This document shows positions 1-64,000 of a DNA stretch of 64,000 nucleotides, piece by piece. The number at the start of each line of letters is the position of its first letter. Within the stretch, counting starts at the first letter, position 1. The stretch is from Sandaracinus sp. (GTDB lineage Bacteria; Myxococcota_A; Polyangia; Polyangiales; Houyiibacteriaceae): assembly GCA_002699025.1 (NCBI GenBank), contig PABA01000050.1:62001-126000 (forward strand), given 5' to 3'. The notes beneath the pieces were generated by a model. The model did no database searches. It saw only the letters and a list, made by a program, of their open reading frames with translations, and was not told the origin of the DNA. The position numbers and the translations under genes were made by a program.

Positions 1-63
1 TGGGCGCACCAGGGCGCGCTGGTCATCCGCACCGGCGTCGCCCCGCGCATCGTCGGCCTCTGA
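1..63 (+). CDS. C-terminal tail of an unidentified protein (partial)
   Basis: An open frame in frame 1 runs from the window edge to a TGA at 61-63 and encodes only 20 residues, ending ...RTGVAPRIVGL. Too little is present to recognise a family. It is on the same strand as the recombinase that follows 59 bases later, so it may belong to the same transcription unit. The call rests on the open frame and codon composition alone. Confidence 0.4.
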   Translation, partial: WAHQGALVIRTGVAPRIVGL

Positions 64-122
64 CATCCTTCGCGCTGGCGGCTTTCTCGACGGGCCCCCG
101 GCGCGACCGGCATGCTGGAGGC

Positions 123-1058
123 GTGACGGCGGCCCCCGAGCGCGAGGACGCGGCCGCGCTCCCCGAGCCGGCCCAGGCGGACCTGCGCGTCGACGCCTAC
201 CTCGACCACCTGCGCGTGGAGCGTGGGCTCGCGCCGAACACCATCGAGGCCTACGCGAAGGATCTCGCGCGCTGGCTCGGCTGGCTCGAGGGCGAGGGCA
301 AGCGCCTCGAGGACGCGGACGCGACAGCCGTCGCCGGCTTCCTCTACGCGCTCTCGCGCCACGGGCTCTCCGCGCGCTCGCAGGCCCGCACGCTGAGCGC
401 GCTCCGCGGCCTGCACCGGCATCTGGTGCGCGAGCGGCACCTCCCGGACGACCCGACGGCGCTCGTCGACCGGCCGAAGCTCGGCAAGCGCCTCCCGGCC
501 GTGCTCACGGAGGAGGAGGTGCTGCGCCTGCTCGCGGCGCCGGCCGGCTCGAAGCCGCGGTCGATCCGCGACCGCGCCATGCTCCACGTGATGTACGCGG
601 CCGGCCTGCGCGTGTCCGAGCTGGTGGGCCTCGACCTGAACGACCTGAACCTCGAGGTCGGCTTCCTCGTCGCGCACGGCAAGGGCGACAAGCGCCGCAT
701 CGTGCCCCTCGGGGCGCCCGCGCAGGCCGCGCTCCGCCGCTACCTCGCCGAGGTGCGCCCGGGCTGGGCCAAGCCCTCGAGCCGCGCCGTCTTCCTGACC
801 GGCCGCGGCAAGGGGATGACGCGGCAGGGCTTCTGGAAGCTCGTGAAGAAGTACGCGGCGGCGGCCGGCATCACCAAGAACGTCTCGCCGCACAAGCTCC
901 GGCACAGCTTCGCGACGCACCTCCTGAACGGCGGCGCCGATCTCCGGGCCGTGCAGAGCATGCTCGGCCACGCGGACATCGCGACGACGCAGGTTTACAC
1001 GCACGTGACCGGGGACCGGCTCCGCGACGTGCACGAGCGGCACCACCCGCGCGGCTGA
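123..1058 (+). CDS. xerD: XerD-like tyrosine site-specific recombinase
   Basis: A 311-residue tyrosine recombinase of the Xer family, which resolves chromosome dimers at dif by cutting and rejoining DNA. An N-terminal SAM-like core-binding domain (about residues 20-110) precedes the catalytic domain. All catalytic residues are visible: R163 (AAGLRVSEL), K187 (HGKGDK), H257 and R260 (HKLRH), H283 (LGHADI) and the nucleophile Y292 (VYTHV). The tail RLRDVHERHHPRG matches XerD rather than XerC, so I prefer xerD. The length is normal (about 300). The start is a GTG at 123, just before the acidic N-terminal leader. No phage or integron genes are nearby, which argues for the housekeeping enzyme rather than an integrase. 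Confidence 0.9.
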   Translation: MTAAPEREDAAALPEPAQADLRVDAYLDHLRVERGLAPNTIEAYAKDLARWLGWLEGEGKRLEDADATAVAGFLYALSRHGLSARSQARTLSALRGLHRHLVRERHLPDDPTALVDRPKLGKRLPAVLTEEEVLRLLAAPAGSKPRSIRDRAMLHVMYAAGLRVSELVGLDLNDLNLEVGFLVAHGKGDKRRIVPLGAPAQAALRRYLAEVRPGWAKPSSRAVFLTGRGKGMTRQGFWKLVKKYAAAAGITKNVSPHKLRHSFATHLLNGGADLRAVQSMLGHADIATTQVYTHVTGDRLRDVHERHHPRG

Positions 1059-1236
1059 CGACCCGCCGGAGCGCTCGCGCGACGCGACCTCGGCGCCCCG
1101 CGGAACGGCGCTCCTCGCCCGACGGACCGGTCGCTGAAGGCGGAGCCGTCGCGCGGCGTCCGTCGTCTGCCGGACGCGGGGTCTCTCCCGCAAGACGTGA
1201 AGGTGCAGGGGCCGGGCCGGCGGCTACGCTGCGGCC

Positions 1237-2166
1237 ATGCTTCGCTTCGCGCCCATCCTCGGCCTGGCCCTCCTGGCGGGCTGCTTCGACAGCTTCGAGC
1301 TCGGAGGCGCCACGCCGCGCGACGCCGGGCCGACGATCCGGTTCGACGCCGCCCCCGCGCCGGATGGCGGCGTCCGCCCGCCGCCTCCGCCCCTCGACGC
1401 GGGCTCGCCGCCTCCCCCGCCCTCGACGACGCGCCAGGAGACCGTCTGCCTGGGCAGCGTCCCCGGCGACCTCTTCGTCGTCGGCCTCGAGGGCGAGGAC
1501 GTCTCCACCTGCGGGAGCGAGCCCGAGCGGGCGCTCGCCATCGTCATCCAGAACGAGTTCATCGGCGACGCGGAGCTGCCCATCGAGCCGGGCCTCGTGG
1601 ACGCGGCGCGCTGCGTGGGCGGCGACTGCGTCCCCGCCGTGGATGGGCGCGTGGTCATCGAGGAGATCCGCCGCGGCCGCTTCGCGCGCCTGAGCTGGGA
1701 CATGCGCCTCGTCGACGGCACCAGCGAGCGGGGCGAGGCGACCTTCGACCGCTGGTGCGAGCGGAGCTGCGAAGCGCCGCGCTTCCTGCGAGGCCGCGCG
1801 GCGCCGACCTGCGGGCCCGCCGACGGGCCGGCCTGGCGCTTCGAGCTCACCGAAGACGAGGCCTTTCCGGGCTGCGGGGGCGAGCTGCCCGCGCCGACGC
1901 TCGAGGTCACCGTCTTCGACGAGCTCGAGGACGGCATGGCCGGGCGCCTCTTCGAGGTGGGCGGCTTCGGCCTGGACTCGGGCTCGGTGCGCCTCTGCGA
2001 CGAGTCCGGCTGCGTAGACGCCTTCGAAGGCACGATCGAGGTGATCTTCTTCGCGCGGGGCGAGGTCGCCATCGTCGCCTACCAGGTGATCCTCGAGGAC
2101 GGCCGCGAGGTGGTCGGCGAGACCGAGGTGACCGGCTGGTGCGAGGGCGACGCCGTCTGCGGATAG
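1237..2166 (+). CDS. Putative lipoprotein with Pro-rich linker
   Basis: A 309-residue predicted lipoprotein. The N-terminus MLRFAPILGLALLAGC is a short signal peptide with a clear lipobox (LAGC) at residues 13-16. A low-complexity Pro/Asp/Ala linker with two proline runs follows at about 45-65, then a Cys-rich globular part with at least eight cysteines, suggesting disulfides and export to the periplasm or outer membrane. No catalytic motif or named family is recognised. It stands alone between xerD and the repeat region at 2167. This layout (lipobox, Pro-rich spacer, Cys-rich domain) is common among myxobacterial surface lipoproteins; the function is unknown. Confidence 0.7.
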   Translation: MLRFAPILGLALLAGCFDSFELGGATPRDAGPTIRFDAAPAPDGGVRPPPPPLDAGSPPPPPSTTRQETVCLGSVPGDLFVVGLEGEDVSTCGSEPERALAIVIQNEFIGDAELPIEPGLVDAARCVGGDCVPAVDGRVVIEEIRRGRFARLSWDMRLVDGTSERGEATFDRWCERSCEAPRFLRGRAAPTCGPADGPAWRFELTEDEAFPGCGGELPAPTLEVTVFDELEDGMAGRLFEVGGFGLDSGSVRLCDESGCVDAFEGTIEVIFFARGEVAIVAYQVILEDGREVVGETEVTGWCEGDAVCG

Positions 2167-2725
2167 CGCTACACCCCTCCGGGGATCCCTCCCTTCGGTC
2201 GGGATGCGGTCTGCCATCCGCCGTCCGCCCTCCGTACGGGCGCTCGAGTCCGCGGTCCATGCCGCGTTCGCGGAGGATGCGCAGGGGCGGCTGCGGGCGG
2301 CGTCGACCGTGCACACGACGCCCCGTCTCGGCGCCGCGAAGGGCCGCCACGCCGCCCTCCCCCACTCCACCAAGCGACATGGGCCGAGCCGCACGCAGAC
2401 GAGGACGACGGGCGAGACGCCCCGCCGCGCAGGCCACGCCGCGGCTCTCCGCGAAGCGGCATGGACCGCCGAAGCCCGGCGACAGCACGGAAAGCGGAGA
2501 GCGGAGAGCGGAGAGCGGACGGCATCCTGACCGAAGGGAGGGATCCCATTGCGCGGGGTTCGCCAACCGCACGTGGACGAGGACGACGCGCGATACGCCT
2601 CCGCGCAGCCCGCGCCGCAGCTCTCCGCGAAGCGGCATGGACCGCCGAAGCCCGGCGACAGCACGGAAAGCGGAGAGCGGAGAGCGGACGGCATCCCGAC
2701 CGAAGGGAGGGATCCCAGCCAGTGT
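2167..2725. repeat. Intergenic repeat cluster (CGGAGAGCGGA family)
   Basis: This gap of over 550 bases holds no convincing gene. It contains two direct copies of a unit of about 160 bases (about 2387-2549 and 2565-2725, offset 176). They share an invariant stretch around CTCTCCGCGAAGCGGCATGG, the tandem CGGAGAG runs, and the end motif GACCGAAGGGAGGGATCCCA. An inverted partial copy of the end motif (GGATCCCTCCCTTCGGTC) lies at about 2180-2200. The short open frames here are artefacts of the repeat. Related purine/pyrimidine-rich pieces recur at about 15905-16080, 33470-33500 and 33735-33760, so it looks like a dispersed element family. Confidence 0.75.
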
Positions 2726-2748
2726 CGAGTGACCCCAGCGTCGAGGCC

Positions 2749-5154
2749 ATGACGCCGCCCGACCCAGCCCTCGACTCGCTCCCCGAGCCCCTCGCCGAGC
2801 GCGCTCGCTGGGTCGGCTCGCGGCGGCCGGCGCGCCCGAAGCGCGTCGTCTACTGGATGCGCACGGCCGTGCGCGCGGCGGAGAACCCGGCGCTCGACGT
2901 GGCGGCCACGGTCGCGGCTGCGCTCGACCTCCCCTTCTTCGTCTACCACGGCCTCTCCGAGCGCTACCCCTACGCCTCGGACCGGCACCACACCTTCCTC
3001 CTCGAGGGCGCCCGCGACGTCGCCGCCGCCCTCGCCGCGCGCGGCGTCGCCCACGCCTTCCACCTCGAGCGTGCCGGTCATCGCGGCCCGCACCTGCGCG
3101 CGCTCGCCGAAGAGGCGGGCCTCGTCGTCACCGAGGATCTGCCCGTGCCGCCGCTCCGCGGATGGACCGAGCGCCTCGCGGCGCGCGCCCCCGTGCTCGC
3201 CGTCGACACGGCCTGCGTCGTGCCGATGCGCCTCACCCGCCGCGCCCCCGAGCGGGCCTTCGCCTTCCGGAAGGCGACGAAGAAGCTCCGCCACGCGCGC
3301 CTCGGCCGGGCCTGGGTGGACGCGCCCGTCGGCGACTCGATCCTGCCCGCCCTCCCCTTCCACCCGCTCCCCATCGCCGAGCTCGACGACGCGGCGATCG
3401 CGCGCCTCGTCGCCGCCTGCGACATCGACCACGGCGTCGGCCCGGTCCGCCACACGCCCGGCGGCGCCCGCGCCGGCACGGCGCGCTGGCGGCGCTTCGT
3501 GGAGAGCGGCGGCCTCCGCGCCTACGCGCGGCGGCGAAACGACCCGCTGAAGGACGGCGTCAGCCGCATGAGCGCCTACCTCCACTACGGCATGGTCTCG
3601 CCGCTCCGGCTCGCACGGGAGGCGTTCGAGGAGGGCAGCGAGGGCGCGCGGAAGTACCTCGACGAGCTGCTCGTCTGGCGCGAGCTCGCCCACCACTGGT
3701 GCTTCCACGTCGAGGATCCGGAGGACTACTTCGCGCTCCCCGCCTGGGCGCGGGACACGCTCGAGGCGCACGCGGAAGGCGACCCGGACGAGGGCGCGCG
3801 CGAGCCCCTCGACCTCGAGACCCTGGCCCGGGCGCGCACTGGCGACCCGCTCTGGGACGCCTGCCAGCGCTCGCTCCTCCGCCACGGCGAGCTCCACAAC
3901 AACGTGCGGATGACCTGGGGCAAGGCCCTGCTCCGCTGGTCGAGGACGCCGCGCGAGGCCCTCCGGCGCCTCGTCGACCTGAACCACCGCTACGCCCTCG
4001 ACGGACGCGACCCGGCCTCCTACGGCGGGCTGCTCTGGTGCCTCGGTCTCTTCGACCGCCCCTTCTCGCCGCCCTCCCCGGTGCTCGGCCAGGTGCGCTC
4101 GCGCGACCCGGCCGACCACGCCCGGCGCCTCGACGTCGCGCGCTACGCCGAGCGCGTCGACCGCCCCGCGCGCGAGAGCCCGCCCCGCGTCGCGGTGATC
4201 GGCGGCGGCGTCGCCGGGCTGGCCTGCGCGCGGACGCTCGTCGACCACGGCTGGCCGGTCGTCGTCTTCGACAAGGGGCGACGCGCCCCCGGCGGCCGGC
4301 TCTCGAGCCGCTGGGGCGAGGGCTGGGCCATCGACTATGGCGCGGGCCACCTGCGCGCGGAGGGGCCGCGCTTCGCCCGCGCGCTCCGGGCCTGGGCCGA
4401 CGCCAGCCTCGTCGCGCCCTGGGAGGGCCGGTTCGTCGTGCGCGAGGGAGGCGAGGACCGGCCCGAGCGGAGCGAACGCTGGGTGGCCCTCCCGCACATG
4501 AGCGCGCTCCCCGGGCACCTCGCCGCGGACCTGAGCGTGAAGCAGGGCGTGCGCGTCGCGCCGCCGCTCCGCCGCGGCGAGGGCTGGGAGCTCATGGAAG
4601 CCGATGGGCGCGCGCTCGGCCGCTTCGACGCCGTGGTCATCGCGACGCCGGCCGCGCAGGCGGCGCCGCTCCTCGAGGCGAGCCCGGCGCTCGCCGAGCG
4701 GGCGCGGGCGGTGGGGGTGCAGGCGACCTGCGCTGCGCTCGTCGCCTTCGACGCGCCGCTCGAGACCGGCTGGGACGGCGCCCGGGATCCCGGGGGCGAG
4801 CTGGCTTGGATCGCGCGCGAGTCGAGCAAGCCCGGGCGCCCGCGCGCGCTCGACGCCTGGGTGCTCCACGCGTCGCCGAGCCTCAGTGGAGCGCTCCTCG
4901 AGGAGGAGAAGGACACCATCGCCGCCGCGCTGCTCGAGCGCTTCGCCGCGCGCCTCGGCCGGGAGCTCCCCGAGCCCGTGGTGCTCCAGGGCCACCGCTG
5001 GCGCTACGCGCAGACGACACAGCCCCTCGGCGAGCCCTGCCTCTGGGACCCGGCGCTCCGGCTGGGGGCCTGCGGCGACGGCTGCCTCGGCGCGCGCGTC
5101 GAGCACGCCTGGGAGAGCGGCGTCGCGATGGCGGGGCGGATCCTGGCGAGCTGA
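2749..5154 (+). CDS. Class II-type photolyase fused to a renalase-like FAD oxidoreductase
   Basis: An 801-residue two-domain protein. Residues 1 to about 470 are photolyase: the N-terminal nucleotide-binding half starts with VVYWMR, and the FAD/DNA-binding half carries class II CPD-photolyase hallmarks (WRELAHHWCF, DPLWDACQ, HGELHNNVRMTWGKALL, YALDGRDPASYGG). From about residue 478 a second flavoprotein begins with a dinucleotide-binding fold (VAVIGGGVAGLACA) followed by FDKGRRAPGGRLSSRW, typical of renalase-like amine-oxidase-fold oxidoreductases. The photolyase part should repair UV pyrimidine dimers with light; the substrate of the second domain is unknown. I chose ATG 2749; an in-frame GTG at 2722 has a GGAGGG about 10 bases upstream but lies at the edge of the repeat. 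Confidence 0.85.
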   Translation: MTPPDPALDSLPEPLAERARWVGSRRPARPKRVVYWMRTAVRAAENPALDVAATVAAALDLPFFVYHGLSERYPYASDRHHTFLLEGARDVAAALAARGVAHAFHLERAGHRGPHLRALAEEAGLVVTEDLPVPPLRGWTERLAARAPVLAVDTACVVPMRLTRRAPERAFAFRKATKKLRHARLGRAWVDAPVGDSILPALPFHPLPIAELDDAAIARLVAACDIDHGVGPVRHTPGGARAGTARWRRFVESGGLRAYARRRNDPLKDGVSRMSAYLHYGMVSPLRLAREAFEEGSEGARKYLDELLVWRELAHHWCFHVEDPEDYFALPAWARDTLEAHAEGDPDEGAREPLDLETLARARTGDPLWDACQRSLLRHGELHNNVRMTWGKALLRWSRTPREALRRLVDLNHRYALDGRDPASYGGLLWCLGLFDRPFSPPSPVLGQVRSRDPADHARRLDVARYAERVDRPARESPPRVAVIGGGVAGLACARTLVDHGWPVVVFDKGRRAPGGRLSSRWGEGWAIDYGAGHLRAEGPRFARALRAWADASLVAPWEGRFVVREGGEDRPERSERWVALPHMSALPGHLAADLSVKQGVRVAPPLRRGEGWELMEADGRALGRFDAVVIATPAAQAAPLLEASPALAERARAVGVQATCAALVAFDAPLETGWDGARDPGGELAWIARESSKPGRPRALDAWVLHASPSLSGALLEEEKDTIAAALLERFAARLGRELPEPVVLQGHRWRYAQTTQPLGEPCLWDPALRLGACGDGCLGARVEHAWESGVAMAGRILAS

Positions 5155-5710
5155 AGGCCGGCGCGGAGCCCCGCCTCGGGCTCACGCGTGCTTCGGCTCG
5201 AGCTCCGGGCCCGGCTACCGCTCGGGCTTCGGCTCGAGCGCTCTGCTTGGGGGTTGGGCTCGGGCTCACGCGCGGGATCGAGCTGGTGGGCTCGGGCTCG
5301 GGCTCGCGCTTTCGCTGGGGCTCGGGCTCGCGCAGGAGCCGGGGCTCGGGCTCGCGCTGGAGCTGGGGCTGGGGCTCGGGCTCGGGCTCGGGCTCGCGCT
5401 TTCGCTGGGGCTCGGGCTCCGGCTCCAGCGCGAGCTTTCACTGGTGCTCGGGCTCGGGCTCACGCTGGAGCTGGGGCTTTCACTGGGGCTCGGGCTCACG
5501 CCTTCGCTGGAGCTGGGGCTCGGGCTCGGGCTCCGGCTCGCGCTGGAGCTGGGGCTTTCACTGGGGCTCGGGCTCAGCTCACGCTGGAGCTGGGGCTTTC
5601 ACTGGGGCCCGCGCTTTCGCTGGGGCTCGGGCTCCCGCTCCCCCGGCCCTCGAACCGCGGGCACGGGCACGGGCACGGGCACGGGCATGGGCACGGGTTT
5701 TGGGGACGCC
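5155..5710. repeat. Low-complexity GGGCTC repeat tract
   Basis: A non-coding spacer of about 550 bases between two convergent genes, built almost wholly from degenerate GGGCTC/GGGCTCG hexamers. Longer higher-order units recur at about 5463, 5541 and 5581 (GCTGGAGCTGGGGCTTTCAC), and the right end has GGGCAC repeats (about 5659-5694). The frames through it encode Ser-Pro or Gly-Ser repeats on either strand and are not credible genes. The tract directly abuts the stop codon of the downstream minus-strand gene. Similar tracts occur at about 33550-33715 and 59160-59245. Confidence 0.8.
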
Positions 5711-7363
5711 CTACAGCAGCTTCCCCGGGTTCAGCACCCCCTCCGGGTCCAGCGCCTTCTTCGCCGCCCCGAGCATGCTCACGCCCCGCTCGCCCTTCTC
5801 CGGCCCGAACCACTCCTTGTGGTCCTGCCCCACGCCGTGGTGGTGGCTGATGGTCCCGCCGCTCGCCGCGATCGCCTCGCTCGCCGCCCGCTTCACCTTC
5901 CGCCACTGCCCGAGCTCGTCCTCGAGGTCCCGCGCGAAGATGAACGTGAAGTACAGGCTCGCGCCGTCCGCGTACGAATGGCTGATGTGCGCGAGCACCG
6001 CCGAGTGCGGCCCGAGCGCCTCCGCGATCGCATGCCGAACGGCCTCGTGGAGCCCCGGCACGTTCGACCACTCGGTGGACGTCTCGAGCGTGTCCACGGC
6101 CACGCCCCGGTCGAGCATCGGATCGCGCAGGTAGGGCATGGCGAAGCGCTGCTCGTACCAGGCCTTCCCCGGCCCCGTGCCCACGGGCAGCCCGCCCTCG
6201 GCCACCGCCAGCCGCAGCGTGTGCGCGAGCGCCTGCCGCACGGCCGCCTTCTCCCCCTCGAGGCCGATCATCAGGACGCAGCGCCCGTCGCCGTAGCCGA
6301 CCACGTCCAGCACCTTCTCGGCGCCCTGCTCCACGCCCCCGGGCGGCTGGATGAGCCGCTTGAAGGTCCCGAAGAAGTGCGTCTCGTCCGCGTCCGAGAG
6401 CCGCATCATCGCCACGGGCACGCCCGCCTGCACGATGCGCCGGATGGCCCCCGCGCCCGCCTCGAAGCTCTTGAAGAGGTACGCCCGGTAATCGCTCGCC
6501 TCGGGCACCTCGTGCACCTTCACCGTCGCCTCGGTGATGACGCCGAGCGCGCCCTCGCTCCCGCAGACGACCTCGTTCAGATCGGGCCCCGCCGCGGACT
6601 GCGGGAAGGGGAGCGTCCGCCACTCACCGGTCGGCGTCGCGAGCCGCGCGGCGACCAGCCACTTGTTCGCAGCCCCGTAGCGGTTCGACTGCTGCCCGGC
6701 CCCGCGCGCCGCGACCCAGCCGCCGAGCGTCGAGAACTCGAAGCTCTGCGGGTAGTGCCCGAGCGTGAAGCCCCGGCGCTGGAGCGCCTCCTCGAGGTCC
6801 GGTCCCCAGACGCCCGCCTGGAAGGTCGCCGTGTGGCTCACCGGGTCGAGGTCGAGCAGCCGCGCCATGCGCGTCGTGTCCAGCGTGATCGCCGCCTGCT
6901 GCCCCTCGCCGGCCTTCGCCTCCACGCCGCCGACCACGCTCGAGCCGCCGCCGAAGGGGATCACCGCGACCTTCGCCTCGGCGCAGGCCTTCACCACCGC
7001 CAGGCACTCCTCGTGCGTCTCCGGGTAGACCACCGCCGCCGGCGCGCTCGAGAGGTCGCCGTTGCGCAACCGGATCAGGTCCGGGTAGGAGCGGCCGAGG
7101 GCGTGCGCGGCGCGCTCGAGCGGGTCGGTCTTCACGCGGTCGTCGGCCGTCGCCGCGCGGAGCGTCTCGAGCAGCTCGGCCGGGAGCCCGCCCGCGGGCA
7201 GCTCGCACTCCTCGAGGCGCTTGGCCGGCGTGTCCGGCAGCGCCGTCAGGCCCACCGTCTCCCGCACGAAGTCCCAGACCTCCCGATCGTGGCCGTGCAG
7301 GTCGAAGGTCTGACGGCGGAGTCCCCACCCGTTCCACCGGAGCTCGTCGCGTGTGTAAGGCAT
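5711..7363 (-). CDS. agpS: Alkyldihydroxyacetonephosphate synthase-like FAD enzyme
   Basis: A 550-residue FAD-linked oxidase (VAO/PCMH fold) most like alkyl-DHAP synthase, which exchanges the acyl chain of acyl-DHAP for a fatty alcohol and makes the ether bond of ether lipids. The N-terminus has the family's LRWNGWG motif; the FAD-binding loop is IPFGGGSSVVGGVEA (about residues 130-145); near the C-terminus are the substrate-site SHSYADGASLYFTF region with its conserved Tyr and the triple-His motif TISHHHGVGQDHKEW. The length fits the soluble bacterial form. Ether lipids and a homologous gene are known in Myxococcus, which supports the call. It is monocistronic and convergent with the photolyase gene. 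Confidence 0.85.
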   Translation of the reverse strand: MPYTRDELRWNGWGLRRQTFDLHGHDREVWDFVRETVGLTALPDTPAKRLEECELPAGGLPAELLETLRAATADDRVKTDPLERAAHALGRSYPDLIRLRNGDLSSAPAAVVYPETHEECLAVVKACAEAKVAVIPFGGGSSVVGGVEAKAGEGQQAAITLDTTRMARLLDLDPVSHTATFQAGVWGPDLEEALQRRGFTLGHYPQSFEFSTLGGWVAARGAGQQSNRYGAANKWLVAARLATPTGEWRTLPFPQSAAGPDLNEVVCGSEGALGVITEATVKVHEVPEASDYRAYLFKSFEAGAGAIRRIVQAGVPVAMMRLSDADETHFFGTFKRLIQPPGGVEQGAEKVLDVVGYGDGRCVLMIGLEGEKAAVRQALAHTLRLAVAEGGLPVGTGPGKAWYEQRFAMPYLRDPMLDRGVAVDTLETSTEWSNVPGLHEAVRHAIAEALGPHSAVLAHISHSYADGASLYFTFIFARDLEDELGQWRKVKRAASEAIAASGGTISHHHGVGQDHKEWFGPEKGERGVSMLGAAKKALDPEGVLNPGKLL

Positions 7364-7915
7364 CCCCGTGGCGAGTGCCGGATTTCGCCGGGGAAGGCAA
7401 GCCGAAGGGACGCGCCGGGTGCCGGGAGCGGGCGCGCGGCAGAGACCCGGGAAGTAGACCGGAGAAGAAGCACGCCGGGCGCCGGCGCGGGGGTGTCGTG
7501 GTGTGGTGTTGGGGTGTGACTCGACTCGGTCGGTCTCGGGACCGTCGACCAGGGGCCTCGGGTCTTGGAGCCTCGAGCCGGCGCACCGACGCCACGGCGT
7601 GCTCTTCTCGGATGCACGATTAGTAACTCATCAAAGAGTCGCTTGCCACCCCAAAACGACCCGGGGCGCGTCCAGGGCGGCCTCGGCGCGGCCGATGGCC
7701 CCTCCCGAGCCGGCCGGCCCTACTCCGGCGGGGCGCCTTGTGGTATGAGGCGCGCACCCGCGGGCGATCTGCCCGCCCATCCCGACGGGTGAGTCGTTCG
7801 AGCCCGCCGCCCCCGGCGTCGCGGACCCGAGCCTCGCTCGCGGACCACCGCGACAGCACGACTTCGCCCCGCGACCCGGACGCCCACGCGCCGGGAGCGC
7901 GGGCTGAGGGGCAAC
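7364..7915. other. Divergent intergenic region upstream of sucC
   Basis: A 552-base gap between the divergent agpS-like gene and sucC. I see no credible gene in it. An AT-richer patch at about 7610-7650 (containing GATTAGTAACTCATCAAAGA) stands out from the surrounding G/C-rich sequence and is the best place for a promoter or operator serving either gene. No exact sigma-70 hexamer pair with good spacing is evident. The sucC ribosome-binding site GAGGGG lies just before 7916. Confidence 0.4.
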
Positions 7916-9097
<1,182 letters not shown>

Positions 9098-9100
9098 GAG

Positions 9101-10015
9101 ATGTCGATTCTCGTGAGCAGCGACAGCAAGGTGATCGTCCAGGGCCTCACCGGCTCGGCCGGCACCTTCCACGCCGGCCAGTGCATGGACTACGGCACGA
9201 AGATCGTCGGCGGCGTCACGCCCGGCCGCGGCGGCCAGACCTGGGAGAACCCCAGCGGCAGCGGCACGGCGCCCGTCTTCGACACGGTCCGTGAGGCCAA
9301 GGAGAAGACCGGCGCCGACGTGAGCCTGGTCTTCGTCCCGCCGCCCTTCGCGGCCGACGCCATCCTCGAGGCCGTCGACGCCGAGGTCGAGCTCGTGGTG
9401 GTGATCACCGAGGGCATCCCGGTCATGGACATGCTCAAGGTGCGCCGGGTACTCGACGGGCAGTCGACGACGCGCGTCATCGGCCCGAACTGCCCCGGCG
9501 TGATCACGCCGGGCACGGGCGAGGGCAGCAAGGGCGGCTGCAAGATCGGCATCATGCCCGGCCACATCCACCGGAAGGGCAACATCGGCATCGTCTCGAA
9601 GAGCGGCACGCTCACCTACGAGGCCGTGGGCCAGGTGACGGCGCTCGGCATGGGCCAGACGACGGCCGTGGGCATCGGCGGCGACCCGATCAACGGTACG
9701 GGCTTCATCGAGATCCTGGAGATGTTCCAGGAGGACCCGGAGACCGAGGGCGTGATCCTGATCGGCGAGATCGGCGGCAACGCCGAGGAGCAGGCCGCCG
9801 CCTGGATCAAGGAGAACTTCACCAAGCCCGTCGCCGGCTTCATCGCGGGCGTCACGGCGCCTCCCGGCAAGCGCATGGGCCACGCCGGCGCGATCATCAG
9901 CGGCGGCAAGGGCACGGCCGCGGCGAAGATCGAGGCGCTCCAGGACGCGGGCGTGAAGGTCGCGCCGACGCCCTCGCACATGGGCGAGACCATCAAGGAG
10001 CTCCTGGGCGGCTGA
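9101..10015 (+). CDS. sucD: Succinyl-CoA synthetase alpha subunit
   Basis: A 304-residue alpha subunit of succinyl-CoA ligase. The CoA-binding Rossmann domain begins [23 protein letters not shown], and the catalytic phospho-histidine lies in [17 protein letters not shown] (His at about residue 261). IGPNCPGVI and the GIGGDP loop are also in place. It is slightly longer than the usual 288-290 residues, with small insertions in the CoA-binding half. It starts 3 bases after sucC and forms the second gene of that operon. A G/C hairpin follows at 10039-10068. Confidence 0.97.
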
Positions 10016-10038
10016 AGGCCCCCGAGGACCCGCGCGCC

Positions 10039-10068
10039 GAGGCGTCGCTCCGGAAGGGGCGGCGCCTC
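10039..10068 (+). terminator. Candidate intrinsic terminator after sucCD
   Basis: A stem made of GAGGCG and CGCCTC, extended by CGCTCC pairing with GGGGCG around a GGAA loop, lies 23 bases after the sucD stop. A short T run (GTTT) follows within about 10 bases. The stem has one internal T/G bulge position. It is a weak but plausible rho-independent terminator for the operon. Confidence 0.45.
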
Positions 10069-10252
10069 GTCGCGTTTCGGGCGCTCCGCGGAGCGGCTCC
10101 CGGGCGCACCATCGCACCTCGGCGCGAGTCGCCGGGGAGCGCATCGCGCGTGGGCACCCGAAGGCCCTGGCGGACCCGACCCGCGCGCCGCCCGGCCCCC
10201 CCGCGTCGCCGCGCTCTTTGCGCCGCGGCCGAGCGGGGGTACGGTCCCGTCG

Positions 10253-11080
10253 ATGGCGAGGCTATCCGCACCGGCGGCGTGTCTCCTCCTGCTGCTCGCA
10301 GGCTGCGAGGAGCCCCCCGCGCACCCGGCCATCGACGAGGAGGCTCTCCAGCGGCTCGCCGAGGAGGGGCTCGAGAAGGCGCCCGTGCGCCGACGTACGC
10401 GGCCTCCGCGCGAGGAGCCCGACCCGATCGGCGAGGACGCGCGCGCCGCCATGGCGGCCTACCGGGCGCACCTCGAGGCCTGGCGGGCCGGCGACGCGGA
10501 GGTCTTCTTCGGAGGCTTCGCGGACCCGCTGGCCTGCTGGAACCAGCACGAGGACACGCCGCTCGCGCGGGCCCGGCAGGAGCTGGGGCCGAGCTTCGAG
10601 GAGCGTCAGAGCCGCGGCGTGCTCGACATGCAGCCCATCTGGAGCGGTCCGGAGGAGGCGGAGCTGGTCGCCTGGGAGTGGCAGGGCGGCCTCCGGGACG
10701 CCTCCGCGCGGATCGTCGCCCGGCGCGTGCGCCTCCGCCGCGAGGGCGAGGGCTGGCGCATCACCCACACCGCCGGGGACGCCCGCTCGCTCTGCGCCGA
10801 GCCCGTGGCCCGCGTGCGCACCCCCGCCTTCGTCGAGCGGCTCGAGCAGGCCCTCGAGCGCTGGAACCGCGAGTGCGCCGGCCCGGGGCGCGTCGGCGAG
10901 GAGGACTGCGACCCGCAGGTCGACCTGCTCCACCCCGAGCTCCAGTGCCGCCCGGCCCTGAGCTGCCCGGTCATCGCCGGCGCCCCCTGCCCCAACCTGG
11001 CCCCCTGCGTGGAGCGCGTCAGCGAGACCCTCCGCCCCTGGTGGTCCACCGCCGCACCCGAAGCCCCCGAAGCCGACTGA
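10253..11080 (+). CDS. Putative lipoprotein with NTF2-like domain
   Basis: A 275-residue predicted lipoprotein. The signal peptide has a strong hydrophobic run (CLLLLLAGC) with lipobox LAGC at about residues 15-18. An acidic linker follows. From about residue 65 (MAAYRAHLEAWRAGDAEVF) the sequence has the look of a SnoaL/NTF2-like domain, with the paired ...W...GD... start and an Ile-Trp strand segment. The C-terminal part has about eight Cys residues (CAGPG, EEDCDPQ, LQCRPALSCPVIAGAPCP), suggesting disulfides. No catalytic assignment is possible. It is monocistronic and followed by a tandem repeat array. Confidence 0.65.
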   Translation: MARLSAPAACLLLLLAGCEEPPAHPAIDEEALQRLAEEGLEKAPVRRRTRPPREEPDPIGEDARAAMAAYRAHLEAWRAGDAEVFFGGFADPLACWNQHEDTPLARARQELGPSFEERQSRGVLDMQPIWSGPEEAELVAWEWQGGLRDASARIVARRVRLRREGEGWRITHTAGDARSLCAEPVARVRTPAFVERLEQALERWNRECAGPGRVGEEDCDPQVDLLHPELQCRPALSCPVIAGAPCPNLAPCVERVSETLRPWWSTAAPEAPEAD

Positions 11081-11084
11081 GCGC

Positions 11085-11264
11085 CCGGCGCGCCTCACGC
11101 GCCGACGACGCGCCCACTACGCCCGACTCCCCGGCGCGCCTCACGCGCCGACGACGCGCCCACCACGCCCGACTCCCCGGCGCGCCTCACGCGCCGACGA
11201 CGCGCCCACCACGCCCGACTCCCGGCGCGCCTCACGCGCCGACGACGCGCCCACGCCCTAGTCC
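11085..11264. repeat. Tandem array, 46-bp period, about four copies
   Basis: Three exact-length 46-base units (11085-11130, 11131-11176, 11177-11222) and a shortened fourth (to about 11264). Each contains GGCGCGCCTCACGCGCC, itself a 6-bp inverted repeat (GGCGCG/CGCGCC), followed by GACGACGCGCCCACCACGCC. Units differ at one or two bases. It sits between a lipoprotein gene and the convergent patatin-like gene. It lacks spacers of unique sequence, so it is not a CRISPR array. Expect copy-number variation between strains. Confidence 0.85.
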
Positions 11265-11361
11265 CCGGACCCTCAGCCCCCCGAGCGCCGCGCCCGCACC
11301 TCTCGCCCGGGCCCGCCCGGCGCCCCCCGACCACCACACCGCGCCGCCGCCCCCCGACCCC

Positions 11362-11387
11362 GTAGCGGCGGCGCCAGCCGCCGCTAC
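11362..11387. terminator. Perfect 11-bp hairpin at the 3' end of the patatin-like gene
   Basis: GTAGCGGCGGC and GCCGCCGCTAC pair perfectly around a 4-base loop (GCCA). On the minus strand it overlaps the stop codon of the patatin-like gene (TAG at 11386-11384). There is no T tract, so termination would depend on the hairpin alone or on Rho; it could also simply protect the transcript end. Confidence 0.5.
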
Positions 11388-12298
11388 GCCTCGCCGACGT
11401 GGTGCACCGTCGTCGCGATCTCGAACACGCCCCGCCGCTTCGCCGCCGCGAGCACGCGCAGCGCCTCCCGATAGCCGCGGAGCAGGAGCTTCCGCGCGTA
11501 CCGGCGCGAGGTGAAGGAGTAGCGCCCGAGGTCCGGCGAGACGTTCAGCACCGTCACGTGCGGGTGTTGCTGCTGCATCAGGTCGATGCCGCGCCGCTCC
11601 TTCTCGGAGAGGATGATGTTCAGCGTCTGCCGCCCGACCGCCGCCACGCCCCGGCGCGCCACCGAGGGCCCCTTCCGCGTCACGTGGGGCCGGTAGACGT
11701 TCGAGACGATGATCACGTCCGCGCCCGCCTCGAGGGCGACGTCCATGCTCAACGTCCGCACCACCTCGCCGTCGACGTAGTAGCGCTCACCGACCTTGTG
11801 CGGCCGGAAGAGCATGGGCACGCAGGTCGAGGCCGCGATGGCCTCGCTGATGGGCACATCCTCGATGTGGCCGCGCCCGAAGACGGCCCGGCCGCGCCCG
11901 TCGATGTCGGCGGCCGTGACGAAGAGCTGCCGGTCCAGCAGCCGGAAGTCGTTGTGCGGCAGGCGCGAGCGGAGATAGCGCTCGAAGCGGTCGATGGAGA
12001 AGAGCCCCGAGAGGAGCCAGCCCGGGCTCCTCAGCTGCGCGGCGTTCGGCGCGCCCAGGAAGTAGCGCCCCTTGAGCGGACGCTTGCCCTCCCGCCGCCA
12101 GAAGGGGCGGAACCAATCGACCATCTCGTCGGCGGGAAAGCCCTGCGCGAAGAACGCGCTGGCGATGGCCCCGGAGCTGGCGCCGACGAAGATGTCGGGC
12201 TTCAGGCCGAGCTCCTCGAGGGCCTTGAGCACGCCGAGGTGCGCGACCCCCTTGGTGGCACCGCCGGTACCGACGAAAGCAACTTTCGGTCTCGCCAT
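11384..12298 (-). CDS. Patatin-like phospholipase (RssA/NTE family)
   Basis: A 304-residue patatin-fold serine lipase. The oxyanion motif is GTGGATKG (about residues 10-17), the nucleophile elbow is GASSGA (GxSxG), and the catalytic Asp of the Ser-Asp dyad is in YVDGEVVRTL (DG motif). The family hydrolyses acyl esters of phospholipids or lysophospholipids; the substrate here is unknown. I chose ATG at 12298 (MARPKVAFVGTGGA), where family homology starts, over an ATG 22 codons upstream. No signal peptide is seen, so it is probably cytoplasmic or peripheral. A possible promoter lies upstream at 12376-12404. Confidence 0.85.
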   Translation of the reverse strand: MARPKVAFVGTGGATKGVAHLGVLKALEELGLKPDIFVGASSGAIASAFFAQGFPADEMVDWFRPFWRREGKRPLKGRYFLGAPNAAQLRSPGWLLSGLFSIDRFERYLRSRLPHNDFRLLDRQLFVTAADIDGRGRAVFGRGHIEDVPISEAIAASTCVPMLFRPHKVGERYYVDGEVVRTLSMDVALEAGADVIIVSNVYRPHVTRKGPSVARRGVAAVGRQTLNIILSEKERRGIDLMQQQHPHVTVLNVSPDLGRYSFTSRRYARKLLLRGYREALRVLAAAKRRGVFEIATTVHHVGEA

Positions 12299-12375
12299 CC
12301 GCTTCGTTCGCTCCACTCCCCCCGCCGGACACCACCCCGAGCGCGTCGGACATCTGCCGGACACGCACTCGACAC

Positions 12376-12404
12376 AGCAAACCGGTCGCGGGCCGGCGCG
12401 TCAA
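12376..12404 (-). promoter_or_regulatory. Candidate sigma-70 promoter for the patatin-like gene
   Basis: On the minus strand TTGACG (12404-12399) is followed after 17 bases by TTTGCT (12381-12376), about 78 bases before the ATG. The -35 is a good match, the -10 is weak. The same leader TTGACGCGCCGGC occurs before rplC at 50238, which strengthens both. A short palindrome (CCCCTGAAGGGG, 12414-12425) sits just upstream. Confidence 0.4.
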
Positions 12405-12582
12405 GCTTTTCTCCCCTGAAGGGGTGTGCACGAACCCGGAGAGGGTCCCGGTCCCGCGTCGCGGCTCCCCCCACCCTGCTCTCGGATCGCGGGCCGGCCT
12501 CGCCGCACGACTTCGCGCTCCGGCGGGTCCCACGGGCCGGGGCGCGCGCTCGCCGGAAGCTCCCGCCGCGCGAGGTCGTGCC

Positions 12583-13470
12583 TCAGCCGTCGCTGGACTG
12601 GCGCCCGCGGATCGCCCGGCGCGTGAGCTCCCGCAGGTGCGGCCTCGCGTCCCGGGCCAGCGCCGAGCGCGGCCAGCGGCGGATGAGCGTGCGCAGCGCC
12701 TCGCGCGCCGTGTCGATGTCGTCGAGCTCCTCGGCGCAGCGCGAGAGCAGCCAGGTCGCGTCGTCCTGGAGCTCGCGATCCACCTGCTGCTCGATGACCT
12801 GCCGCGCGTAGACCATGGCCTCGCTCTGGCGCCCGAGCTGCCGGAGCGCCCGCGCGAGCTGGTACTTCACGCTGGGGATGTGCGCCGCCTCGTCGCGGAG
12901 CCGGATGGACTCCTGGAACTTCTCCGCCGCCTCCGCGTAGCGCTCGTTCCGCATCAGCTCGAGGCCGTTCTGGTAGGCGGCGATCGAGAGGTCGAGGCGG
13001 AAGCGATCGTAGGTGTCGCGGAAGAAGGCCTCCTCCGCCTGCGAGAGGTTCTCCTCGGTGATCTCCGGGTAGCCGGACACCACCTCCGAGCGCCGCTGGC
13101 GCCGGATGAGGTCGTAGAAGCGGCTCGCCCGGGTCTCCGCCCGCGCCCGCTCCTCGGCCCGCCGCGTCTCGTCGGCGAGGTCGGTCTCGAGCTCCGTCAC
13201 CTGCCGCCGGAGCGAGCTCATCTCGGACTCGATCTCGCGGATGCGCGCGTCCGACGCGAGCTTCAGGCCGACGAAGGAGATCGCCGCGACCGTCACCAGG
13301 AAGACCGCGCCGTTCCAGTTGAACCGGCGCTCGTACCCCGCCTGCCGCTTGGCGATGGACTTGATGTCCGCGCCGAGCGAGTTGATGAGGTTGTTCGTCT
13401 TGATGGTGAGGCCGCGAGACTCGATGATCTCCTTCTTGATCTCGCGGATCTCCTCGTCGGCGTCGTGCAT
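12583..13470 (-). CDS. TPR/coiled-coil single-pass membrane protein
   Basis: A 295-residue protein beginning MHDADEEIREIKKEIIESRG. A helical, charged N-terminal segment (1-45) leads into one membrane segment (about 52-70, AVFLVTVAAISFVGLKLA), then a coiled coil (about 75-115, IREIESEMSSLRRQVTELE), and tetratricopeptide-like helices (about 150-280: LMRNERYAEAAEKFQESIRL, IPSVKYQLARALRQLGRQSE). The soluble part ends with a tail typical of TPR/BamD-like arrays. It likely acts as a membrane-anchored scaffold; no partner is identifiable. It is divergent from the small lipoprotein at 13573. The start ATG is the first one after the intergenic region. Confidence 0.75.
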   Translation of the reverse strand: MHDADEEIREIKKEIIESRGLTIKTNNLINSLGADIKSIAKRQAGYERRFNWNGAVFLVTVAAISFVGLKLASDARIREIESEMSSLRRQVTELETDLADETRRAEERARAETRASRFYDLIRRQRRSEVVSGYPEITEENLSQAEEAFFRDTYDRFRLDLSIAAYQNGLELMRNERYAEAAEKFQESIRLRDEAAHIPSVKYQLARALRQLGRQSEAMVYARQVIEQQVDRELQDDATWLLSRCAEELDDIDTAREALRTLIRRWPRSALARDARPHLRELTRRAIRGRQSSDG

Positions 13471-13572
13471 CCGATCGCTCGCCCTACCGCCCCCGCGGGC
13501 CGGCGGCAAGCCAAGGTCGGGAGAGCCCCCTCCACTTGCGGACCCGCGAGAGTCCGGGTACGAGCCTCGCCC

Positions 13573-14028
13573 ATGCGCGGGCAGCACCAGGGCTCCGAGG
13601 AGAGGACGCGGCTCGGCGGGCTTCCGAGCGGCGGGGCGCTCGCGCTCGCCCTGGCCCTCGCGGCGGCCTGTGGCGGGCCCGCCGAGTACGCCGTCGTCGG
13701 CTCCCCCCGCGCCACCGCGACCGACGGGATCCTGCAGCTCGAGGAGGCGGAGGGCGGCGAGCGCCTGCTCACGCTGGTCCTCGACCGGCTGCCGCCCCCC
13801 GCGGACATCGCCGAGGGGATGACGACCTACGTGGCCTGGCTGGACCCGACCGAGGGCGAGCCGACCAAGCTCGGCGCCCTGGAGTACGACGCCGCCGCCG
13901 AGCGCGGCCGGCTGATGGCGACGACCGCCCTCCCCGCCTTCACGTTGCGGGTGACGGCCGAGGCGAGCGCCGAGGTCGAGCGGCCGAGCGACCTCCTGGT
14001 GGCGCGCCGGCGCGTGGCCGAGGATTGA
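13573..14028 (+). CDS. Small putative lipoprotein
   Basis: A 151-residue protein with a charged n-region (MRGQHQGSEERTR), a hydrophobic Ala/Leu run and a lipobox-like AAAC at about residues 30-33, so probably a lipoprotein. The rest is one beta-rich domain (TTYVAWLDPTEGEPTKLGAL, TTALPAFTLRVTAE), which recalls the exported C-terminal domains of RskA-type anti-sigma factors, but the match is loose. It lies 84 bases before efp on the same strand and is divergent from the TPR protein. Function unknown. Confidence 0.6.
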   Translation: MRGQHQGSEERTRLGGLPSGGALALALALAAACGGPAEYAVVGSPRATATDGILQLEEAEGGERLLTLVLDRLPPPADIAEGMTTYVAWLDPTEGEPTKLGALEYDAAAERGRLMATTALPAFTLRVTAEASAEVERPSDLLVARRRVAED

Positions 14029-14112
14029 GCGAGATCGAGGGGCGCCCGGTCGCGGCGCCGATGAGAGACGCCCGCGGCCCGTCCGCGGCGACGAGGAAAG
14101 AAGGGGCCGGAG

Positions 14113-14676
14113 ATGGCTGATACGACCGACATCAAGAAGGGCTTCAAGATGCTCATCGACGGGCAGCCCTACGCCGTCGTGGATCACCAGTTCGTGAAGC
14201 CGGGCAAGGGCCAGGCGTTCATCCGCACGAAGCTCAAGAACATGATGACGGGCGCCGTGATCGACCGGACCTTCAAGAGCGGCGAGAAGCTCGAGAAGGC
14301 CGACACGGAAGAGCGCACGATGCAGTACCTCTACCCGGAGGGCGACATGTACGTCTTCATGGACAACGAGACGTACGAGCAGATGCGCATCTCCAAGGAC
14401 GTGCTCGCGGAGAACACGTACTACCTCCTCGACAACATGAACATCGACGTGATGCTCTTCGAGGGGAAGCCGATCGGCGTGACGCCGCCCACCTTCGTGG
14501 AGCTCGAGGTCGTCGAGACCGAGCCCGGCTTCAAGGGCGACACCTCCGGCAACACGACCAAGCCGGCGACGCTCACGACGGGGCTGCAGGTCAACGTGCC
14601 GCTCTTCGTCAACCAGGGCGACATGCTGAAGATCGACACGCGCACGGGCGAGTACGTCGAGCGCGTCAAGGTCTGA
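14113..14676 (+). CDS. efp: Elongation factor P
   Basis: A 187-residue translation factor EF-P, which rescues ribosomes stalled at polyproline. The N-terminal KOW-like domain carries the modification loop KPGKGQAF with the acceptor Lys at residue 32, flanked as in EpmA-modified EF-Ps. Two OB-fold domains follow, with the C-terminal TKPATLTTGLQVNVPLFVNQGD signature. The start ATG at 14113 is preceded by GGAG. The neighbour 13 bases downstream is the EpmA-like ligase that would modify Lys32, an informative operon. Proline-rich lipoproteins in this window give a plausible need for EF-P. Confidence 0.97.
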   Translation: MADTTDIKKGFKMLIDGQPYAVVDHQFVKPGKGQAFIRTKLKNMMTGAVIDRTFKSGEKLEKADTEERTMQYLYPEGDMYVFMDNETYEQMRISKDVLAENTYYLLDNMNIDVMLFEGKPIGVTPPTFVELEVVETEPGFKGDTSGNTTKPATLTTGLQVNVPLFVNQGDMLKIDTRTGEYVERVKV

Positions 14677-14689
14677 GGACCGGCGCCCG

Positions 14690-15901
14690 GTGCCCGAGAG
14701 CCCGCGCTACCCCATCGCGATCGTGCGGCGCCTGAAGCCGCCGGCCCCCGCCCGGGTCGGCGGCCGCGTCGTCGAGCGGCGCGAGGACGGCGTGCGGGTG
14801 CGCGACGTGAGCGGCGAGCTCTTCGTCGCCGGGCCCGGGGCCGCGCTCGGCGCCTGGGTCGTCGCCGAGGGCACCTGGAACGGCGAGCGGCTCGAGGGCC
14901 GCTGTCGGTTGCTCAACGCGCCGCGCGTGCCCTACCCGCGGCCCGACGGCGACGCCGCGTGGTTCGCGGACGGGCGCCTGGAGCGGCTGCGCGAGCGGGC
15001 GGCCATGAAGCAGGCCGTGCGCGACTTCTTCGCGCAGCGCGCGTTCCTCGAGGTGGAGACGCCGGCCATGGTGCCGAGCCCGGGCCTCGACCTGCACCTC
15101 GACGCCTTCGAGGTGCAGCCGGGCGCGCTCGGGGACGGCCCCCGCTGGCTGATCACGAGCCCCGAGTACCAGATGAAGCGCGTGCTGGCCGGGGGCGCCG
15201 CGCGCATCGTGCAGATCGCGCGCTGCTTCCGCGACGGGGAGCGCGGGCGGCACCACGAGCCCGAGTTCACGATGGTCGAGTGGTACCGCGCCTTCGCCGG
15301 ATCGGCCGAGGTGATGCGCGACACCGAGCAGCTCGTGGCGCACGTGGCCCGGGGCACGCGGGAGGGCTCGACCGTCATCCCGGCGCGCGGGACGCCCGTG
15401 GACGTGGCGCCGCCCTGGGAGCGGCTGACGGTGGCGGAGGCGCTCGAGCGCTACGCCGGGAAGACGCTCGCCGCGCTCTTGCCGGACGAGGAGCGCTTCT
15501 TCCGCGTGTGGATCGAGGAGGTCGAGCCGCAGCTCGGGCGAGGGAGGCCGGTCTTCGTGACGCACTGGCCGGCGAGCATGGCGTCGCTGGCGCGGCTCGA
15601 CCCGCGGGACCCGAGCGTGGCGGATCGCTTCGAGGCGTACGTGGACGGGCTCGAGCTCTGCAACGGCTTCGGTGAGCTGGTGGACCCGGTGGAGCAGCGG
15701 GATCGGCTCGAGCGGGACCAGCGGGCACGCGAGGAGGCGGGCAAGCCCGCCTACCCGATCGACGAGCGCTTCCTCGGGGCGCTCGAGGAGGGGCTTCCGC
15801 CCTGCGGCGGGAACGCGCTGGGCTTCGACCGGCTGGTGATGCTGGTGCTCGGCGCAGCGCACATCGAAGACGTGCTCGCCCTCCCCTCGCGCCGGCTCTA
15901 G
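14690..15901 (+). CDS. epmA: EF-P lysine ligase EpmA (PoxA/GenX), with N-terminal extension
   Basis: A 403-residue class II lysyl-tRNA-synthetase paralogue. Motif 2 reads CFRDGERGRHHEPEFTMVEW and motif 3 GNALGFDRLVMLVLGA. These are as in EpmA, which attaches (R)-beta-lysine to EF-P. It is about 75 residues longer than the E. coli enzyme (325): the extra N-terminus (about 1-90, VGGRVVERREDGVRVRDVSG and following) resembles a shrunken OB-fold rather than a full anticodon-binding domain. It starts at GTG 14690, 13 bases after efp, so the pair is probably cotranscribed. No EpmB (lysine 2,3-aminomutase) is encoded in this window. A minor alternative is a short LysRS paralogue of other function. 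Confidence 0.9.
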   Translation: MPESPRYPIAIVRRLKPPAPARVGGRVVERREDGVRVRDVSGELFVAGPGAALGAWVVAEGTWNGERLEGRCRLLNAPRVPYPRPDGDAAWFADGRLERLRERAAMKQAVRDFFAQRAFLEVETPAMVPSPGLDLHLDAFEVQPGALGDGPRWLITSPEYQMKRVLAGGAARIVQIARCFRDGERGRHHEPEFTMVEWYRAFAGSAEVMRDTEQLVAHVARGTREGSTVIPARGTPVDVAPPWERLTVAEALERYAGKTLAALLPDEERFFRVWIEEVEPQLGRGRPVFVTHWPASMASLARLDPRDPSVADRFEAYVDGLELCNGFGELVDPVEQRDRLERDQRAREEAGKPAYPIDERFLGALEEGLPPCGGNALGFDRLVMLVLGAAHIEDVLALPSRRL

Positions 15902-16083
15902 CTCGCTGCGCTCGCTGCGCTTCGCGGCCGTCCGCTTTCCGCCGTCCGCTGTCCGTGGGCGGCGCCAGCGGCATCGGCGGGGGCCGCGTTCGCGGAGCGC
16001 TTCGCTTCGCGGCGCTTCGCGGCCTTCCGCCATCGCTCGCTGCGCTTCGCGGCCGTCCGCTTTCCGCCGTCCGCTGTCCGGGG
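15902..16083. repeat. Direct repeats of the TCCGCTTTCCG family
   Basis: Two near-identical copies of a stretch containing GCTTCGCGGCCGTCCGCTTT and CCGCCGTCCGCTGTCCG occur at about 15908-15954 and 16034-16080, separated by more GCTTCGCTTCGCGGCGCTTC-type sequence. No gene is seen. The stretch marks the boundary between the ordinary high-GC chromosome and the lower-GC defence island and is related to the repeats at 2387-2725 (which read in the other orientation). Confidence 0.7.
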
Positions 16084-16099
16084 GAGTCTCCTTTGCCGG

Positions 16100-16540
16100 T
16101 CAGTAGACCCTGGGCTGTACCACCTCGGCAGGGTGCCAAAGAGAAGACTCGACCGCAGCGTTGGCCCACGCGATCTGCCACCTGCCCGCCGGCAGGTGGC
16201 AGAAGTCTCGTGCCGCTACGAGCTCCATCAGGACGCCCCCCAGCACTGCTGCCGCATGGCTTCGGCGTGCCGACGCTTCGGCGGCCCAGCCGGCGAGCCA
16301 GCGTGGCGCCCCGGTGGGCGCGGATACCTCGACGTCTTCGACCCCCTCGACCAGGCTCGAGGCAGGGAAGCGGTGGCTCAGAACTCTCCGGACCACTCGC
16401 CCGCCGGCGTCGATCCAGTCGAGCCCGAGGCCGACCCTCCATCGCAGGTGAGGGGCTCCAGTGGGCGGATCAAACTCCACCTCAGCACCTCGAACGCGTG
16501 CTCGGAAGTCGCTTCGGCTCGCTCGTGCGAGCGCCAACAT
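16100..16540 (-). CDS. Hypothetical protein at the island edge
   Basis: A 146-residue open frame, ATG 16540 to TGA 16100, with plausible amino-acid composition (EVEFDPPTGAPHLRWRVGLG, WLAGWAAEASARR) but no family I recognise. Codon third positions are less G/C-biased than in the flanking chromosome, as in the DISARM genes. It is divergent from drmD with a 270-base gap. Its 3' part contains a perfect 12-bp hairpin (16175-16202), which would be translated as part of FCHLPAGRWQ. Competing frames overlap it, so it is uncertain whether this is a gene, a remnant, or none. Confidence 0.4.
   Translation of the reverse strand: MLALARASRSDFRARVRGAEVEFDPPTGAPHLRWRVGLGLDWIDAGGRVVRRVLSHRFPASSLVEGVEDVEVSAPTGAPRWLAGWAAEASARRSHAAAVLGGVLMELVAARDFCHLPAGRWQIAWANAAVESSLWHPAEVVQPRVY
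16175..16202. repeat. Perfect 12-bp inverted repeat
   Basis: CTGCCACCTGCC and GGCAGGTGGCAG pair perfectly around the 4-base loop CGCC. It is a palindromic, REP-like hairpin at the left edge of the defence island, inside the weak ORF 16100-16540. No second copy was noticed in the window. It could be a recombination or transposase target, a transcription stop, or chance within a coding sequence. Confidence 0.6.
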
Positions 16541-16810
16541 CGCCTGCGGGTCCCAAGGGTGGCGGTCAGCAGGTACACTGACAAGAGCGGGCCGCCCGAA
16601 ACTCCATGTGCAGTCGACTGCCGCCGTGCGGGAATGCGCGATTGAGCTCGCCTCGGGAACGCGGTGAGTCAGCGAGCTGCCGTCCCTGGTCGAGGACCCG
16701 GCGGCTATGGGTGCCGAACCGAACGATCCTCTCCGAAATCCCGTGGTAGAAAACGGGCCTTGCGGGAACGCCGGCGCCGGGCAGCGGGCTGGTGAGCCCA
16801 TTCTGAACCG
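16541..16810. promoter_or_regulatory. Divergent leader region of the DISARM operon
   Basis: A 270-base region, more AT-rich than the surrounding chromosome, that must hold the DISARM promoter. An inverted repeat CCCGT-8-ACGGG (16740-16757) lies about 55 bases before the drmD ATG and could be an operator. No convincing sigma-70 pair or Shine-Dalgarno is evident before 16811. Confidence 0.35.
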
Positions 16811-19800
16811 ATGAGCAGCGCCGAACCCCAGTCGCCCAACCCAAGCTCCGTGCTCGAAGCCCTCGCTGGCGAGCGGCTGCTCGACATCTCGAGGACGTTC
16901 GGCATTCAAGTCGAAGGGGGGCGCGAGACCAAGGCGAGAATGGCCGAGCGCATCGGCCTCCAGCTCGAGGGTCGGCTCCCGACGGTGCTCCGGGAGTTGG
17001 GCCGTGATGAGCTCCGGGCGGTATGCCGGCGTCACGGCCTGGACGACGACAGCCGGAGTCGCAGCGAGCTTCAAGCCCGGCTGCTGGAAGCCGCCGGGAT
17101 GGATCCGAGCAAGTCGGTTCCGCCACCGCCCGAGCACCACCTCGACCAGCTCCCGCAGCCGGGTCAGGTGGTGCAGGCGCGCCATCGGCAGTGGCTGGTC
17201 GAGCGGGTGGATCCCGGCGGCGGCCATGATTCGGCCCGGCTTGGGCTCGTCTGCCTCGACGACGATGCGCCCGGGGAGGAGCTGGAGATCCTCTGGGATC
17301 TCGAGGTCGGGGCACGGGTGATCGACCCCGCCGCCGAGGGCCTCGACCCCCAGGGGTGCCTCGACCCGCCGGGCCACTTTGGCGCGTACCTCCACGCGTT
17401 GAAATGGAGCGCGGTGAGCGCGGCCGACGCGACACGGTTCCAGGCGCCGTTCCGTGCCGGCATCAAGCTCATGGCGCACCAGCTCACGCCGCTGATGAAG
17501 GCGCTGGAGCTGCCGCGCGCCAATCTCTTCATTGCTGACGACGTGGGCCTCGGGAAGACGATCGAGGCTGGCCTGGTCCTCCAGGAGCTAATTCTCCGAC
17601 AGCAGGCGGAGTTCGTCCTCGTGGCTTGCCCAGCGTCCATTTGCCTCCAGTGGCGGGATGAGATGCAGCGGCGTTTCGGCCTTCGCTTCGAGGTCATGAC
17701 CGCCAAGTTCGTGGCTTGGCGTCGACAGGAGCGCGGCTTCGGCGTCAACCCGTGGTCGACGCACAACCGCTTCATCGTCAGCCATCAGCTTCTTCGGCGA
17801 CCCGAGTATCGGGAACCGTTGCTCGCCCACCTCGGGCCGCGGGCGCGCAAGAGCTTGCTCATCCTCGATGAGGCGCACGTCGCGGCGCCGTCGAGTCGGA
17901 GCAAATACGCCGTCGACAGTGAAACCACGGATACGATCCGAGGGCTCTCACGCCGCTTCGACAACCGGCTCTTCCTCAGCGCGACGCCCCACAACGGCCA
18001 CTCGAACTCGTTCAGCGCCCTGCTCGAGATCCTTGACCCCGTCCGCTTCACCCGCGGAGTCCCCATCGAGGGCCCTGAGGAGCTTGCGCCGATCATGGTC
18101 CGGCGGCTCAAGCGGGATTTGCGCCATCTCGGGGTCGAGCGGTTCCCCCGACGCCTGCTGGTCCAGCTCGCCCTCGAGCACGATGGCGGCGGCTGGACGG
18201 CCACCGAGACGCGCTACGACTCGGAGACACGGGCGGAAGAGGTAGGCGATACCACGGAGATCGGCGGGGCAGAGCCCTTCGAGCTCCAGCTCGCGGAAAA
18301 GCTCGCCCGATACACGGAGCTTTGCGCGCCGCCGAAGCAGGGTCGCGGACGACTGAGCTTCATCCGACTCCAGCAGCGCCTGCTGTCGAGCCCCGAAGCG
18401 TTCTGTCGCAGCCTCGAAGGCCACGCCCAGGCCGTCATGGAGCGGGGCGGGCCCGTCCTACGCGACGCCACCACGCAAGCGAAGCTGAACCTGGAGGCCG
18501 ACCCGGACCTCCACGGGCTTGACGACGAGGCGGCCGAGGCCGAGGCGGCGCTGGAGCTCTCGAAGGACAGCGAGCGCCTGCCCACGCCAACGGAAGAGGC
18601 GCGTGGATTGCTCTCGGAGCTTCGGGCCATCGCGGAGAAGGCGCGACGGCGCCCCGACGCAAAGGTGCGTGCGCTGCTGGCCTGGATCCGGAAGCACCAG
18701 TGCCCCGCCGTCGGAGATGCTGACGGCGGCGACCGCAAGTGGACGGATCGCCGAGTCATCATCTTCACGGAATGGGGCGACACCAAGCGCTACCTCGTCG
18801 ACCTGCTCGGCCAGGCGGTCGCGCATACGGACCGAGGCGACGAGCGGATCCTGGTCTTTCACGGTGGGATGGGCGACGAGAGCCGTGACGAGGTTCAGCG
18901 AGCGTTCAACACGCCGCCGGACGAACATCCGGTCCGCATCCTGATCGCCACCGATGCGGCTCGGGAGGGCATCAACCTCCAGGCCCACTGCGCGGATCTC
19001 TTTCACTTCGACCTGCCGTGGAATCCAGCGCGCCTCGAGCAACGCAACGGCCGAATCGACCGGACGCTCCAGCAGGCCGAAGAGGTGCGCTGCCACTACT
19101 TCATTTTCCCGCAGCGCAGCGAGGACCGGGTCCTCGAGACGCTGGTGCGCAAGGTCGAGACCGTACAGCAGGAGCTCGGATCCCTCGGCGCCGTGCTCCT
19201 CCGCGGCATGGAGAAGACGCTCGAGCCGGGCATCGACGAGAGTACCCAGGAGCAGCTCGCGCTAATCGGACAGGACGCAAACACGGAGGTCGTCGATCGC
19301 GAGCTCGAGTCGCAGCGAAAGGAGCTCGCGAAGCTGGAGGCGGAGCGATCCAAGGCGGCCCGTCGACTCGAAGCGTCCTCCAGGGCGCTTCAGGTGCACC
19401 CCGAGTCGCTAAGGGGCGTCGTGGAGGTCGGGCTCCGCATGGCAGGCGCGGACGGCCTCATCGAGGGCGAGCCCACCCGCGAGGGGCACCCCACCTTCTC
19501 GATGCCGGAGTTGGACCGCTCCTGGGACCGAACGCTCGACAGCCTCCGGCCGCCGAGAGGCCGCGATGAGCGCTTCTGGGAGTGGCGCCAGCGGGAGCCG
19601 CGCCCGGTGACCTTCGAGCCTCTCGCGCGGTTGACCACAGACACCGAGCAGCTGCACCTGGCGCACCCGGTCGTGAAGCGCATCCTCGACCGCTTCCTCG
19701 CGCAGGGGTTCAGCGCCCACGACCTGAGTCGGGTCGCCGCCGTGGTGGCCCCGAGTGAGAGTGTCATTCGAGTGGTGGCCTACGCCCGACTCAGCCTGTT

Positions 19801-20374
19801 CGGGCCCGGTGCGGCACGGCTCCACGACGAGATCATCGCCGTGCCAGCTCCCTGGTCGGGCAACGAGGCTGGGGTCGAGCCTTACAAGGATGCCGCCACG
19901 GCTCAGCGGGCCATCGAGACCACCGAACGCCTTCTCGCGCTCGACGCGAAGCCGCCCGGCAAGGCGATCCAGGCGAAGATCGCGGAGCGGGCCGCGGCGC
20001 TCTACTCGGATCTCTGGCCCGCGCTCGAAGACGAAGCGGACGCCCGCGCCGTGGCCGCCAAGAACGGGCTCACCCAACGCGCTCGGCGGGAGGCCGACGA
20101 GCTTCGTGGTCTTCTGCGACGGCAGAAGCGGGCCATCGAGAAGCAAGCGAACATCGTGGCGCAGATGGAGCTCTTCGCCCGGGCGGAGACCAAGGTCGAT
20201 AGGGAGCAGCAGCGTCAGCTCAAGCTCGACCACGAGCACATGAAGGCGCGTTACGAAGCGATCGACGCCGAGCTGGAGACCGAACCCAGGGCCATCGAAG
20301 AGCTCTACGAGGTCCGCATGACCCGGCTGTCGCCGGTCGGTCTCGCGGTGAGCTGGCCGGAGGCCATGACGTGA
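16811..20374 (+). CDS. drmD: DISARM class 1 SNF2-like helicase DrmD
   Basis: A 1187-residue SNF2-family DNA translocase, the signature gene of class 1 DISARM anti-phage systems. The N-terminal 190 residues are specific to the family. The helicase core has motif I ADDVGLGKTIEAG (about 241), the DEAH box LLILDEAHVAAP (about 350), the SATPHNGHS motif III, and motifs V/VI ATDAAREGINLQ and QRNGRIDR (about 743). A long charged coiled-coil segment (about 840-880 and 1070-1130) follows. The protein is presumed to move along incoming DNA and act with the methylase. Its stop overlaps the next start (GTGA), so it is the first gene of a coupled operon. Codon use is less G/C-biased than in the flanking genes, suggesting horizontal origin. 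Confidence 0.93.
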   Translation: MSSAEPQSPNPSSVLEALAGERLLDISRTFGIQVEGGRETKARMAERIGLQLEGRLPTVLRELGRDELRAVCRRHGLDDDSRSRSELQARLLEAAGMDPSKSVPPPPEHHLDQLPQPGQVVQARHRQWLVERVDPGGGHDSARLGLVCLDDDAPGEELEILWDLEVGARVIDPAAEGLDPQGCLDPPGHFGAYLHALKWSAVSAADATRFQAPFRAGIKLMAHQLTPLMKALELPRANLFIADDVGLGKTIEAGLVLQELILRQQAEFVLVACPASICLQWRDEMQRRFGLRFEVMTAKFVAWRRQERGFGVNPWSTHNRFIVSHQLLRRPEYREPLLAHLGPRARKSLLILDEAHVAAPSSRSKYAVDSETTDTIRGLSRRFDNRLFLSATPHNGHSNSFSALLEILDPVRFTRGVPIEGPEELAPIMVRRLKRDLRHLGVERFPRRLLVQLALEHDGGGWTATETRYDSETRAEEVGDTTEIGGAEPFELQLAEKLARYTELCAPPKQGRGRLSFIRLQQRLLSSPEAFCRSLEGHAQAVMERGGPVLRDATTQAKLNLEADPDLHGLDDEAAEAEAALELSKDSERLPTPTEEARGLLSELRAIAEKARRRPDAKVRALLAWIRKHQCPAVGDADGGDRKWTDRRVIIFTEWGDTKRYLVDLLGQAVAHTDRGDERILVFHGGMGDESRDEVQRAFNTPPDEHPVRILIATDAAREGINLQAHCADLFHFDLPWNPARLEQRNGRIDRTLQQAEEVRCHYFIFPQRSEDRVLETLVRKVETVQQELGSLGAVLLRGMEKTLEPGIDESTQEQLALIGQDANTEVVDRELESQRKELAKLEAERSKAARRLEASSRALQVHPESLRGVVEVGLRMAGADGLIEGEPTREGHPTFSMPELDRSWDRTLDSLRPPRGRDERFWEWRQREPRPVTFEPLARLTTDTEQLHLAHPVVKRILDRFLAQGFSAHDLSRVAAVVAPSESVIRVVAYARLSLFGPGAARLHDEIIAVPAPWSGNEAGVEPYKDAATAQRAIETTERLLALDAKPPGKAIQAKIAERAAALYSDLWPALEDEADARAVAAKNGLTQRARREADELRGLLRRQKRAIEKQANIVAQMELFARAETKVDREQQRQLKLDHEHMKARYEAIDAELETEPRAIEELYEVRMTRLSPVGLAVSWPEAMT

Positions 20375-23300
20375 GCGATCAGGATCGACGCTTTCACGAA
20401 GAGTGGCTTGGTCTCGCCCAGCCCATCGAGGGCCTGGTGTTCTCGGTGCCGGCCCTGGCGGATGCGCAGATCGCGCCGAAGGTCCGCGCCTCGCTGACCG
20501 CGGAGCTGGAGGCGCACCTGGAGATGGCTCCGGCCCACGAGGCGGGCAAGGAAGCCGAGGCGCTGCGGGATGTCCGCGCCTTCTTCGAGACGTTCCTGGG
20601 ATACGACCGGCCCGGAATGCTCGTGGATCGCGAGGCGCTGCCCAGCGAGCTGTCGTTCTACGCGCCGGAGGGGCGCCAAGAGATTCGGCCGAGCTTCGCG
20701 ATCGGCCGAGGACCGTTCCAGGGCGACGATGACGACCCGTTCGCCGCGTTCGACGACGCGCCTCAGAAAGCGACTGAGGCGGGCACAGAGCCGGCCGATT
20801 CCTCGGCCTTCATCGCGGTCGTGTGGGACCTCAGCTCCGATGCCCCGGAGTCGGCGACGCGCATCGACCTGGACAAGCCCGAGACCGAGACCGGACCGTG
20901 GCGCTACCCCCCGACCGCCAAGTTGGAGCGCTTCCTTCGGCACACCGGCGTGCCCATCGGTTTCCTGTCGAACCGGCGTGAGCTGCGTCTCATCTACGCG
21001 CCCCCTGGCGAGTCGAGCGCACACCTGACCTTCCGCTTCGACCAACTGGCCCAACGGGCGGGCCGACCTCTCGTCGCGGCTCTCGAGCTGATCTTCCGCG
21101 CGCAGCGAACCTACGAAGCAGCAGCCGACTACACCTTCGAGGGGCTGTTGCGCGAAAGCCGTCGCCGCCAGGCCGACGTCACCAAGGAGCTCGCCGAACA
21201 GGTCAAAGAGGCGGTGGAGATTTTGCTCGAAGGTTTCGAGCACGCGGCCGCTCGTGATTGCGTAGGCGAGCGGGTCGACTGGCTCCGCGCCGCCTTGGAT
21301 GAGCCGGACGACCACTTCTACCAGGGCCTTCTGAGTGTCGTTCTCCGGCTGGTGTTCATCCTCTACGCGGAGGACCAGAGCCTGGTCCCCGTCCATCACC
21401 CGACCTACGCGAAGCACCTGAGCGTGCTCGACTTGTACGAGCGCCTCGCGGACGACGCAGGCGCGCATCCGGAGTCCATGCACCAGCGCTTCGGCGCCTA
21501 CGGCCGGCTCATCGCGCTCTTCCGCGCCGTCTTCCTCGGGGTCACCCACACCTCGCCAGAGGGCGAAGAGCTTCGGCTTCCGCCGCGGCGAGGCAAGCTC
21601 TTCGACCCCAGCGCCTTCCCCTTCCTCGAAGGAGGCTTGCCTGACTGGACGGCTGCGATCGTCCTTCCCGAGCAGCGCGCGGCCGTCCAACTTCCCAGCA
21701 TCGACGACGACACCGTCTATCGCGTGCTGCACCGCCTCATCGTCTTCGAGGGACAGCGCCTGAGCTATCGCTCCCTCGACGTCGAGCAGATCGGTGCGGT
21801 CTACGAGTCCCTGATGGGCTTCCACGTCGTGCGGGTCGGGAGCCCGGCCGTGCGCCTCGGGAAGAACCGGGTATGGGCCGAGAGCGAGGCGCTCAGGGCG
21901 ATGAAGCCTCGGGATCGGAAGCGCTTCTGGAAGGACGTCTGCGGCCTGAGCACGGGCGCTCGAAAGAAGGCCGAGAAGGCGGTGAAGGAGGCCGAAGATG
22001 TGGCGAGTGCGGCCGAGACGCTCGCCGAGCTGGCGCCGGGTAAGAAGGCGGTTCGTGCGCGACATCGCGCCGCCGCAGGGCGGCTCGTGCTCCAGCCCGG
22101 GGAAGAGCGGCGCCGCACCGGCAGTCACTACACCCCGCGCTGGCTCAGCGAGAAGGTCGTCCGGCGCACGCTCGAACCCATCCTCGCCTGCCTCGGCGAA
22201 GACCGAACCGCCGAGCAGATCCTGGAGCTCAAGATTTGCGACCCCGCCATGGGCTCCGGCGCCTTCCTCGTCGCCGCATGCCGCCTGCTCGCCGAGGAGG
22301 TGGTGGCCGCCTGGGACCGCGCTGGAGAGACCGCAGCGCTCACCGAGGAGCACGGCGACGCGCTCCTGCACGCGCGGCGGCTCGTCGCGCAGCGCTGCCT
22401 CTACGGTGTCGACAAGAACGCCGCCGCGGTCGAGCTGGCGAAGCTCTCACTCTGGCTGGTCACGCTGTCGAAGGAGCTGCCATTCACGTTCGTCGACCAC
22501 GCCCTTCGGCACGGCGACTCGCTGGTCGGACTCGACCTCGAGCAGATCCGCAGCTTCCACTGGGAGCCGAAGGAGCAGGTCGAGACGTGCCGTGCTGCGT
22601 TGAATGACGCCCTCGAACAAGCCCTCGACCACCGAGCGCAGATTCTCGCGCTCGCCGACAAGGAAGACCCCGTCTCGCAGCGAGAGAAGCAGCGGCTGTT
22701 GGAGTACGCGGAGCAGGCGAACGAGCGAATCAGGATGATCGCCGACGTGTGCGTCGGGGCCTTCTTCGCCGAGGAGAAGGCCAAGGCGCGGCAGAGGGAG
22801 CGGGACCGGCGGCTGGAGCTCGTGCGGCGCTTCTTGGCGGGGGAGGAGGAGGTTCGGGACGAGCTGGAGGTGCTGGCCGCTCAGATCCGCGGGCGGCACG
22901 CGCCGTTCCACTGGCACCTCGAGTTCCCCGAGGTGTTCTATCAGGAGCGGCCGGACCCGCTCGAGGCCGGCAACGTGAACCGTGCGGCCTACATGGAGGC
23001 GTTCGTCGGGAACCCGCCCTTCATGGGCTCGCCCCAGATCGCTCGGCGGCTCGGGCCGGCCTACCGCGAGTGGACCTTCGCCCTCCACCATGGAGCTACC
23101 GGCCAAGCCGACCTGGTTGCGCACTTCTTCCTGCGGGCAGCCGGGCTGCTCGGCCCGCATGGCGCGCTGGGGCTCATCGCAACGAACACGATCGCCCAGG
23201 GCGATACGCGCACCACCGGGCTCCAGACACTCGTCGGCCGAGGCTTCGATATCTACGACGCGACCGTATCGATGGCGTGGCCTGGCGCCGCCGCGGTCAC

Positions 23301-24468
23301 AGTCTCGGTTGCCCATCTCGTTGTGGGTGCTCCCGTTGCCGCGATTAGCGAACGACGGCTCAACGACTTGAGCGTGCCGACGATCAACAGCCGGCTGCGC
23401 GGAAAACCCGAGCGTGCGGATGCCGCGACGCTGATGCGGAACGCCCCGTGGAGCAAGCAAGGACACGTGGTGGTCGGAATGGGCTTCACGCTGACGCCCG
23501 AAGAGCGTGACGCGCTGGTCGCGAAGGACGCGCGCAACGCGGCGAGGATCTTCCCGTACCTCGGCGGACAAGAGGTGAACACCAGCCCGACGCAGAGCTT
23601 CGACCGCTACGTGATCAGCTTCGGCCAGATGGCGCTCGAACACGCCGAGCGCTGGCCCGACCTGATCGCGATCCTGCGGGAGAAAGTGAAGCCCGAGCGC
23701 GACAAGGTAAACCGCAAGGCGCACCGCGAGCGATGGTGGCGCTTCGGAGATTTCCGCACGGGACTCCAGCAGGCCATCGCGCCGCTCGACCGTTGCCTCG
23801 TCGCGGCGATCGTTAGCAAGCACTTGATGTTCTCGTTCCAGCCGACCGACCGCATTTTCTCGCACAAGCTGTATGCTTTTCCGCTCGACGCCTTCACGGC
23901 GTTCGCAGTCCTGAGCTCGCGCGTTCATGAGCCTTGGGCTTGGCTCCTGTCCTCGACGATGCGCAACGCGGGAATCAACTACTCCGCAAGCGACTGCTTC
24001 GAGACCTTCCCGTTCCCCCAACCAGATCCTCGGGCCGTCATTGGCTCCCTCGAGACCATCGGCGAGCAGCTCTACGAGACACGCGCGGCCTTCATGCTCG
24101 ACACCGACCAGGGACTCACCAAGACCTACAACGCGCTCAAGGACCCCGAGAATCACGAGCCTCGCGTCCTCGAGCTCCGCCGCCTCCACGAGGAGATGGA
24201 CCGAGCCGTCCTCGACGCCTACGGCTGGTCCGACATCGAGGTCCCGCCGTTCTGCCCAAAGACGGACGCGGACCGCGCGGCGCTCCAGGAGTTCGAGGAC
24301 GAGGTCATCGACCGCCTCTACGTGCTCAACGCCGAACGAGCGAAGGAAGAGGAGCGGCTCGGGCTGCGCAAGAAGAAGGGCAGCAAGAAGAGGCGGTCGA
24401 AGAAGAAGGCCGTCAGTCGGTCGCGCAAGGGCTCGTCCGATGGAGATGAGCAGGGGACGTTGTTCTGA
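20371..24468 (+). CDS. drmMI: DISARM class 1 adenine-specific DNA methyltransferase DrmMI
   Basis: A 1365-residue N6-adenine methylase of the Eco57I/type IIG-like group. The SAM-binding motif I is DPAMGSGAFLVAACRLL (about residue 623) and the catalytic motif IV is NPPF (about 880, VGNPPFMGSPQ). A large N-terminal region (about 1-590) and a C-terminal target-recognition-like region flank the catalytic core, and the C-terminus ends in a Lys/Arg-rich tail (KKKGSKKRRSKKK). In DISARM it marks self DNA. It starts with GTG at 20371, overlapping the drmD stop by 4 bases, and ends 3 bases before drmA. The target site cannot be told from sequence. No PD-(D/E)xK nuclease motif is evident in the N-terminus, unlike true type IIG enzymes. 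Confidence 0.93.
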   Translation: MSDQDRRFHEEWLGLAQPIEGLVFSVPALADAQIAPKVRASLTAELEAHLEMAPAHEAGKEAEALRDVRAFFETFLGYDRPGMLVDREALPSELSFYAPEGRQEIRPSFAIGRGPFQGDDDDPFAAFDDAPQKATEAGTEPADSSAFIAVVWDLSSDAPESATRIDLDKPETETGPWRYPPTAKLERFLRHTGVPIGFLSNRRELRLIYAPPGESSAHLTFRFDQLAQRAGRPLVAALELIFRAQRTYEAAADYTFEGLLRESRRRQADVTKELAEQVKEAVEILLEGFEHAAARDCVGERVDWLRAALDEPDDHFYQGLLSVVLRLVFILYAEDQSLVPVHHPTYAKHLSVLDLYERLADDAGAHPESMHQRFGAYGRLIALFRAVFLGVTHTSPEGEELRLPPRRGKLFDPSAFPFLEGGLPDWTAAIVLPEQRAAVQLPSIDDDTVYRVLHRLIVFEGQRLSYRSLDVEQIGAVYESLMGFHVVRVGSPAVRLGKNRVWAESEALRAMKPRDRKRFWKDVCGLSTGARKKAEKAVKEAEDVASAAETLAELAPGKKAVRARHRAAAGRLVLQPGEERRRTGSHYTPRWLSEKVVRRTLEPILACLGEDRTAEQILELKICDPAMGSGAFLVAACRLLAEEVVAAWDRAGETAALTEEHGDALLHARRLVAQRCLYGVDKNAAAVELAKLSLWLVTLSKELPFTFVDHALRHGDSLVGLDLEQIRSFHWEPKEQVETCRAALNDALEQALDHRAQILALADKEDPVSQREKQRLLEYAEQANERIRMIADVCVGAFFAEEKAKARQRERDRRLELVRRFLAGEEEVRDELEVLAAQIRGRHAPFHWHLEFPEVFYQERPDPLEAGNVNRAAYMEAFVGNPPFMGSPQIARRLGPAYREWTFALHHGATGQADLVAHFFLRAAGLLGPHGALGLIATNTIAQGDTRTTGLQTLVGRGFDIYDATVSMAWPGAAAVTVSVAHLVVGAPVAAISERRLNDLSVPTINSRLRGKPERADAATLMRNAPWSKQGHVVVGMGFTLTPEERDALVAKDARNAARIFPYLGGQEVNTSPTQSFDRYVISFGQMALEHAERWPDLIAILREKVKPERDKVNRKAHRERWWRFGDFRTGLQQAIAPLDRCLVAAIVSKHLMFSFQPTDRIFSHKLYAFPLDAFTAFAVLSSRVHEPWAWLLSSTMRNAGINYSASDCFETFPFPQPDPRAVIGSLETIGEQLYETRAAFMLDTDQGLTKTYNALKDPENHEPRVLELRRLHEEMDRAVLDAYGWSDIEVPPFCPKTDADRAALQEFEDEVIDRLYVLNAERAKEEERLGLRKKKGSKKRRSKKKAVSRSRKGSSDGDEQGTLF

Positions 24469-24471
24469 GCC

Positions 24472-27400
24472 ATGGCTGACCGCGAACGAGAGCTGGAGAT
24501 CCGCAAGCGCTTGGTCGAAGCGCTGCACGCCGACCTCATCGGCCCCTTCGTGCCGCCCGACCACCCGGCGGGTGGTGAAGAGATCCTGCCGCTGCCGCCC
24601 TCCCGCTGGTATCTGACCGGTTTCCTCGCGCCTCAGGGTGGGCGAGACCCGGACGTCGACGATGAGGAGTCACAACAAGGCGGCCTGGCCAGCGACAACG
24701 ACACGCAGGCCGAGGACGCGGGCGAGTCGGAGCCGGAGACCAAGCGACCGGTGCGCTTCCCCGCGTCGATGGGTCTGAGCGTGTTCTTGCCCCCGGGTGA
24801 GGGCGACCACCTGACCGTGGACGTCCGTTTCGCGGACTACGACAAGGTCGAGACCGCCGAGGACCACGAGGAGCGCAAGTCGTGGGGATGGAAGCGGGTG
24901 CCCCACCAGGAGTCCGGCATCGTGATTCCGCTCGACCGTGCCGCCCTGGAAGGCCGAGAGGGGATCCCCATCCCCAACACCAGTGGCCTTCGCTTCCGCG
25001 GGGAGCTTCGGACCACGGCGATCGATGGCCTGCCGGACGGCGCCCGGATGCTCAGTCTCTTCCTGGTCAACGAGCGGGAGGCGCTCGAGAAGGACCGGGA
25101 CCTCAACTTCATCTTCCAGGTGCAGTTCACCCTGCACTACGAGCCGGGGTTTCTCTCTCGCCCGAATCGGCGCGGCGAAGGCGCGGACGACGAGGACCAG
25201 CGGATCCTCGCGCTCAACTTCCGGGACAAGGTCGAGTGGGCCGTGGGCCACAACACCAGCGTCGAGCTGCCGGCCGCGGCAGACGACTGCAAGGTCCGGA
25301 GCCTCTCGACGACCCAGCTGCCGCAGTATGAAGTGCGGCGCGTCGACCACATCCCCTTCGATGGCAAGGAGGATCGCCCGTCGGTTCTCACCGAGATGGC
25401 GCCGCTCGCCAAGCTCGACGGGAAGGGCCTGGCGAACGGGCTGACGCCGCTCGTCGAGGCGTATACGAGCTGGATCCAAGGCCAGCGCGACATCTCGCTC
25501 GACCGCGACGAGCTCGAGAAGACGCGACACGAGCTGATGACGAAGGCGACCAAGGCGCGCGACCGGATGCGCGAGGGCATCGCTCTTCTCGAGACGGATG
25601 ACGAGGTGCGCGAGGCTTTCAATCTCGCGAACCAGGCGATGCACGTCGCGGCGCTCCAGGCGGACAAGAACCGGGAGGACCGCCGCTACAAGGACGGCAA
25701 ACAGCCGGGGTGGCGCCCCTTCCAGCTCGCTTTCATCCTGCTCAACCTCGCCTCGGTCGCCGACCCGTCTCACCCCGACCGGGGAATCGCCGACCTCATC
25801 TACTTTCCGACCGGCGGCGGAAAGACCGAGGCCTACCTCGGCCTGATCGCCTTCACGCTCGCGCTTCGCCGGCTGCGTGGGAAAAGCCGGCCTGACGAGG
25901 GACGCGGGGTGGCGGTCATCCTCCGCTACACCCTTCGGCTGCTCACCCTCGATCAGCTCGGCCGCGCCGCGACGTTGATGTGCGCCCTCGAAGAGATCCG
26001 CCGGCGCAAGCCCGAGCGACTGGGCAACACCAGGTTCTCCGTCGGTCTTTGGGTCGGTCGCGCCGCGACGGCGAATCGCCTGCGCGATGTCCATCGAGCG
26101 CTGCACGACTACACGCCCGGCCTCCAGAGCTCGCCGTTCCCGCTCACGACGTGCCCCTGGTGCGGGACCGATATCCGCATCCAGAACATCAAGCTCGTCG
26201 ACGACAAGGGCAAGCCGAGCAAGACGAAGTACGTTCGGGCGGTGGTCTACTGCGAAGGCAGCGGTTGCCTCTTCACCGAGGCCAAGCGGCCCGGGAGCGG
26301 CCTGCCGGTGCTCTTCGTGGACGAGCAGATCTACCAGGAGCTCCCGGACTTTGTCGTCGCCACCGTCGATAAGTACGCAATGGTTCCGTGGAGGGGCGAG
26401 GCGGGCATGCTCTTCGGCCGGGCGACCCACGTCGATGACCGCCGGGCCTACGGCGTCATGCACAAGGCGCCCGCGGGAGCGACCCCGGTGCCTGACGGCC
26501 TGTTGCCGCCGGAGCTGGTCGTGCAGGACGAGTTGCATCTCATCAGCGGGCCCCTCGGCACCATGGTCGGGCTCTACGAGGCCGCCGTCGATTACCTCTG
26601 CGAGCGCGTCGTCGAAGGACAGCGCCGCGAGCCGAAGGTTGTCTGTTCCACCGCGACCGTGCGACGTGCGCGGGATCAGATCCGGGCGCTCTTCGGGCGC
26701 AAGATGGCGATCTTCCCGCCGCGAGGCGTGAACGCTGGCGACAACTTCTTCGCGCGCGTCAAGACGGAGGACTGGGGGCGGCTTTACGTCGGCGTCGGCG
26801 CGCCGGGTCGCGCGCTGCGAGCCGTGTCCGTCCGGAGCTACGCGACGCTCTTGGCCGCCGGACAGAAGTATTTCGATCCCAAGGGCCCGGCGGAGCAGCC
26901 GGCCGACCCGTACATGACGCTCGTTGGCTACTTCAACAGCCTGCGCGAGCTCGGCGGGATGCGCCGCCTCGTGGAGGACGAGGTCCGCAACCGGGTGTCA
27001 CGCTTCGACGAAGGAAAGCGACCGCAGAACTACGTCGGTCCCCACCCATGGGCCGCCGACCGCAACCTCAAGATGCCGGCCGAGCTCACCTCACGCGAGA
27101 GCACCGAGCGCGTGAAGGATACGAAGAGCCGACTCGCAGCCCGGCGGGTGGTCGAAAAGCCGGAGCCACTCGACGTGGTCTTGGCCTCGAACATGATCTC
27201 CGTGGGGCTCGATGTGGATCGACTGGGCCTGATGGTGGTCACTGGCCAGCCCAAGACCACCAGCGAGTACATCCAGGCGACGAGCCGCGTGGGCCGTGCC
27301 TATCCCGGGCTGGTCGTGACGTGCCTCAACGTGTTCCGGCCCCGAGACCGCTCGCACTACGAGCGCTTCGTCTCCTACCACGAGAGCTTCTACCGGGACG

Positions 27401-27888
27401 TGGAGGCCACCACCGTCACACCGTTCAGCGGGCAGACCCTCGATCGTGGGCTCGTCGGAACGATGCTCACGATGATCCGCCACGGTATCGACGAGCTACA
27501 GCCTCCGCTGGGCGTCATGGACATCCACAGCCAGCGAGCGCGCGCCGAAGAGCTGTTGGAGTGGCTCATCAAGCGCGCACGGCACCACCGGGACTGGCAC
27601 GACGACGAGGCCGAGGACCGCATCGCCGACCTGGTTCGCCGGCGTGGCCGGGACTTCCTCGACTCCTGGGAGCACATCATCGACAAGGCGAAGGCCGGCG
27701 GGGCCACTCGGGTCTACAGCGACCTGGACCGTGTGAAGCATGAGGGGAAGGCCCTCATGTACACGGCGACCGACGAGCCGCCGAGCGACCACGATGCCAA
27801 GCAGTTCGAGGCCCCAACCAGCATGCGAGACGTGGAGCCGAGCGTTCACGTCTGGCTCCGCTTCGCCCAGCTCGACGAGAGGAACTGA
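24472..27888 (+). CDS. drmA: DISARM helicase DrmA
   Basis: A 1138-residue superfamily 2 helicase with the DrmA layout. Walker A is FPTGGGKTEAY (about 445), the Walker B box is the characteristic VVQDELHLISGPLG (DELH rather than DEAH, about 684), and motif VI is QATSRVGRAYPG (about 934). A zinc-like CPWCG motif lies at about 560, paired with a later YCEGSGC. DrmA pairs with DrmB to form the core complex that recognises free 5' or unmethylated DNA. It begins 3 bases after drmMI and its stop shares one base with the drmB start (TGATG). Confidence 0.94.
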   Translation: MADRERELEIRKRLVEALHADLIGPFVPPDHPAGGEEILPLPPSRWYLTGFLAPQGGRDPDVDDEESQQGGLASDNDTQAEDAGESEPETKRPVRFPASMGLSVFLPPGEGDHLTVDVRFADYDKVETAEDHEERKSWGWKRVPHQESGIVIPLDRAALEGREGIPIPNTSGLRFRGELRTTAIDGLPDGARMLSLFLVNEREALEKDRDLNFIFQVQFTLHYEPGFLSRPNRRGEGADDEDQRILALNFRDKVEWAVGHNTSVELPAAADDCKVRSLSTTQLPQYEVRRVDHIPFDGKEDRPSVLTEMAPLAKLDGKGLANGLTPLVEAYTSWIQGQRDISLDRDELEKTRHELMTKATKARDRMREGIALLETDDEVREAFNLANQAMHVAALQADKNREDRRYKDGKQPGWRPFQLAFILLNLASVADPSHPDRGIADLIYFPTGGGKTEAYLGLIAFTLALRRLRGKSRPDEGRGVAVILRYTLRLLTLDQLGRAATLMCALEEIRRRKPERLGNTRFSVGLWVGRAATANRLRDVHRALHDYTPGLQSSPFPLTTCPWCGTDIRIQNIKLVDDKGKPSKTKYVRAVVYCEGSGCLFTEAKRPGSGLPVLFVDEQIYQELPDFVVATVDKYAMVPWRGEAGMLFGRATHVDDRRAYGVMHKAPAGATPVPDGLLPPELVVQDELHLISGPLGTMVGLYEAAVDYLCERVVEGQRREPKVVCSTATVRRARDQIRALFGRKMAIFPPRGVNAGDNFFARVKTEDWGRLYVGVGAPGRALRAVSVRSYATLLAAGQKYFDPKGPAEQPADPYMTLVGYFNSLRELGGMRRLVEDEVRNRVSRFDEGKRPQNYVGPHPWAADRNLKMPAELTSRESTERVKDTKSRLAARRVVEKPEPLDVVLASNMISVGLDVDRLGLMVVTGQPKTTSEYIQATSRVGRAYPGLVVTCLNVFRPRDRSHYERFVSYHESFYRDVEATTVTPFSGQTLDRGLVGTMLTMIRHGIDELQPPLGVMDIHSQRARAEELLEWLIKRARHHRDWHDDEAEDRIADLVRRRGRDFLDSWEHIIDKAKAGGATRVYSDLDRVKHEGKALMYTATDEPPSDHDAKQFEAPTSMRDVEPSVHVWLRFAQLDERN

Positions 27889-29780
27889 TGGCGGGCAAGG
27901 GAAGAGGTCGAGGCAAGCAGCGGAAACCGGAGCCGGAGGGGCAGCTGCGGCAGAGCCAGATGATCACCACCTTCGGCCCAGGATCGATGGTCGACCTCGT
28001 CGACCGCGCCGTCGTGATCGGCGGCCTGGAGCATTGGGGCTACAGCAAGAACGACGCCTCCGAGCCGCTCGATGATCCGCGGCTACGCCGTTCGCTGATC
28101 CCACGGCTCAAGGCGTTGCATCCGGACCTCGACCTCGCGAAGACCGACTACTTCCGTCGCCCGCCCGTGTGCGATTGGGATGACCGGCACCCCATCGTTG
28201 GCACGCGCGCTCTGGAGTTCCCCCGCTGGTTCGTCTGCCAGGGGTGCCAGCGCCTGGCCACGGCCGTCGACCAGTTCGAGAACAAGGGCGGCCGCTACCG
28301 CCATCAGTGCGCCAAGAACAGGTCGTCGCACGCCGTTCCGGTCCGCTTTGTCGCCGCTTGCCGCAACGGGCACCTGAGCGATTTCCCCTGGAAGTGGTTC
28401 GTGCATCTCGACCGCAAGGACGGCGAGTGTGACCGGCCCGAGCTCTACCTCACCGAGGGCGCGACGGGCGACTTCGGCAAGATCATCGTTCGCTGTCGGA
28501 ACTGCGGCGAGAGCCAACCCATGAATCGAGCGAAGGTCGGCGGGGGCTCGAAGTGCCCGGGCCACCGTCCGTGGCTCGGTGGGCCCGCGGCGAACGAACG
28601 GGACTGCGAAGAGAAGCTCCAGCTGCTCGTGCGCACAGGCTCCGACGCATACTTCGCGCAGGTCGTCAGCGCGCTTCGGCTGCCAGACCCCGAGCCGGAC
28701 CCGCTGCGCAAGCGCGTCCGAGAGAAGAAGCTCTGGGATGTGCTCAAGAACACGAAGAGCGAAGCGGAGGTCAGCACGCTGCTGGGCATCATCGACTTCG
28801 TCCGGGAGGCGCTCGACGGATTCACGCCCGAGCAAATCGCCAGCGCCGTTCAGGCCGAACGCGACGCAGAAGCGGGAGTGACCGATCGACCGCTTCGCTC
28901 GGCTGAGTTCGAGCGGATCACGACCGCGCCCCTCGAGCAGCCCGGCGTCGTGCCGGATCCCGACGTCCCGTTCGCCGCGTATCGGGTGCCCGAGTCTCGC
29001 ATCGATCTGCCTGATGGGGTGGCGGGCCTCGTCGTCGTTCCCGAGCTTCGTGAGGTTCGGGTCCAGGTGAGTTTCAGCCGCTTCGACTCCGTGAGCGCGA
29101 ATCTCCAGGGGGAGTACGACTTCGAGCAGGGCCGGGTACGCCCGGCACCGTTGACCATGCCGGGGGGCAACGAGAAGTGGCTGCCCGCGGCCGAGGTTCG
29201 AGGGGAGGGCATCTTCGTCCAGCTGGACGAGGCGGTTGTACAGGCCTGGGAGAAGTCGCCGGCCGTGGTTGAACGATCGGGGAAGCTCCTCGCTGCCTTC
29301 CATGTGGACGGTCGAGGCGAATTCCCCGGGATTCGCTTTTACCTCCTCCACTCTCTCTCGCATCTGCTGATGACCGCGATCAGTTTGGAGTGCGGCTACG
29401 CGGCGAGTGCGCTGCGTGAGCGCATCTACTGCAACCCGCCGGGGGACGTGGAGCCGCCGATGGCGGCGATCCTGATCAGCACCGGCACCACCGGCAGCGA
29501 GGGCACGCTCGGTGGACTCGTCGAGGAGGGGCGGCGGCTGCGTCGTCACCTTCGCGAAGCTTGGGAGATGGGCCGTCTCTGCTCCAACGACCCGGTGTGC
29601 GCCGCTCACGACCCCTCGAGCGAAGCCAGCGACCGGCGGACCGAAGGGGCCGCCTGCCACGGCTGCCTCTACGTCGCTGAGTGCTCCTGCGAGCGCTTCA
29701 ATAGGTATCTGGATCGGGCACTGGTGGTGCCGACGATCGGCAACGACCCAGCGCTCGCCTTCTTCCGGGAGCGACCGTGA
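27888..29780 (+). CDS. drmB: DISARM DUF1998 protein DrmB
   Basis: A 630-residue protein of the DrmB/DUF1998 family, the partner of DrmA. The N-terminus is Lys/Arg-rich and is followed by RQSQMITTFGPGSMVDL, a conserved family start. Cys pairs suggest zinc binding: CQGCQR (about 118), CRNCGE (about 203) and a C-terminal cluster CHGCLYVAECSCERFNRYLDR with Cys in CxxC and CxC spacing. The DUF1998 domain is the last 150 residues, containing FYLLHSLSHLLM. The gene overlaps drmA and drmC by 1 and 4 bases, so stoichiometric co-translation is likely. Confidence 0.94.
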   Translation: MAGKGRGRGKQRKPEPEGQLRQSQMITTFGPGSMVDLVDRAVVIGGLEHWGYSKNDASEPLDDPRLRRSLIPRLKALHPDLDLAKTDYFRRPPVCDWDDRHPIVGTRALEFPRWFVCQGCQRLATAVDQFENKGGRYRHQCAKNRSSHAVPVRFVAACRNGHLSDFPWKWFVHLDRKDGECDRPELYLTEGATGDFGKIIVRCRNCGESQPMNRAKVGGGSKCPGHRPWLGGPAANERDCEEKLQLLVRTGSDAYFAQVVSALRLPDPEPDPLRKRVREKKLWDVLKNTKSEAEVSTLLGIIDFVREALDGFTPEQIASAVQAERDAEAGVTDRPLRSAEFERITTAPLEQPGVVPDPDVPFAAYRVPESRIDLPDGVAGLVVVPELREVRVQVSFSRFDSVSANLQGEYDFEQGRVRPAPLTMPGGNEKWLPAAEVRGEGIFVQLDEAVVQAWEKSPAVVERSGKLLAAFHVDGRGEFPGIRFYLLHSLSHLLMTAISLECGYAASALRERIYCNPPGDVEPPMAAILISTGTTGSEGTLGGLVEEGRRLRRHLREAWEMGRLCSNDPVCAAHDPSSEASDRRTEGAACHGCLYVAECSCERFNRYLDRALVVPTIGNDPALAFFRERP

Positions 29781-30571
29781 CTGACGAGCGTTCGAGCCTG
29801 GCCGACGTCAGCACGTCCGCGCTCGAACGTCTCCGCGCCGCCATCGCCAGCAAGAGTCTCGATACCCCCGTCACCCGCACCAGCCTGGTGGCGTTCGGCA
29901 TCCGGCATCAGCTCGATGCCATCACGGACGCTCTTTCGGGCCACTCGCGGCTCGCCTGCCTGGCCATCGTCGACGTCGCGCTCGTAGAGCGCGCCAAGCA
30001 CAGCCGCCCGTCTCCCGAGCTCGTCTGGACGGGGCCGGAGGGGCACGGCGCGACCGCCCGCGACACCGCCATCGTGCTTCGTGGGCTCTTCGAGAGCGCC
30101 CGCGATCACGTCATTCTCGGTGGCTACAGCTTCACCCACGCGCGCAGCGTCTTGGCGCCGCTTCACGCGACCATGAAGGAGCGTGGCGTGCGGGCGACCT
30201 TCTTCGTCGACATCAAGCAGCCGAGGATCGCGACGGACCCGCCCGAGCGGCACGCGGAAGAGGCGCTGTCGGCGTTCCTCGAGGCGAACTGGCCCTTCGG
30301 CCCACCGTACCCGGCGCTCTACTATGACAAGCGGGCGATCGTGCCCCCGCGCCCCTATTCGATCCTCCACGCCAAGTGCGTCGTCGTGGATGCGGAGCGT
30401 GCGTTCATCTCGAGCGCGAACTTCACGATGCAGGGCCAGGAGCGGAACATCGAAGTCGGCGTGCTCCTCCACGACTCGGCGTTCGCGCGGCATCTCGCGC
30501 AGCAGTGGATGTCGCTCATCGAGGCTGGTCTGGTGTTGCCAGCGTCGGGGACTCTGGCCGGGCGGGCGTGA
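29777..30571 (+). CDS. drmC: DISARM phospholipase D-like protein DrmC
   Basis: A 264-residue PLD-superfamily protein. One complete HKD motif is present (HAKCVVVDAERAFISSANFT, about residues 198-217), so a dimer would be needed for the two-motif PLD active site. A degenerate first half (GGYSFTHARSVL) may be the second lobe. In DISARM, DrmC is a core gene but reported as dispensable for some phages. It starts with GTG at 29777, overlapping drmB by 4 bases. Its stop TGA shares a base with the ATG of the following gene (TGATG). Confidence 0.92.
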   Translation: MTDERSSLADVSTSALERLRAAIASKSLDTPVTRTSLVAFGIRHQLDAITDALSGHSRLACLAIVDVALVERAKHSRPSPELVWTGPEGHGATARDTAIVLRGLFESARDHVILGGYSFTHARSVLAPLHATMKERGVRATFFVDIKQPRIATDPPERHAEEALSAFLEANWPFGPPYPALYYDKRAIVPPRPYSILHAKCVVVDAERAFISSANFTMQGQERNIEVGVLLHDSAFARHLAQQWMSLIEAGLVLPASGTLAGRA

Positions 30572-31243
30572 TGGCCGAATCCTTCGAGGCGTACTTGGCT
30601 GCGTTCCAGGTGCGGCGAGCCACCGCCGAGAACGCGCTCAGCTCCGCCGGCCTACCCGAGCTGGAGCGGTTCGGGTTGAAGGTCGCGTTCCTCTTGGACG
30701 AGGGCCTCGCTCCCCTTCCCGAGGGTAAGGTGGGCCATGTCGTGGGAGCCCTGATTGCGAAGCTGATGAACGAGGTCCTCGCGTTCTCGGGTGCGATGCG
30801 AATGGGGGCGCTGCACGGCTCCTGGCACCACGCGCGTGCGCGCCGTGACGGACGTCGAAGCGACGGTCCACCATTTGTTCGATGCGGACCCGGCCCAGAC
30901 CGCCAGGAGAGTCGAGCAGTTCTTCGAGTTCGGCGAGATGGCACCGTGGTCTCGTCGTCGACGCTCGGAAATCGCCCGCGACGAGGGGGAGCTGTCCTCT
31001 GACGAGTTTCGTGCGAAGAACATCGTGAGCGATGCCTTGATCGCCCACGCCACGCCCGGGCGCATCGAGAGCTGGATGAAGCTGTTCTCGGCGAAGACCG
31101 AAAAGAAGCTGACGAAGCGAAGAGCCTGGCACGATGGCACGATCAAGTCACTCTTCGACGCCATGGACCCGAGCGGAGATGCCCACTTCAACTACGAGGT
31201 CCTGTGCCACCGACCCACGTGTCACCGCTGGGACATCGATTGA
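30571..31243 (+). pseudogene. DISARM-linked helical protein, split by an apparent +1 frameshift
   Basis: The ATG at 30571 overlaps the drmC stop. Frame 1 encodes a helical protein (MAESFEAYLAAFQVRRATAE, ..., LMNEVLAFSGAMRMGALHGS) up to about 30840 and then becomes low-complexity Arg-rich until a stop at 31002. Frame 2, open from 30791, carries a credible continuation from about 30845 (VTDVEATVHHLFDADP, RVEQFFEFGEMAPWSR, RRAWHDGTIKSLFDAMDP) and ends at 31243. Joined, they give about 224 residues, an all-helical protein that vaguely recalls DUF5677-type proteins. The shift lies near CACGCGCGTGCGCGCC. It could be a broken gene, a sequencing error, a programmed frameshift, or two ORFs, the second starting at GTG 30836 or 30845. 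Confidence 0.6.
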
Positions 31244-31543
31244 GCGGCTATGGCCCTCCGCGCCTGTTCGGTTGCGCGCCCGCCACCGCGCAGAAGGCCA
31301 CGGCGTCGATGTTCGGCCACGTGTATCGTGTCCTCAGCCGATTGGACCGGCAGGTTGGCGGTGAGTGTCAAGGTAGATGTCGCGTCAGAAGGGTCTACGC
31401 GGACTGCCTCGCTGAAGTGGAAGGCGTGGCCTCCTTGGGGGAGGCGGGGGCCGCGTTCGCGGAGCGCTCCTCGGGCGGCGCTGCTGCACGGGCGGGCGCA
31501 CGGGACGCGCGAGCGGGCTCCGGGGGACCTATACTGAGTACCC
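31244..31543. other. Gene-free right edge of the defence island
   Basis: About 300 bases between the split ORF and the next lipoprotein. Composition changes here from the island's mixed codon bases back to the G/C-saturated chromosome at about 31430 (GGGGGAGGCGGGGGCCGCGT). Weak overlapping open frames exist on both strands, but none has convincing codon use or a start site. No direct repeat or tRNA-like attachment site was recognised. Confidence 0.4.
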
Positions 31544-32560
31544 ATGCGCCGTGGTGTCCTCTGCGCGCTCTTCGCGCTCGCGGCCTGCACCCGCGGTCCC
31601 ACGGTCGTCGGCTGGGTCGAGTATCCGGCGACCGTGCCGCTCCGCGCCTTCCCGGTCGTGCTGGTCGCCTCGGGCTACGAGCCCGAGTCCATCGCGCTCG
31701 CGCAGCAGCTCGTGCGCCACCTGAACGCCGGCGAGCAGGAGGCCCGGCGCGTCTCCCAGGACGACCTCGAGCCGATGCGGCTGCGCGGCGAGATCCCCGC
31801 GGCGAGCGTGGTCGTGCTCCTCGAGCTCTCCTTCCAGGAGCACACCGGGACGCGCTTCAGCACGCGCCCGGAGACCGTCTGCGGGCCGGCCGGCTGCTAC
31901 CAGCGGAACCGCACCGAGGCCTACGACGTGCCGACGCTCGACGCGCGAGTGCGCCTGACCGTCTTCGATGGGCCGAGCGCCCAGGTCCTCCAGCGCCTCT
32001 CCTTCGACGTCACCGAGGAGGGGCGCGGCTACGGTCGCATGCGCGAGCGGGCGCTCGCCGGGCTGAGCCAGCGCCTCGTGCGGCTGGTCGAACCGCGCGT
32101 CGAGGACGTCCGCGTGAAGCTCCTCGACGTGGAGGTCCCGGCGGTCCGCGCGGCGCTCGAGGCGATCCGCGGGGGCGACTGGCGCGAGGGGCGCGTCCGG
32201 CTCGAGCGCGCCGTGCGCAGCGAGGCCGTCCGGGCGCTGGAGGCGCCGCTCCGGGCGCGCGTCTTCTACGACCTCGCCCAGGCGCGGCGCTTCGACCCGG
32301 TCAGCCGCGAGCGCGACCTCGAGCGGCACTTCGAGGCCGCCGAGGTCCCGCTGAGGCGCGCGATCCGCCTCGACCCGGACCCGCGCTACGACGCCGCGCT
32401 CCGGGAGCTCCGCCGTCACCGCGAGCAGCTCGCGCTCCACCGGGCGCAGCAGGAGGCCGCGGAGCACAACTTCCGCCTCGGCCGCGCTCAGCCCGCGCCC
32501 CAGGCGGAGAGCGCGGACGACCTCGGCCCCGTGCCCCCGCCCCCGCCGGCCTACGAGTAG
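31544..32560 (+). CDS. Putative lipoprotein with TPR-like C-terminus
   Basis: A 338-residue predicted lipoprotein: MRRGVLCALFALAAC is a signal peptide with lipobox LAAC at residues 12-15. The first 180 residues are a mixed alpha/beta domain of unknown type (VVLVASGYEPESIALAQQLV, VRLTVFDGPSAQVLQRL), with two Cys in CGPAGC. From about 200 there are helical, TPR-like repeats (AIRGGDWREGRVRLERAVR, FYDLAQARRFDP). The tail is Pro-rich (PVPPPPPAYE). It is the first gene of ordinary composition after the defence island and lies upstream of mazG. Function unknown. Confidence 0.65.
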   Translation: MRRGVLCALFALAACTRGPTVVGWVEYPATVPLRAFPVVLVASGYEPESIALAQQLVRHLNAGEQEARRVSQDDLEPMRLRGEIPAASVVVLLELSFQEHTGTRFSTRPETVCGPAGCYQRNRTEAYDVPTLDARVRLTVFDGPSAQVLQRLSFDVTEEGRGYGRMRERALAGLSQRLVRLVEPRVEDVRVKLLDVEVPAVRAALEAIRGGDWREGRVRLERAVRSEAVRALEAPLRARVFYDLAQARRFDPVSRERDLERHFEAAEVPLRRAIRLDPDPRYDAALRELRRHREQLALHRAQQEAAEHNFRLGRAQPAPQAESADDLGPVPPPPPAYE

Positions 32561-32679
32561 GGAGGAGGCGCCCGCGCCGGCGCGGAGTCATGGGTGTCGT
32601 CGAGCAGCCCCCCATCCGACATGGCTCGGGGACCGACGCGCGTGATGCCCGGCGGGCCGCGCCGTGGCATAGGAGGCCC

Positions 32680-33468
32680 ATGGAAAAGGGCGAGAACCTC
32701 CCCGAGCTCGTGGACGTGATGCGGGCCCTCCTCGGCCCCGAGGGCTGCCCCTGGGACAAGGAGCAGACGCTCGAGACGCTCCGGCCCTACGTGGTCGAGG
32801 AGGCGCACGAAGTGGTCGACGCCATCGATCGCGGCGAGCCGAAGCTGCTGCGCGAGGAGCTCGGCGACCTGCTCTTCCAGATCGTCTTCCAGGCCGAGCT
32901 CGCGCGGCAGAAGGGCTGGTTCGGCCTGGGCGACGTGGTGAAGGGCATCGCCGAGAAGATGGTGCGGCGCCACCCCTGGGTCTTCGGCGGCGAGGACGTG
33001 AAGGGGGCCGCGGGCGCGCTGAACCGCTGGGAGGCGCAGAAGGCGAAGGAGAAGAAGAAGAAGAAGAAGAAGCGCGGCGCCCTCGGCGGCGTGCCCATCG
33101 CCCTGCCGGCGCTCCTGCGGGCCCTGCGCGTGGGCGAGAAGGCGGCGGCCGTGGGCTACGACTGGCCGGACGCGGACGGAGTGCGCGCGAAGGTCGACGA
33201 GGAGCTCGCCGAGCTGGACGCCGCGCGCGCCGAGGGCGACCGGGCGGCGATGGAGCACGAGCTCGGCGATCTGCTCTTCGCCCTCGCCTCCTGGGCGCGC
33301 AAGGAGGGGCTCGATCCGGAGGCCGCGCTCCGCCTGAGCCTCGACCGCTTCAGCGCCCGCTTCCGCCACGCCGAGCTCGCCGCCGACGCCCGCGGCGAGT
33401 CACTCCGCGAGCTGGACGACGCGGCGCGGGACGCGCTCTGGGACGAGGCGAAGGCCGCGCTCGAGTAG
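32680..33468 (+). CDS. mazG: Nucleoside triphosphate pyrophosphohydrolase MazG
   Basis: A 262-residue MazG, which hydrolyses (d)NTPs to NMP and PPi and is linked to house-cleaning and to ppGpp control. Two tandem MazG domains are visible: the N-terminal catalytic EExxE...ExxD pattern (VVEEAHEVVDAI, REELGDLLFQ) and a second one (EELAELDAARAEGDRAAMEH, ELGDLLFAL). Between them an unusual run of about nine lysines (KEKKKKKKKRG) replaces the usual short linker. The ATG at 32680 follows a perfect AGGAGG. The family is usually 260-280 residues, so the length is normal. Confidence 0.95.
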   Translation: MEKGENLPELVDVMRALLGPEGCPWDKEQTLETLRPYVVEEAHEVVDAIDRGEPKLLREELGDLLFQIVFQAELARQKGWFGLGDVVKGIAEKMVRRHPWVFGGEDVKGAAGALNRWEAQKAKEKKKKKKKRGALGGVPIALPALLRALRVGEKAAAVGYDWPDADGVRAKVDEELAELDAARAEGDRAAMEHELGDLLFALASWARKEGLDPEAALRLSLDRFSARFRHAELAADARGESLRELDDAARDALWDEAKAALE

Positions 33469-33794
33469 CGCGCTCGCTTCGCTTCGCGGCTCTCCGCCTT
33501 CCGCCGGAGACGACGAGACACGCGGCCGCGTTCGAGGAGTGGCGGTGTGAAAGAGCAGCTCGGGCTCCAGCTCGGGCTGCGGCTCGGGCGGGCGCTCGGG
33601 CTCGGGCTCGGGCTGGCCCTCGCTCCGACTCGCGCCGCGGCTCGGGCTGGCGTTCGAGGCTCGGGCTCCCGCTGGCGCTCGGGCTCCCGCTCCGGCTCCC
33701 CCGCGAACGCGGCCGCCCCCTCCCCAGCCCGCGCCGCCCACGGACGGCGGAACGCGGAGAGCGGAGCGCTGCGAGCGGAGCGAGCGAAACGCGC
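33469..33794. repeat. Low-complexity and purine-repeat spacer
   Basis: A gap of over 300 bases with three blocks: TTCGCTTCGCGGCTCTCCGC-type sequence at about 33475-33500; a GGGCTC/CTCGGGCT tract at about 33552-33715, like that at 5155-5710; and GCGGAACGCGGAGAGCGGAG at about 33738-33760, a member of the CGGAGAG family. No credible gene is present; the frames through it are repeat-encoded. Confidence 0.65.
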
Positions 33795-35672
33795 TCAGCG
33801 CCGCTCGTCGGCGATCGCCTCGAGCAGGCGCCGGTTGTCCGGCTCGTCCATGGCCTCGAGCGGCTTCGACGCGCGCCCCTTCCAGTTCGGCTTCTCGCGG
33901 AAGGTCCCCGGCACGTTCTGCGGCCGCTCCTCCTCCCAGAGATCCTCGAGGCTCAGCAGCATCAAGCTGCCCGGCCCCGAGGCCACCGCGGGCGCCACCC
34001 GGTCGAGCACGTCCCGCGGCGAGCCCCCCTCGGGCACGCCGAGCGCATCGCGGATCGACTCGGTCACCTCGCGGCGCCCGGCCTTCTCCTGCTCGGCCCG
34101 CTCCGGCTCGTAGAGGCCGAGCTCGACCCAGTCGTCGATGTCCCGCCCGCGCCACCACCCGGCGAAGGTCGGCAGGTCGTGCGTGTTGATCGTCGCCGTC
34201 GCGTCGTCCGTGGGCGGGTCCCAGCCGCGGTGCCGCACGGCGAAGTAGAAGACCCACGTGCGCTGGAGCGCGTGCTTCGTCATCGCCTCCCGCACGGCGT
34301 CCGGCACCGTGCCGAGATCCTCGCCGATCACGCTGCACTCGTGCCGATGCGAGAGCATCGAGAGCAGCGCGTAGAGCTCCTCGGGCTGCGTCTGGTGCAC
34401 GTAAGCGCCCTCGGTCGCGCTCGCCCCCTGCGGCACCCAGTAGAGCCGGTGGAGCCACGCCACGTGATCGATGCGCAGCACGCTCGCGTGCCGCACGTGG
34501 TGCTCGAGGCAGGCGCGCAGGTAGGCCCAGCCCGTCGCCCGATCGCGCTCCGGGTGCATCGGCGGGAAGCCCCAGTCCTGCCCGCCCTCGAAGAGCCCGT
34601 CCGGCGGCGCGCCGGCGCTGCAGCCCTTCACGAAGCGGTCGCTCCAGCGCGCGACGTCGAAGCCATCGCAGTGCACGCCGAGCGGCAGGTCGAGGTAGAG
34701 CCCGCCCTCGTGGTCGACGGCCTCGAGCTGCGCCTCCGCCACCCACTGCGCGTAGCGGAGCATGGCCTGCTTGCCCGCGTCGCCGGCCCAGGGGCCGCGC
34801 GCGGTCCGGTGCGCGACGTAGTCCTCCACGGTCGGGTGCGCGCGGAGCCAGGCCGCGAGCGCCTCCTTCCGCGCGCCGCCGACGGCGCCGGCGAGGGCCT
34901 CGAGGATGGCGAAGCGGTGGGCGCCCACGGCGTCGTAGTCGACGAAGGCGCCCTGGGCGGGCGGGCCCGCCTCGAGCAGGCGCCGCGCCTCGGGCGAGGC
35001 CTCGAGCTCCGGGAGCGGGCGCGGGTCGACGAAGAGCTCGCTCCAGAAGAGGCGGCTCACGGGCGCGTAGGGGCTCGGGTCGCCGCGCTCGACGAAGGTC
35101 GGGAGGAGCGGGAGCGTCGCGAAGACGTCGCCGCCGAGATCGCGCGTCCGGCGGACCGCCCGGCGGAGCGTGCCGAAGTCGCCGATGTCCGGTGTGATGG
35201 CGTCGTGGATCGCGTAGAGGGGCGCGAAGAGGCCCCAGCGGCGGCCGGGCGCCTCGAAGCAGCGCGTCGGAGCCGAGAGCAGCCAGGCGAGGTGGGCGCC
35301 GTCGTCGGCCCGCCGGAGCGCGTGCACGCCCATGGGGACGTCGGCCATGGCCGCGCGCCCGCCCTGCACCACGAGCTCCCGCTCCCAGCGCGCCCCGAGA
35401 TCGCTCTCGCCCACCACGCGGAGGGGGCCTTCTCCGGGGAGCGCGACCTCGCCCGCGCCATCCCAGAGCACGGCGACGTTCGCGCGCTCGACGGGGCGCT
35501 TCAGCGCGTCGGCCGCGTCCTCGGGCCGCTCGACCGGCTCCCCGAGGGCGCGCAGCACCGCGAGGAGGGAATCGGTGGGCGCGCGGCGATGTTGGCCCAG
35601 GGCGTCGTAGTACTCGAACTGCACGCCGCGTGCGCGCGCCAGCTCCTCGAGGGCGCTCGATCCATCGACCAT
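33795..35672 (-). CDS. malQ: 4-alpha-glucanotransferase (amylomaltase, GH77)
   Basis: A 625-residue GH77 enzyme, which transfers alpha-1,4-glucan segments in glycogen or maltodextrin metabolism. The catalytic nucleophile lies in VLRIDHVAWLHRLYW, the acid/base Glu in VIGEDLGTVPDAV, and the transition-state Asp in TINTHDLPTFAGWW. GH77 family blocks DLPLGVHCDGFDV and GAPPDGLFEGGQDWGFPP are intact. An extra N-terminal region (about 1-130) with a beta-sandwich look resembles that of larger bacterial MalQs. It starts at ATG 35672. It is monocistronic, with a spacer containing an imperfect hairpin at 35736-35763 upstream. Confidence 0.95.
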   Translation of the reverse strand: MVDGSSALEELARARGVQFEYYDALGQHRRAPTDSLLAVLRALGEPVERPEDAADALKRPVERANVAVLWDGAGEVALPGEGPLRVVGESDLGARWERELVVQGGRAAMADVPMGVHALRRADDGAHLAWLLSAPTRCFEAPGRRWGLFAPLYAIHDAITPDIGDFGTLRRAVRRTRDLGGDVFATLPLLPTFVERGDPSPYAPVSRLFWSELFVDPRPLPELEASPEARRLLEAGPPAQGAFVDYDAVGAHRFAILEALAGAVGGARKEALAAWLRAHPTVEDYVAHRTARGPWAGDAGKQAMLRYAQWVAEAQLEAVDHEGGLYLDLPLGVHCDGFDVARWSDRFVKGCSAGAPPDGLFEGGQDWGFPPMHPERDRATGWAYLRACLEHHVRHASVLRIDHVAWLHRLYWVPQGASATEGAYVHQTQPEELYALLSMLSHRHECSVIGEDLGTVPDAVREAMTKHALQRTWVFYFAVRHRGWDPPTDDATATINTHDLPTFAGWWRGRDIDDWVELGLYEPERAEQEKAGRREVTESIRDALGVPEGGSPRDVLDRVAPAVASGPGSLMLLSLEDLWEEERPQNVPGTFREKPNWKGRASKPLEAMDEPDNRRLLEAIADERR

Positions 35673-35735
35673 GGGGCGTGCTGGTAGAAGATTCTCGCCC
35701 AGACGTCCACCTGATCTGAGTTACTTTCACCGCCA

Positions 35736-35763
35736 GTGCGGGAATTCCCCTGGGATTCCGCAC
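35736..35763. promoter_or_regulatory. Imperfect inverted repeat upstream of malQ
   Basis: TGCGG(G)AAT and ATTCCGCA form a stem around TCCCCTGGG. It lies in a divergent intergenic region about 65 bases upstream of malQ (minus) and about 200 bases before the membrane protein at 35962 (plus). It could be an operator or an RNA hairpin. AT content is locally higher (GAGTTACTTTCACC just to its left), which suits a promoter. Confidence 0.35.
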
Positions 35764-35961
35764 TCCATCGCGGTGGGCTCGAGCAGGAAGCGAACGCGGA
35801 CGGACGGGTCGAGGCAGAGGGCGAGCGGAGCGCGAGCGGAGCACGAGCCGAGCACGCGGCGCGGGGCTTCGCAGGGGGCTTCGCGGGGCGGGGCGAGGGA
35901 GGGCTCGACGCCCCACGCGGCGGCGGCGAGACTCGGGAACGAGACGAAGGGAGCGGAGCGG

Positions 35962-37008
35962 GTGGCACGAGGCGAGGCGGACGAGCGCGAGGGGAGAGCC
36001 GGCGGCCTGGCCATCTGGGCGGTCTTCGGTGTGGCCTGCCTCGCGACCGCGCTCCTGGTCGTCTGGGCCACGAGCGAGCCCGAGGAGCCGCCGAGCACGG
36101 ACCCCTTCGAGGAGCCCTTCACCGGCGCCGAGGCGACGCTCCGCCAGCTCGGCTGGCGCGGCTGCGGCGAGACCGGCCCGGCGGTCCCGACGGCCCCGCA
36201 CGCGATCCCGCTCCGGGAGCGCGCCGAGCAGCGGCTCGAGGCCCGGGGCTACGTCACGGTCGAGGGCGCGGAGTGGGGCGAGCCCGAGGGGCTCCCGCTC
36301 GCGCGGACCTTCCCGGCCCTCGAGGGCGCCTGCGGCGTGGTCGCCGTCGTCGCGGAGCCGGGCGCCCTGATCAGCCGCGTCGGCCCGCGTGGCACGCGCC
36401 CCTGCCAGGCCACCTCGGCGCTCGTCGCGAGCTGCGGCGAGCCCATCGAGGTGGAGGGCTCGGGGCTGGTGAGCGCCCGCGCCTTCGTGCTCCCGGGGCT
36501 CACGCCGAGCGCGGCGGAGGCGACCGGCGTCCCGGTCGAGGCGCTCCTCGCGCACGCCGAAGCCGAGCACCTGCTCGCGCGGGCCGGCTGGCTGGGGAGC
36601 GACACCGTCCTCGAGGAGAGCGTGCCGCGATCCGCGCTCGCCTCGCGCGTGATGCCGAGCCCGCCCACGCCCGACGCGGGCTGCGTGCCCTGGGTGGTCG
36701 TGGGCCTCGGCGTGGGGGACGCGCGCACGAGCTGGATGGGCCGCCAGGTGGACCACGATCCGACCGAAGGTCACTTCGCGCTCGGCGTGATCGCCTGCGC
36801 GCCCGGGAGCCTCGGCAGCCGCATCACGGAGCTGCGGAGCCACCAGGGGGCCGGCGCGGCGACGCTCTACATGCGCGCCTTCGAGCCGCGGCAGGGGCCG
36901 GCCGTGCAGGAGGGACCGCCCCTGGCGCGGGTGGGTGAGCTGCGGCTCGTGAGCGACGCGGAGGAGCTGAGCGAGGTGCGGAGCGTCGAGGACCGCGGCG
37001 AGGACTGA
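35962..37008 (+). CDS. Single-pass membrane protein of unknown function
   Basis: A 348-residue protein from GTG 35962 with a short charged cytoplasmic N-terminus, one membrane helix (about residues 17-37, IWAVFGVACLATALLVVWA) and a large extracytoplasmic part. The latter has two similar-looking segments with paired Cys (GWRGCGETG and FPALEGACGVVAVVAEPG; PCQATSALVASCGEP and PTPDAGCVPWVVVGLGVG), perhaps a duplicated domain. No family is recognised. A longer reading frame extends upstream with no better start. It lies between malQ and a TetR-type regulator. Confidence 0.65.
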   Translation: MARGEADEREGRAGGLAIWAVFGVACLATALLVVWATSEPEEPPSTDPFEEPFTGAEATLRQLGWRGCGETGPAVPTAPHAIPLRERAEQRLEARGYVTVEGAEWGEPEGLPLARTFPALEGACGVVAVVAEPGALISRVGPRGTRPCQATSALVASCGEPIEVEGSGLVSARAFVLPGLTPSAAEATGVPVEALLAHAEAEHLLARAGWLGSDTVLEESVPRSALASRVMPSPPTPDAGCVPWVVVGLGVGDARTSWMGRQVDHDPTEGHFALGVIACAPGSLGSRITELRSHQGAGAATLYMRAFEPRQGPAVQEGPPLARVGELRLVSDAEELSEVRSVEDRGED

Positions 37009-37085
37009 GGCGCTCGCTCTTCGCGACGGGGCCGCGGCGCGGCGTTTCGACTCCCCATTTGATTCGCGCCCGGGCTCGCGGCATC

Positions 37086-37706
37086 GTGCCCGGGCCCGTG
37101 CGGTACAAGAAGTCGGAGATCTCCGCGGCGCAGATCGTCCAGGCCGCGACGCGCGTCCTCGCCCGCCAGGGCTACGCGCGCACCAGCCTCATGGACATCG
37201 CCAAGGAGGCTGGGATGAGCAAGGGGGCGGTGCACTACCACTTCCCCACGAAGGAGGCGCTCATCCAGGAGGTGCTCGCCCACGCGACGAACGTCGTGCA
37301 GGAGCGCACCCTCGCCGCCTGGGCCGAGGACGCGACGCCCTTCGTCGGGCTCCGCCGCTCCCTCGAGACCCTCTGGGAGGTGCGCGCCTCGCGGAGCGAC
37401 GAGGCCCTCGTCGTCGCCGATCTGCTGGCCCAGTCCCTCTACGACGACGCCCTCCGCCCCCAGCTCGCCGCCTTCTACGCGACGGCCGCCCACCAGATGC
37501 GCGACCACCTCGCGCCCCAGCTCGAGGCCGCCGGCATCCAGCCGAAGATCCCCATGGAGGTGCTCCCGCGCATCGTCATCGGGCTCCTCGACGGGCTCGT
37601 CATGCAGGCCTTCGCCGACCCGGACGTGCTCGAGCCCGAGGACGTCGTCGCGGCCATCGAGACCCTCGCCCTCGGCCTCTTCGAGGTCGCCCCGAAGAAG
37701 GGCTGA
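37086..37706 (+). CDS. TetR/AcrR family transcriptional regulator
   Basis: About 206 residues. The N-terminal helix-turn-helix domain is canonical: ISAAQIVQAATRVLARQGYA, then TSLMDIAKEAGMSKGAVHYHF, followed by PTKEALIQEVL. The C-terminal ligand-binding domain is helical and diverse, so the effector is unknown. The start is uncertain: GTG at 37086 or 37098 fits the usual short leader, and a TTG at 37059 is also open. It lies 4 bases before the clamp-loader gene, so both may be transcribed together, which is unusual for a regulator. Its targets may include the adjacent genes. Confidence 0.85.
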   Translation: MPGPVRYKKSEISAAQIVQAATRVLARQGYARTSLMDIAKEAGMSKGAVHYHFPTKEALIQEVLAHATNVVQERTLAAWAEDATPFVGLRRSLETLWEVRASRSDEALVVADLLAQSLYDDALRPQLAAFYATAAHQMRDHLAPQLEAAGIQPKIPMEVLPRIVIGLLDGLVMQAFADPDVLEPEDVVAAIETLALGLFEVAPKKG

Positions 37707-37710
37707 TCCC

Positions 37711-38733
37711 GTGACGGTCGCCGAGACGAGCGCCGCCGAGACGAGCGCCGCCGAGACGAGCGACGACGCCTTCGCGGGCATCGCCGCCCAGGACGTGGCC
37801 CTCGCGACCCTGCGCCGCGCGCTCGAGGAGGACCGGCTCGCGAGCGCCTACCTCTTCGAGGGTCCGAGCGGCGTCGGCAAGGGGCGCACGGCGCTGGCCC
37901 TCGCGCGCGCCGTCCTCGGCGAGGCCGCCTGGCCGCGCGTCTCCGCCGGCAAGCACCCGGACGTCCGCACCTTCGGCCCGCGCGACGAGGGCGCGCGCAA
38001 CATCAAGGTCGCCTTCCTCCGCGAGGAGATCCTCCCCTACGCCGAGTTCGCCCCCTTCGAGGGCTCGGCCGCCTTCCTGATCTTCCCCGAGGTCGACGTC
38101 TCCTTCCCCCAGCACCACGCGGAGGCGGCGAACGCGATCCTGAAGACCCTCGAGGAGCCCAAGCGCGGCGTGCACTTCGTGCTGCTCAGCGAGCGCCCCG
38201 AGCGCCTCCTGCCGACGATCCGCTCGCGCTGCCAGCGGCTCCGCTTCCGCCGCCTGCCCGACGCCGTGCTCGAGGACGTGCTCGCGCGCGAGGGGATCGA
38301 CGACGCCGGCGTGCGCGCGGCGGCCATCGCCCTCGCCGACGGGCGCGCGGATCGGGCGCTCCACCTCGCCGAGGAGGGGACGGCCGCGACGCTCCTCGAG
38401 CTCGCGCTCCGCGTGGACGACGCGGTCTCCCAGGCCCGGCCGGGGCTCCTCGTGGACGTGGCCGAGGAGCTCGCGAAGAGCGACGAGCTCGCCCTCGCCC
38501 TCGACACGGTGCAGCTCTTCTATCGGGATGTCGCCGCCGCCGCCGCCGGGCTCGCGGACGACCGGCTCCGCTTCCGGCACGCGGCCGCCGAGGTGCGGGC
38601 CCGGGCGAAGGTCGGGGCGCGGGTGGCGTCCGAGCGGGTCGCGCTCGTGCAGCAGGCGCTCGCGGACCTCGAGGCCAACGCGAACAAGCAGGTCACGCTC
38701 GACGCGCTGGTCCACCGCATGCGCGCGGCCTGA
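37711..38733 (+). CDS. holB: DNA polymerase III delta-prime-like subunit
   Basis: A 340-residue AAA+ clamp-loader subunit. Walker A GPSGVGKGRTALALA is intact (about residues 52-62), ANAILKTLEEPKRGVHFVLL and SRCQRLRFRRL (the SRC motif) follow. The HPD motif after the position of the zinc module is present (AGKHPDVRTFGP), but the four zinc-binding Cys seen in most delta-prime and tau/gamma proteins are absent and that loop is short. The N-terminus has a repeated AAETSAAETS leader. It sits upstream of metG, a common holB arrangement. An alternative is a divergent DnaX-type protein, but the missing DnaX C-terminus and the context favour HolB. Confidence 0.85.
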   Translation: MTVAETSAAETSAAETSDDAFAGIAAQDVALATLRRALEEDRLASAYLFEGPSGVGKGRTALALARAVLGEAAWPRVSAGKHPDVRTFGPRDEGARNIKVAFLREEILPYAEFAPFEGSAAFLIFPEVDVSFPQHHAEAANAILKTLEEPKRGVHFVLLSERPERLLPTIRSRCQRLRFRRLPDAVLEDVLAREGIDDAGVRAAAIALADGRADRALHLAEEGTAATLLELALRVDDAVSQARPGLLVDVAEELAKSDELALALDTVQLFYRDVAAAAAGLADDRLRFRHAAAEVRARAKVGARVASERVALVQQALADLEANANKQVTLDALVHRMRAA

Positions 38734-38842
38734 CGGAAGCCGTCGGGGGACGGGGCTCGGCCGCTGGACGGCGGACGGTGGGCGAACGTCGGGCGAACGG
38801 GGCGCGCGCCTTCTTCGCTCGACCGCCGCGCGATACGCGTTA

Positions 38843-38856
38843 GGGTCGCACGACCC
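38843..38856. promoter_or_regulatory. Short palindrome upstream of metG
   Basis: GGGTCG-CA-CGACCC, a perfect 6-bp inverted repeat with a 2-base centre, 18 bases before the metG ATG and just after the locally AT-richer ACGCGTTAGG. It could be an operator or a leader hairpin near the ribosome-binding site. Its significance is unproven. Confidence 0.3.
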
Positions 38857-38874
38857 GCGTTTGGAGCGCCCCCG

Positions 38875-40923
38875 ATGACCGAGCCTTTCTACGTCACGAC
38901 GCCGATCTACTACGTCAACGACAAGCCCCACATCGGCCACGCCTACTCCACGGTCGCCGCCGACGTGCTCGCCCGCTACGCGCGCCTCCGCGGCCGCCCC
39001 ACCCGCTTCCTCACGGGCACGGACGAGCACGGGCAGAAGATCGAGGAGAAGGCGACCTCTCTCGGCGAGGCGCCGCAGGCCTTCGTCGACCGCATGTCGC
39101 CGCCCTTCGAGGAGGCCTTCCGCGAGCTCGACTGCTCCTTCGACGACTACATCCGCACGACGGAGAAGCGGCACGAGGAGAAGGTCCAAGAGCTCTGGCG
39201 CATCCTCGAGGAGAAGGGCGACATCTACCTCGGCGAGTACGAGGGCTGGTACTCGGTGGCCGACGAGGCCTTCATCACCGAGCACGACCTCGAGCAGCTC
39301 GACGAGGCGACGCGCAAGCAGGTCAAGCGCGTGAAGGAGGAGAGCTACTTCTTCCGCCTCTCCGCCTACCAGGAGAAGCTCCTCGCCTTCTACGAGGCGA
39401 ACCCGACCTTCGTGCAGCCCGAGGGGCGCTTCAACGAGGTGAAGAGCTTCGTGAAGGCGGGCCTGCGCGACCTGAGCATCTCGCGCACGAGCTTCCGCTG
39501 GGGCGTGCCCGTGCCCGGCAACGACGCGCACGTGATGTACGTCTGGCTCGACGCCCTGACGAACTACATCAGCGCCCTCGGGGGCCCGGCGAAGGAGGGC
39601 GAGGCGCCGCTCTTCGATCGCTTCTGGCCGCCCGGCGCGGACGTCGTGCACATCGTCGGCAAGGACATCCTGCGCTTCCACGCCATCTACTGGCCGGCCT
39701 TCCTGCTCAGCGCGGGCATCGAGCCGCCGGGCCAGGTCTGGGCCCACGGCTGGCTGACGATCAACGGCGAGAAGATGAGCAAGCGCCTCGGCAACTTCAT
39801 CCCGCCGGGCCCGCTCGTGGAGGCCTTCGGCGCCGACGTCGTGCGCTACTACCTGATGCGCGAGGTGGGCTTCGGGCAGGACGGCGACTTCGCCCACGCG
39901 AACGTGCTCGCGCGCTACAACGGCGAGCTCGCGAACGGGCTCGGCAACCTGCTCAACCGCATGGTCGCGAGCATCGTGAAGCGGAGCCTCGGCGGCGTCG
40001 TGCCCGAGCCGGGCCCCGAGGAGGAGATCGACCGGGAGCTCGTGGCGACGGCCGAGCGCTGCGCGAAGCAGGCGGCGGCGCACCTCGACGCGGTGGCGCC
40101 GCACCGGGCCCTGGACGCGACCTGGGAGCTGGTGAGCGCGGCGAACCGCTACGTGGACCGGACCGAGCCCTGGGCGCTGGCGAAGGACGAGGCGAAGAAG
40201 GAGCGGCTCGCGCGGGTGGCCTACTCCGTGCTCGAGGCGCTGCGCTGGCTGAGCGTGATGATCGCGCCCTTCATGCCGAAGAAGGCCGACGCGCTCCGGA
40301 CGCAGCTCGGGCTCGAGGCCCTGAGCCCGAGCGAGGGCGAGGATCGCTGGCCCGCGAGCTGGGGCGGCCTGCCGGCGGGGACGAAGACGGCCCCCGGGAC
40401 GCCGCTCTTCCCGCGCATCGACAAGAAGGACGAGAAGGCGATCCTCGAGAAGCTCGGCGTCGGCGCAGAGGGCGTCGTTGCGGAGGGCGACGGCGCGGGA
40501 GACGAGGGCGCGAAGAAAGACGCCGCCGGGAAGAAGGCGAAGTCGAAGAAGAAGGGCGACGCCGGGAAGAAGGGCGCCAGCGCGGACGGCGACGGCTACC
40601 TCGCCTTCGACGACTTCCTGAAGGTCGACCTCCGCGTCGGGCTCGTGAAGGAGGCCGAGGCGATCGAGAAGAGCGACAAGCTCATCCGCTTGCAGGTCGA
40701 CCTCGGCGAGGAGAAGCCGCGGCAGGTCCTGGCGGGGATCCGGGAGCACTACGCGCCGGAGGAGCTCGTCGGCAAGCGCGTCGTCGTGGTGGCGAACCTG
40801 AAGCCGCGGAAGATCTTCGGCCACGAGTCGCAGGGCATGGTCCTCGCGGCGAGCGACGACGCCCACGGCCTCTCCGTGCTCGGCATGGAGAAGGACATCG
40901 ACCCCGGCACGAAGGTCAGCTGA
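38875..40923 (+). CDS. metG: Methionyl-tRNA synthetase with C-terminal tRNA-binding domain
   Basis: A 682-residue class I synthetase. The HIGH motif is HIGHAY (residues about 20-25), the KMSKS motif is KMSKRLGNF (about 300), and VPVPGNDAHVMYVWLDALTNY contains the methionine pocket. The zinc knuckle region has no CxxC pairs (GWYSVADEAFITEHDL), so it is the zinc-less type B enzyme. From about 575 an EMAP/Trbp111-like OB-fold is appended (FDDFLKVDLRVGLVKEAEAI, SQGMVLAASD), after an Ala/Lys-rich linker (KKDAAGKKAKSKKKGDAGKK). This layout gives a dimeric enzyme with extra tRNA affinity. It follows holB, about 140 bases downstream. Confidence 0.97.
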   Translation: MTEPFYVTTPIYYVNDKPHIGHAYSTVAADVLARYARLRGRPTRFLTGTDEHGQKIEEKATSLGEAPQAFVDRMSPPFEEAFRELDCSFDDYIRTTEKRHEEKVQELWRILEEKGDIYLGEYEGWYSVADEAFITEHDLEQLDEATRKQVKRVKEESYFFRLSAYQEKLLAFYEANPTFVQPEGRFNEVKSFVKAGLRDLSISRTSFRWGVPVPGNDAHVMYVWLDALTNYISALGGPAKEGEAPLFDRFWPPGADVVHIVGKDILRFHAIYWPAFLLSAGIEPPGQVWAHGWLTINGEKMSKRLGNFIPPGPLVEAFGADVVRYYLMREVGFGQDGDFAHANVLARYNGELANGLGNLLNRMVASIVKRSLGGVVPEPGPEEEIDRELVATAERCAKQAAAHLDAVAPHRALDATWELVSAANRYVDRTEPWALAKDEAKKERLARVAYSVLEALRWLSVMIAPFMPKKADALRTQLGLEALSPSEGEDRWPASWGGLPAGTKTAPGTPLFPRIDKKDEKAILEKLGVGAEGVVAEGDGAGDEGAKKDAAGKKAKSKKKGDAGKKGASADGDGYLAFDDFLKVDLRVGLVKEAEAIEKSDKLIRLQVDLGEEKPRQVLAGIREHYAPEELVGKRVVVVANLKPRKIFGHESQGMVLAASDDAHGLSVLGMEKDIDPGTKVS

Positions 40924-41049
40924 AGACCGACCTCCACCCGGATTCGTCACCCGTCGGCGCGCCCTCGCACGATCCTCGCGCCACGGGGTGATTCGTCCGG
41001 GTTCGCGCCGCGGCGGGCCCGCGCGGAGAGTCGCCCGGGCCCGCCGGTG

Positions 41050-41493
41050 TCACGCGACGAGCGGAGGACACTCGCTGTGCGCGAGCTCCATCGCCGCGTC
41101 GTGGAAGGCGTCCAGCGCGTCGTCCTCGAGGATCGGGTCGGAGAGCTCGTACCCATCGAAGGGCGACTCGAAGTCGAGATCGCCGACGTCGATGGTCAAG
41201 GTGACGACCTCCGAGTGCACGTGGGTGCTGCCGTCCCAGCTCACGCACTCGATGTAGACGGTCGCGCTCACCGTGACGGAGCCGCCGGAGAGATCGTCGG
41301 GATCGAAGTCCGGGAAGTCGACCCACCAGGCCCCCTGCCACTGGCCCGGGTCGGTCTGGGCGAGCACCTCACACTGGCAGTTGGGGTGTGGCAGGGCGGG
41401 CTCCTCGTCGTGGAAGCCCTCCAGCGCCTCGCACTGCTCGCAGGGATCGCTCCCCCCGAGCACGAATTCGAAGACCTCGTCGAACCAGCTCAT
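41050..41493 (-). CDS. Small protein with phage-head-like Cys motif
   Basis: A 147-residue acidic protein. Residues about 16-43 read DPCEQCEALEGFHDEEPALP then HPNCQCEV: the C-x2-C ... HPNCxC pattern found at the C-terminus of Mu gpF/SPP1 gp7-like minor head proteins, where it is thought to bind metal. Here it is near the N-terminus and the rest is unlike any head protein (beta-rich GGSVTVSATVYIECVSW, VHSEVVTLTIDVGDLDF). The start overlaps the stop of the preceding gene (ATGA, 41490-41493), so it is translationally coupled to it. Function unknown; whether it is phage-derived is speculation. Confidence 0.6.
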   Translation of the reverse strand: MSWFDEVFEFVLGGSDPCEQCEALEGFHDEEPALPHPNCQCEVLAQTDPGQWQGAWWVDFPDFDPDDLSGGSVTVSATVYIECVSWDGSTHVHSEVVTLTIDVGDLDFESPFDGYELSDPILEDDALDAFHDAAMELAHSECPPLVA

Positions 41494-42614
41494 GACTCTT
41501 CTCCCTTTCGCAGACCGCGGAAGCGGGGCCCGAAACGATGGCGCAGGCGCGCCTCGAGCACGCGCCGCATGAAGGCCTGGCGCTCCTCCTTCGAAGCGGA
41601 GGCGCCAGGCGTCGGGCCGGCCTGGCGGAGCCCGATGACGCGCTCCTTGACCCGATGCACGGCCCGCGCGTCGCGCTGGAGTGGCCGCAGCTGCCCGGCT
41701 TCGTCCACCACGACGACGTCACCGGCCTTCGCGTCGGCCGGCAGGCTGGAGGCGGGCACGCGGGCGCGGCCGACCAGGAAGGAGCCCGCGGAGTAGGCGC
41801 GGAACTTCGAGAGCAGCACCGCGTCGTCGCCCTCGAGCTCACGGACCTTGAGCACGTCCCGGGCCCGGAGCTCCGGGAGCTCCTCGATCGCGATGGGCTG
41901 ACCGGCCATGGGGGGGAGCCGGTTGCCCTCCAGCTCGGAGAGGCGCCGAGGCTCGGGGGCGCTGGCGGGCGCGGGGTCCAGCTGGAACGTCCGGAGCTCG
42001 AGCGTCCCGTCGCCATGCGCGGGCCGGAGCCCGGCCTCGACGCGCGTCTCGAAGCCCTCCTTCTCGAGGACGAGCTCGTAGGTCGGGCGGCCGAGCGGGA
42101 CGCGCGTGATGCGGAAGCGCCCGGAGTCGCTGGTGGTGCCGCGGCGACGCCCGACGCGCACGGCGCAGCCGGCGACGGGGCGCTCGTCGGCGTCGAGCAC
42201 GACCCCGGAGACCGTCCCCGTGAAGTGGAGCGTGGCGGCATCGACCTGGGCCGCCGCGAGGACGTCGGAGCCGGGCACCTCGGGCAGCACGCCCTTCGCC
42301 TGGGCGTCGGCCAGCGACGTCTCGAGCTCGGAGAGCGGGCGCCACGCGAAGTCGGCGAGGCTGCGGCAGCCCACGGTGACCAGGCCCTCGGCGAGCTGGT
42401 GGTCGACGCCACGTAGCTGCAAGAGCTGGGCAGCGAGCCTCCACCCGCGGCACTGCTCCTCCGAGGCCACCGACTCCACCGCTGCGTGCAGCGTCGAGAA
42501 GGGAACGAAGAGGAGGTCCTGGACGTCCGCGACGCCGATCTCCCCCAGCCTCGAGGCGATGGATTCGCCGATTCCTTCGACGAGCTCCACCGACTCCATC
42601 ATCGGGTTCTTCAT
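41490..42614 (-). CDS. HhH (DUF4332-like) plus carboxypeptidase-regulatory-like protein
   Basis: A 374-residue protein. The N-terminus has two helix-hairpin-helix-like elements (VEGIGESIASRLGEIGVADV and LRGVDHQLAEGLVTVGCRSL), as in DUF4332-type proteins. About residues 125-195 form a carboxypeptidase-regulatory/Cna-B-like beta sandwich (FTGTVSGVVLDADERPVAGC, GRFRITRVPLGRPTYELVLE). The C-terminal third is charged and helical. No signal peptide or membrane segment is seen, so it should be cytosolic, unusual for the regulatory-like domain. It is followed with ATGA overlap by the Cys-motif protein. A divergent promoter region (42615-42803) separates it from the EEP nuclease. Confidence 0.65.
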   Translation of the reverse strand: MKNPMMESVELVEGIGESIASRLGEIGVADVQDLLFVPFSTLHAAVESVASEEQCRGWRLAAQLLQLRGVDHQLAEGLVTVGCRSLADFAWRPLSELETSLADAQAKGVLPEVPGSDVLAAAQVDAATLHFTGTVSGVVLDADERPVAGCAVRVGRRRGTTSDSGRFRITRVPLGRPTYELVLEKEGFETRVEAGLRPAHGDGTLELRTFQLDPAPASAPEPRRLSELEGNRLPPMAGQPIAIEELPELRARDVLKVRELEGDDAVLLSKFRAYSAGSFLVGRARVPASSLPADAKAGDVVVVDEAGQLRPLQRDARAVHRVKERVIGLRQAGPTPGASASKEERQAFMRRVLEARLRHRFGPRFRGLRKGEES

Positions 42615-42803
42615 GACGTGGACGCTACCACGACACGCGCGATCTCAGTCCGTGTTTCACAATCATCAACCACCCTCATTCACACCTCATATATGTGTCG
42701 CCACATCCGCTAACCAAGCCTGGTTACTCGATGCCATCACCTCGATATCGGCGAAACGATCGGAGTCGCCGAGCCACTTCTTTGCGTGTAGATTCGCCGC
42801 ACC
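42615..42803. promoter_or_regulatory. AT-rich divergent promoter region with a 16-base palindrome
   Basis: This 189-base spacer is strikingly AT-richer than its surroundings (CACAATCATCAACCACCCTC; CACCTCATATATGTGTCG). It contains a perfect inverted repeat TAACCA-AGCC-TGGTTA at 42711-42726, a candidate operator shared by the minus-strand HhH operon and the plus-strand nuclease gene. The composition may also signal acquired DNA for the small cassette at 41050-42614. Confidence 0.5.
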
Positions 42804-43895
42804 ATGAGCGGAAGAGTCAGCCCATCGGCACGGAAGCTCGTCTGGTGGAACGTCCAGCGGTTCTTCCATTACCGCCCTTCGGCGCTGAGCTCGGTCCTCG
42901 GCTCGAGCCCGGACGAGGGATGGACGCGCGAGGTGTACGAGGCGAAGGTGCGGAACGTCGCGGCCGTCCTCCGCCACATCTCCGACGGGTCGGACGTCGC
43001 CCTCGTCGGCTTCGCGGAGGTGGAGAACGCCGAGGTCGTGGCGGACGTCCTCGAGGCCGCGGGCTGGGACCACCTCGTGGAGGCGGACGAGCCCCGCTTC
43101 GCCGGCCAGGGCTACGACGTGGCCGTGGCCTTCGACCCGCAGGTCTTCGAGCCCCTCGCCCCGGTGCGCTCGCACAACGTGCACCTGCGCTTCGACACGC
43201 GGGACATCCTCGAGGTGCCACTCCGCACGCGCGGCGGCGCCGAGGTCCTGGTCCTCGCGAACCACTGGCCGTCCCGCACCGTCTCCTCGTCGGCGCCGCT
43301 CCGCGTGGGCCTCGGGGACTATGCCCTCCGGCTCCTGGAACGCTGGTTGAAGGTGGGGCCCGACGCGATGATGAGCGACGGGGGGACGCTCGAGCTGCCG
43401 CCCCGCGAGACGCTCCGCGCGCGCTGGATGCGCGCGGCCATCGTGATGGGCGACTTCAACGACGAGCCCTTCGACGCGAGCGTGGCGGAGGCCATGGACG
43501 CCTACCGGGACCCGGACCGCTGCGTGGATCCGCTGGACCTCCCGCGCGCTTCGGCGGCGGCGCTCGAGCGCTACCTCCGCGCGCGTCCCCGCCTCTACAA
43601 CCCGAGCTGGGATCTCCTGGCCCCGAGCGAGGACGCGATCCCGCCGGGCACGACGCACTGGAACGGGCGCTGGTACCTCCTCGACCAGATGGTCCTCAGC
43701 CAGGGCGCCCTGCGTGGCGCGCTGCGCTACCGCGAGGGTTCGTTGCGCGTGGTCTGCCCGGAGGACGTGCCCCTCGAGGGCGGTGACGAGATCGCCATCC
43801 GCACCCGCTCCGGCCGGCCCAAGTCGTTCCTGCCAGTCAGCCAGCACGGCGCGTCGGACCACTTCCCGCTCGTGATGGAGGTCGAGATCGACTGA
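42804..43895 (+). CDS. Endonuclease/exonuclease/phosphatase (EEP) family protein
   Basis: A 363-residue Mg-dependent hydrolase of the EEP/DNase I-like fold. Motifs in order: WWNVQRFF (N), FAEVEN (catalytic Glu), NHWPSR, MGDFNDEPFD (Asp/Asn) and GASDHFPLVMEVE (final Asp-His). No signal peptide is visible, so it is probably cytoplasmic. The family includes DNases, phosphodiesterases and lipid phosphatases; the substrate cannot be told. It is monocistronic and divergent from the HhH operon across a shared palindrome. The ATG at 42804 agrees with the family start. Confidence 0.85.
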   Translation: MSGRVSPSARKLVWWNVQRFFHYRPSALSSVLGSSPDEGWTREVYEAKVRNVAAVLRHISDGSDVALVGFAEVENAEVVADVLEAAGWDHLVEADEPRFAGQGYDVAVAFDPQVFEPLAPVRSHNVHLRFDTRDILEVPLRTRGGAEVLVLANHWPSRTVSSSAPLRVGLGDYALRLLERWLKVGPDAMMSDGGTLELPPRETLRARWMRAAIVMGDFNDEPFDASVAEAMDAYRDPDRCVDPLDLPRASAAALERYLRARPRLYNPSWDLLAPSEDAIPPGTTHWNGRWYLLDQMVLSQGALRGALRYREGSLRVVCPEDVPLEGGDEIAIRTRSGRPKSFLPVSQHGASDHFPLVMEVEID

Positions 43896-44031
43896 CGCCC
43901 CGCTCCCGGCCCGTGACCGGCTCCGTTTCCGGGGGCCGGAGCAGGGATCGTGGCCGACGCTCGCGTCGCCGCGCCGAGCGAGCGGCGAGCCGGACAGATC
44001 GGGCCGGAGAGATCGGGCCGGAGCGCCCGGC

Positions 44032-44772
44032 TCAGGGCGTGGGGGGCTCGTCGCCGGGGGAGAGGTCGAAGGGGTAGCGCACGGTCACCCGGCCGCCCTC
44101 CTCCGGCGAGGGGAGCTCGAGCGTGTAGAGCGTCTCCGAGAAGCACTCGTCGAGGATCGGCGAGCCGATCTCGCTCTCGCCGTCGAGCAGGCGGCTCTCC
44201 TCCACCACGCCGCCCACGTCCGGCTCGCCGGCGAAGACGAACTCGGCGACCACGCGTCCGGCGGGCACCTCGAAGCCCTCGCGGCCCGCCTCCGCCTGGG
44301 CGAGCTCGTAGCACTCGGCGAGGAGCGGGCGGATCTCGCGGACGGCGTCGCGGATGTACTGCGGGTCGATGCGGCCGGGGGCTTCGGGGCTGTCCACGCC
44401 CTCCCGCGGGAGGCGCGTCCCCACCTGCCGCTCGCCGCCGAAGCCCGCCGCCCGGAGCCGCTCCTCGCGCGCGTCGACGATGGCCGCGCGGAGCTTCGCC
44501 GCCGCCCGCGCTCCGGGGGAGCCCTCGCGCGCCTCCTCGTCTCGGCGGTCCCGCCCGGCGCGCTCCCGCGCCTGCTCGAGGTCCTCCTCGTCGACGCGCG
44601 GCACGGGGAAGCGCGGAGCGCCGTCCGCGGGGCGCTCGACCGCCTCGGCTGCTTCGGCGAGAGGCCGGGCGCCCTCCGGCGCGACCTCGCCGCCCCAGAG
44701 CCACCAGGTCCCCACGGCGCCGATCCCGAGCATCACCGCAGCCGTCGCCGCACCCTTCTGGCTCCTACGCAC
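44032..44772 (-). CDS. AgmX/PglI-type C-terminal domain protein
   Basis: A 246-residue protein. One membrane segment near the N-terminus (ATAAVMLGIGAVGTWWLWGG, about residues 9-28) is followed by an acidic, Arg/Glu-rich linker and a C-terminal domain (about 130-246) of the myxobacterial AgmX/PglI TonB-like type: RDAVREIRPLLAECYELAQA, VPAGRVVAEFVFAGEPDVGG, LDECFSETLYTLELPSPEEG, GRVTVRYPFDL. Two Cys (CYE and DECF) are the conserved pair. The family is exported and linked to gliding/adventurous motility complexes and to energy-transducing scaffolds; the role here is inferred. It lies next to, but is not clearly cotranscribed with, the sigma-factor pair. Confidence 0.8.
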   Translation of the reverse strand: MRRSQKGAATAAVMLGIGAVGTWWLWGGEVAPEGARPLAEAAEAVERPADGAPRFPVPRVDEEDLEQARERAGRDRRDEEAREGSPGARAAAKLRAAIVDAREERLRAAGFGGERQVGTRLPREGVDSPEAPGRIDPQYIRDAVREIRPLLAECYELAQAEAGREGFEVPAGRVVAEFVFAGEPDVGGVVEESRLLDGESEIGSPILDECFSETLYTLELPSPEEGGRVTVRYPFDLSPGDEPPTP

Positions 44773-44823
44773 GCCCCCAGCCTCGCCCGAGCCCGGCCTC
44801 GAAGCCAGCTCCGTCGTCCGGAG

Positions 44824-45960
44824 TCAGGGCGGGGGCAGCTCGTCGAGGAAGCGCCGCACGCGGGCCCGGTGGGCGCTGTCCGGGTAGCGGGCGAGGAACG
44901 CCTCGGCCCGCCGGCGCGCCGCGACGGAGCGATCGGTGCGGACGAGGCCCTCGATGGCGAGCCGCTCCCGGTCCTCGGCGAACGCGCCGGTCGGGAACTC
45001 GCGCTCGTGGCCCATCAGGGCGACGAGCGCGTCGTGCGCCCGGCCGGCCCGGAGCGCGGCGCGCGCCTGATCGATGAGGGCGCGCTCGCGCGCCAGGCGG
45101 GAGGGCGAAGCCGCTTCGCTCGACTCCAACACGCCGCGCTCCGGCGCCGCGGCGCCGCTCGGGCCCGGGCGCGTCTCCCGCCGCCCGCGCGGCTCCGTGG
45201 AGGCCCCGCGCTCGACGGCTCCTCCCCGCGACTCCTCCCCGGCGTCCGCAGCCAGCGCGGCGTCGACCCGCGTCGCGGCCGCGTCCCGCGCGGGCGCCTC
45301 GTGCTCCGGCGTGCGGACCTCGACGCCGCCTTCCGCCGGCGCGTCCTTCATCAGCGCCCAGGTCACGCCGGCGCCGAGGGCCCCGCCCAGCGCGCCGCTG
45401 AGGAGCGCGGTCGCGACGAGCGTCTTCGCGGCGACCCCCGCCTTCACCGCAGCGCCAGCCTTCGCTCCCGCGTCGCCGACGCTCGCGCCCGCGTCGCTGC
45501 CCTTCACATCGCTCCCCGGGCTCGCCTCGCCGTCCTTCGCGTCGCCGTCCGTCGGCTCGTCGCCCTTCGCGTCCGCGTCCTTCGCGTCGTCGCCATCCTT
45601 CGCGTCCGCGCCCTTCGCGTCGCCATCCTTCGCGTCGCCATCCTTCGCGTCGCCGTCCTTCGCGTCGCCGTCCTTCGCGTCGCCGCCCTTCGCGTCGCCA
45701 TCCTTCGCGTCCGCGCCCTTCGCGTCGCCATCCTTCGCGTCCGCGCCCTTCGCGTCGCCGTCCTTCGCGTCGCCGTCCTTCGCGTCGCCGCCCTTCGCGT
45801 CGCCGCCCTTCGCGTCGCGGTCCACGCCGGGCGCCTCGGCCTCGGCGAGGAGCGCCGCGAGCCCACGGGCCTTGGCCGCCGCCATCCCCGGCAGGGGCGC
45901 GTCCCGCTCCGCCTCGAGCAGCGCGCGCAGCTCCGGCTCCAGCTCGTCGAGCTCGTCCAT
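44824..45960 (-). CDS. DAK-repeat membrane protein coupled to an ECF sigma factor
   Basis: A 378-residue protein. The N-terminus (1-45) is acidic and helical, followed by about 20 tandem pentapeptides of DAKGG/DAKDG/DAKGA type (residues about 47-148, encoded by 15-base repeats), one Gly/Ala-rich membrane segment (about 178-202) and a Ser/Arg-rich linker. The last 120 residues have two TPR-like helices (RAGRAHDALVALMGHEREFP, AAARRRAEAFLARYPDSAHR). Its start shares one base with the sigma-factor stop (TGATG), the normal place for an anti-sigma factor, but no RskA/zinc anti-sigma domain is recognised, so the role as anti-sigma is inference. Confidence 0.7.
   Translation of the reverse strand: MDELDELEPELRALLEAERDAPLPGMAAAKARGLAALLAEAEAPGVDRDAKGGDAKGGDAKDGDAKDGDAKGADAKDGDAKGADAKDGDAKGGDAKDGDAKDGDAKDGDAKDGDAKGADAKDGDDAKDADAKGDEPTDGDAKDGEASPGSDVKGSDAGASVGDAGAKAGAAVKAGVAAKTLVATALLSGALGGALGAGVTWALMKDAPAEGGVEVRTPEHEAPARDAAATRVDAALAADAGEESRGGAVERGASTEPRGRRETRPGPSGAAAPERGVLESSEAASPSRLARERALIDQARAALRAGRAHDALVALMGHEREFPTGAFAEDRERLAIEGLVRTDRSVAARRRAEAFLARYPDSAHRARVRRFLDELPPP
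45512..45830. repeat. 15-bp tandem repeat encoding DAKxG pentapeptides
   Basis: About 20 copies of a 15-base unit (CTTCGCGTCGCCGTC with variants) inside the gene at 44824-45960. In the minus-strand frame each encodes Asp-Ala-Lys plus two residues from D/G/A. The units differ in positions 4 and 5 (GG, DG, GA), so the array has diverged but remains in frame. Copy number should vary between strains. Confidence 0.85.
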
Positions 45961-46451
45961 CAGAGCCCCCCCAGCCGCTCGACGGCCGCCCGAAACTCCG
46001 CCCGCGCGCGCCGCAGCGAGGAGTACGCCGTGTTGAGCGGGATCCCGAGGGTCGCCGCGACCTCCTTCATGGGCTCCCGGTCGAGCTCGTAGAGCACGAA
46101 GACGGCGCGGCGCGACTCCTCGACCTCGGCCAGCGCCGCGTGCACGAGCTGCGCGGCCTCCAGCCGGTCGGCGTCCGGGCTCCGGCTGCTCGGTCGCTCC
46201 GCCACCGCGCCGGTGAGCTTCTCGTAGCGCTCCGAGGCCTTGCGCCGCGCGTCCCGGGCGACGTTGTAGGCGATGCCGAAGAGCCAGGGCCGCGCCGGCC
46301 GCGCCGGGTCGTAGGTCGGGAGCCGGCGCCGGACGATCAGGAAGACGTTCTGCGCGGCGTCCTCCGCGTCGCGCACGCCGAGGCGGAGCAGCGTGCGCCA
46401 CACGTACTCGTAGTGCTCCTCGTAGAGCTCGGTGAGGCTGGGGCGGCGCAT
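45960..46451 (-). CDS. ECF (sigma-70 family) RNA polymerase sigma factor
   Basis: A 163-residue group IV sigma factor. Region 2 is LYEEHYEYVWRTLLRLGVRD then EDAAQNVFLIVRRRLP, ending WLFGIAYNVARDARRK; region 4 is LAEVEESRRAVFVLYELDRE then VAATLGIPLNTAYSSLRRAR. Region 1 is missing, as usual. I chose ATG 46451 (MRRPSLTELYEEH); longer frames are not preceded by homology. Its stop overlaps the start of the DAK-repeat protein, suggesting a sigma/regulator pair of the kind abundant in myxobacteria. Such sigmas often drive their own promoter, but no conserved -35/-10 pair is obvious upstream. Confidence 0.92.
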   Translation of the reverse strand: MRRPSLTELYEEHYEYVWRTLLRLGVRDAEDAAQNVFLIVRRRLPTYDPARPARPWLFGIAYNVARDARRKASERYEKLTGAVAERPSSRSPDADRLEAAQLVHAALAEVEESRRAVFVLYELDREPMKEVAATLGIPLNTAYSSLRRARAEFRAAVERLGGL

Positions 46452-46614
46452 CCGCGGGACCCGCCGGGCGGGCCGCGCAGACCCTAGTACCTTGGCCGGC
46501 GAATTCGAGTCGCATCGCGGCGTGGCAGCGGCGTGGGCGAGGCGGCACGACGAAGGACGGGCAGCGCCCCCGTCCGGAGCGGCCCGCGTCGAGAGCCGGG
46601 CGACGAGCTCCACC

Positions 46615-47622
46615 TCAGCGCGCGCCGAGCGGGCGGACCTCGGCCTCGACGCCGCCGTCGTCGGTGAGGCTCAGCATCAAGACGCCGCCGACGAGGAGGC
46701 CCGCGGAGATGCCGATGGAGGCGAAGAAGGGCGCGTCCCCCCAGTCGTCGCGCTTGACCCCGGTGACGATCAGGCTGACCGGCGTGACCAGGAGCAAGCT
46801 GGCCGCGACGAGCCAGCGGCCCGTGAGGTTCCAGGGGCTCGCGGGCCGGACGTTCACGAAGAGCTCGCTGTCCTCGCGGATCTCCGTCAGCTCGGGGAGC
46901 GGGCGGGCGATGCCGTTGCCGAAGGCCAGGCCGAACTGCTGCACACCCGGCCGGATGCGCGTCTCGCAGGGGAGGATGCAGAGGCGCTCGAAGTAGCGGG
47001 CGCCGATCTCCCCGCGCCCCGTGTTCGTCTCTCTGTGGAGCGTGAGCCCCTCCTGGTTCGACGAGGCGCGGAGCCGGACGCGCCCATCCTGGCGGCCCAC
47101 GCCGAGCCCTCCGACGCCCCGCAGCTCGCGCCCGCCAGCGACCCCGGTCGGCTCTTCGCTCGCGCCTTCGAGGGCCAGCGCGCCGATGGGCTCCCCGCCC
47201 TCCCCGATCGCGACGCCGCCCGTCTCCGCGGGCGGCTCGTCGATCCAGACGGCGAGGGCCGCGGCGGCCGCCTCGAGCGCCTCGTCGCAGGCCGCGTCGC
47301 GGAAGACGCGCAACGCGACCCGGGTGTTGCGGCCCTCGTCCGTCGACCAGGTCCCCCGCATCTCGATTCGGACGGTGGCCTCGCCCTCCTCCTCGCCGAC
47401 GACGACGCGCACCGTCGCGGGAGCCTCGTCGTCGAAGACGATGCGGCCGACGCGCGCCGCCACCTCGTCGCCGAAACGGTCGGCGCCCATGCAGCCCTCC
47501 CGCTCGGCGTCCCACTCGAGGCGAGCCATGCGGGGCTCTTGCGCGGACGCGACGGGAGGAGAGGACGCGACGAGGAGGGAGGACGCGACGAGGAGCGCGA
47601 GGACCAGCGTTCGGAGTCTCAT
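46615..47622 (-). CDS. Exported protein with two C-terminal membrane segments
   Basis: A 335-residue protein starting MRLRTLVLALLVASSLLVAS with signal-peptide cleavage likely at ASAQEP (about residue 28). The exported part has Cys-containing loops (REGCMGADR, DAACDE, CILPC), and the last third has two hydrophobic helices (LTGRWLVAASLLLVTPVSLI; FFASIGISAGLLVGGVLMLSL). No family is recognised. An upstream ATG 12 codons earlier is open, but the signal peptide starts best at 47622. It is transcribed towards the sigma gene, 163 bases away, so it may lie upstream of that operon. Confidence 0.65.
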   Translation of the reverse strand: MRLRTLVLALLVASSLLVASSPPVASAQEPRMARLEWDAEREGCMGADRFGDEVAARVGRIVFDDEAPATVRVVVGEEEGEATVRIEMRGTWSTDEGRNTRVALRVFRDAACDEALEAAAAALAVWIDEPPAETGGVAIGEGGEPIGALALEGASEEPTGVAGGRELRGVGGLGVGRQDGRVRLRASSNQEGLTLHRETNTGRGEIGARYFERLCILPCETRIRPGVQQFGLAFGNGIARPLPELTEIREDSELFVNVRPASPWNLTGRWLVAASLLLVTPVSLIVTGVKRDDWGDAPFFASIGISAGLLVGGVLMLSLTDDGGVEAEVRPLGAR

Positions 47623-47764
47623 GCCCTCTCTTGGGACGACCCGGCCGTTTTCGTGCAACGCCGTTCACATCGCGTGACGAGACTCACGGGCAGCCGCGCT
47701 CTGCCGCGGCCGAGACGCCGACCCCACGGCTGGTCGCCCCCCGACCGAGCTGCTACTGCGGGGC

Positions 47765-48778
47765 GTGTTTCTCCCGCCGCTCGCGCCGAACTTCGACGCC
47801 GCGCTCCGGGACGCGGGCAGCCGCGACGCGCGCTTCCGCATGGCCGCGGCCGAGCGCCTCGCCACCCCCGAGCCCGGACGCGAAGACGAGGCCCTGAAGG
47901 CGCTCCGGCGCCTCGCCGACGATCCCCTCGGACCGATCCGCGAGGCCGCGCTCACGGGCGTGGGGTTCCTCGGCGACCCGAGCGACCTCGCGCTGCTCGA
48001 GGCGCGCTTCGACGACGGGCACGTCGCGGTCCGCCAGGCCGCCGTGCGGGCCGCCGCGCGCATCGAGGCGGATCCGAGCTGGCTCCTGCCCCTCCTCGAC
48101 GATCCACGCGAAGAGATGCGCTTCCAGGCCGTGGACGCCCTCGCCGTCCACCTGCCGGAGCTCGCCGAGGCGCACCTGCTCCCGCTCCTCGACGACCCGG
48201 ACGCCCGCGTGGGCTCCGCCGCGGCCCGCGCCCTCGGCGCCCTCGAGGCCCACGGGGCAGCCGACGCGCTCGCCGCGAAGCTCGACGGGCCGCTCGCCTT
48301 CGACGCCGCCGTGGCCCTCGCCGAGCTGGGCGACGCCCGCGGCGAGCCGAGCCTGGTCCGGGCCCTCGCCGATCGACAGCTCGCCCTCGACGCCACCGAG
48401 GCCCTCGGGCTCGTCGCCACGGACGCCGGCCGGGATGCCCTCGCCCGCACCGCCGAGCGCTTCTTCGCGCCGCTCCTCCTCCGCGCCGCCGCCGGCGCCG
48501 CCCTCGCCCGTCGAGGTGATGCGCGCGGCGTGGCCGCCCTCGACCGGGTGCTCCGGGCCTGGCGCGCCGACGGGCGCGACTACGCCGTCCACGCGGCCGG
48601 GGAGCTCGGCCTGGCCGACCTCGTGCCGGCCCTCGCGCGCCTCGTGCGTCGCCTCCGCGGGGCCGATCCGGGCGTCCTCGCCGCCGCCCTCGAGGCCCTC
48701 GCCGAGGAGAGCGAGCCAGCCCGCGAGGCCCTCGAGCGCCTGCGGCGCCGCTTCCGCTTCGAGCCCGCCGAGAGCTGA
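47765..48778 (+). CDS. HEAT-repeat protein
   Basis: A 337-residue alpha-solenoid made of at least eight PBS-lyase/HEAT-type repeats. The repeat pattern is DDP-x2-xxxxAAxALGxxG: LADDPLGPIREAALTGVGFL, FDDGHVAVRQAAVRAAARIE, LDDPREEMRFQAVDALAVHL, LDDPDARVGSAAARALGALE. Such solenoids act as adaptors. No catalytic site is present. It starts at GTG 47765 and ends 5 bases before tatD, so the two are probably one operon. The sequence is very Ala/Asp/Leu-rich. Confidence 0.8.
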   Translation: MFLPPLAPNFDAALRDAGSRDARFRMAAAERLATPEPGREDEALKALRRLADDPLGPIREAALTGVGFLGDPSDLALLEARFDDGHVAVRQAAVRAAARIEADPSWLLPLLDDPREEMRFQAVDALAVHLPELAEAHLLPLLDDPDARVGSAAARALGALEAHGAADALAAKLDGPLAFDAAVALAELGDARGEPSLVRALADRQLALDATEALGLVATDAGRDALARTAERFFAPLLLRAAAGAALARRGDARGVAALDRVLRAWRADGRDYAVHAAGELGLADLVPALARLVRRLRGADPGVLAAALEALAEESEPAREALERLRRRFRFEPAES

Positions 48779-48783
48779 ATACG

Positions 48784-49593
48784 ATGACCTCCTCCGCCCC
48801 CCTCTTCGACACCCACTGCCACCTCGACGACCCGCGCTTCGCCGAGGACTTCGACGCCGTGCTCGCCCGCGCCCGCGAGGCCGGCCTCTGGCGCGCCGTC
48901 ACCATCGGCTGTGCGCGCGAGGTCGCGACCGTCGAGTCCGCCCTCGCGGTCGCCCGCGCGCACGCGGACTGGGTGTCGACCACCATCGGCGTGCACCCCC
49001 ACGACGCCGCCGCGCTCTTCGGGCCCGAGGCCGACGCGCTCTGGGGTGAGCTCGAGCGCATCGCCACGGACCCGCAGGTGGTCGCCGTCGGCGAGATGGG
49101 CCTCGACTACTACTACGACAACTCCCCGCGCGAGCAGCAGCAGGAGGCCTTCCGGCGTCAGATCGCGCTCGCGCGGCAGGTGAGCAAGCCCATCGTCGTC
49201 CACACCCGCGACGCGCGGGAGGACACGCTGCGCATCCTCCGCGAGGAGAAGGCGAGCGAGGTCGGCGGCATCATCCACTGCTTCAGCGAGGACGCCCCCT
49301 TCGCCGCCGCGGCGCTGGACCTCGGCTTCGTCTCGAGCTTCAGCGGGATCGTGACGTTCAAGCGCGCGAAGGCCGTCCAGGAGGCTGCCCGCAAGCAGCC
49401 GGCGGACGCGATCCTCGTCGAGACGGACGCGCCCTACCTCGCCCCCGTGCCCAAGCGCGGCAAGCGGAACGAGCCCGCCTTCGTCGCCCACACGGCCGCC
49501 GTGGTCGCCGAGCTCCGCGGCGAAGACGAGGACGCGCTCCGCCGCCGCACGAGCGAGAACGCCGCGCGCCTCTTCGGCCTGCCGCTCCCCTGA
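48784..49593 (+). CDS. tatD: TatD family metal-dependent deoxyribonuclease
   Basis: A 269-residue amidohydrolase-fold nuclease. Metal ligands are visible in order: HCH in FDTHCHLDD (residues about 10-13), Glu in GEMGLDYYY, His in IVVHTRDARED, His in GGIIHCFSED, and Asp in VETDAPYLAPVP. TatD removes DNA 3' ends in repair and apoptosis-like DNA fragmentation. It is 5 bases downstream of the HEAT protein on the same strand and convergent with the membrane protein at 49596, leaving 2 bases between stops. Length is normal (260-270). Confidence 0.93.
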   Translation: MTSSAPLFDTHCHLDDPRFAEDFDAVLARAREAGLWRAVTIGCAREVATVESALAVARAHADWVSTTIGVHPHDAAALFGPEADALWGELERIATDPQVVAVGEMGLDYYYDNSPREQQQEAFRRQIALARQVSKPIVVHTRDAREDTLRILREEKASEVGGIIHCFSEDAPFAAAALDLGFVSSFSGIVTFKRAKAVQEAARKQPADAILVETDAPYLAPVPKRGKRNEPAFVAHTAAVVAELRGEDEDALRRRTSENAARLFGLPLP

Positions 49594-49595
49594 GC

Positions 49596-50210
49596 TCAAC
49601 CCGCGGCCCGCGCCGCGTCGACCCGCTCCGCCGCGCTCACGACCTCGTCGAGCACGGCGCGAAGCCCTTCGGCGCTCGCCGGGAAGGCCCACTCGACCTC
49701 GAGCACGCCATCGTCCACCCGGACCCCACGACACCGTCCGTCGAGCACGCGCAGGGCCTCGGCGACCGGCTGCGCGTCGAAGAGCTCTCGCGCCCCCGCC
49801 GCGTCATCGGCGAAGAGCCGGAGCCGCCGACCGAGCGGCCCCTGGAGCGGCACGGCCGGTGGCTTGCGGGCGCGGAAGGGACCCGTGCCCCCGTGCACGC
49901 CGAGCCCCAGCGAGCGGGCCCAGCGGACGCGTACCTTCAGCGGGGGCGCCCCCCGGCCCCGCCGAGTCTGGCCCCCGGCGTGCGTCTCCGTCACCAGGGC
50001 CACGCGCCGCCCGCGATGACGCCCCTCGAGGCGGCCGGCCCCGTAGCGGTCGTGCGGGTTCTCCGGGAGCACGTGCTTCAGCTCGAGCGCGGCGCCGAGC
50101 TCCGCGAAGAGCGCGCGCTGGCGCCCCGCCCGCCGGGGAAAGGCCAGCCACGGAACGGCCCCGGCGAGGAGCACCAGTACGACCAACGCGATGACGAGCC
50201 CCGGCTCCAT
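49596..50210 (-). CDS. Small single-pass membrane protein
   Basis: A 204-residue protein: one N-terminal membrane helix (MEPGLVIALVVLVLLAGAVP, about 5-22), then a soluble, Arg-rich, positively charged domain with a beta/alpha look (DRYGAGRLEGRHRGRRVALV, LRLFADDAAGARELFDAQPV). No family is recognised. It is monocistronic, and its stop lies 2 bases from that of tatD, with which it is convergent. Confidence 0.6.
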   Translation of the reverse strand: MEPGLVIALVVLVLLAGAVPWLAFPRRAGRQRALFAELGAALELKHVLPENPHDRYGAGRLEGRHRGRRVALVTETHAGGQTRRGRGAPPLKVRVRWARSLGLGVHGGTGPFRARKPPAVPLQGPLGRRLRLFADDAAGARELFDAQPVAEALRVLDGRCRGVRVDDGVLEVEWAFPASAEGLRAVLDEVVSAAERVDAARAAG

Positions 50211-50237
50211 GCCCGGAAGATACCTCCGAGCTCCGAC

Positions 50238-50265
50238 TTGACGCGCCGGCGCGCTCCCCTACGCT
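50238..50265 (+). promoter_or_regulatory. Candidate sigma-70 promoter for rplC
   Basis: TTGACG (50238-50243) and TACGCT (50260-50265), separated by 16 bases, about 100 bases before the rplC start. The -35 is good and the -10 keeps the three most conserved positions (TA...T). The same TTGACGCGCCGGC leader occurs before the patatin-like gene (12404). A highly expressed ribosomal gene fits a strong promoter. Confidence 0.45.
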
Positions 50266-50367
50266 ACGCAGCCCTTCGCCCCCCTGCCGGGCCTGTGCCA
50301 TCCTGGCACACCGACGGAACGAGCCGCCGGAGAGCCCGAGGTGGCGGTGCGAAGGCACGGAGACACT

Positions 50368-51036
50368 GTGAACACGCACCTCGGTCTGATTGGCAAGAAG
50401 CTCGGAAACACCCAGATCTTCACCGACTCCGGTGAGGTCCGCCGCGTGACGGTGATCGAAGGCGGCCCCTGCGTCGTCGTCGGCAAGCGCACCCCGGAGA
50501 AGCACGGTTACACGGCCCTGCAGCTCGGCTTCGGCAAGAAGCGCACGAAGGGCGTGAACAAGCCCGAGGGGGGCTTCTACACGAAGCTCGGCATCGACGC
50601 GCCGAAGGTCGTCAAGGAGTTCCGGGTCGCCCCGGAGGTCGCCGAGAAGTTCGAGGTCGGTCAGCAGATCACCGTCGCCGACGTCTTCGAGGCGGGCCAG
50701 TTCGTCGACGTGAGCGGCACCAGCAAGGGCCGCGGCTACACGGGCGTCATGAAGCGCCACGGCTTCGCCGGCTTCAAGGCCAGCCACGGCGCCCACGAGT
50801 ACCAGCGGCACGGCGGCTCCATCGGCATGAACATGACGCCGGGCCGCGTCTTCAAGGGCAAGAAGATGGCCGGGCAGCACGGCAACAAGAAGATCACCGT
50901 GCTCAACCTCCGGGTCGTGAAGGTGCTCCCGGAGGAGGGCCTGGTGCTGGTCGAGGGCGGCGTCCCCGGCCCGCGCAACGGCATCGTCACCGTGCGCACG
51001 GCCGTGAAGAAGGCCGACAAGCGCTTCGAGGCCTGA
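50368..51036 (+). CDS. rplC: 50S ribosomal protein L3 (uL3)
   Basis: A 222-residue ribosomal protein that binds near the 3' end of 23S rRNA and the peptidyl-transferase centre. The start GTG at 50368 (NTHLGLIGKKLGNTQIF) with GGAG 8 bases upstream fits the family N-terminus better than a GTG at 50341. The conserved block GGSIGMNMTPGRVFKGKKMA is present. In E. coli the corresponding loop reads GQNQ and carries the Gln methylated by PrmB; here that position appears to be Met. L3 normally lies in the S10 operon between rpsJ and rplD; here it stands alone, followed by rlmE. Confidence 0.95.
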   Translation: MNTHLGLIGKKLGNTQIFTDSGEVRRVTVIEGGPCVVVGKRTPEKHGYTALQLGFGKKRTKGVNKPEGGFYTKLGIDAPKVVKEFRVAPEVAEKFEVGQQITVADVFEAGQFVDVSGTSKGRGYTGVMKRHGFAGFKASHGAHEYQRHGGSIGMNMTPGRVFKGKKMAGQHGNKKITVLNLRVVKVLPEEGLVLVEGGVPGPRNGIVTVRTAVKKADKRFEA

Positions 51037-51049
51037 CGGCGCCGGCCCC

Positions 51050-51697
51050 GTGGGCAGGCGACGGTCGAAGAAGCGTCTCCAGGACGCCTATGGAAAGCGA
51101 GCGCGTCGGGAGGGGTTCCCGGCGCGCTCGGTCTACAAGCTCGAGGAGATCGACCGGCGCCTGCGCCTCTTGCGCCCGGGGCAGAACGTCCTCGACCTGG
51201 GCGCCGCGCCCGGGAGCTGGACCCTCTACGCCGCCAAGAAGGTCGGCGCGAAGGGGCGCGTCCTCTCGATCGACCTGAAGGACCACGAGGGGCCGATGCC
51301 GCCGAACGTGGACTTCCGCGTGGGCGACGCCCGCGAGCAGAGCGTCGAGGACCTCGGCGGCCCCTTCGACGTCGTGCTCAGCGACATGGCGCCGAAGACG
51401 ACCGGCCAGCGGAGCCTCGATCAGTACCGGAGCTTCGAGCTCTACATGACCGCCCTGCACATCGCCGAGCGGACCCTGAAGCCGGGCGGGGCCTTCGTCG
51501 GGAAGCTCTTCCAGGGCGCCGAGTTCGAGGAGGCGCGGGAGGCCGTGCGCGCCGCCTTCGCCAAGGCGAAGGTGGTCCGGCCGAAGGCGACGCGGGACGA
51601 GAGCTACGAGATCTTTCTCTGCGGTCTCGAGCGCCAGGGGGAGGAGCCGGCCAGCGAGGAGACGCCGCCCGAGGGCGACGAGGAGGGCTCCGGGTGA
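51050..51697 (+). CDS. rlmE: 23S rRNA 2'-O-methyltransferase (FtsJ/RlmE family)
   Basis: A 215-residue SAM-dependent methylase with the K-D-K-E tetrad in order: Lys in ARSVYKLEEI, Asp in LSDMAPK, Lys in VGKLFQG and Glu in SYEIFL. SAM motif I is LDLGAAPGSWTLY. The family methylates U2552 of 23S rRNA at the peptidyl-transferase centre; here it sits 13 bases after L3, itself a neighbour of that site, so functional pairing is plausible. It starts with GTG at 51050. The C-terminus has an acidic, Glu-rich tail not present in E. coli RlmE. It overlaps the following lipoprotein by 4 bases. Confidence 0.93.
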   Translation: MGRRRSKKRLQDAYGKRARREGFPARSVYKLEEIDRRLRLLRPGQNVLDLGAAPGSWTLYAAKKVGAKGRVLSIDLKDHEGPMPPNVDFRVGDAREQSVEDLGGPFDVVLSDMAPKTTGQRSLDQYRSFELYMTALHIAERTLKPGGAFVGKLFQGAEFEEAREAVRAAFAKAKVVRPKATRDESYEIFLCGLERQGEEPASEETPPEGDEEGSG

Positions 51698-52338
51698 AGA
51701 TCCGTCCCCTCCCGCGCGTATCACCCTCCGTGACCCGCCTCTCCTCGCTTCTCGCCGCCGCGCTCCTCCTCACCGGGGTCGGCTGCGCCAAGCGCATCGA
51801 CGTCGTCATGCGCCACCCGCTCGAGGTCGGTACGGTCGACCAGCCGAACACCGTCACGCGGAACAACGGCTGGCACGCCACCCTGCTCCGGGCCGACCCG
51901 GAGGCCATCTGCTTCGACGTGGCGCTCACCCGCGAGCAGCCCCACTCGCCCCCCACGGTCGACCTGCGCGCCCTGAGCGTGCTGATGAAGACGCAGGGCG
52001 ACTGGTACCGGGACGCGCAGGTGACGGAGGTCCTGCCGGCCGAGGTGAGCACCTTCCAGGGGACGGTCCCGCAGACCTTCCAGGAGGGAACGATCCGCGA
52101 GTGCGAGTCGCGCGACGAGGACAGCGGCGAGTGCAACCGCTGGGTCGAGCGGCCGCGCGAGGTCGTGCGCTACGTGCCGGCGACCTTCTACCGCGCGAGC
52201 GGCGGTGGGAAGGTCTGCTTCCCGAACCACGGCCGCTTCACGCTGGCCGGCGACCGGATCGTGCTCAGCGTGGAGCGAGTCAATTTCCGCTGGGGCTTCG
52301 AGAGCATCGTCGCGAGCGCCGAGCAGGACGACGAGTAG
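51694..52338 (+). CDS. Putative lipoprotein
   Basis: A 214-residue protein with a signal peptide and lipobox (LTGVGC at about residues 26-31) after a basic n-region. The mature part contains Cys pairs (RECESRDEDSGECNRW) and aromatic beta strands (TFYRASGGGKVCFPNH). No family is recognised. It starts with GTG at 51694, overlapping the rlmE stop by 4 bases, so it is translationally coupled to a ribosomal operon, an unexpected partner for a lipoprotein. An internal GTG at 51730 is a possible alternative start. Confidence 0.65.
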   Translation: MKIRPLPRVSPSVTRLSSLLAAALLLTGVGCAKRIDVVMRHPLEVGTVDQPNTVTRNNGWHATLLRADPEAICFDVALTREQPHSPPTVDLRALSVLMKTQGDWYRDAQVTEVLPAEVSTFQGTVPQTFQEGTIRECESRDEDSGECNRWVERPREVVRYVPATFYRASGGGKVCFPNHGRFTLAGDRIVLSVERVNFRWGFESIVASAEQDDE

Positions 52339-52525
52339 GCGACGCCGCGCGGCGCGGGGCCGGGGTTTCGCCGCCTTCGGCGCCGACCGGCCTGCGGCGG
52401 GGCGGATCCGGCGGGGGGATCGGGGAACCGACGCCGCCGAGAACGAGCGAGCGAACGCGTGGGGCTCGGCGGGGTCGTCCGGCGCCGACGAAGCGCGGGG
52501 AGACGCCTTGGGCCGGCGCGGGCGC
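52339..52525. repeat. GGGGTTTCGCC repeat piece
   Basis: The stretch after the lipoprotein contains GGGGTTTCGCCGCCTTCGGC and GGGGGGATCGGGG at about 52360-52425, an inverted copy of the family found at 52930-53135 and 61085-61155. The rest is G/C-rich filler. No gene is seen. Confidence 0.6.
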
Positions 52526-52741
52526 TCAGGCCCGTCCGAGCTCCACGGGGGCCGCTGCCTCCGCGGGCGGTGGCCCGTCGTGCGGAGCGCCCGCTTTCGG
52601 AGGCGGTGCGGGGGCCTCGACCGGCTCGCCATGAGCGAGGAGCGCGGCGCCGCCGAGGAGCACCAGGGTCACGAGCGCGCCCAGCATCCACCGGTGCGCA
52701 CGCCCGTCGCCGAGGGGACCGAAAGCGTCGAAGCGAGCCAC
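52526..52741 (-). CDS. Small membrane protein (tentative)
   Basis: A 71-residue open frame with a single hydrophobic helix (MLGALVTLVLLGGAALLAHG, about residues 19-38) and a Pro/Ala-rich tail. Composition is plausible for a small membrane protein, but it lies in a repeat-rich intergenic region and has no recognised homology, so it may be non-coding. Confidence 0.35.
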   Translation of the reverse strand: MARFDAFGPLGDGRAHRWMLGALVTLVLLGGAALLAHGEPVEAPAPPPKAGAPHDGPPPAEAAAPVELGRA

Positions 52742-52929
52742 GGGAAGACAACGCGCAGGCGCACGCCGCCCTTACACCCCGCAGGACGCCACGTCCTGAC
52801 GTGACGCTCTCGGCCCCTGCCCGGGTCCACCTCGACGTCGGTTCCCCCACCCCGCTTCGATCCTCACCCCGCGCTCCGCTGCCGGACGACCCCAGCGCGC
52901 CCGACGAGCCACCCGCGCGCCCACCACGG

Positions 52930-53135
52930 CATCGGTTCCCCGATCCCCCCGGCGAAGCCGGTCGGCGCCGAAGGCGACGAAACCCCGATCCCCCGCCGCG
53001 CAGCGGCGACGCGCCGAAGGCGACGAAACCCCCATCCCCCGCCGCGCAGCGGCGCCGCGCCGAAGGCGGCGAAACCCCGATCCCCCGCCGCGCAGCGGCG
53101 ATCCCCCGCCGCGCAGCGGCGACGCGCCGAAGGCC
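52930..53135. repeat. Tandem and dispersed GGCGAAACCCC-type repeats, 46-bp period
   Basis: Between a spacer and the TPR lipoprotein, three units of 46 bases start at about 52965, 53011 and 53057 (each GCGCCGAAGGCGACGAAACC-like, then CCCGCCGCGCAGCGGCGA), followed by a truncated fourth. CGCCGCGCAGCGGCG within each unit can fold as a hairpin. Related single pieces lie at about 52360-52425 (inverted), 60975-61020 and 61085-61155. No gene is contained. Confidence 0.8.
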
Positions 53136-53139
53136 GGCC

Positions 53140-54162
53140 CTACTGCGCGCGCCGGACGACTTCGAGCTGCCGGCGCGTGCGCTCGGCGAGCGGCCCGCTC
53201 GGCTCGAGCGCCAGGGAGCGCTCCATGTGATGGCGCGCCTCGGCGTAGCGCCCGTCCGCGGCGAGCAGGCTGCCCAGCAGCGAGTGGGCCGTCGCGTAGC
53301 CCTCATCCAGCTCGAGCGCCTGCCGGAGCGCCCGCTCGGCGCTCGCCCGGTCGTCGTTCGCCGTGTGCGCCAGCGCCAGCTCGCCGAGGAGCGCCGGCGT
53401 CGGCTCGCCCCGGGCCTCGATGGCCCGCTCCATCGCCTGCACCGCCGCGCCGGCCTGCCCCGCGCGCCGGAGCCCGTTGCCGATCGCCTGGAGCGCGGCC
53501 GCGTCCCCGCGCGCGAGCGGCAGCGCCCGCCGGAGCTCGATGGCGGCCTGCTCCGCCTCGCCGACCCGCAGGAGCAAGAGCCCGAGGTTCGCCCGCGCGA
53601 CGGCCGAGCGCGGCTGCAGGCGCACGGCGGCCCGGTAGGCCTCGCGCGCGCCGCGGTCGTCGCCCGTCTCCTCGAGCGCGAGCGCCAGGTTCAGCCACGC
53701 CTCACCGTGGTCCGCCTCCACCTCCACCGCATGCCGGAGCATGGCGATGGCCTCTTCCTTCCGGTCGAGGTCGCGCAGCATGAGGCCGAGGTTGTTCAGC
53801 GCCTCCACGAAGTCCGGGTCGATCCGGAGCGCCGCCCGGTAGGCCGCCTCCGCCTCCCGGTAGTCGTTCTGGAGCTCGAGCACGAGGCCGAGGTCGAGCT
53901 GGGCCCGCGGGTCCTCGGCGTCCTCCTCGACGGCCTGGCGGAAGAGCGCCTCCGCCTCGTCGACCTCCCCGGCCGCGAGCGCCCGCTCGCCGGCGGCGAC
54001 CGTCTCCGTCGCGGGGTGGCGCGGCGCCTCGGCCGCGGCCGCCTCGTCGGGGAACATGATGTCCTCGTCCCCGACCGTCTCCTCCCCCTGCGCGTCCTCG
54101 GAGGCGCCCCCCGGGCAGCCGGCGAGCGCCCAGGCCAGCGCGAGCAGCCCGATGGCCCTCAC
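53140..54162 (-). CDS. TPR-repeat lipoprotein coupled to glnD
   Basis: A 340-residue lipoprotein: MRAIGLLALAWALAGC gives lipobox LAGC at residues 13-16. After an acidic, Glu/Ala-rich spacer, about seven TPR units run from residue 56 to the end (ERALAAGEVDEAEALFRQAV; YREAEAAYRAALRIDPDFVE; KEEAIAMLRHAVEVEADHGE; GDDRGAREAYRAAVRLQPRS). It should be an outer-membrane or periplasmic protein-protein adaptor, as in PilF/Lgo-type proteins, but pilotin function is not shown. Its ATG overlaps the glnD stop by 4 bases (ATGA), an unexpected coupling with nitrogen regulation. Confidence 0.8.
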   Translation of the reverse strand: MRAIGLLALAWALAGCPGGASEDAQGEETVGDEDIMFPDEAAAAEAPRHPATETVAAGERALAAGEVDEAEALFRQAVEEDAEDPRAQLDLGLVLELQNDYREAEAAYRAALRIDPDFVEALNNLGLMLRDLDRKEEAIAMLRHAVEVEADHGEAWLNLALALEETGDDRGAREAYRAAVRLQPRSAVARANLGLLLLRVGEAEQAAIELRRALPLARGDAAALQAIGNGLRRAGQAGAAVQAMERAIEARGEPTPALLGELALAHTANDDRASAERALRQALELDEGYATAHSLLGSLLAADGRYAEARHHMERSLALEPSGPLAERTRRQLEVVRRAQ

Positions 54163-56867
54163 GCCTGCTCCGCCGCGCGCGCGTGCGCGTCGAGGTTGTC
54201 GAGCAGGGCCTGCCGGAGCGAAGCGAGGCGCTCCGGGTCGGCGAGCTTCGCGTCCGTCGCCGCGTCGGCCACGTAGAAGACGTCCACCACCCGCTCCCCC
54301 TCCGTGTTCACCTTCGACAGGCCGATCGTCACGCCCTGCTCGCGGAAGGTGCGCGCGATGGTGTGGAGCACGCCGGCCCGGTCGCGCGTGAAGACGTCGA
54401 CCACGGTGAAGCGCTTCGACACCTCGTTGTCGACGACCACCGAGGTCGGGACCGGCGGCCCCTTGCGCACGGCCCAGGAGGGCGCCGTCGGCGTGCGCGC
54501 GAGGAGCTCTTCGGCGCTCACCTCCCCCGCGATTCGCGCCGCCAGGTCCTCCTCGAAACGCTTGGCCAGCGCCGCGTCCACGGGCGCCGGCGAGGGGTCG
54601 CCCGGCCAGGTCGGCCCGCGCGCCTCGCGCCGCACCAGGAAGATGTCGAAGGCCCGCTCGTCGAGCGTGTAGATCTGCGCGTCGACGACCGTGATGCCGT
54701 TCGCGCTCAGCGCCGCCGTGACGTCCGCGAGGAGGCCCGGCCGGTCCGGCGCGAGCACGACGAGCTCGGTCAGGTCCTCGCTCGGCCCGGGCCCCGTCCG
54801 CACCGTGAGGGCCGCGTCACCGGCGTCGCGCACGATGCGCGCGTGGCGCCGGATCACGTCCACGGGGAACGCGAGCACGTAGCGATCCGGCACCTGCTCG
54901 AGGAAGCGCTCGAGCCGCGCCTGCTCCCGATCGCCGACGAAGCCGACGCGCACTTCCTTCCGGAGCTGCCCGGCCCGCCCCTCCGTGCTCGCCCGCTCGC
55001 CCTCCAGCGCCGCCGCGAGGCCGAAGTAGAGATCCTCGAGCATGCGCGCCTTCCACGCGGTCATGGCCGTGGGGTTCGTCGTCGAGAGGATCGCGACCGT
55101 GAGGAGGTAGAGCTCGCGGAGCCGCTCCGGGGTGCCCACCTGCTCGGCGAGCTCCTCGAGCGTGGCCGGGTCGCTCGTGTCCCGGCGCGTGGCCCAGTGG
55201 TAGAAGGCGCGCTGGGCGCCGACGAGCCAGGCCACGTGCTTCACGTCGGCCTCGCCGAGGCCGAGCCGTTGGGCGATGGGCACGACCATCTCGGCCGCGC
55301 GGGTCGAGCTTCCGTCGCCGTGCACCTTCCCGAGGCCGTGGAAGAAGGCCGCGAGGAAGAGCGGCGTGCGGCGGCTCGTCTCGGCCGCGACGCGGCTCGC
55401 GAGGCCGAAGTGCTTCGTGCGCTCGCCGGCGAAGATCTCCCGCAGCCGATCGACGGCGCGCACGAGGTGAACGTCCGCCGTGTACACGTGGTAGACGTCG
55501 TGCGTCACGCGGCCCGTGAGCGGCTCCATCTCCGGCGCCATGGCGACCGTGAGGCCGACCTCGTGGAGCTCGTCGAGGAGCGAGCCGCGCCGGACCGGCG
55601 CGCGCTGGAGCCCCGTGAGGAGCTGGAGGAAGAGCTGGTTGGCCTCCTCCGACGCCTGGAGCCGCTCGCGCCAGCCCGGCTCGACGGCGATGCGCGCGAT
55701 GGCGTCCCGGGCGAAGGCGTAGGGCGGGAGCTGGCGCCGGAGCACCTGCCGGTAGAAGCGGAAGGCGAGCGCCGGATCCTCGGCCAGGCGGTCGGTGGAG
55801 GCCAGCGTGACGTGCTGCGCGAAGAGCGCCGTGCCGTCCCCGAGGTCGCGCATGGGCGGCTTCTTCTTCGGGGACTCGGGTCGGGCGCGCGCGAGCATGC
55901 GCTCGGCGGTCTGGGCCACCACCCGGGCGTGCCGGTAGTAGGCCTGCATGAACTGCTCGACCGCGAGCGTGATCCCGTCGACGAAGCCGAGCTCGACGGC
56001 GATCTCCTCTTGATCGGCGAAGGTGAGCCGATCCTGCTGCCGGCCGGCGCGGAGGTGCAGGAGGTTGCGGACGCGCCAGAGGAGCTCGCGGGCCGCCTCG
56101 AGCTCCTCGACCTCGCGCGCGAGCAGGGCCCCGGTGCGGACGTAGTCCTCGGTGCAGCTCGCGCCCCAGCGCGCGCGGGCGGCCCACTCGGCGACGTCGA
56201 GGTCGCGCAGCCCGCCCCGGCCCTGCTTCACCTCGGGCTCGAGGAGGTAGAGGCTCCCGCCGAAGCGCTCGTGGCGCCGCTCCGTGTCCTCCAGGAGCGC
56301 GTCGAGGAAGGCGTCGAGGCGCGGCTCGAAGATCTGCCGCCGCGCGCCCCGCTCGAGGTCGGTGACGATGCTCGCGTCTCCCGCGACGCGCCGCAGATCG
56401 ATGAGCGTGGTGGCCGTGCGGATGTCCTCGCGGGCGAGGGCGAGGGTCTCGTCGACGCCGCGCACGGCGTGCCCGATGTCCACGCCGAGATCCCAGAGCG
56501 GGTAGAGCAGCCCCTCGGCGAGGGAGCGCACGCGCCGGTCCGTCGGGTCGTCGCAGAGGAAGAGGACGTCGACGTCGCTGTGGAGGCCCACCGTGCCGCG
56601 GCCGTAGCCCCCGACGGCGACCAGGGCGACGCGCCCGCCGCCGTCCTTCTGACGGCGCGCCGCCGCGTCGGCCGCGCAGTAGAGCGCGCCGAGGAGCCCG
56701 TCGAGGGCGCGGGCGTAGCGTTGAGCGGCCTCGACGCCCTTCTCGCCCCGGCGGATCGCGGCGGCGAAGTCCTCCCGGTAGTCCTGGAGGTACTCGCCGC
56801 AGCAGTCGCCGAGGCCAGGCGCCAGGCGACTCAGATCGATCGAGGGCTGCTGGGGCGCCTGCTGCAC
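54159..56867 (-). CDS. glnD: PII uridylyltransferase GlnD with degenerate HD domain
   Basis: A 902-residue GlnD with the normal order: nucleotidyltransferase with GGYGRGTVGLHSDVDVLFLC (about residues 82-104, the G-x-G...SDxD motif), a helical linker, an HD-type domain (about 430-570), and two ACT domains (about 696-750, LTELVVLAPDRPGLLADVTA; about 815-880, FTVVDVFTRDRAGVLHTIAR). The NT motif is intact, so PII uridylylation is expected. The HD core reads FFHGLGKVHGDGSS: the metal Asp is Gly and the partner His of GGDHS is missing, and the third His is also lost. The PII-UMP-removing activity is therefore probably absent or changed. The start ATG at 56867 (MQQAPQQPSID) is preceded by a purine-rich stretch. 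Confidence 0.92.
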   Translation of the reverse strand: MQQAPQQPSIDLSRLAPGLGDCCGEYLQDYREDFAAAIRRGEKGVEAAQRYARALDGLLGALYCAADAAARRQKDGGGRVALVAVGGYGRGTVGLHSDVDVLFLCDDPTDRRVRSLAEGLLYPLWDLGVDIGHAVRGVDETLALAREDIRTATTLIDLRRVAGDASIVTDLERGARRQIFEPRLDAFLDALLEDTERRHERFGGSLYLLEPEVKQGRGGLRDLDVAEWAARARWGASCTEDYVRTGALLAREVEELEAARELLWRVRNLLHLRAGRQQDRLTFADQEEIAVELGFVDGITLAVEQFMQAYYRHARVVAQTAERMLARARPESPKKKPPMRDLGDGTALFAQHVTLASTDRLAEDPALAFRFYRQVLRRQLPPYAFARDAIARIAVEPGWRERLQASEEANQLFLQLLTGLQRAPVRRGSLLDELHEVGLTVAMAPEMEPLTGRVTHDVYHVYTADVHLVRAVDRLREIFAGERTKHFGLASRVAAETSRRTPLFLAAFFHGLGKVHGDGSSTRAAEMVVPIAQRLGLGEADVKHVAWLVGAQRAFYHWATRRDTSDPATLEELAEQVGTPERLRELYLLTVAILSTTNPTAMTAWKARMLEDLYFGLAAALEGERASTEGRAGQLRKEVRVGFVGDREQARLERFLEQVPDRYVLAFPVDVIRRHARIVRDAGDAALTVRTGPGPSEDLTELVVLAPDRPGLLADVTAALSANGITVVDAQIYTLDERAFDIFLVRREARGPTWPGDPSPAPVDAALAKRFEEDLAARIAGEVSAEELLARTPTAPSWAVRKGPPVPTSVVVDNEVSKRFTVVDVFTRDRAGVLHTIARTFREQGVTIGLSKVNTEGERVVDVFYVADAATDAKLADPERLASLRQALLDNLDAHARAAEQA

Positions 56868-57026
56868 GGCCGGCGCAGTATGGGCGGGGCCCGGGGGGCC
56901 CGCAAGCCACGGAAATCGTTGGGGCTCAGCGGGCGAGGGGTCGGCGCGAAGGGGTCGGCGGTGGCGCGAACGCGCTCGCCCGGAGGAGACCCCGCTCGAC
57001 GCGCCCTCGCCCGAGAACGCCCGTGC

Positions 57027-58664
57027 TCAGGGCCCCTGTTCGCCGTCCGCCACGTAGTGGACGATGCCTTCGGCGATCCCGGCGGCGAGGGCGCGGCGGT
57101 AGCGCTCCGTGCGCAGGGCGGCGGCCTCCTCGGGCTTCGTCAGGAACGAGGCCTCGAGGAGCACGGCCGGCATGCGCGCCCCGACGAGGACGTAGAAGAG
57201 CGCGCTCCGCACGCCGCGATCGGGGAGCTGGGGGAGGACCCGGCGGCCGCCCTCGAGCGTGTGCCGGTGGACGGCCTCGGCGAGGGCGCGCGAATGGGCG
57301 ACCTGGTCGCGGCGGTGGACCCGGGCGAGGAGCCGCTGGATGCCCGTGACGTCGGCGACGGCGGTGCCGTTCTCGCGCGCGGCGAGGCGGAGCGCCTGCC
57401 GGTCGTCGGTCTCGTCGAGCACGAAGGTGGTGATGCCGCCGGTCTCGACGGGCTCGTCGGCGGCGTTGAGGTGGATGGAGACGAAGACGTCGGCGCCGGA
57501 CGCGTTCGCCATGGCCGTGCGCTGCTCGAGGCTGACGACCTCGTCCCGGTGGCGCGTGAGGAGCACGCGAGCCCGCGGGAGGCGGCCGGTGAGGATGCGG
57601 GCGACGCGGCGCGTGAGGTCGAGGACGATCTCGCTCTCCTTCAGCCCGTCGTAGCGCGCGCCGAACTCGTTGCCGCCGTGGCCCGGGTCGAGGACGATCA
57701 CGGACTCGCGCTGCTCCGTGCGCTCGGCGAGGAGGGCCTGGGCGCTCACGTCGACGAGGACGCGGTCGGGAGCACGGAGGAAGAAGGCGCGGGCCGTGGC
57801 GCCCGGCTCGAGGGCGAAGCGGAGCTCGGCGTCCTCCCCCTCGCCGAGGGTGACGCGGCCGACGCCGCCGCCCGGGAGCGCCTGCTCGGCGGCGAGCTCG
57901 GGGTCGCGCGCGAGGGTGGGGAAGGCGAGCACGAAGGCGTCGCCGTCGCGGCGCTCCTCGTAGGCGCAGGCGCCCTCGAGGTAGAGGGCGACGCGGACGC
58001 CGTTCGGGCCGGCGCCGTAGGAGGCCAGGCGGGTGAGGCGGCAGGGCTCGACCTCGACGGCGAGGCCGAGGGCGCGGTCGAGCTGGACGAGCTCGCCGGC
58101 CGGAGGGCGGTGCTCGGCGAGGGCGCCGAGGAGGTCGCCGGCGGCGTCGTGGCAGGCGGCGTCGCCCTCGAGGCGGCGCGCGCGGTAGGCGTGGCGGTAG
58201 GCACGAGCCGGGTCCTCCGGGCGGTCGAGGCGAGCGAGGGCGAGCTCGGCGGCGCAGCCGATGGCCGGGACCTGCTCGGCGGCGAGCTCGAGGAGGCGGC
58301 GGGCCTGGCGGAGCTGATCCGGTCGGGAGGCGGCGCGGGCGGCCTCCGCCCAGGCCTCGGCGGCCTCGACCCCCGCCGGCGTGCCCCGCTCCCCGCGCGC
58401 CGTGGCCGCGAGGCGATCGAGGTCCGGCCCCGGTTCGGCCGGCCCTTCTTCGTCCCCACCGCACGCCGCGACGACGAGCGCGAGCCCGACCGCGAGGAGA
58501 CGTGCCTCGGCTCGCGCCCGGCCTCTCCCTCCGGCCGAGCCCCCGTTCCTGCTAGGCTCGCCGCCCTGCCCTGCCGCCGTCGGCTCCCGCCGACCTCGCG
58601 CCCCACCCGCCGACGCGCGGGGGCGCGGCCCCGCCGCCGAACGAGATGCGCCGATGAGCCACAC
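57027..58664 (-). CDS. N-acetylmuramoyl-L-alanine amidase (AmiC-type, Amidase_3), probably lipoprotein
   Basis: About 545 residues. The catalytic Amidase_3 domain fills the C-terminal half: IVLDPGHGGNEFGARYDG (His and Glu zinc ligands), VFVSIHLNAA, and LLEASFLTKPEEA (the catalytic Glu), ending IAEGIVHYV. It cleaves the stem peptide from muramic acid during cell division or growth. Between a lipobox-like region (LLAVGLALVVAACGG) and the domain lies an alpha-helical region and an AMIN-like beta segment (FVLAFPTL, DRVLVDVSA). The start is problematic: the only upstream GTG codons (58670, 58664) lie inside the first codons of the divergent gene. Confidence 0.85.
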   Translation of the reverse strand: MWLIGASRSAAGPRPRASAGGARGRREPTAAGQGGEPSRNGGSAGGRGRARAEARLLAVGLALVVAACGGDEEGPAEPGPDLDRLAATARGERGTPAGVEAAEAWAEAARAASRPDQLRQARRLLELAAEQVPAIGCAAELALARLDRPEDPARAYRHAYRARRLEGDAACHDAAGDLLGALAEHRPPAGELVQLDRALGLAVEVEPCRLTRLASYGAGPNGVRVALYLEGACAYEERRDGDAFVLAFPTLARDPELAAEQALPGGGVGRVTLGEGEDAELRFALEPGATARAFFLRAPDRVLVDVSAQALLAERTEQRESVIVLDPGHGGNEFGARYDGLKESEIVLDLTRRVARILTGRLPRARVLLTRHRDEVVSLEQRTAMANASGADVFVSIHLNAADEPVETGGITTFVLDETDDRQALRLAARENGTAVADVTGIQRLLARVHRRDQVAHSRALAEAVHRHTLEGGRRVLPQLPDRGVRSALFYVLVGARMPAVLLEASFLTKPEEAAALRTERYRRALAAGIAEGIVHYVADGEQGP

Positions 58665-59109
58665 GCCCACGTACGAAGACCGCCCGAGTGGCCGGGTCTA
58701 TCGCGACGCCTCGGAGATGGTCAACGACTACCTCCGCCGCTTCGCCTCGGCCTCGGAGCTCGACGTGAGCCCCCTCGACGAGGACGGCTACGCCGAGGTG
58801 AGCCGGGGCTCGGCGAAGGTCGGCGTGAACGTGCTCGAGGAACACGGGGTGCTCCTCTTGCTCTCGCGGATCATGGACGTGCCCAAGGAGGAGCGCGAGG
58901 GCTTCTACCGGCGCCTGCTCGAGCTCAACTTCCTCGTGACCAGCGACGCCGCCTTCGCGATCGATCGCGACCGGGACGCCGTGTACCTCCGCGCCCATCG
59001 CCGGCTGAGCGGGCTCGACTACGAGGAGTTCGAGGACCTCCTCGGCAAGGTCGCGGAGGTCGCGGACGAGTGGGACGACCGGCTCGCCGAGCTCTTCCCC
59101 CGGGACTGA
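58654..59109 (+). CDS. YbjN / type III chaperone-like protein
   Basis: A 151-residue protein with the small alpha/beta sandwich seen in YbjN and CesT/Tir-chaperone families: MVNDYLRRFASASELDVSPL, SAKVGVNVLEEHGVLLLLSR, IMDVPKEEREGFYRRLLELN, DAVYLRAHRRLSGLDYEEFE. A charged helical tail ends ...RLAELFPRD. The start ATG 58654 overlaps the divergent amidase leader; an internal ATG at 58717 is possible. It is a likely stress or sensory adaptor; no secretion genes are nearby, so a true type III chaperone is unlikely. Confidence 0.7.
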   Translation: MSHTPTYEDRPSGRVYRDASEMVNDYLRRFASASELDVSPLDEDGYAEVSRGSAKVGVNVLEEHGVLLLLSRIMDVPKEEREGFYRRLLELNFLVTSDAAFAIDRDRDAVYLRAHRRLSGLDYEEFEDLLGKVAEVADEWDDRLAELFPRD

Positions 59110-59387
59110 CTCCGGAGCGACTGACTTCGGCGCGACTCCCTTCTGGACGCCCGTTCTCCCCTTCGAGCTGCGGGCACGGGCTCGGGTTCGGGCGCGAGAC
59201 TCCAAGCGGGCTTCCTCCCCTTCGACTCCGGGCACGGGCACGGGTTGGGGTCGAGACTCGGCGCCGAGCGCGGCGCCCGAGCGGGGGCACGCCGGTCGGG
59301 ACGCGCCCTCGAATCCCACTGCGGGGACGGCCCGTCACGCCCCGGCCGCGCTGGTGTGGCCCGGGTCCGGGTGTTAATCTTCGCCCG
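59110..59387. repeat. Spacer with GGGCAC/GGGCTC repeats
   Basis: Between two plus-strand genes lies a tract (about 59160-59245) of CGGGCACGGGCTCGGGTTCG type, related to the low-complexity family at 5155 and 33550. A locally AT-rich GGGTGTTAATCTTCG at 59370-59384 may hold the -10 of the next gene. No gene is seen. Confidence 0.5.
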
Positions 59388-60920
59388 GTGACGCAGACCG
59401 CCCGTGACGAGGCCGGGGCTCCCGAGAGCAACGCGCTTCCCGACGACAACCTCGCGGCGCGGGGGGACGAAGACCGCAGCTGGTCCGCCGGGCGGCTGAG
59501 CGTGGTGGAAGCGGAGGAGGCCGCCGACAGCTTCCGGCCGAGCTGGGAGATGGGGGCCTGGGGAGACGCGGGCGCCGGGGCCGACGCCGCCGGTCCGGCG
59601 GTCCAGGCCGCCAAGGACGCCGACGCGGTCCCGGCCGGCGAGAGCAAGCCGCTCGAGGCCGACGCGAAGAAGGCCGAGCCCAAGCCGGCCAAGGCCGACG
59701 CGAAGAAGGCCGAGCCCAAGCCCGCCAAGGCTGACGCGAAGAAGGCCGAGACCAAGCCCGCCGAGGCTGACGCGAAGAAGGCCGAGACCAAGCCCGCCGA
59801 GGCTGACGCGAAGAAGGCCGACGCGCAGAAGGCCGACGCGCAGAAGGCCGACGCGAAGAAGGCCGACGCGAAGAAGGCCGAGCCCGCGAAGCCCGACGCG
59901 AAGAAGCCCGAGCCCGCGAAGCCCGACGCGAAGAAGCCCGAGCCCGAGAAGGTGGGCGCAGGCGCCGAAGCCGACGCGAAGAAGGCCGACGCGAAGAAGG
60001 CCGACGCGAAGAAGGCCGACGCGAAGAAGCCCGAGCCCGCGAAGGCCGACGCGAAGAAGCCCGAGCCCGCGAAGAAGGCCGACGCGAAGAAGGCCGAGCC
60101 CGCGAAGACGGCCGAGCCCACGAAGAAGGCCGAGCCCGCGAAGGCCGAGCCCGCGCCGCCCTCCGTGGTCGTCGCCCCCGACGTCGCCCAGGCCACGCCG
60201 GCGCCGGTGGCCGCCGCGCCGGACGAGGCCTGGGACGACGCCGCCGTGCTGCCCGGCGCCGCCTCGAGCAAGAAGAAGCTCGCGCTCATCGCCGTCGGCT
60301 TCGTCGCCGTGATCGCGGTCATCGCCTTCTCCTTCACGGGGGGCGAGGAGCCCACCGGGGTCGCCAGCGGGCCCGCGAGCTCCGAGGCCGCCGAGGACGA
60401 AGCCAGCGAGAGCGCTCCGGGGACCGACGAGACCGCCGCCACGGAACAGGCCGCCGCCACGGAACAGGCCGCCGCCACGGGAGAGAGCGCGGCGGCGGAG
60501 ACGACGGAGGAGACGACGGAAGAGGCCGCGCCGGCCCAGCCCGAGATCACCGTCGCCGTCCGCACCGAGCCGCGCGGCGCCACCCTCGAGCTCGACGGCG
60601 AGCCCGTCGCCAACCCGCTCGAGCTCACGGTCCCGCAGGACGGCTCCTCCCACACGCTCCGCGCGCACGCCGAGGGCTACGAAGCCGCCGAGTCGACGGT
60701 GCGCTGGGATGGCCCGGTGCAGGAGACCTTGCGCCTCGCCCGCGCGACGCCCCCGCCGACGCCCATGCGCCCGGCTCCGCGCGCCGCGGCGAGCTCCGCC
60801 ATGCGCCGCACCGTGCAGCGCTCGCGCCCGACCCGGCGCCGCGACCGCGCCACCCGGATGCGCGCTCGCATGCGCGCGACCCGCATGGCGGCCGGCTTCA
60901 CGACCGACAACCCCTACTGA
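59388..60920 (+). CDS. Repeat-rich single-pass membrane protein with PEGA domain
   Basis: A 510-residue protein. Residues about 1-85 are acidic and hydrophilic. Residues about 90-255 are Ala/Lys/Pro repeats built from [12 protein letters not shown]-like and [14 protein letters not shown]-like units (15 bases each). One membrane segment follows (about 294-319, [20 protein letters not shown]). After an Ala/Glu-rich linker, a PEGA domain occurs at about 384-450 ([40 protein letters not shown]), ending in an Arg-rich tail. This cytoplasmic-repeat/TM/extracellular-PEGA layout suits a signalling or envelope anchor. It starts at GTG 59388. Confidence 0.75.
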
Positions 60921-61216
60921 TCCGCGCTCCGTCGAGGCCCCCCGCGTCGACTCGGCCAGGCGGGTCCTCGCCAACGGCGACGAAACCCCGGCCGCCTCCC
61001 GGCCCTGGCCGCCGGCGCCAGCCGAGCGCGACGCCCACCCGACGACGAGCCAGACGCGCGTCCTCGCCTCCCCGCGTGATCGGACGCCCCCCCGTTTCCC
61101 GATCCCCCCGGCCGACGGCCGGTCGTCGCCAACGGCGGCGAAACCCCGACCGCTCCGGCCGGCCCGGCCGCCCGGCGCGTTGCGGCGGCTCCGGCGGGCT
61201 TCTACCCTCGCGCCGC
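60921..61216. repeat. Spacer with two GGCGAAACCCC-type repeats
   Basis: Nearly 300 bases between the PEGA protein and purM. Pieces of the GGCGAAACCCC family lie at about 60975-61020 and 61085-61155 (TTTCCCGATCCCCCCGGCCG and GGCGGCGAAACCCCGACCGC). No credible gene; long N-terminal extensions of purM through it are artefacts. The purM start at 61217 has a weak ribosome-binding site. Confidence 0.6.
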
Positions 61217-62284
61217 ATGACGAAGGACGGCGGCGAGGGCCTCACCTACAAGGACGCCGGGGTCGACATCGACGCGGGCGAGCGCCTCGTCGAGCGCATC
61301 CGCCCACTCGCGGCGGCCACCCGCACCCCGCACGTCCTCGGCGGCGTCGGCGGCTTCGCCGGCCTCTGCGCGATCCCGCCGGGCATGAAGGAGCCCATCC
61401 TGGTCTCCGGCACCGACGGCGTCGGCACGAAGCTGAAGCTCGCCTTCGCCGCCGACCGCCACGCCACCGTCGGCATCGACCTGGTCGCCATGTGCGTCAA
61501 CGACGTGCTCACCATCGGCGCCACCCCGCTCTTCTTCCTCGACTACTTCGCCACCGGCCACCTCGACGTCGACCAGGCCGCGGCCGTCGTCGAGGGCATC
61601 GCCGAGGGCTGCAAGCAGGCCGGCTGCGCCCTCCTCGGCGGCGAGACGGCCGAGCTCCCGGGCTTCTACGGCGAAGGCGAGTACGACCTCGCCGGTTTCT
61701 CCGTCGGCGTCGTCGACCGCGCGGCCATCCTCGACCCGGCCCGCGTCCAGGCCGGCGACGTTCTCCTCGGCCTCCCCTCGAGCGGCCTCCACTCCAACGG
61801 CTACTCGCTCGCCCGCCGCGCCCTCTTCGCCCACGCCGGCCACGACCTCCACGCCGAGCTCCCGGGCGTCGGCGAGCCCCTCGTGGACGCCCTCCTCCGC
61901 CCCACCCGCATCTACGCGAAGGCCACCCGCGCCGCGCTCTCCGTCGAGGGCGCCGTCCACGCCCTCTGCCACGTCACCGGCGGCGGCCTCCCCGGCAACC
62001 TCCCGCGCGTGCTCCCGGACGGCCTCGGCGCCCAGGTCGACGGCGCCTGGCCCGTCCCGCCCATCTTCGACGCCATCCGCGAGGCCGGCTCCGTCGCGGA
62101 GGCGGAGATGCGCCGCACCTTCAACCTGGGCATCGGCTTCGTGCTGGCCGTCGCCGCCGAGAAGGCGGACGAGACGATCGCCGCCCTCCGCGAGGCCGGC
62201 GAGCCCGCCGTGCACCGCCTCGGCGTGGTGGTCGAGAGCGACGCCGAGGGCGAGGCCCGCGTCGCCTACGGCGCGGACGCATGA
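61217..62284 (+). CDS. purM: Phosphoribosylformylglycinamidine cyclo-ligase (AIR synthetase)
   Basis: A 355-residue enzyme that makes AIR in purine synthesis. Family blocks are intact: [20 protein letters not shown] at the start, [17 protein letters not shown] (ATP/FGAM loop), [14 protein letters not shown], and [18 protein letters not shown] near the C-terminus. The start ATG at 61217 was chosen because upstream sequence is repeat-derived. It overlaps purN by 4 bases (ATGA). Length is normal (about 345). Confidence 0.96.
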
Positions 62285-62940
62285 AGCTCGCGGTCCTGGC
62301 GTCGGGCCGCGGCAGCAACCTGGCGGCCATCCTCGAGGCGATCGACGCCGGCCGCCTCGAAGGCTCGGTCGCGGCGGTCATCGCCGATCGCGACGCGCCG
62401 GCCCTCGAGCGCGCCCGGGCCCGCGGCCTGCCGGCCGAGCAGGTCCCCTTCCGCAAGGCCGACCGGGCCGCCTGGGACGCGGACCTCGCCGAGGCGGTCG
62501 CCGCCCACGCCCCCGACGTCGTCGTCCTCGCCGGCTTCATGCGCATCCTCGGCGAGCGCTTCCTGAAGCACTTCCCGAAGCGCATCCTGAACGTCCACCC
62601 CTCGCTCCTCCCCGCCTTCCCCGGCGCGCGCGCCCCCCAGGCGGCGATCGACGCGGGCGTCCGGCTCAGCGGCTGCACGGTCCACCTCGTGGACGCCGGC
62701 GTCGACACGGGCCCGATCCTCGCCCAGGCCGCCGTCCCCGTGCTCCCCGGCGACGACGCGGACCGCCTCCACGCGCGCATCCAGGCCGTCGAGCATCGCC
62801 TGCTCCCGGCCGTGCTCGACGCCATCGGCCGCGGCCAGCTCGATCTCTCGACCCACCAGTGGACCGGCCCGCTCGGCGACGCCGACGCGCGCGCCGCCCT
62901 CCTCGCGCCCCCCGGCCTCGCGGAGCGGGCACCGGCGTGA
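62281..62940 (+). CDS. purN: Phosphoribosylglycinamide formyltransferase (GAR transformylase)
   Basis: A 219-residue formyl-THF-dependent enzyme converting GAR to FGAR. The phosphate loop is [16 protein letters not shown], the catalytic Asn-His-Asp triad is in [12 protein letters not shown] and [10 protein letters not shown], and the conserved [11 protein letters not shown] follows. ATG 62281 overlaps purM by 4 bases and the stop overlaps the next start (GTGA). The C-terminus is slightly long. The order purM-purN with a third cotranscribed gene suggests an extended operon. Confidence 0.95.
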
Positions 62941-64000
62941 AGCGCCGCAGCTACTACGACGTGGTCTTCATCGGCATGGGCTTCGAGCCCCTGCTGGCGG
63001 CGGCCCTCCTCGCCAAGCGCGGCTTCCGCGTGCTCCTCCTCGGCCAGGGCTCGCTCGCCCCCGCCTACGACGCCGCCGGCCGCCGCTGGCCCCGCGCCCC
63101 CCACACCTTCCTCGGCGCCCAGTCCCCGGTCGCCCGCCGCGTCCTCGCCGAGCTCGCCCTCCACCAGCTCTTCCGCCGGCGCGCCACCTCCATCGACCCG
63201 GCCTTCCAGGTCGTCATGCCGGGCCACCGCTTCGAGCACGCCCTCGACCCCGCCGCGCTCGAGCGGGAGGTCGCGCGCGAGTTCGGCCTCGTGCAGCGCG
63301 CCGTCGAGGACTTCGACCGCGCCGCGCTCCGCCACGGGCAGGACCTCGACCGCATCGCCGACAAGGACCTCGTCTGGCCCCCCGAGACCTTCCTCGAGCG
63401 CCGCGAGTTCGTCCGCGCCACGGCCCACCAGGCCTTCGACAAGCAGGGCGCCGGCCTCGACCCCTTCGCCGAGCTCGCCGAGGACCACCCCTTCCGCCAC
63501 GTCGTCGACGCCCCCGTGCGCTTCGCCTCGCGCATGGACCCGGGCCAGCTCGCGCCCCTCGCGCGCGTCCGCCTCTACGACAGCTGGTGCCGCGGCGCGG
63601 CCAAGCTCGAGGGCGGCGCCGCCTGGCTCCACGAGGCGCTCCTCGAGAAGGTCGTCACCTACAGCGGCGAGGTGCGCCCGCGCGAGCGCGTCGACCGCGT
63701 GCTCACGCGCCGCGGCCACGCGACCGGCGTGCGCCTCGCGACCACGGCCGAGGAGATCGGCGCGGGCTTCGTCGTCGCCGGCTGCGAGGTGGGCGCGCTC
63801 CTCCCGCTCCTCCCGGACCGCACGAGCTTCGGCCAGCTCTTCGAGCGCATCGGCGAGCCGACCCCCCGCTGGTGCCGCTACACGCTCCACCTCGTCGTCC
63901 GCGAGGAGGCCGTCCCGGCGGGCATGGGCCGCGACGCCTTCTTCCTCCTCGACCCGCAGCGGGCGCCAGCCGCCGAGAACCTCCTCCGCGTCGAGGCGCA
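62937..64000 (+). CDS. FAD/NAD(P)-dependent oxidoreductase, phytoene-desaturase-like (partial)
   Basis: The frame starts at GTG 62937, overlapping purN by 4 bases, and is open to the window edge (at least 354 residues). The N-terminus (YYDVVFIGMGFEPLLAAALL) is a Rossmann dinucleotide fold whose GxGxxG reads GMGFEP, and the rest (RRWPRAPHTFLGAQSPVARR, EGGAAWLHEALLEKV) has the look of the carotenoid-desaturase / amine-oxidase superfamily. No specific substrate can be named. Coupling to purine genes is odd and could be passive. The C-terminus is missing from the window. Confidence 0.7.
   Translation, partial: MKRRSYYDVVFIGMGFEPLLAAALLAKRGFRVLLLGQGSLAPAYDAAGRRWPRAPHTFLGAQSPVARRVLAELALHQLFRRRATSIDPAFQVVMPGHRFEHALDPAALEREVAREFGLVQRAVEDFDRAALRHGQDLDRIADKDLVWPPETFLERREFVRATAHQAFDKQGAGLDPFAELAEDHPFRHVVDAPVRFASRMDPGQLAPLARVRLYDSWCRGAAKLEGGAAWLHEALLEKVVTYSGEVRPRERVDRVLTRRGHATGVRLATTAEEIGAGFVVAGCEVGALLPLLPDRTSFGQLFERIGEPTPRWCRYTLHLVVREEAVPAGMGRDAFFLLDPQRAPAAENLLRVEA

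Follow-up and report, generated by a model that had tools for sequence, protein, structure and literature searches.

Five consecutive plus-strand genes occupy positions 16811-30571 of the 64-kb window (the whole stretch of DNA that was analysed), which belongs to a 238-contig, 9.24-Mb draft genome in which small assembly errors are possible. Open reading frames and PADLOC matches identify these genes as drmD, drmMI, drmA, drmB and drmC, in the order and interval that a first-pass annotation of the sequence had proposed. The first, drmD (16811-20374), encodes an SNF2-type helicase of 1187 aa (PADLOC DrmD, E=0, residues 110-1185), and is followed by drmMI (20371-24468), which encodes an MmeI/type IIG-like adenine-N6 DNA methyltransferase of 1365 aa with a target recognition domain (PADLOC DrmMI, E=0, residues 4-1352). 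The DISARM core helicase is encoded by drmA (24472-27888; 1138 aa; PADLOC DrmA, E=7.8e-266), its DUF1998/MZB partner by drmB (27888-29780; 630 aa; PADLOC DrmB, E=4e-74), and a phospholipase D-family candidate nuclease by drmC (29777-30571; 264 aa; PADLOC DrmC, E=1.4e-80). The annotation had described overlapping start and stop codons throughout, which holds for drmD/drmMI (4 nt), drmA/drmB (1 nt) and drmB/drmC (4 nt), but not for drmMI/drmA, where drmMI ends at 24468 and drmA starts at 24472, leaving a gap of 3 nt.

The PADLOC rule for type I DISARM requires DrmA, DrmB, DrmC, DrmD and DrmMI, and prohibits DrmE (PMC9252829). All five required components are present and the prohibited DrmE was not seen among the models listed; for each of the five proteins the top PADLOC model is the corresponding Drm family, with E-values far beyond chance, so that the class 1 hallmark set claimed in the first-pass annotation was recovered in full. 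The adjacent, single-strand, operon-like array is likewise that of a class 1 system. Neither DrmE nor DrmMII, the pair that marks class 2 (type II) DISARM, occurs among the PADLOC models listed for the five Drm proteins and the scanned flanking genes, the listing covering 25 models for each of the two longest proteins.

The domain content of the two proteins at the start of the operon agrees with these assignments. DrmD contains the Pfam domains SNF2-rel_dom and Helicase_C, with the motifs GLGKT (residue 246), DEAH (353) and QRNGRIDR (744), while DrmMI contains MmeI_Mtase, Eco57I, MmeI_TRD and MmeI_N, with the motifs DPAMGSG (624) and NPPF (881). DrmMI thus has the same methyltransferase, recognition and N-terminal domains as the MmeI-type type IIG enzymes. 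MmeI itself needs a D-x9-ExK nuclease motif; unlike in those enzymes, this motif was not seen in the N-terminal (MmeI_N) region of DrmMI in an alignment of 13 operons, where RPSFA-like and WDL segments are conserved. Because the motif was not seen, we rejected type IIG nuclease activity for DrmMI and read the protein as a methylase without nuclease activity, from which methylation only would be expected.

DrmA carries the SF2 helicase motifs GGGKT (residue 448), DELH (686) and QATSRVGR (935), the DELH box named in the first-pass annotation lying at residues 686-689, together with the Pfam domain Helicase_C. DrmB matches Pfam MZB and contains three CxxC pairs, at residues 117, 203 and 590. The alignment of both proteins with the solved DrmAB complex of Serratia sp. 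SCBI (PDB 7s9v/7s9w, PMC9142583) spans almost all of their length: DrmA residues 10-1125 with 7s9v_A (E=1.1e-201), and DrmB residues 15-626 with 7s9v_B (E=2.1e-82). The helicase motifs of DrmA and this homology of both proteins to the complex are again those of a class 1 system, and the class 1 DISARM of Serratia has the same component set by the PADLOC rule, although the host here is a Polyangia-like bacterium. Serratia DrmA is longer (1325 aa vs. 1138 aa), and the match starts at its residue 136. In the Serratia protein a trigger loop spans residues 176-232 (PMC9142583); DrmA residues ~52-92 form an acidic stretch that aligns with this position, but is shorter. Because the acidic stretch falls where the Serratia trigger loop lies, autoinhibition of DrmA by an acidic loop is plausible.

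DrmC matches Pfam PLDc_2 and contains a single HxKx4D motif (HAKCVVVD, residue 198). Its stop codon is overlapped by the start of a sixth plus-strand gene, now a remnant (30571-31363) of an unnamed family of ~280-aa proteins and interrupted by at least two frameshifts. Intact relatives of ~280 aa are encoded in two genomes of the order (L102:8023-8868 and L101:8678-9508; L and G numbers denote loci and genomes of the comparison), and the intact relatives from G175 and G046 align with the window copy in successive segments, the frame changing near 30.84 kb and again near 31.21 kb. The region has coding-like codon-position G+C, and the window copy has no Pfam or PADLOC match. We considered this gene as a new DISARM component and rejected it, since it is frameshifted and no homologue was found next to the other DISARM operons among the related operons examined. 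It is probably a decayed passenger and not part of DISARM; two assembly errors within one gene are a possible source of the frameshifts, less likely than decay. The gene may have arrived with its neighbours or may already have been resident, and DISARM would not need it.

A free two-breakpoint fit delimits a block of low G+C at 16060-31440 (67.7% vs. 74.1% G+C). The first-pass annotation had predicted a drop in composition at 16.1 and 31.3 kb, which we found at about 16.1 and 31.4 kb, and its claim that the drm genes have less G/C-biased codon use than their flanks agrees with a third-position G+C of 0.83-0.88 in the five genes vs. mostly 0.93-0.99 in their neighbours. Its box of 16811-30571 does hold the five drm genes, but the acquired block is larger and extends past drmC. 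A minus-strand ORF upstream of drmD (16100-16784) was rejected as a gene, having neither a family match nor coding-like codon-position G+C.

Close to both breakpoints lie the copies of a perfect 26-bp direct repeat, GGCGGGGGCCGCGTTCGCGGAGCGCT (plus strand), the left at 15976-16001 and the identical right copy, at the right composition breakpoint, at 31443-31468. At up to 2 mismatches, a 25-mer of the repeat occurs just twice in the 9.24-Mb draft. A 20-bp core has seven exact copies, and 165 genomic matches at up to 3 mismatches vs. 63 in a reversed control; it is a dispersed repeat family of the genome, and we therefore rejected the 26-bp repeat as a clean attachment site. The family core, GGGCCGCGTTCGCGGAGCGC, is present in the window at 15909-16091 and 31443-31468, and elsewhere in the genome is often clustered with a spacing of ~90-180 bp. 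A 58-nt repeat pair flanks the left repeat copy on both sides. No integrase, recombinase or transposase was recognised among the genes found at 16.0-31.4 kb, nor, accordingly, the recombinase beside an attachment site that would mark an integrase-borne genomic island. The lone tRNA of the window lies at 53008-53093, and an Rfam scan of the window gave no match. Recombination through the dispersed repeats is a possible route of arrival.

To the left of the block lie efp (EF-P, Pfam) and an epmA-like gene of the class II lysyl-tRNA synthetase type, and to the right a lipoprotein-like gene followed by malQ; the names epmA and lipoprotein come from our reading of the sequences and are putative. 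Two genomes of the same family, G047 and G046, retain the order efp-epmA-lipoprotein-malQ, but their distance from epmA to the lipoprotein gene is ~0.1 kb and 1.6 kb, respectively, as against 15.6 kb here. The breakpoint fit and these two sites without the block place the acquired segment, by inferred extent, at 16002-31442, between epmA and the lipoprotein gene. Further to the left, a 326-aa protein encoded on the minus strand (11387-12364) weakly matches PADLOC phospholipase effector models (1.3e-07) and is probably an ordinary patatin-like phospholipase.

DrmA is present once in this genome. A scan of the genome contigs returned two loci, one of which is a 100% identical 3.6-kb contig in a bin named after ERR599081; this contig stops before the flanks and so adds nothing on the insertion site. 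Of 184 genomes of the order, 57 have a DrmA homologue, and homologues of less than 60% identity are found in 85 plasmid records. DrmA is 80% identical to its counterpart in G061, a member of another family, yet EpmA of the two genomes is only 56% identical; for the same-family genomes G046 and G021 the pattern is the opposite (DrmA 54%, EpmA 69-70%). As judged from these identities, the two genes are phylogenetically incongruent. Since DrmA is closest to that of another family whose EpmA is so distant, horizontal acquisition of the DISARM block is well supported; what had been suggested from codon bias now has in its favour both the syntenic sites without the block and this incongruence.

Related operons share the gene set and order of this one at ~50-80% identity. 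Within the same order, class 1 DISARM operons from other genomes, among them L033 in G061 and L054 in G114, keep the arrangement drmD-drmMI-drmA-drmB-drmC, with DrmA identity of up to 80%, but in many of them 1.7-11 kb of additional genes separates drmMI from drmA, where the operon described here has its 3-nt junction. Counted over the 15 operons in which both genes could be placed, with distances taken between tblastn match ends, the spacing is 1.7-11.2 kb in ten (L033, L034, L039-L042, L045, L094, L095 and L097) and short in five, this one among them. The intervening cargo includes a PIN-domain gene paired with an HTH/DUF433 gene (L033:6542-8218), a dGTPase-like gene (L034:11762-14171), Septu PtuA (L039:5901-8191), Septu PtuA and PtuB (L040:11756-14690), an M78 peptidase gene (L041:6127-8218), a C39-peptidase ABC transporter (L094:12050-19842) and a ParA/AAA ATPase gene (L097:13837-19151); the remaining intervals are L042:11762-15158, L045:11780-13982 and L095:465-11635. 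Foreign genes in such loci have precedents: ShdA homologues lie within Pseudomonas DISARM loci (PMC10270631), and in Cutibacterium acnes a 32.5-kb defence insertion splits drmMI (PMC7365801). A broader reading is put forward tentatively. In it, the block would be a discrete integrase-free cassette that came in, and can exit, by recombination between copies of a dispersed intergenic repeat family, and it would belong to a Polyangia branch of class 1 DISARM whose operons repeatedly accommodate other genes, for defence or not, in a slot between drmMI and drmA that is empty in this copy. Taken as a whole, this reading is rather unlikely to be right.

Three other accounts of the locus were weighed. 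That the methylase and helicases come from a restriction system, either of type IIG or similar to BREX, has some basis in cross-matches: type IIG models also hit DrmMI (best 4.9e-157), and BrxHI hits DrmD (7e-58). These models nevertheless score well below the Drm models (522 vs. 1233 bits for DrmMI, 195 vs. 1018 bits for DrmD), DrmA, DrmB and DrmC are present, and no PglZ, BrxC or HsdR occurs among the PADLOC matches listed. The reassignment that would have undone the first-pass annotation did not happen: on these profile scores, a restriction-system origin appears refuted in practice and has almost no probability left. An operon that is class 1 DISARM by descent but a non-functional, decaying passenger in this genome is a more serious prospect, given at least two frameshifts in the gene adjoining drmC, but is still improbable: each of the five drm genes keeps an uninterrupted full-length frame, the catalytic motifs are retained, and the decay of a gene not found beside other DISARM operons says little about DISARM.

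Slightly less probable again is the view that the block was not recently acquired, DISARM being an old resident of the order and low G+C being usual for large multidomain genes. The number of genomes of the order with DrmA homologues fits such residence, as does the third-position G+C of ~0.81-0.96 of related DISARM genes in other hosts. Against it stand the two same-family genomes with the same flanking gene order and no block, the nearest DrmA relatives in other families, at odds with the signal of the host genes, and the coincidence of the composition breakpoints with direct repeats. We therefore hold with high confidence that the operon is a complete and probably functional class 1 DISARM system that entered the space between epmA and the lipoprotein gene by horizontal transfer. 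As a well-preserved further example of an established defence system, it represents no new type and contributes no new component or mechanism.

Its anti-phage activity is predicted from the DISARM family, as are the steps by which it would act. DrmMI would mark the DNA of the host by methylating adenines at N6, with its MmeI-type recognition domain determining the target sequence. DrmA and DrmB would form a complex that the acidic loop of DrmA keeps inactive. Incoming phage or plasmid DNA that is unmethylated, and single-stranded or with a 5' overhang, would displace this loop and permit ATP-driven translocation, as in the trigger-loop model for Serratia DrmAB (PMC9142583), and DrmC or another nuclease would then degrade the DNA. 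An SNF2-type remodeller or translocase, DrmD may act at some step of this pathway.

The locus contributes a complete class 1 DISARM operon with well-defined boundaries from a lineage that has received little study, and the signs of its horizontal transfer are clear. Together with its relatives it is also of comparative use, as the drmMI-drmA junction of these operons often holds other genes, including the Septu pair, and DISARM operons can therefore host other defence systems.
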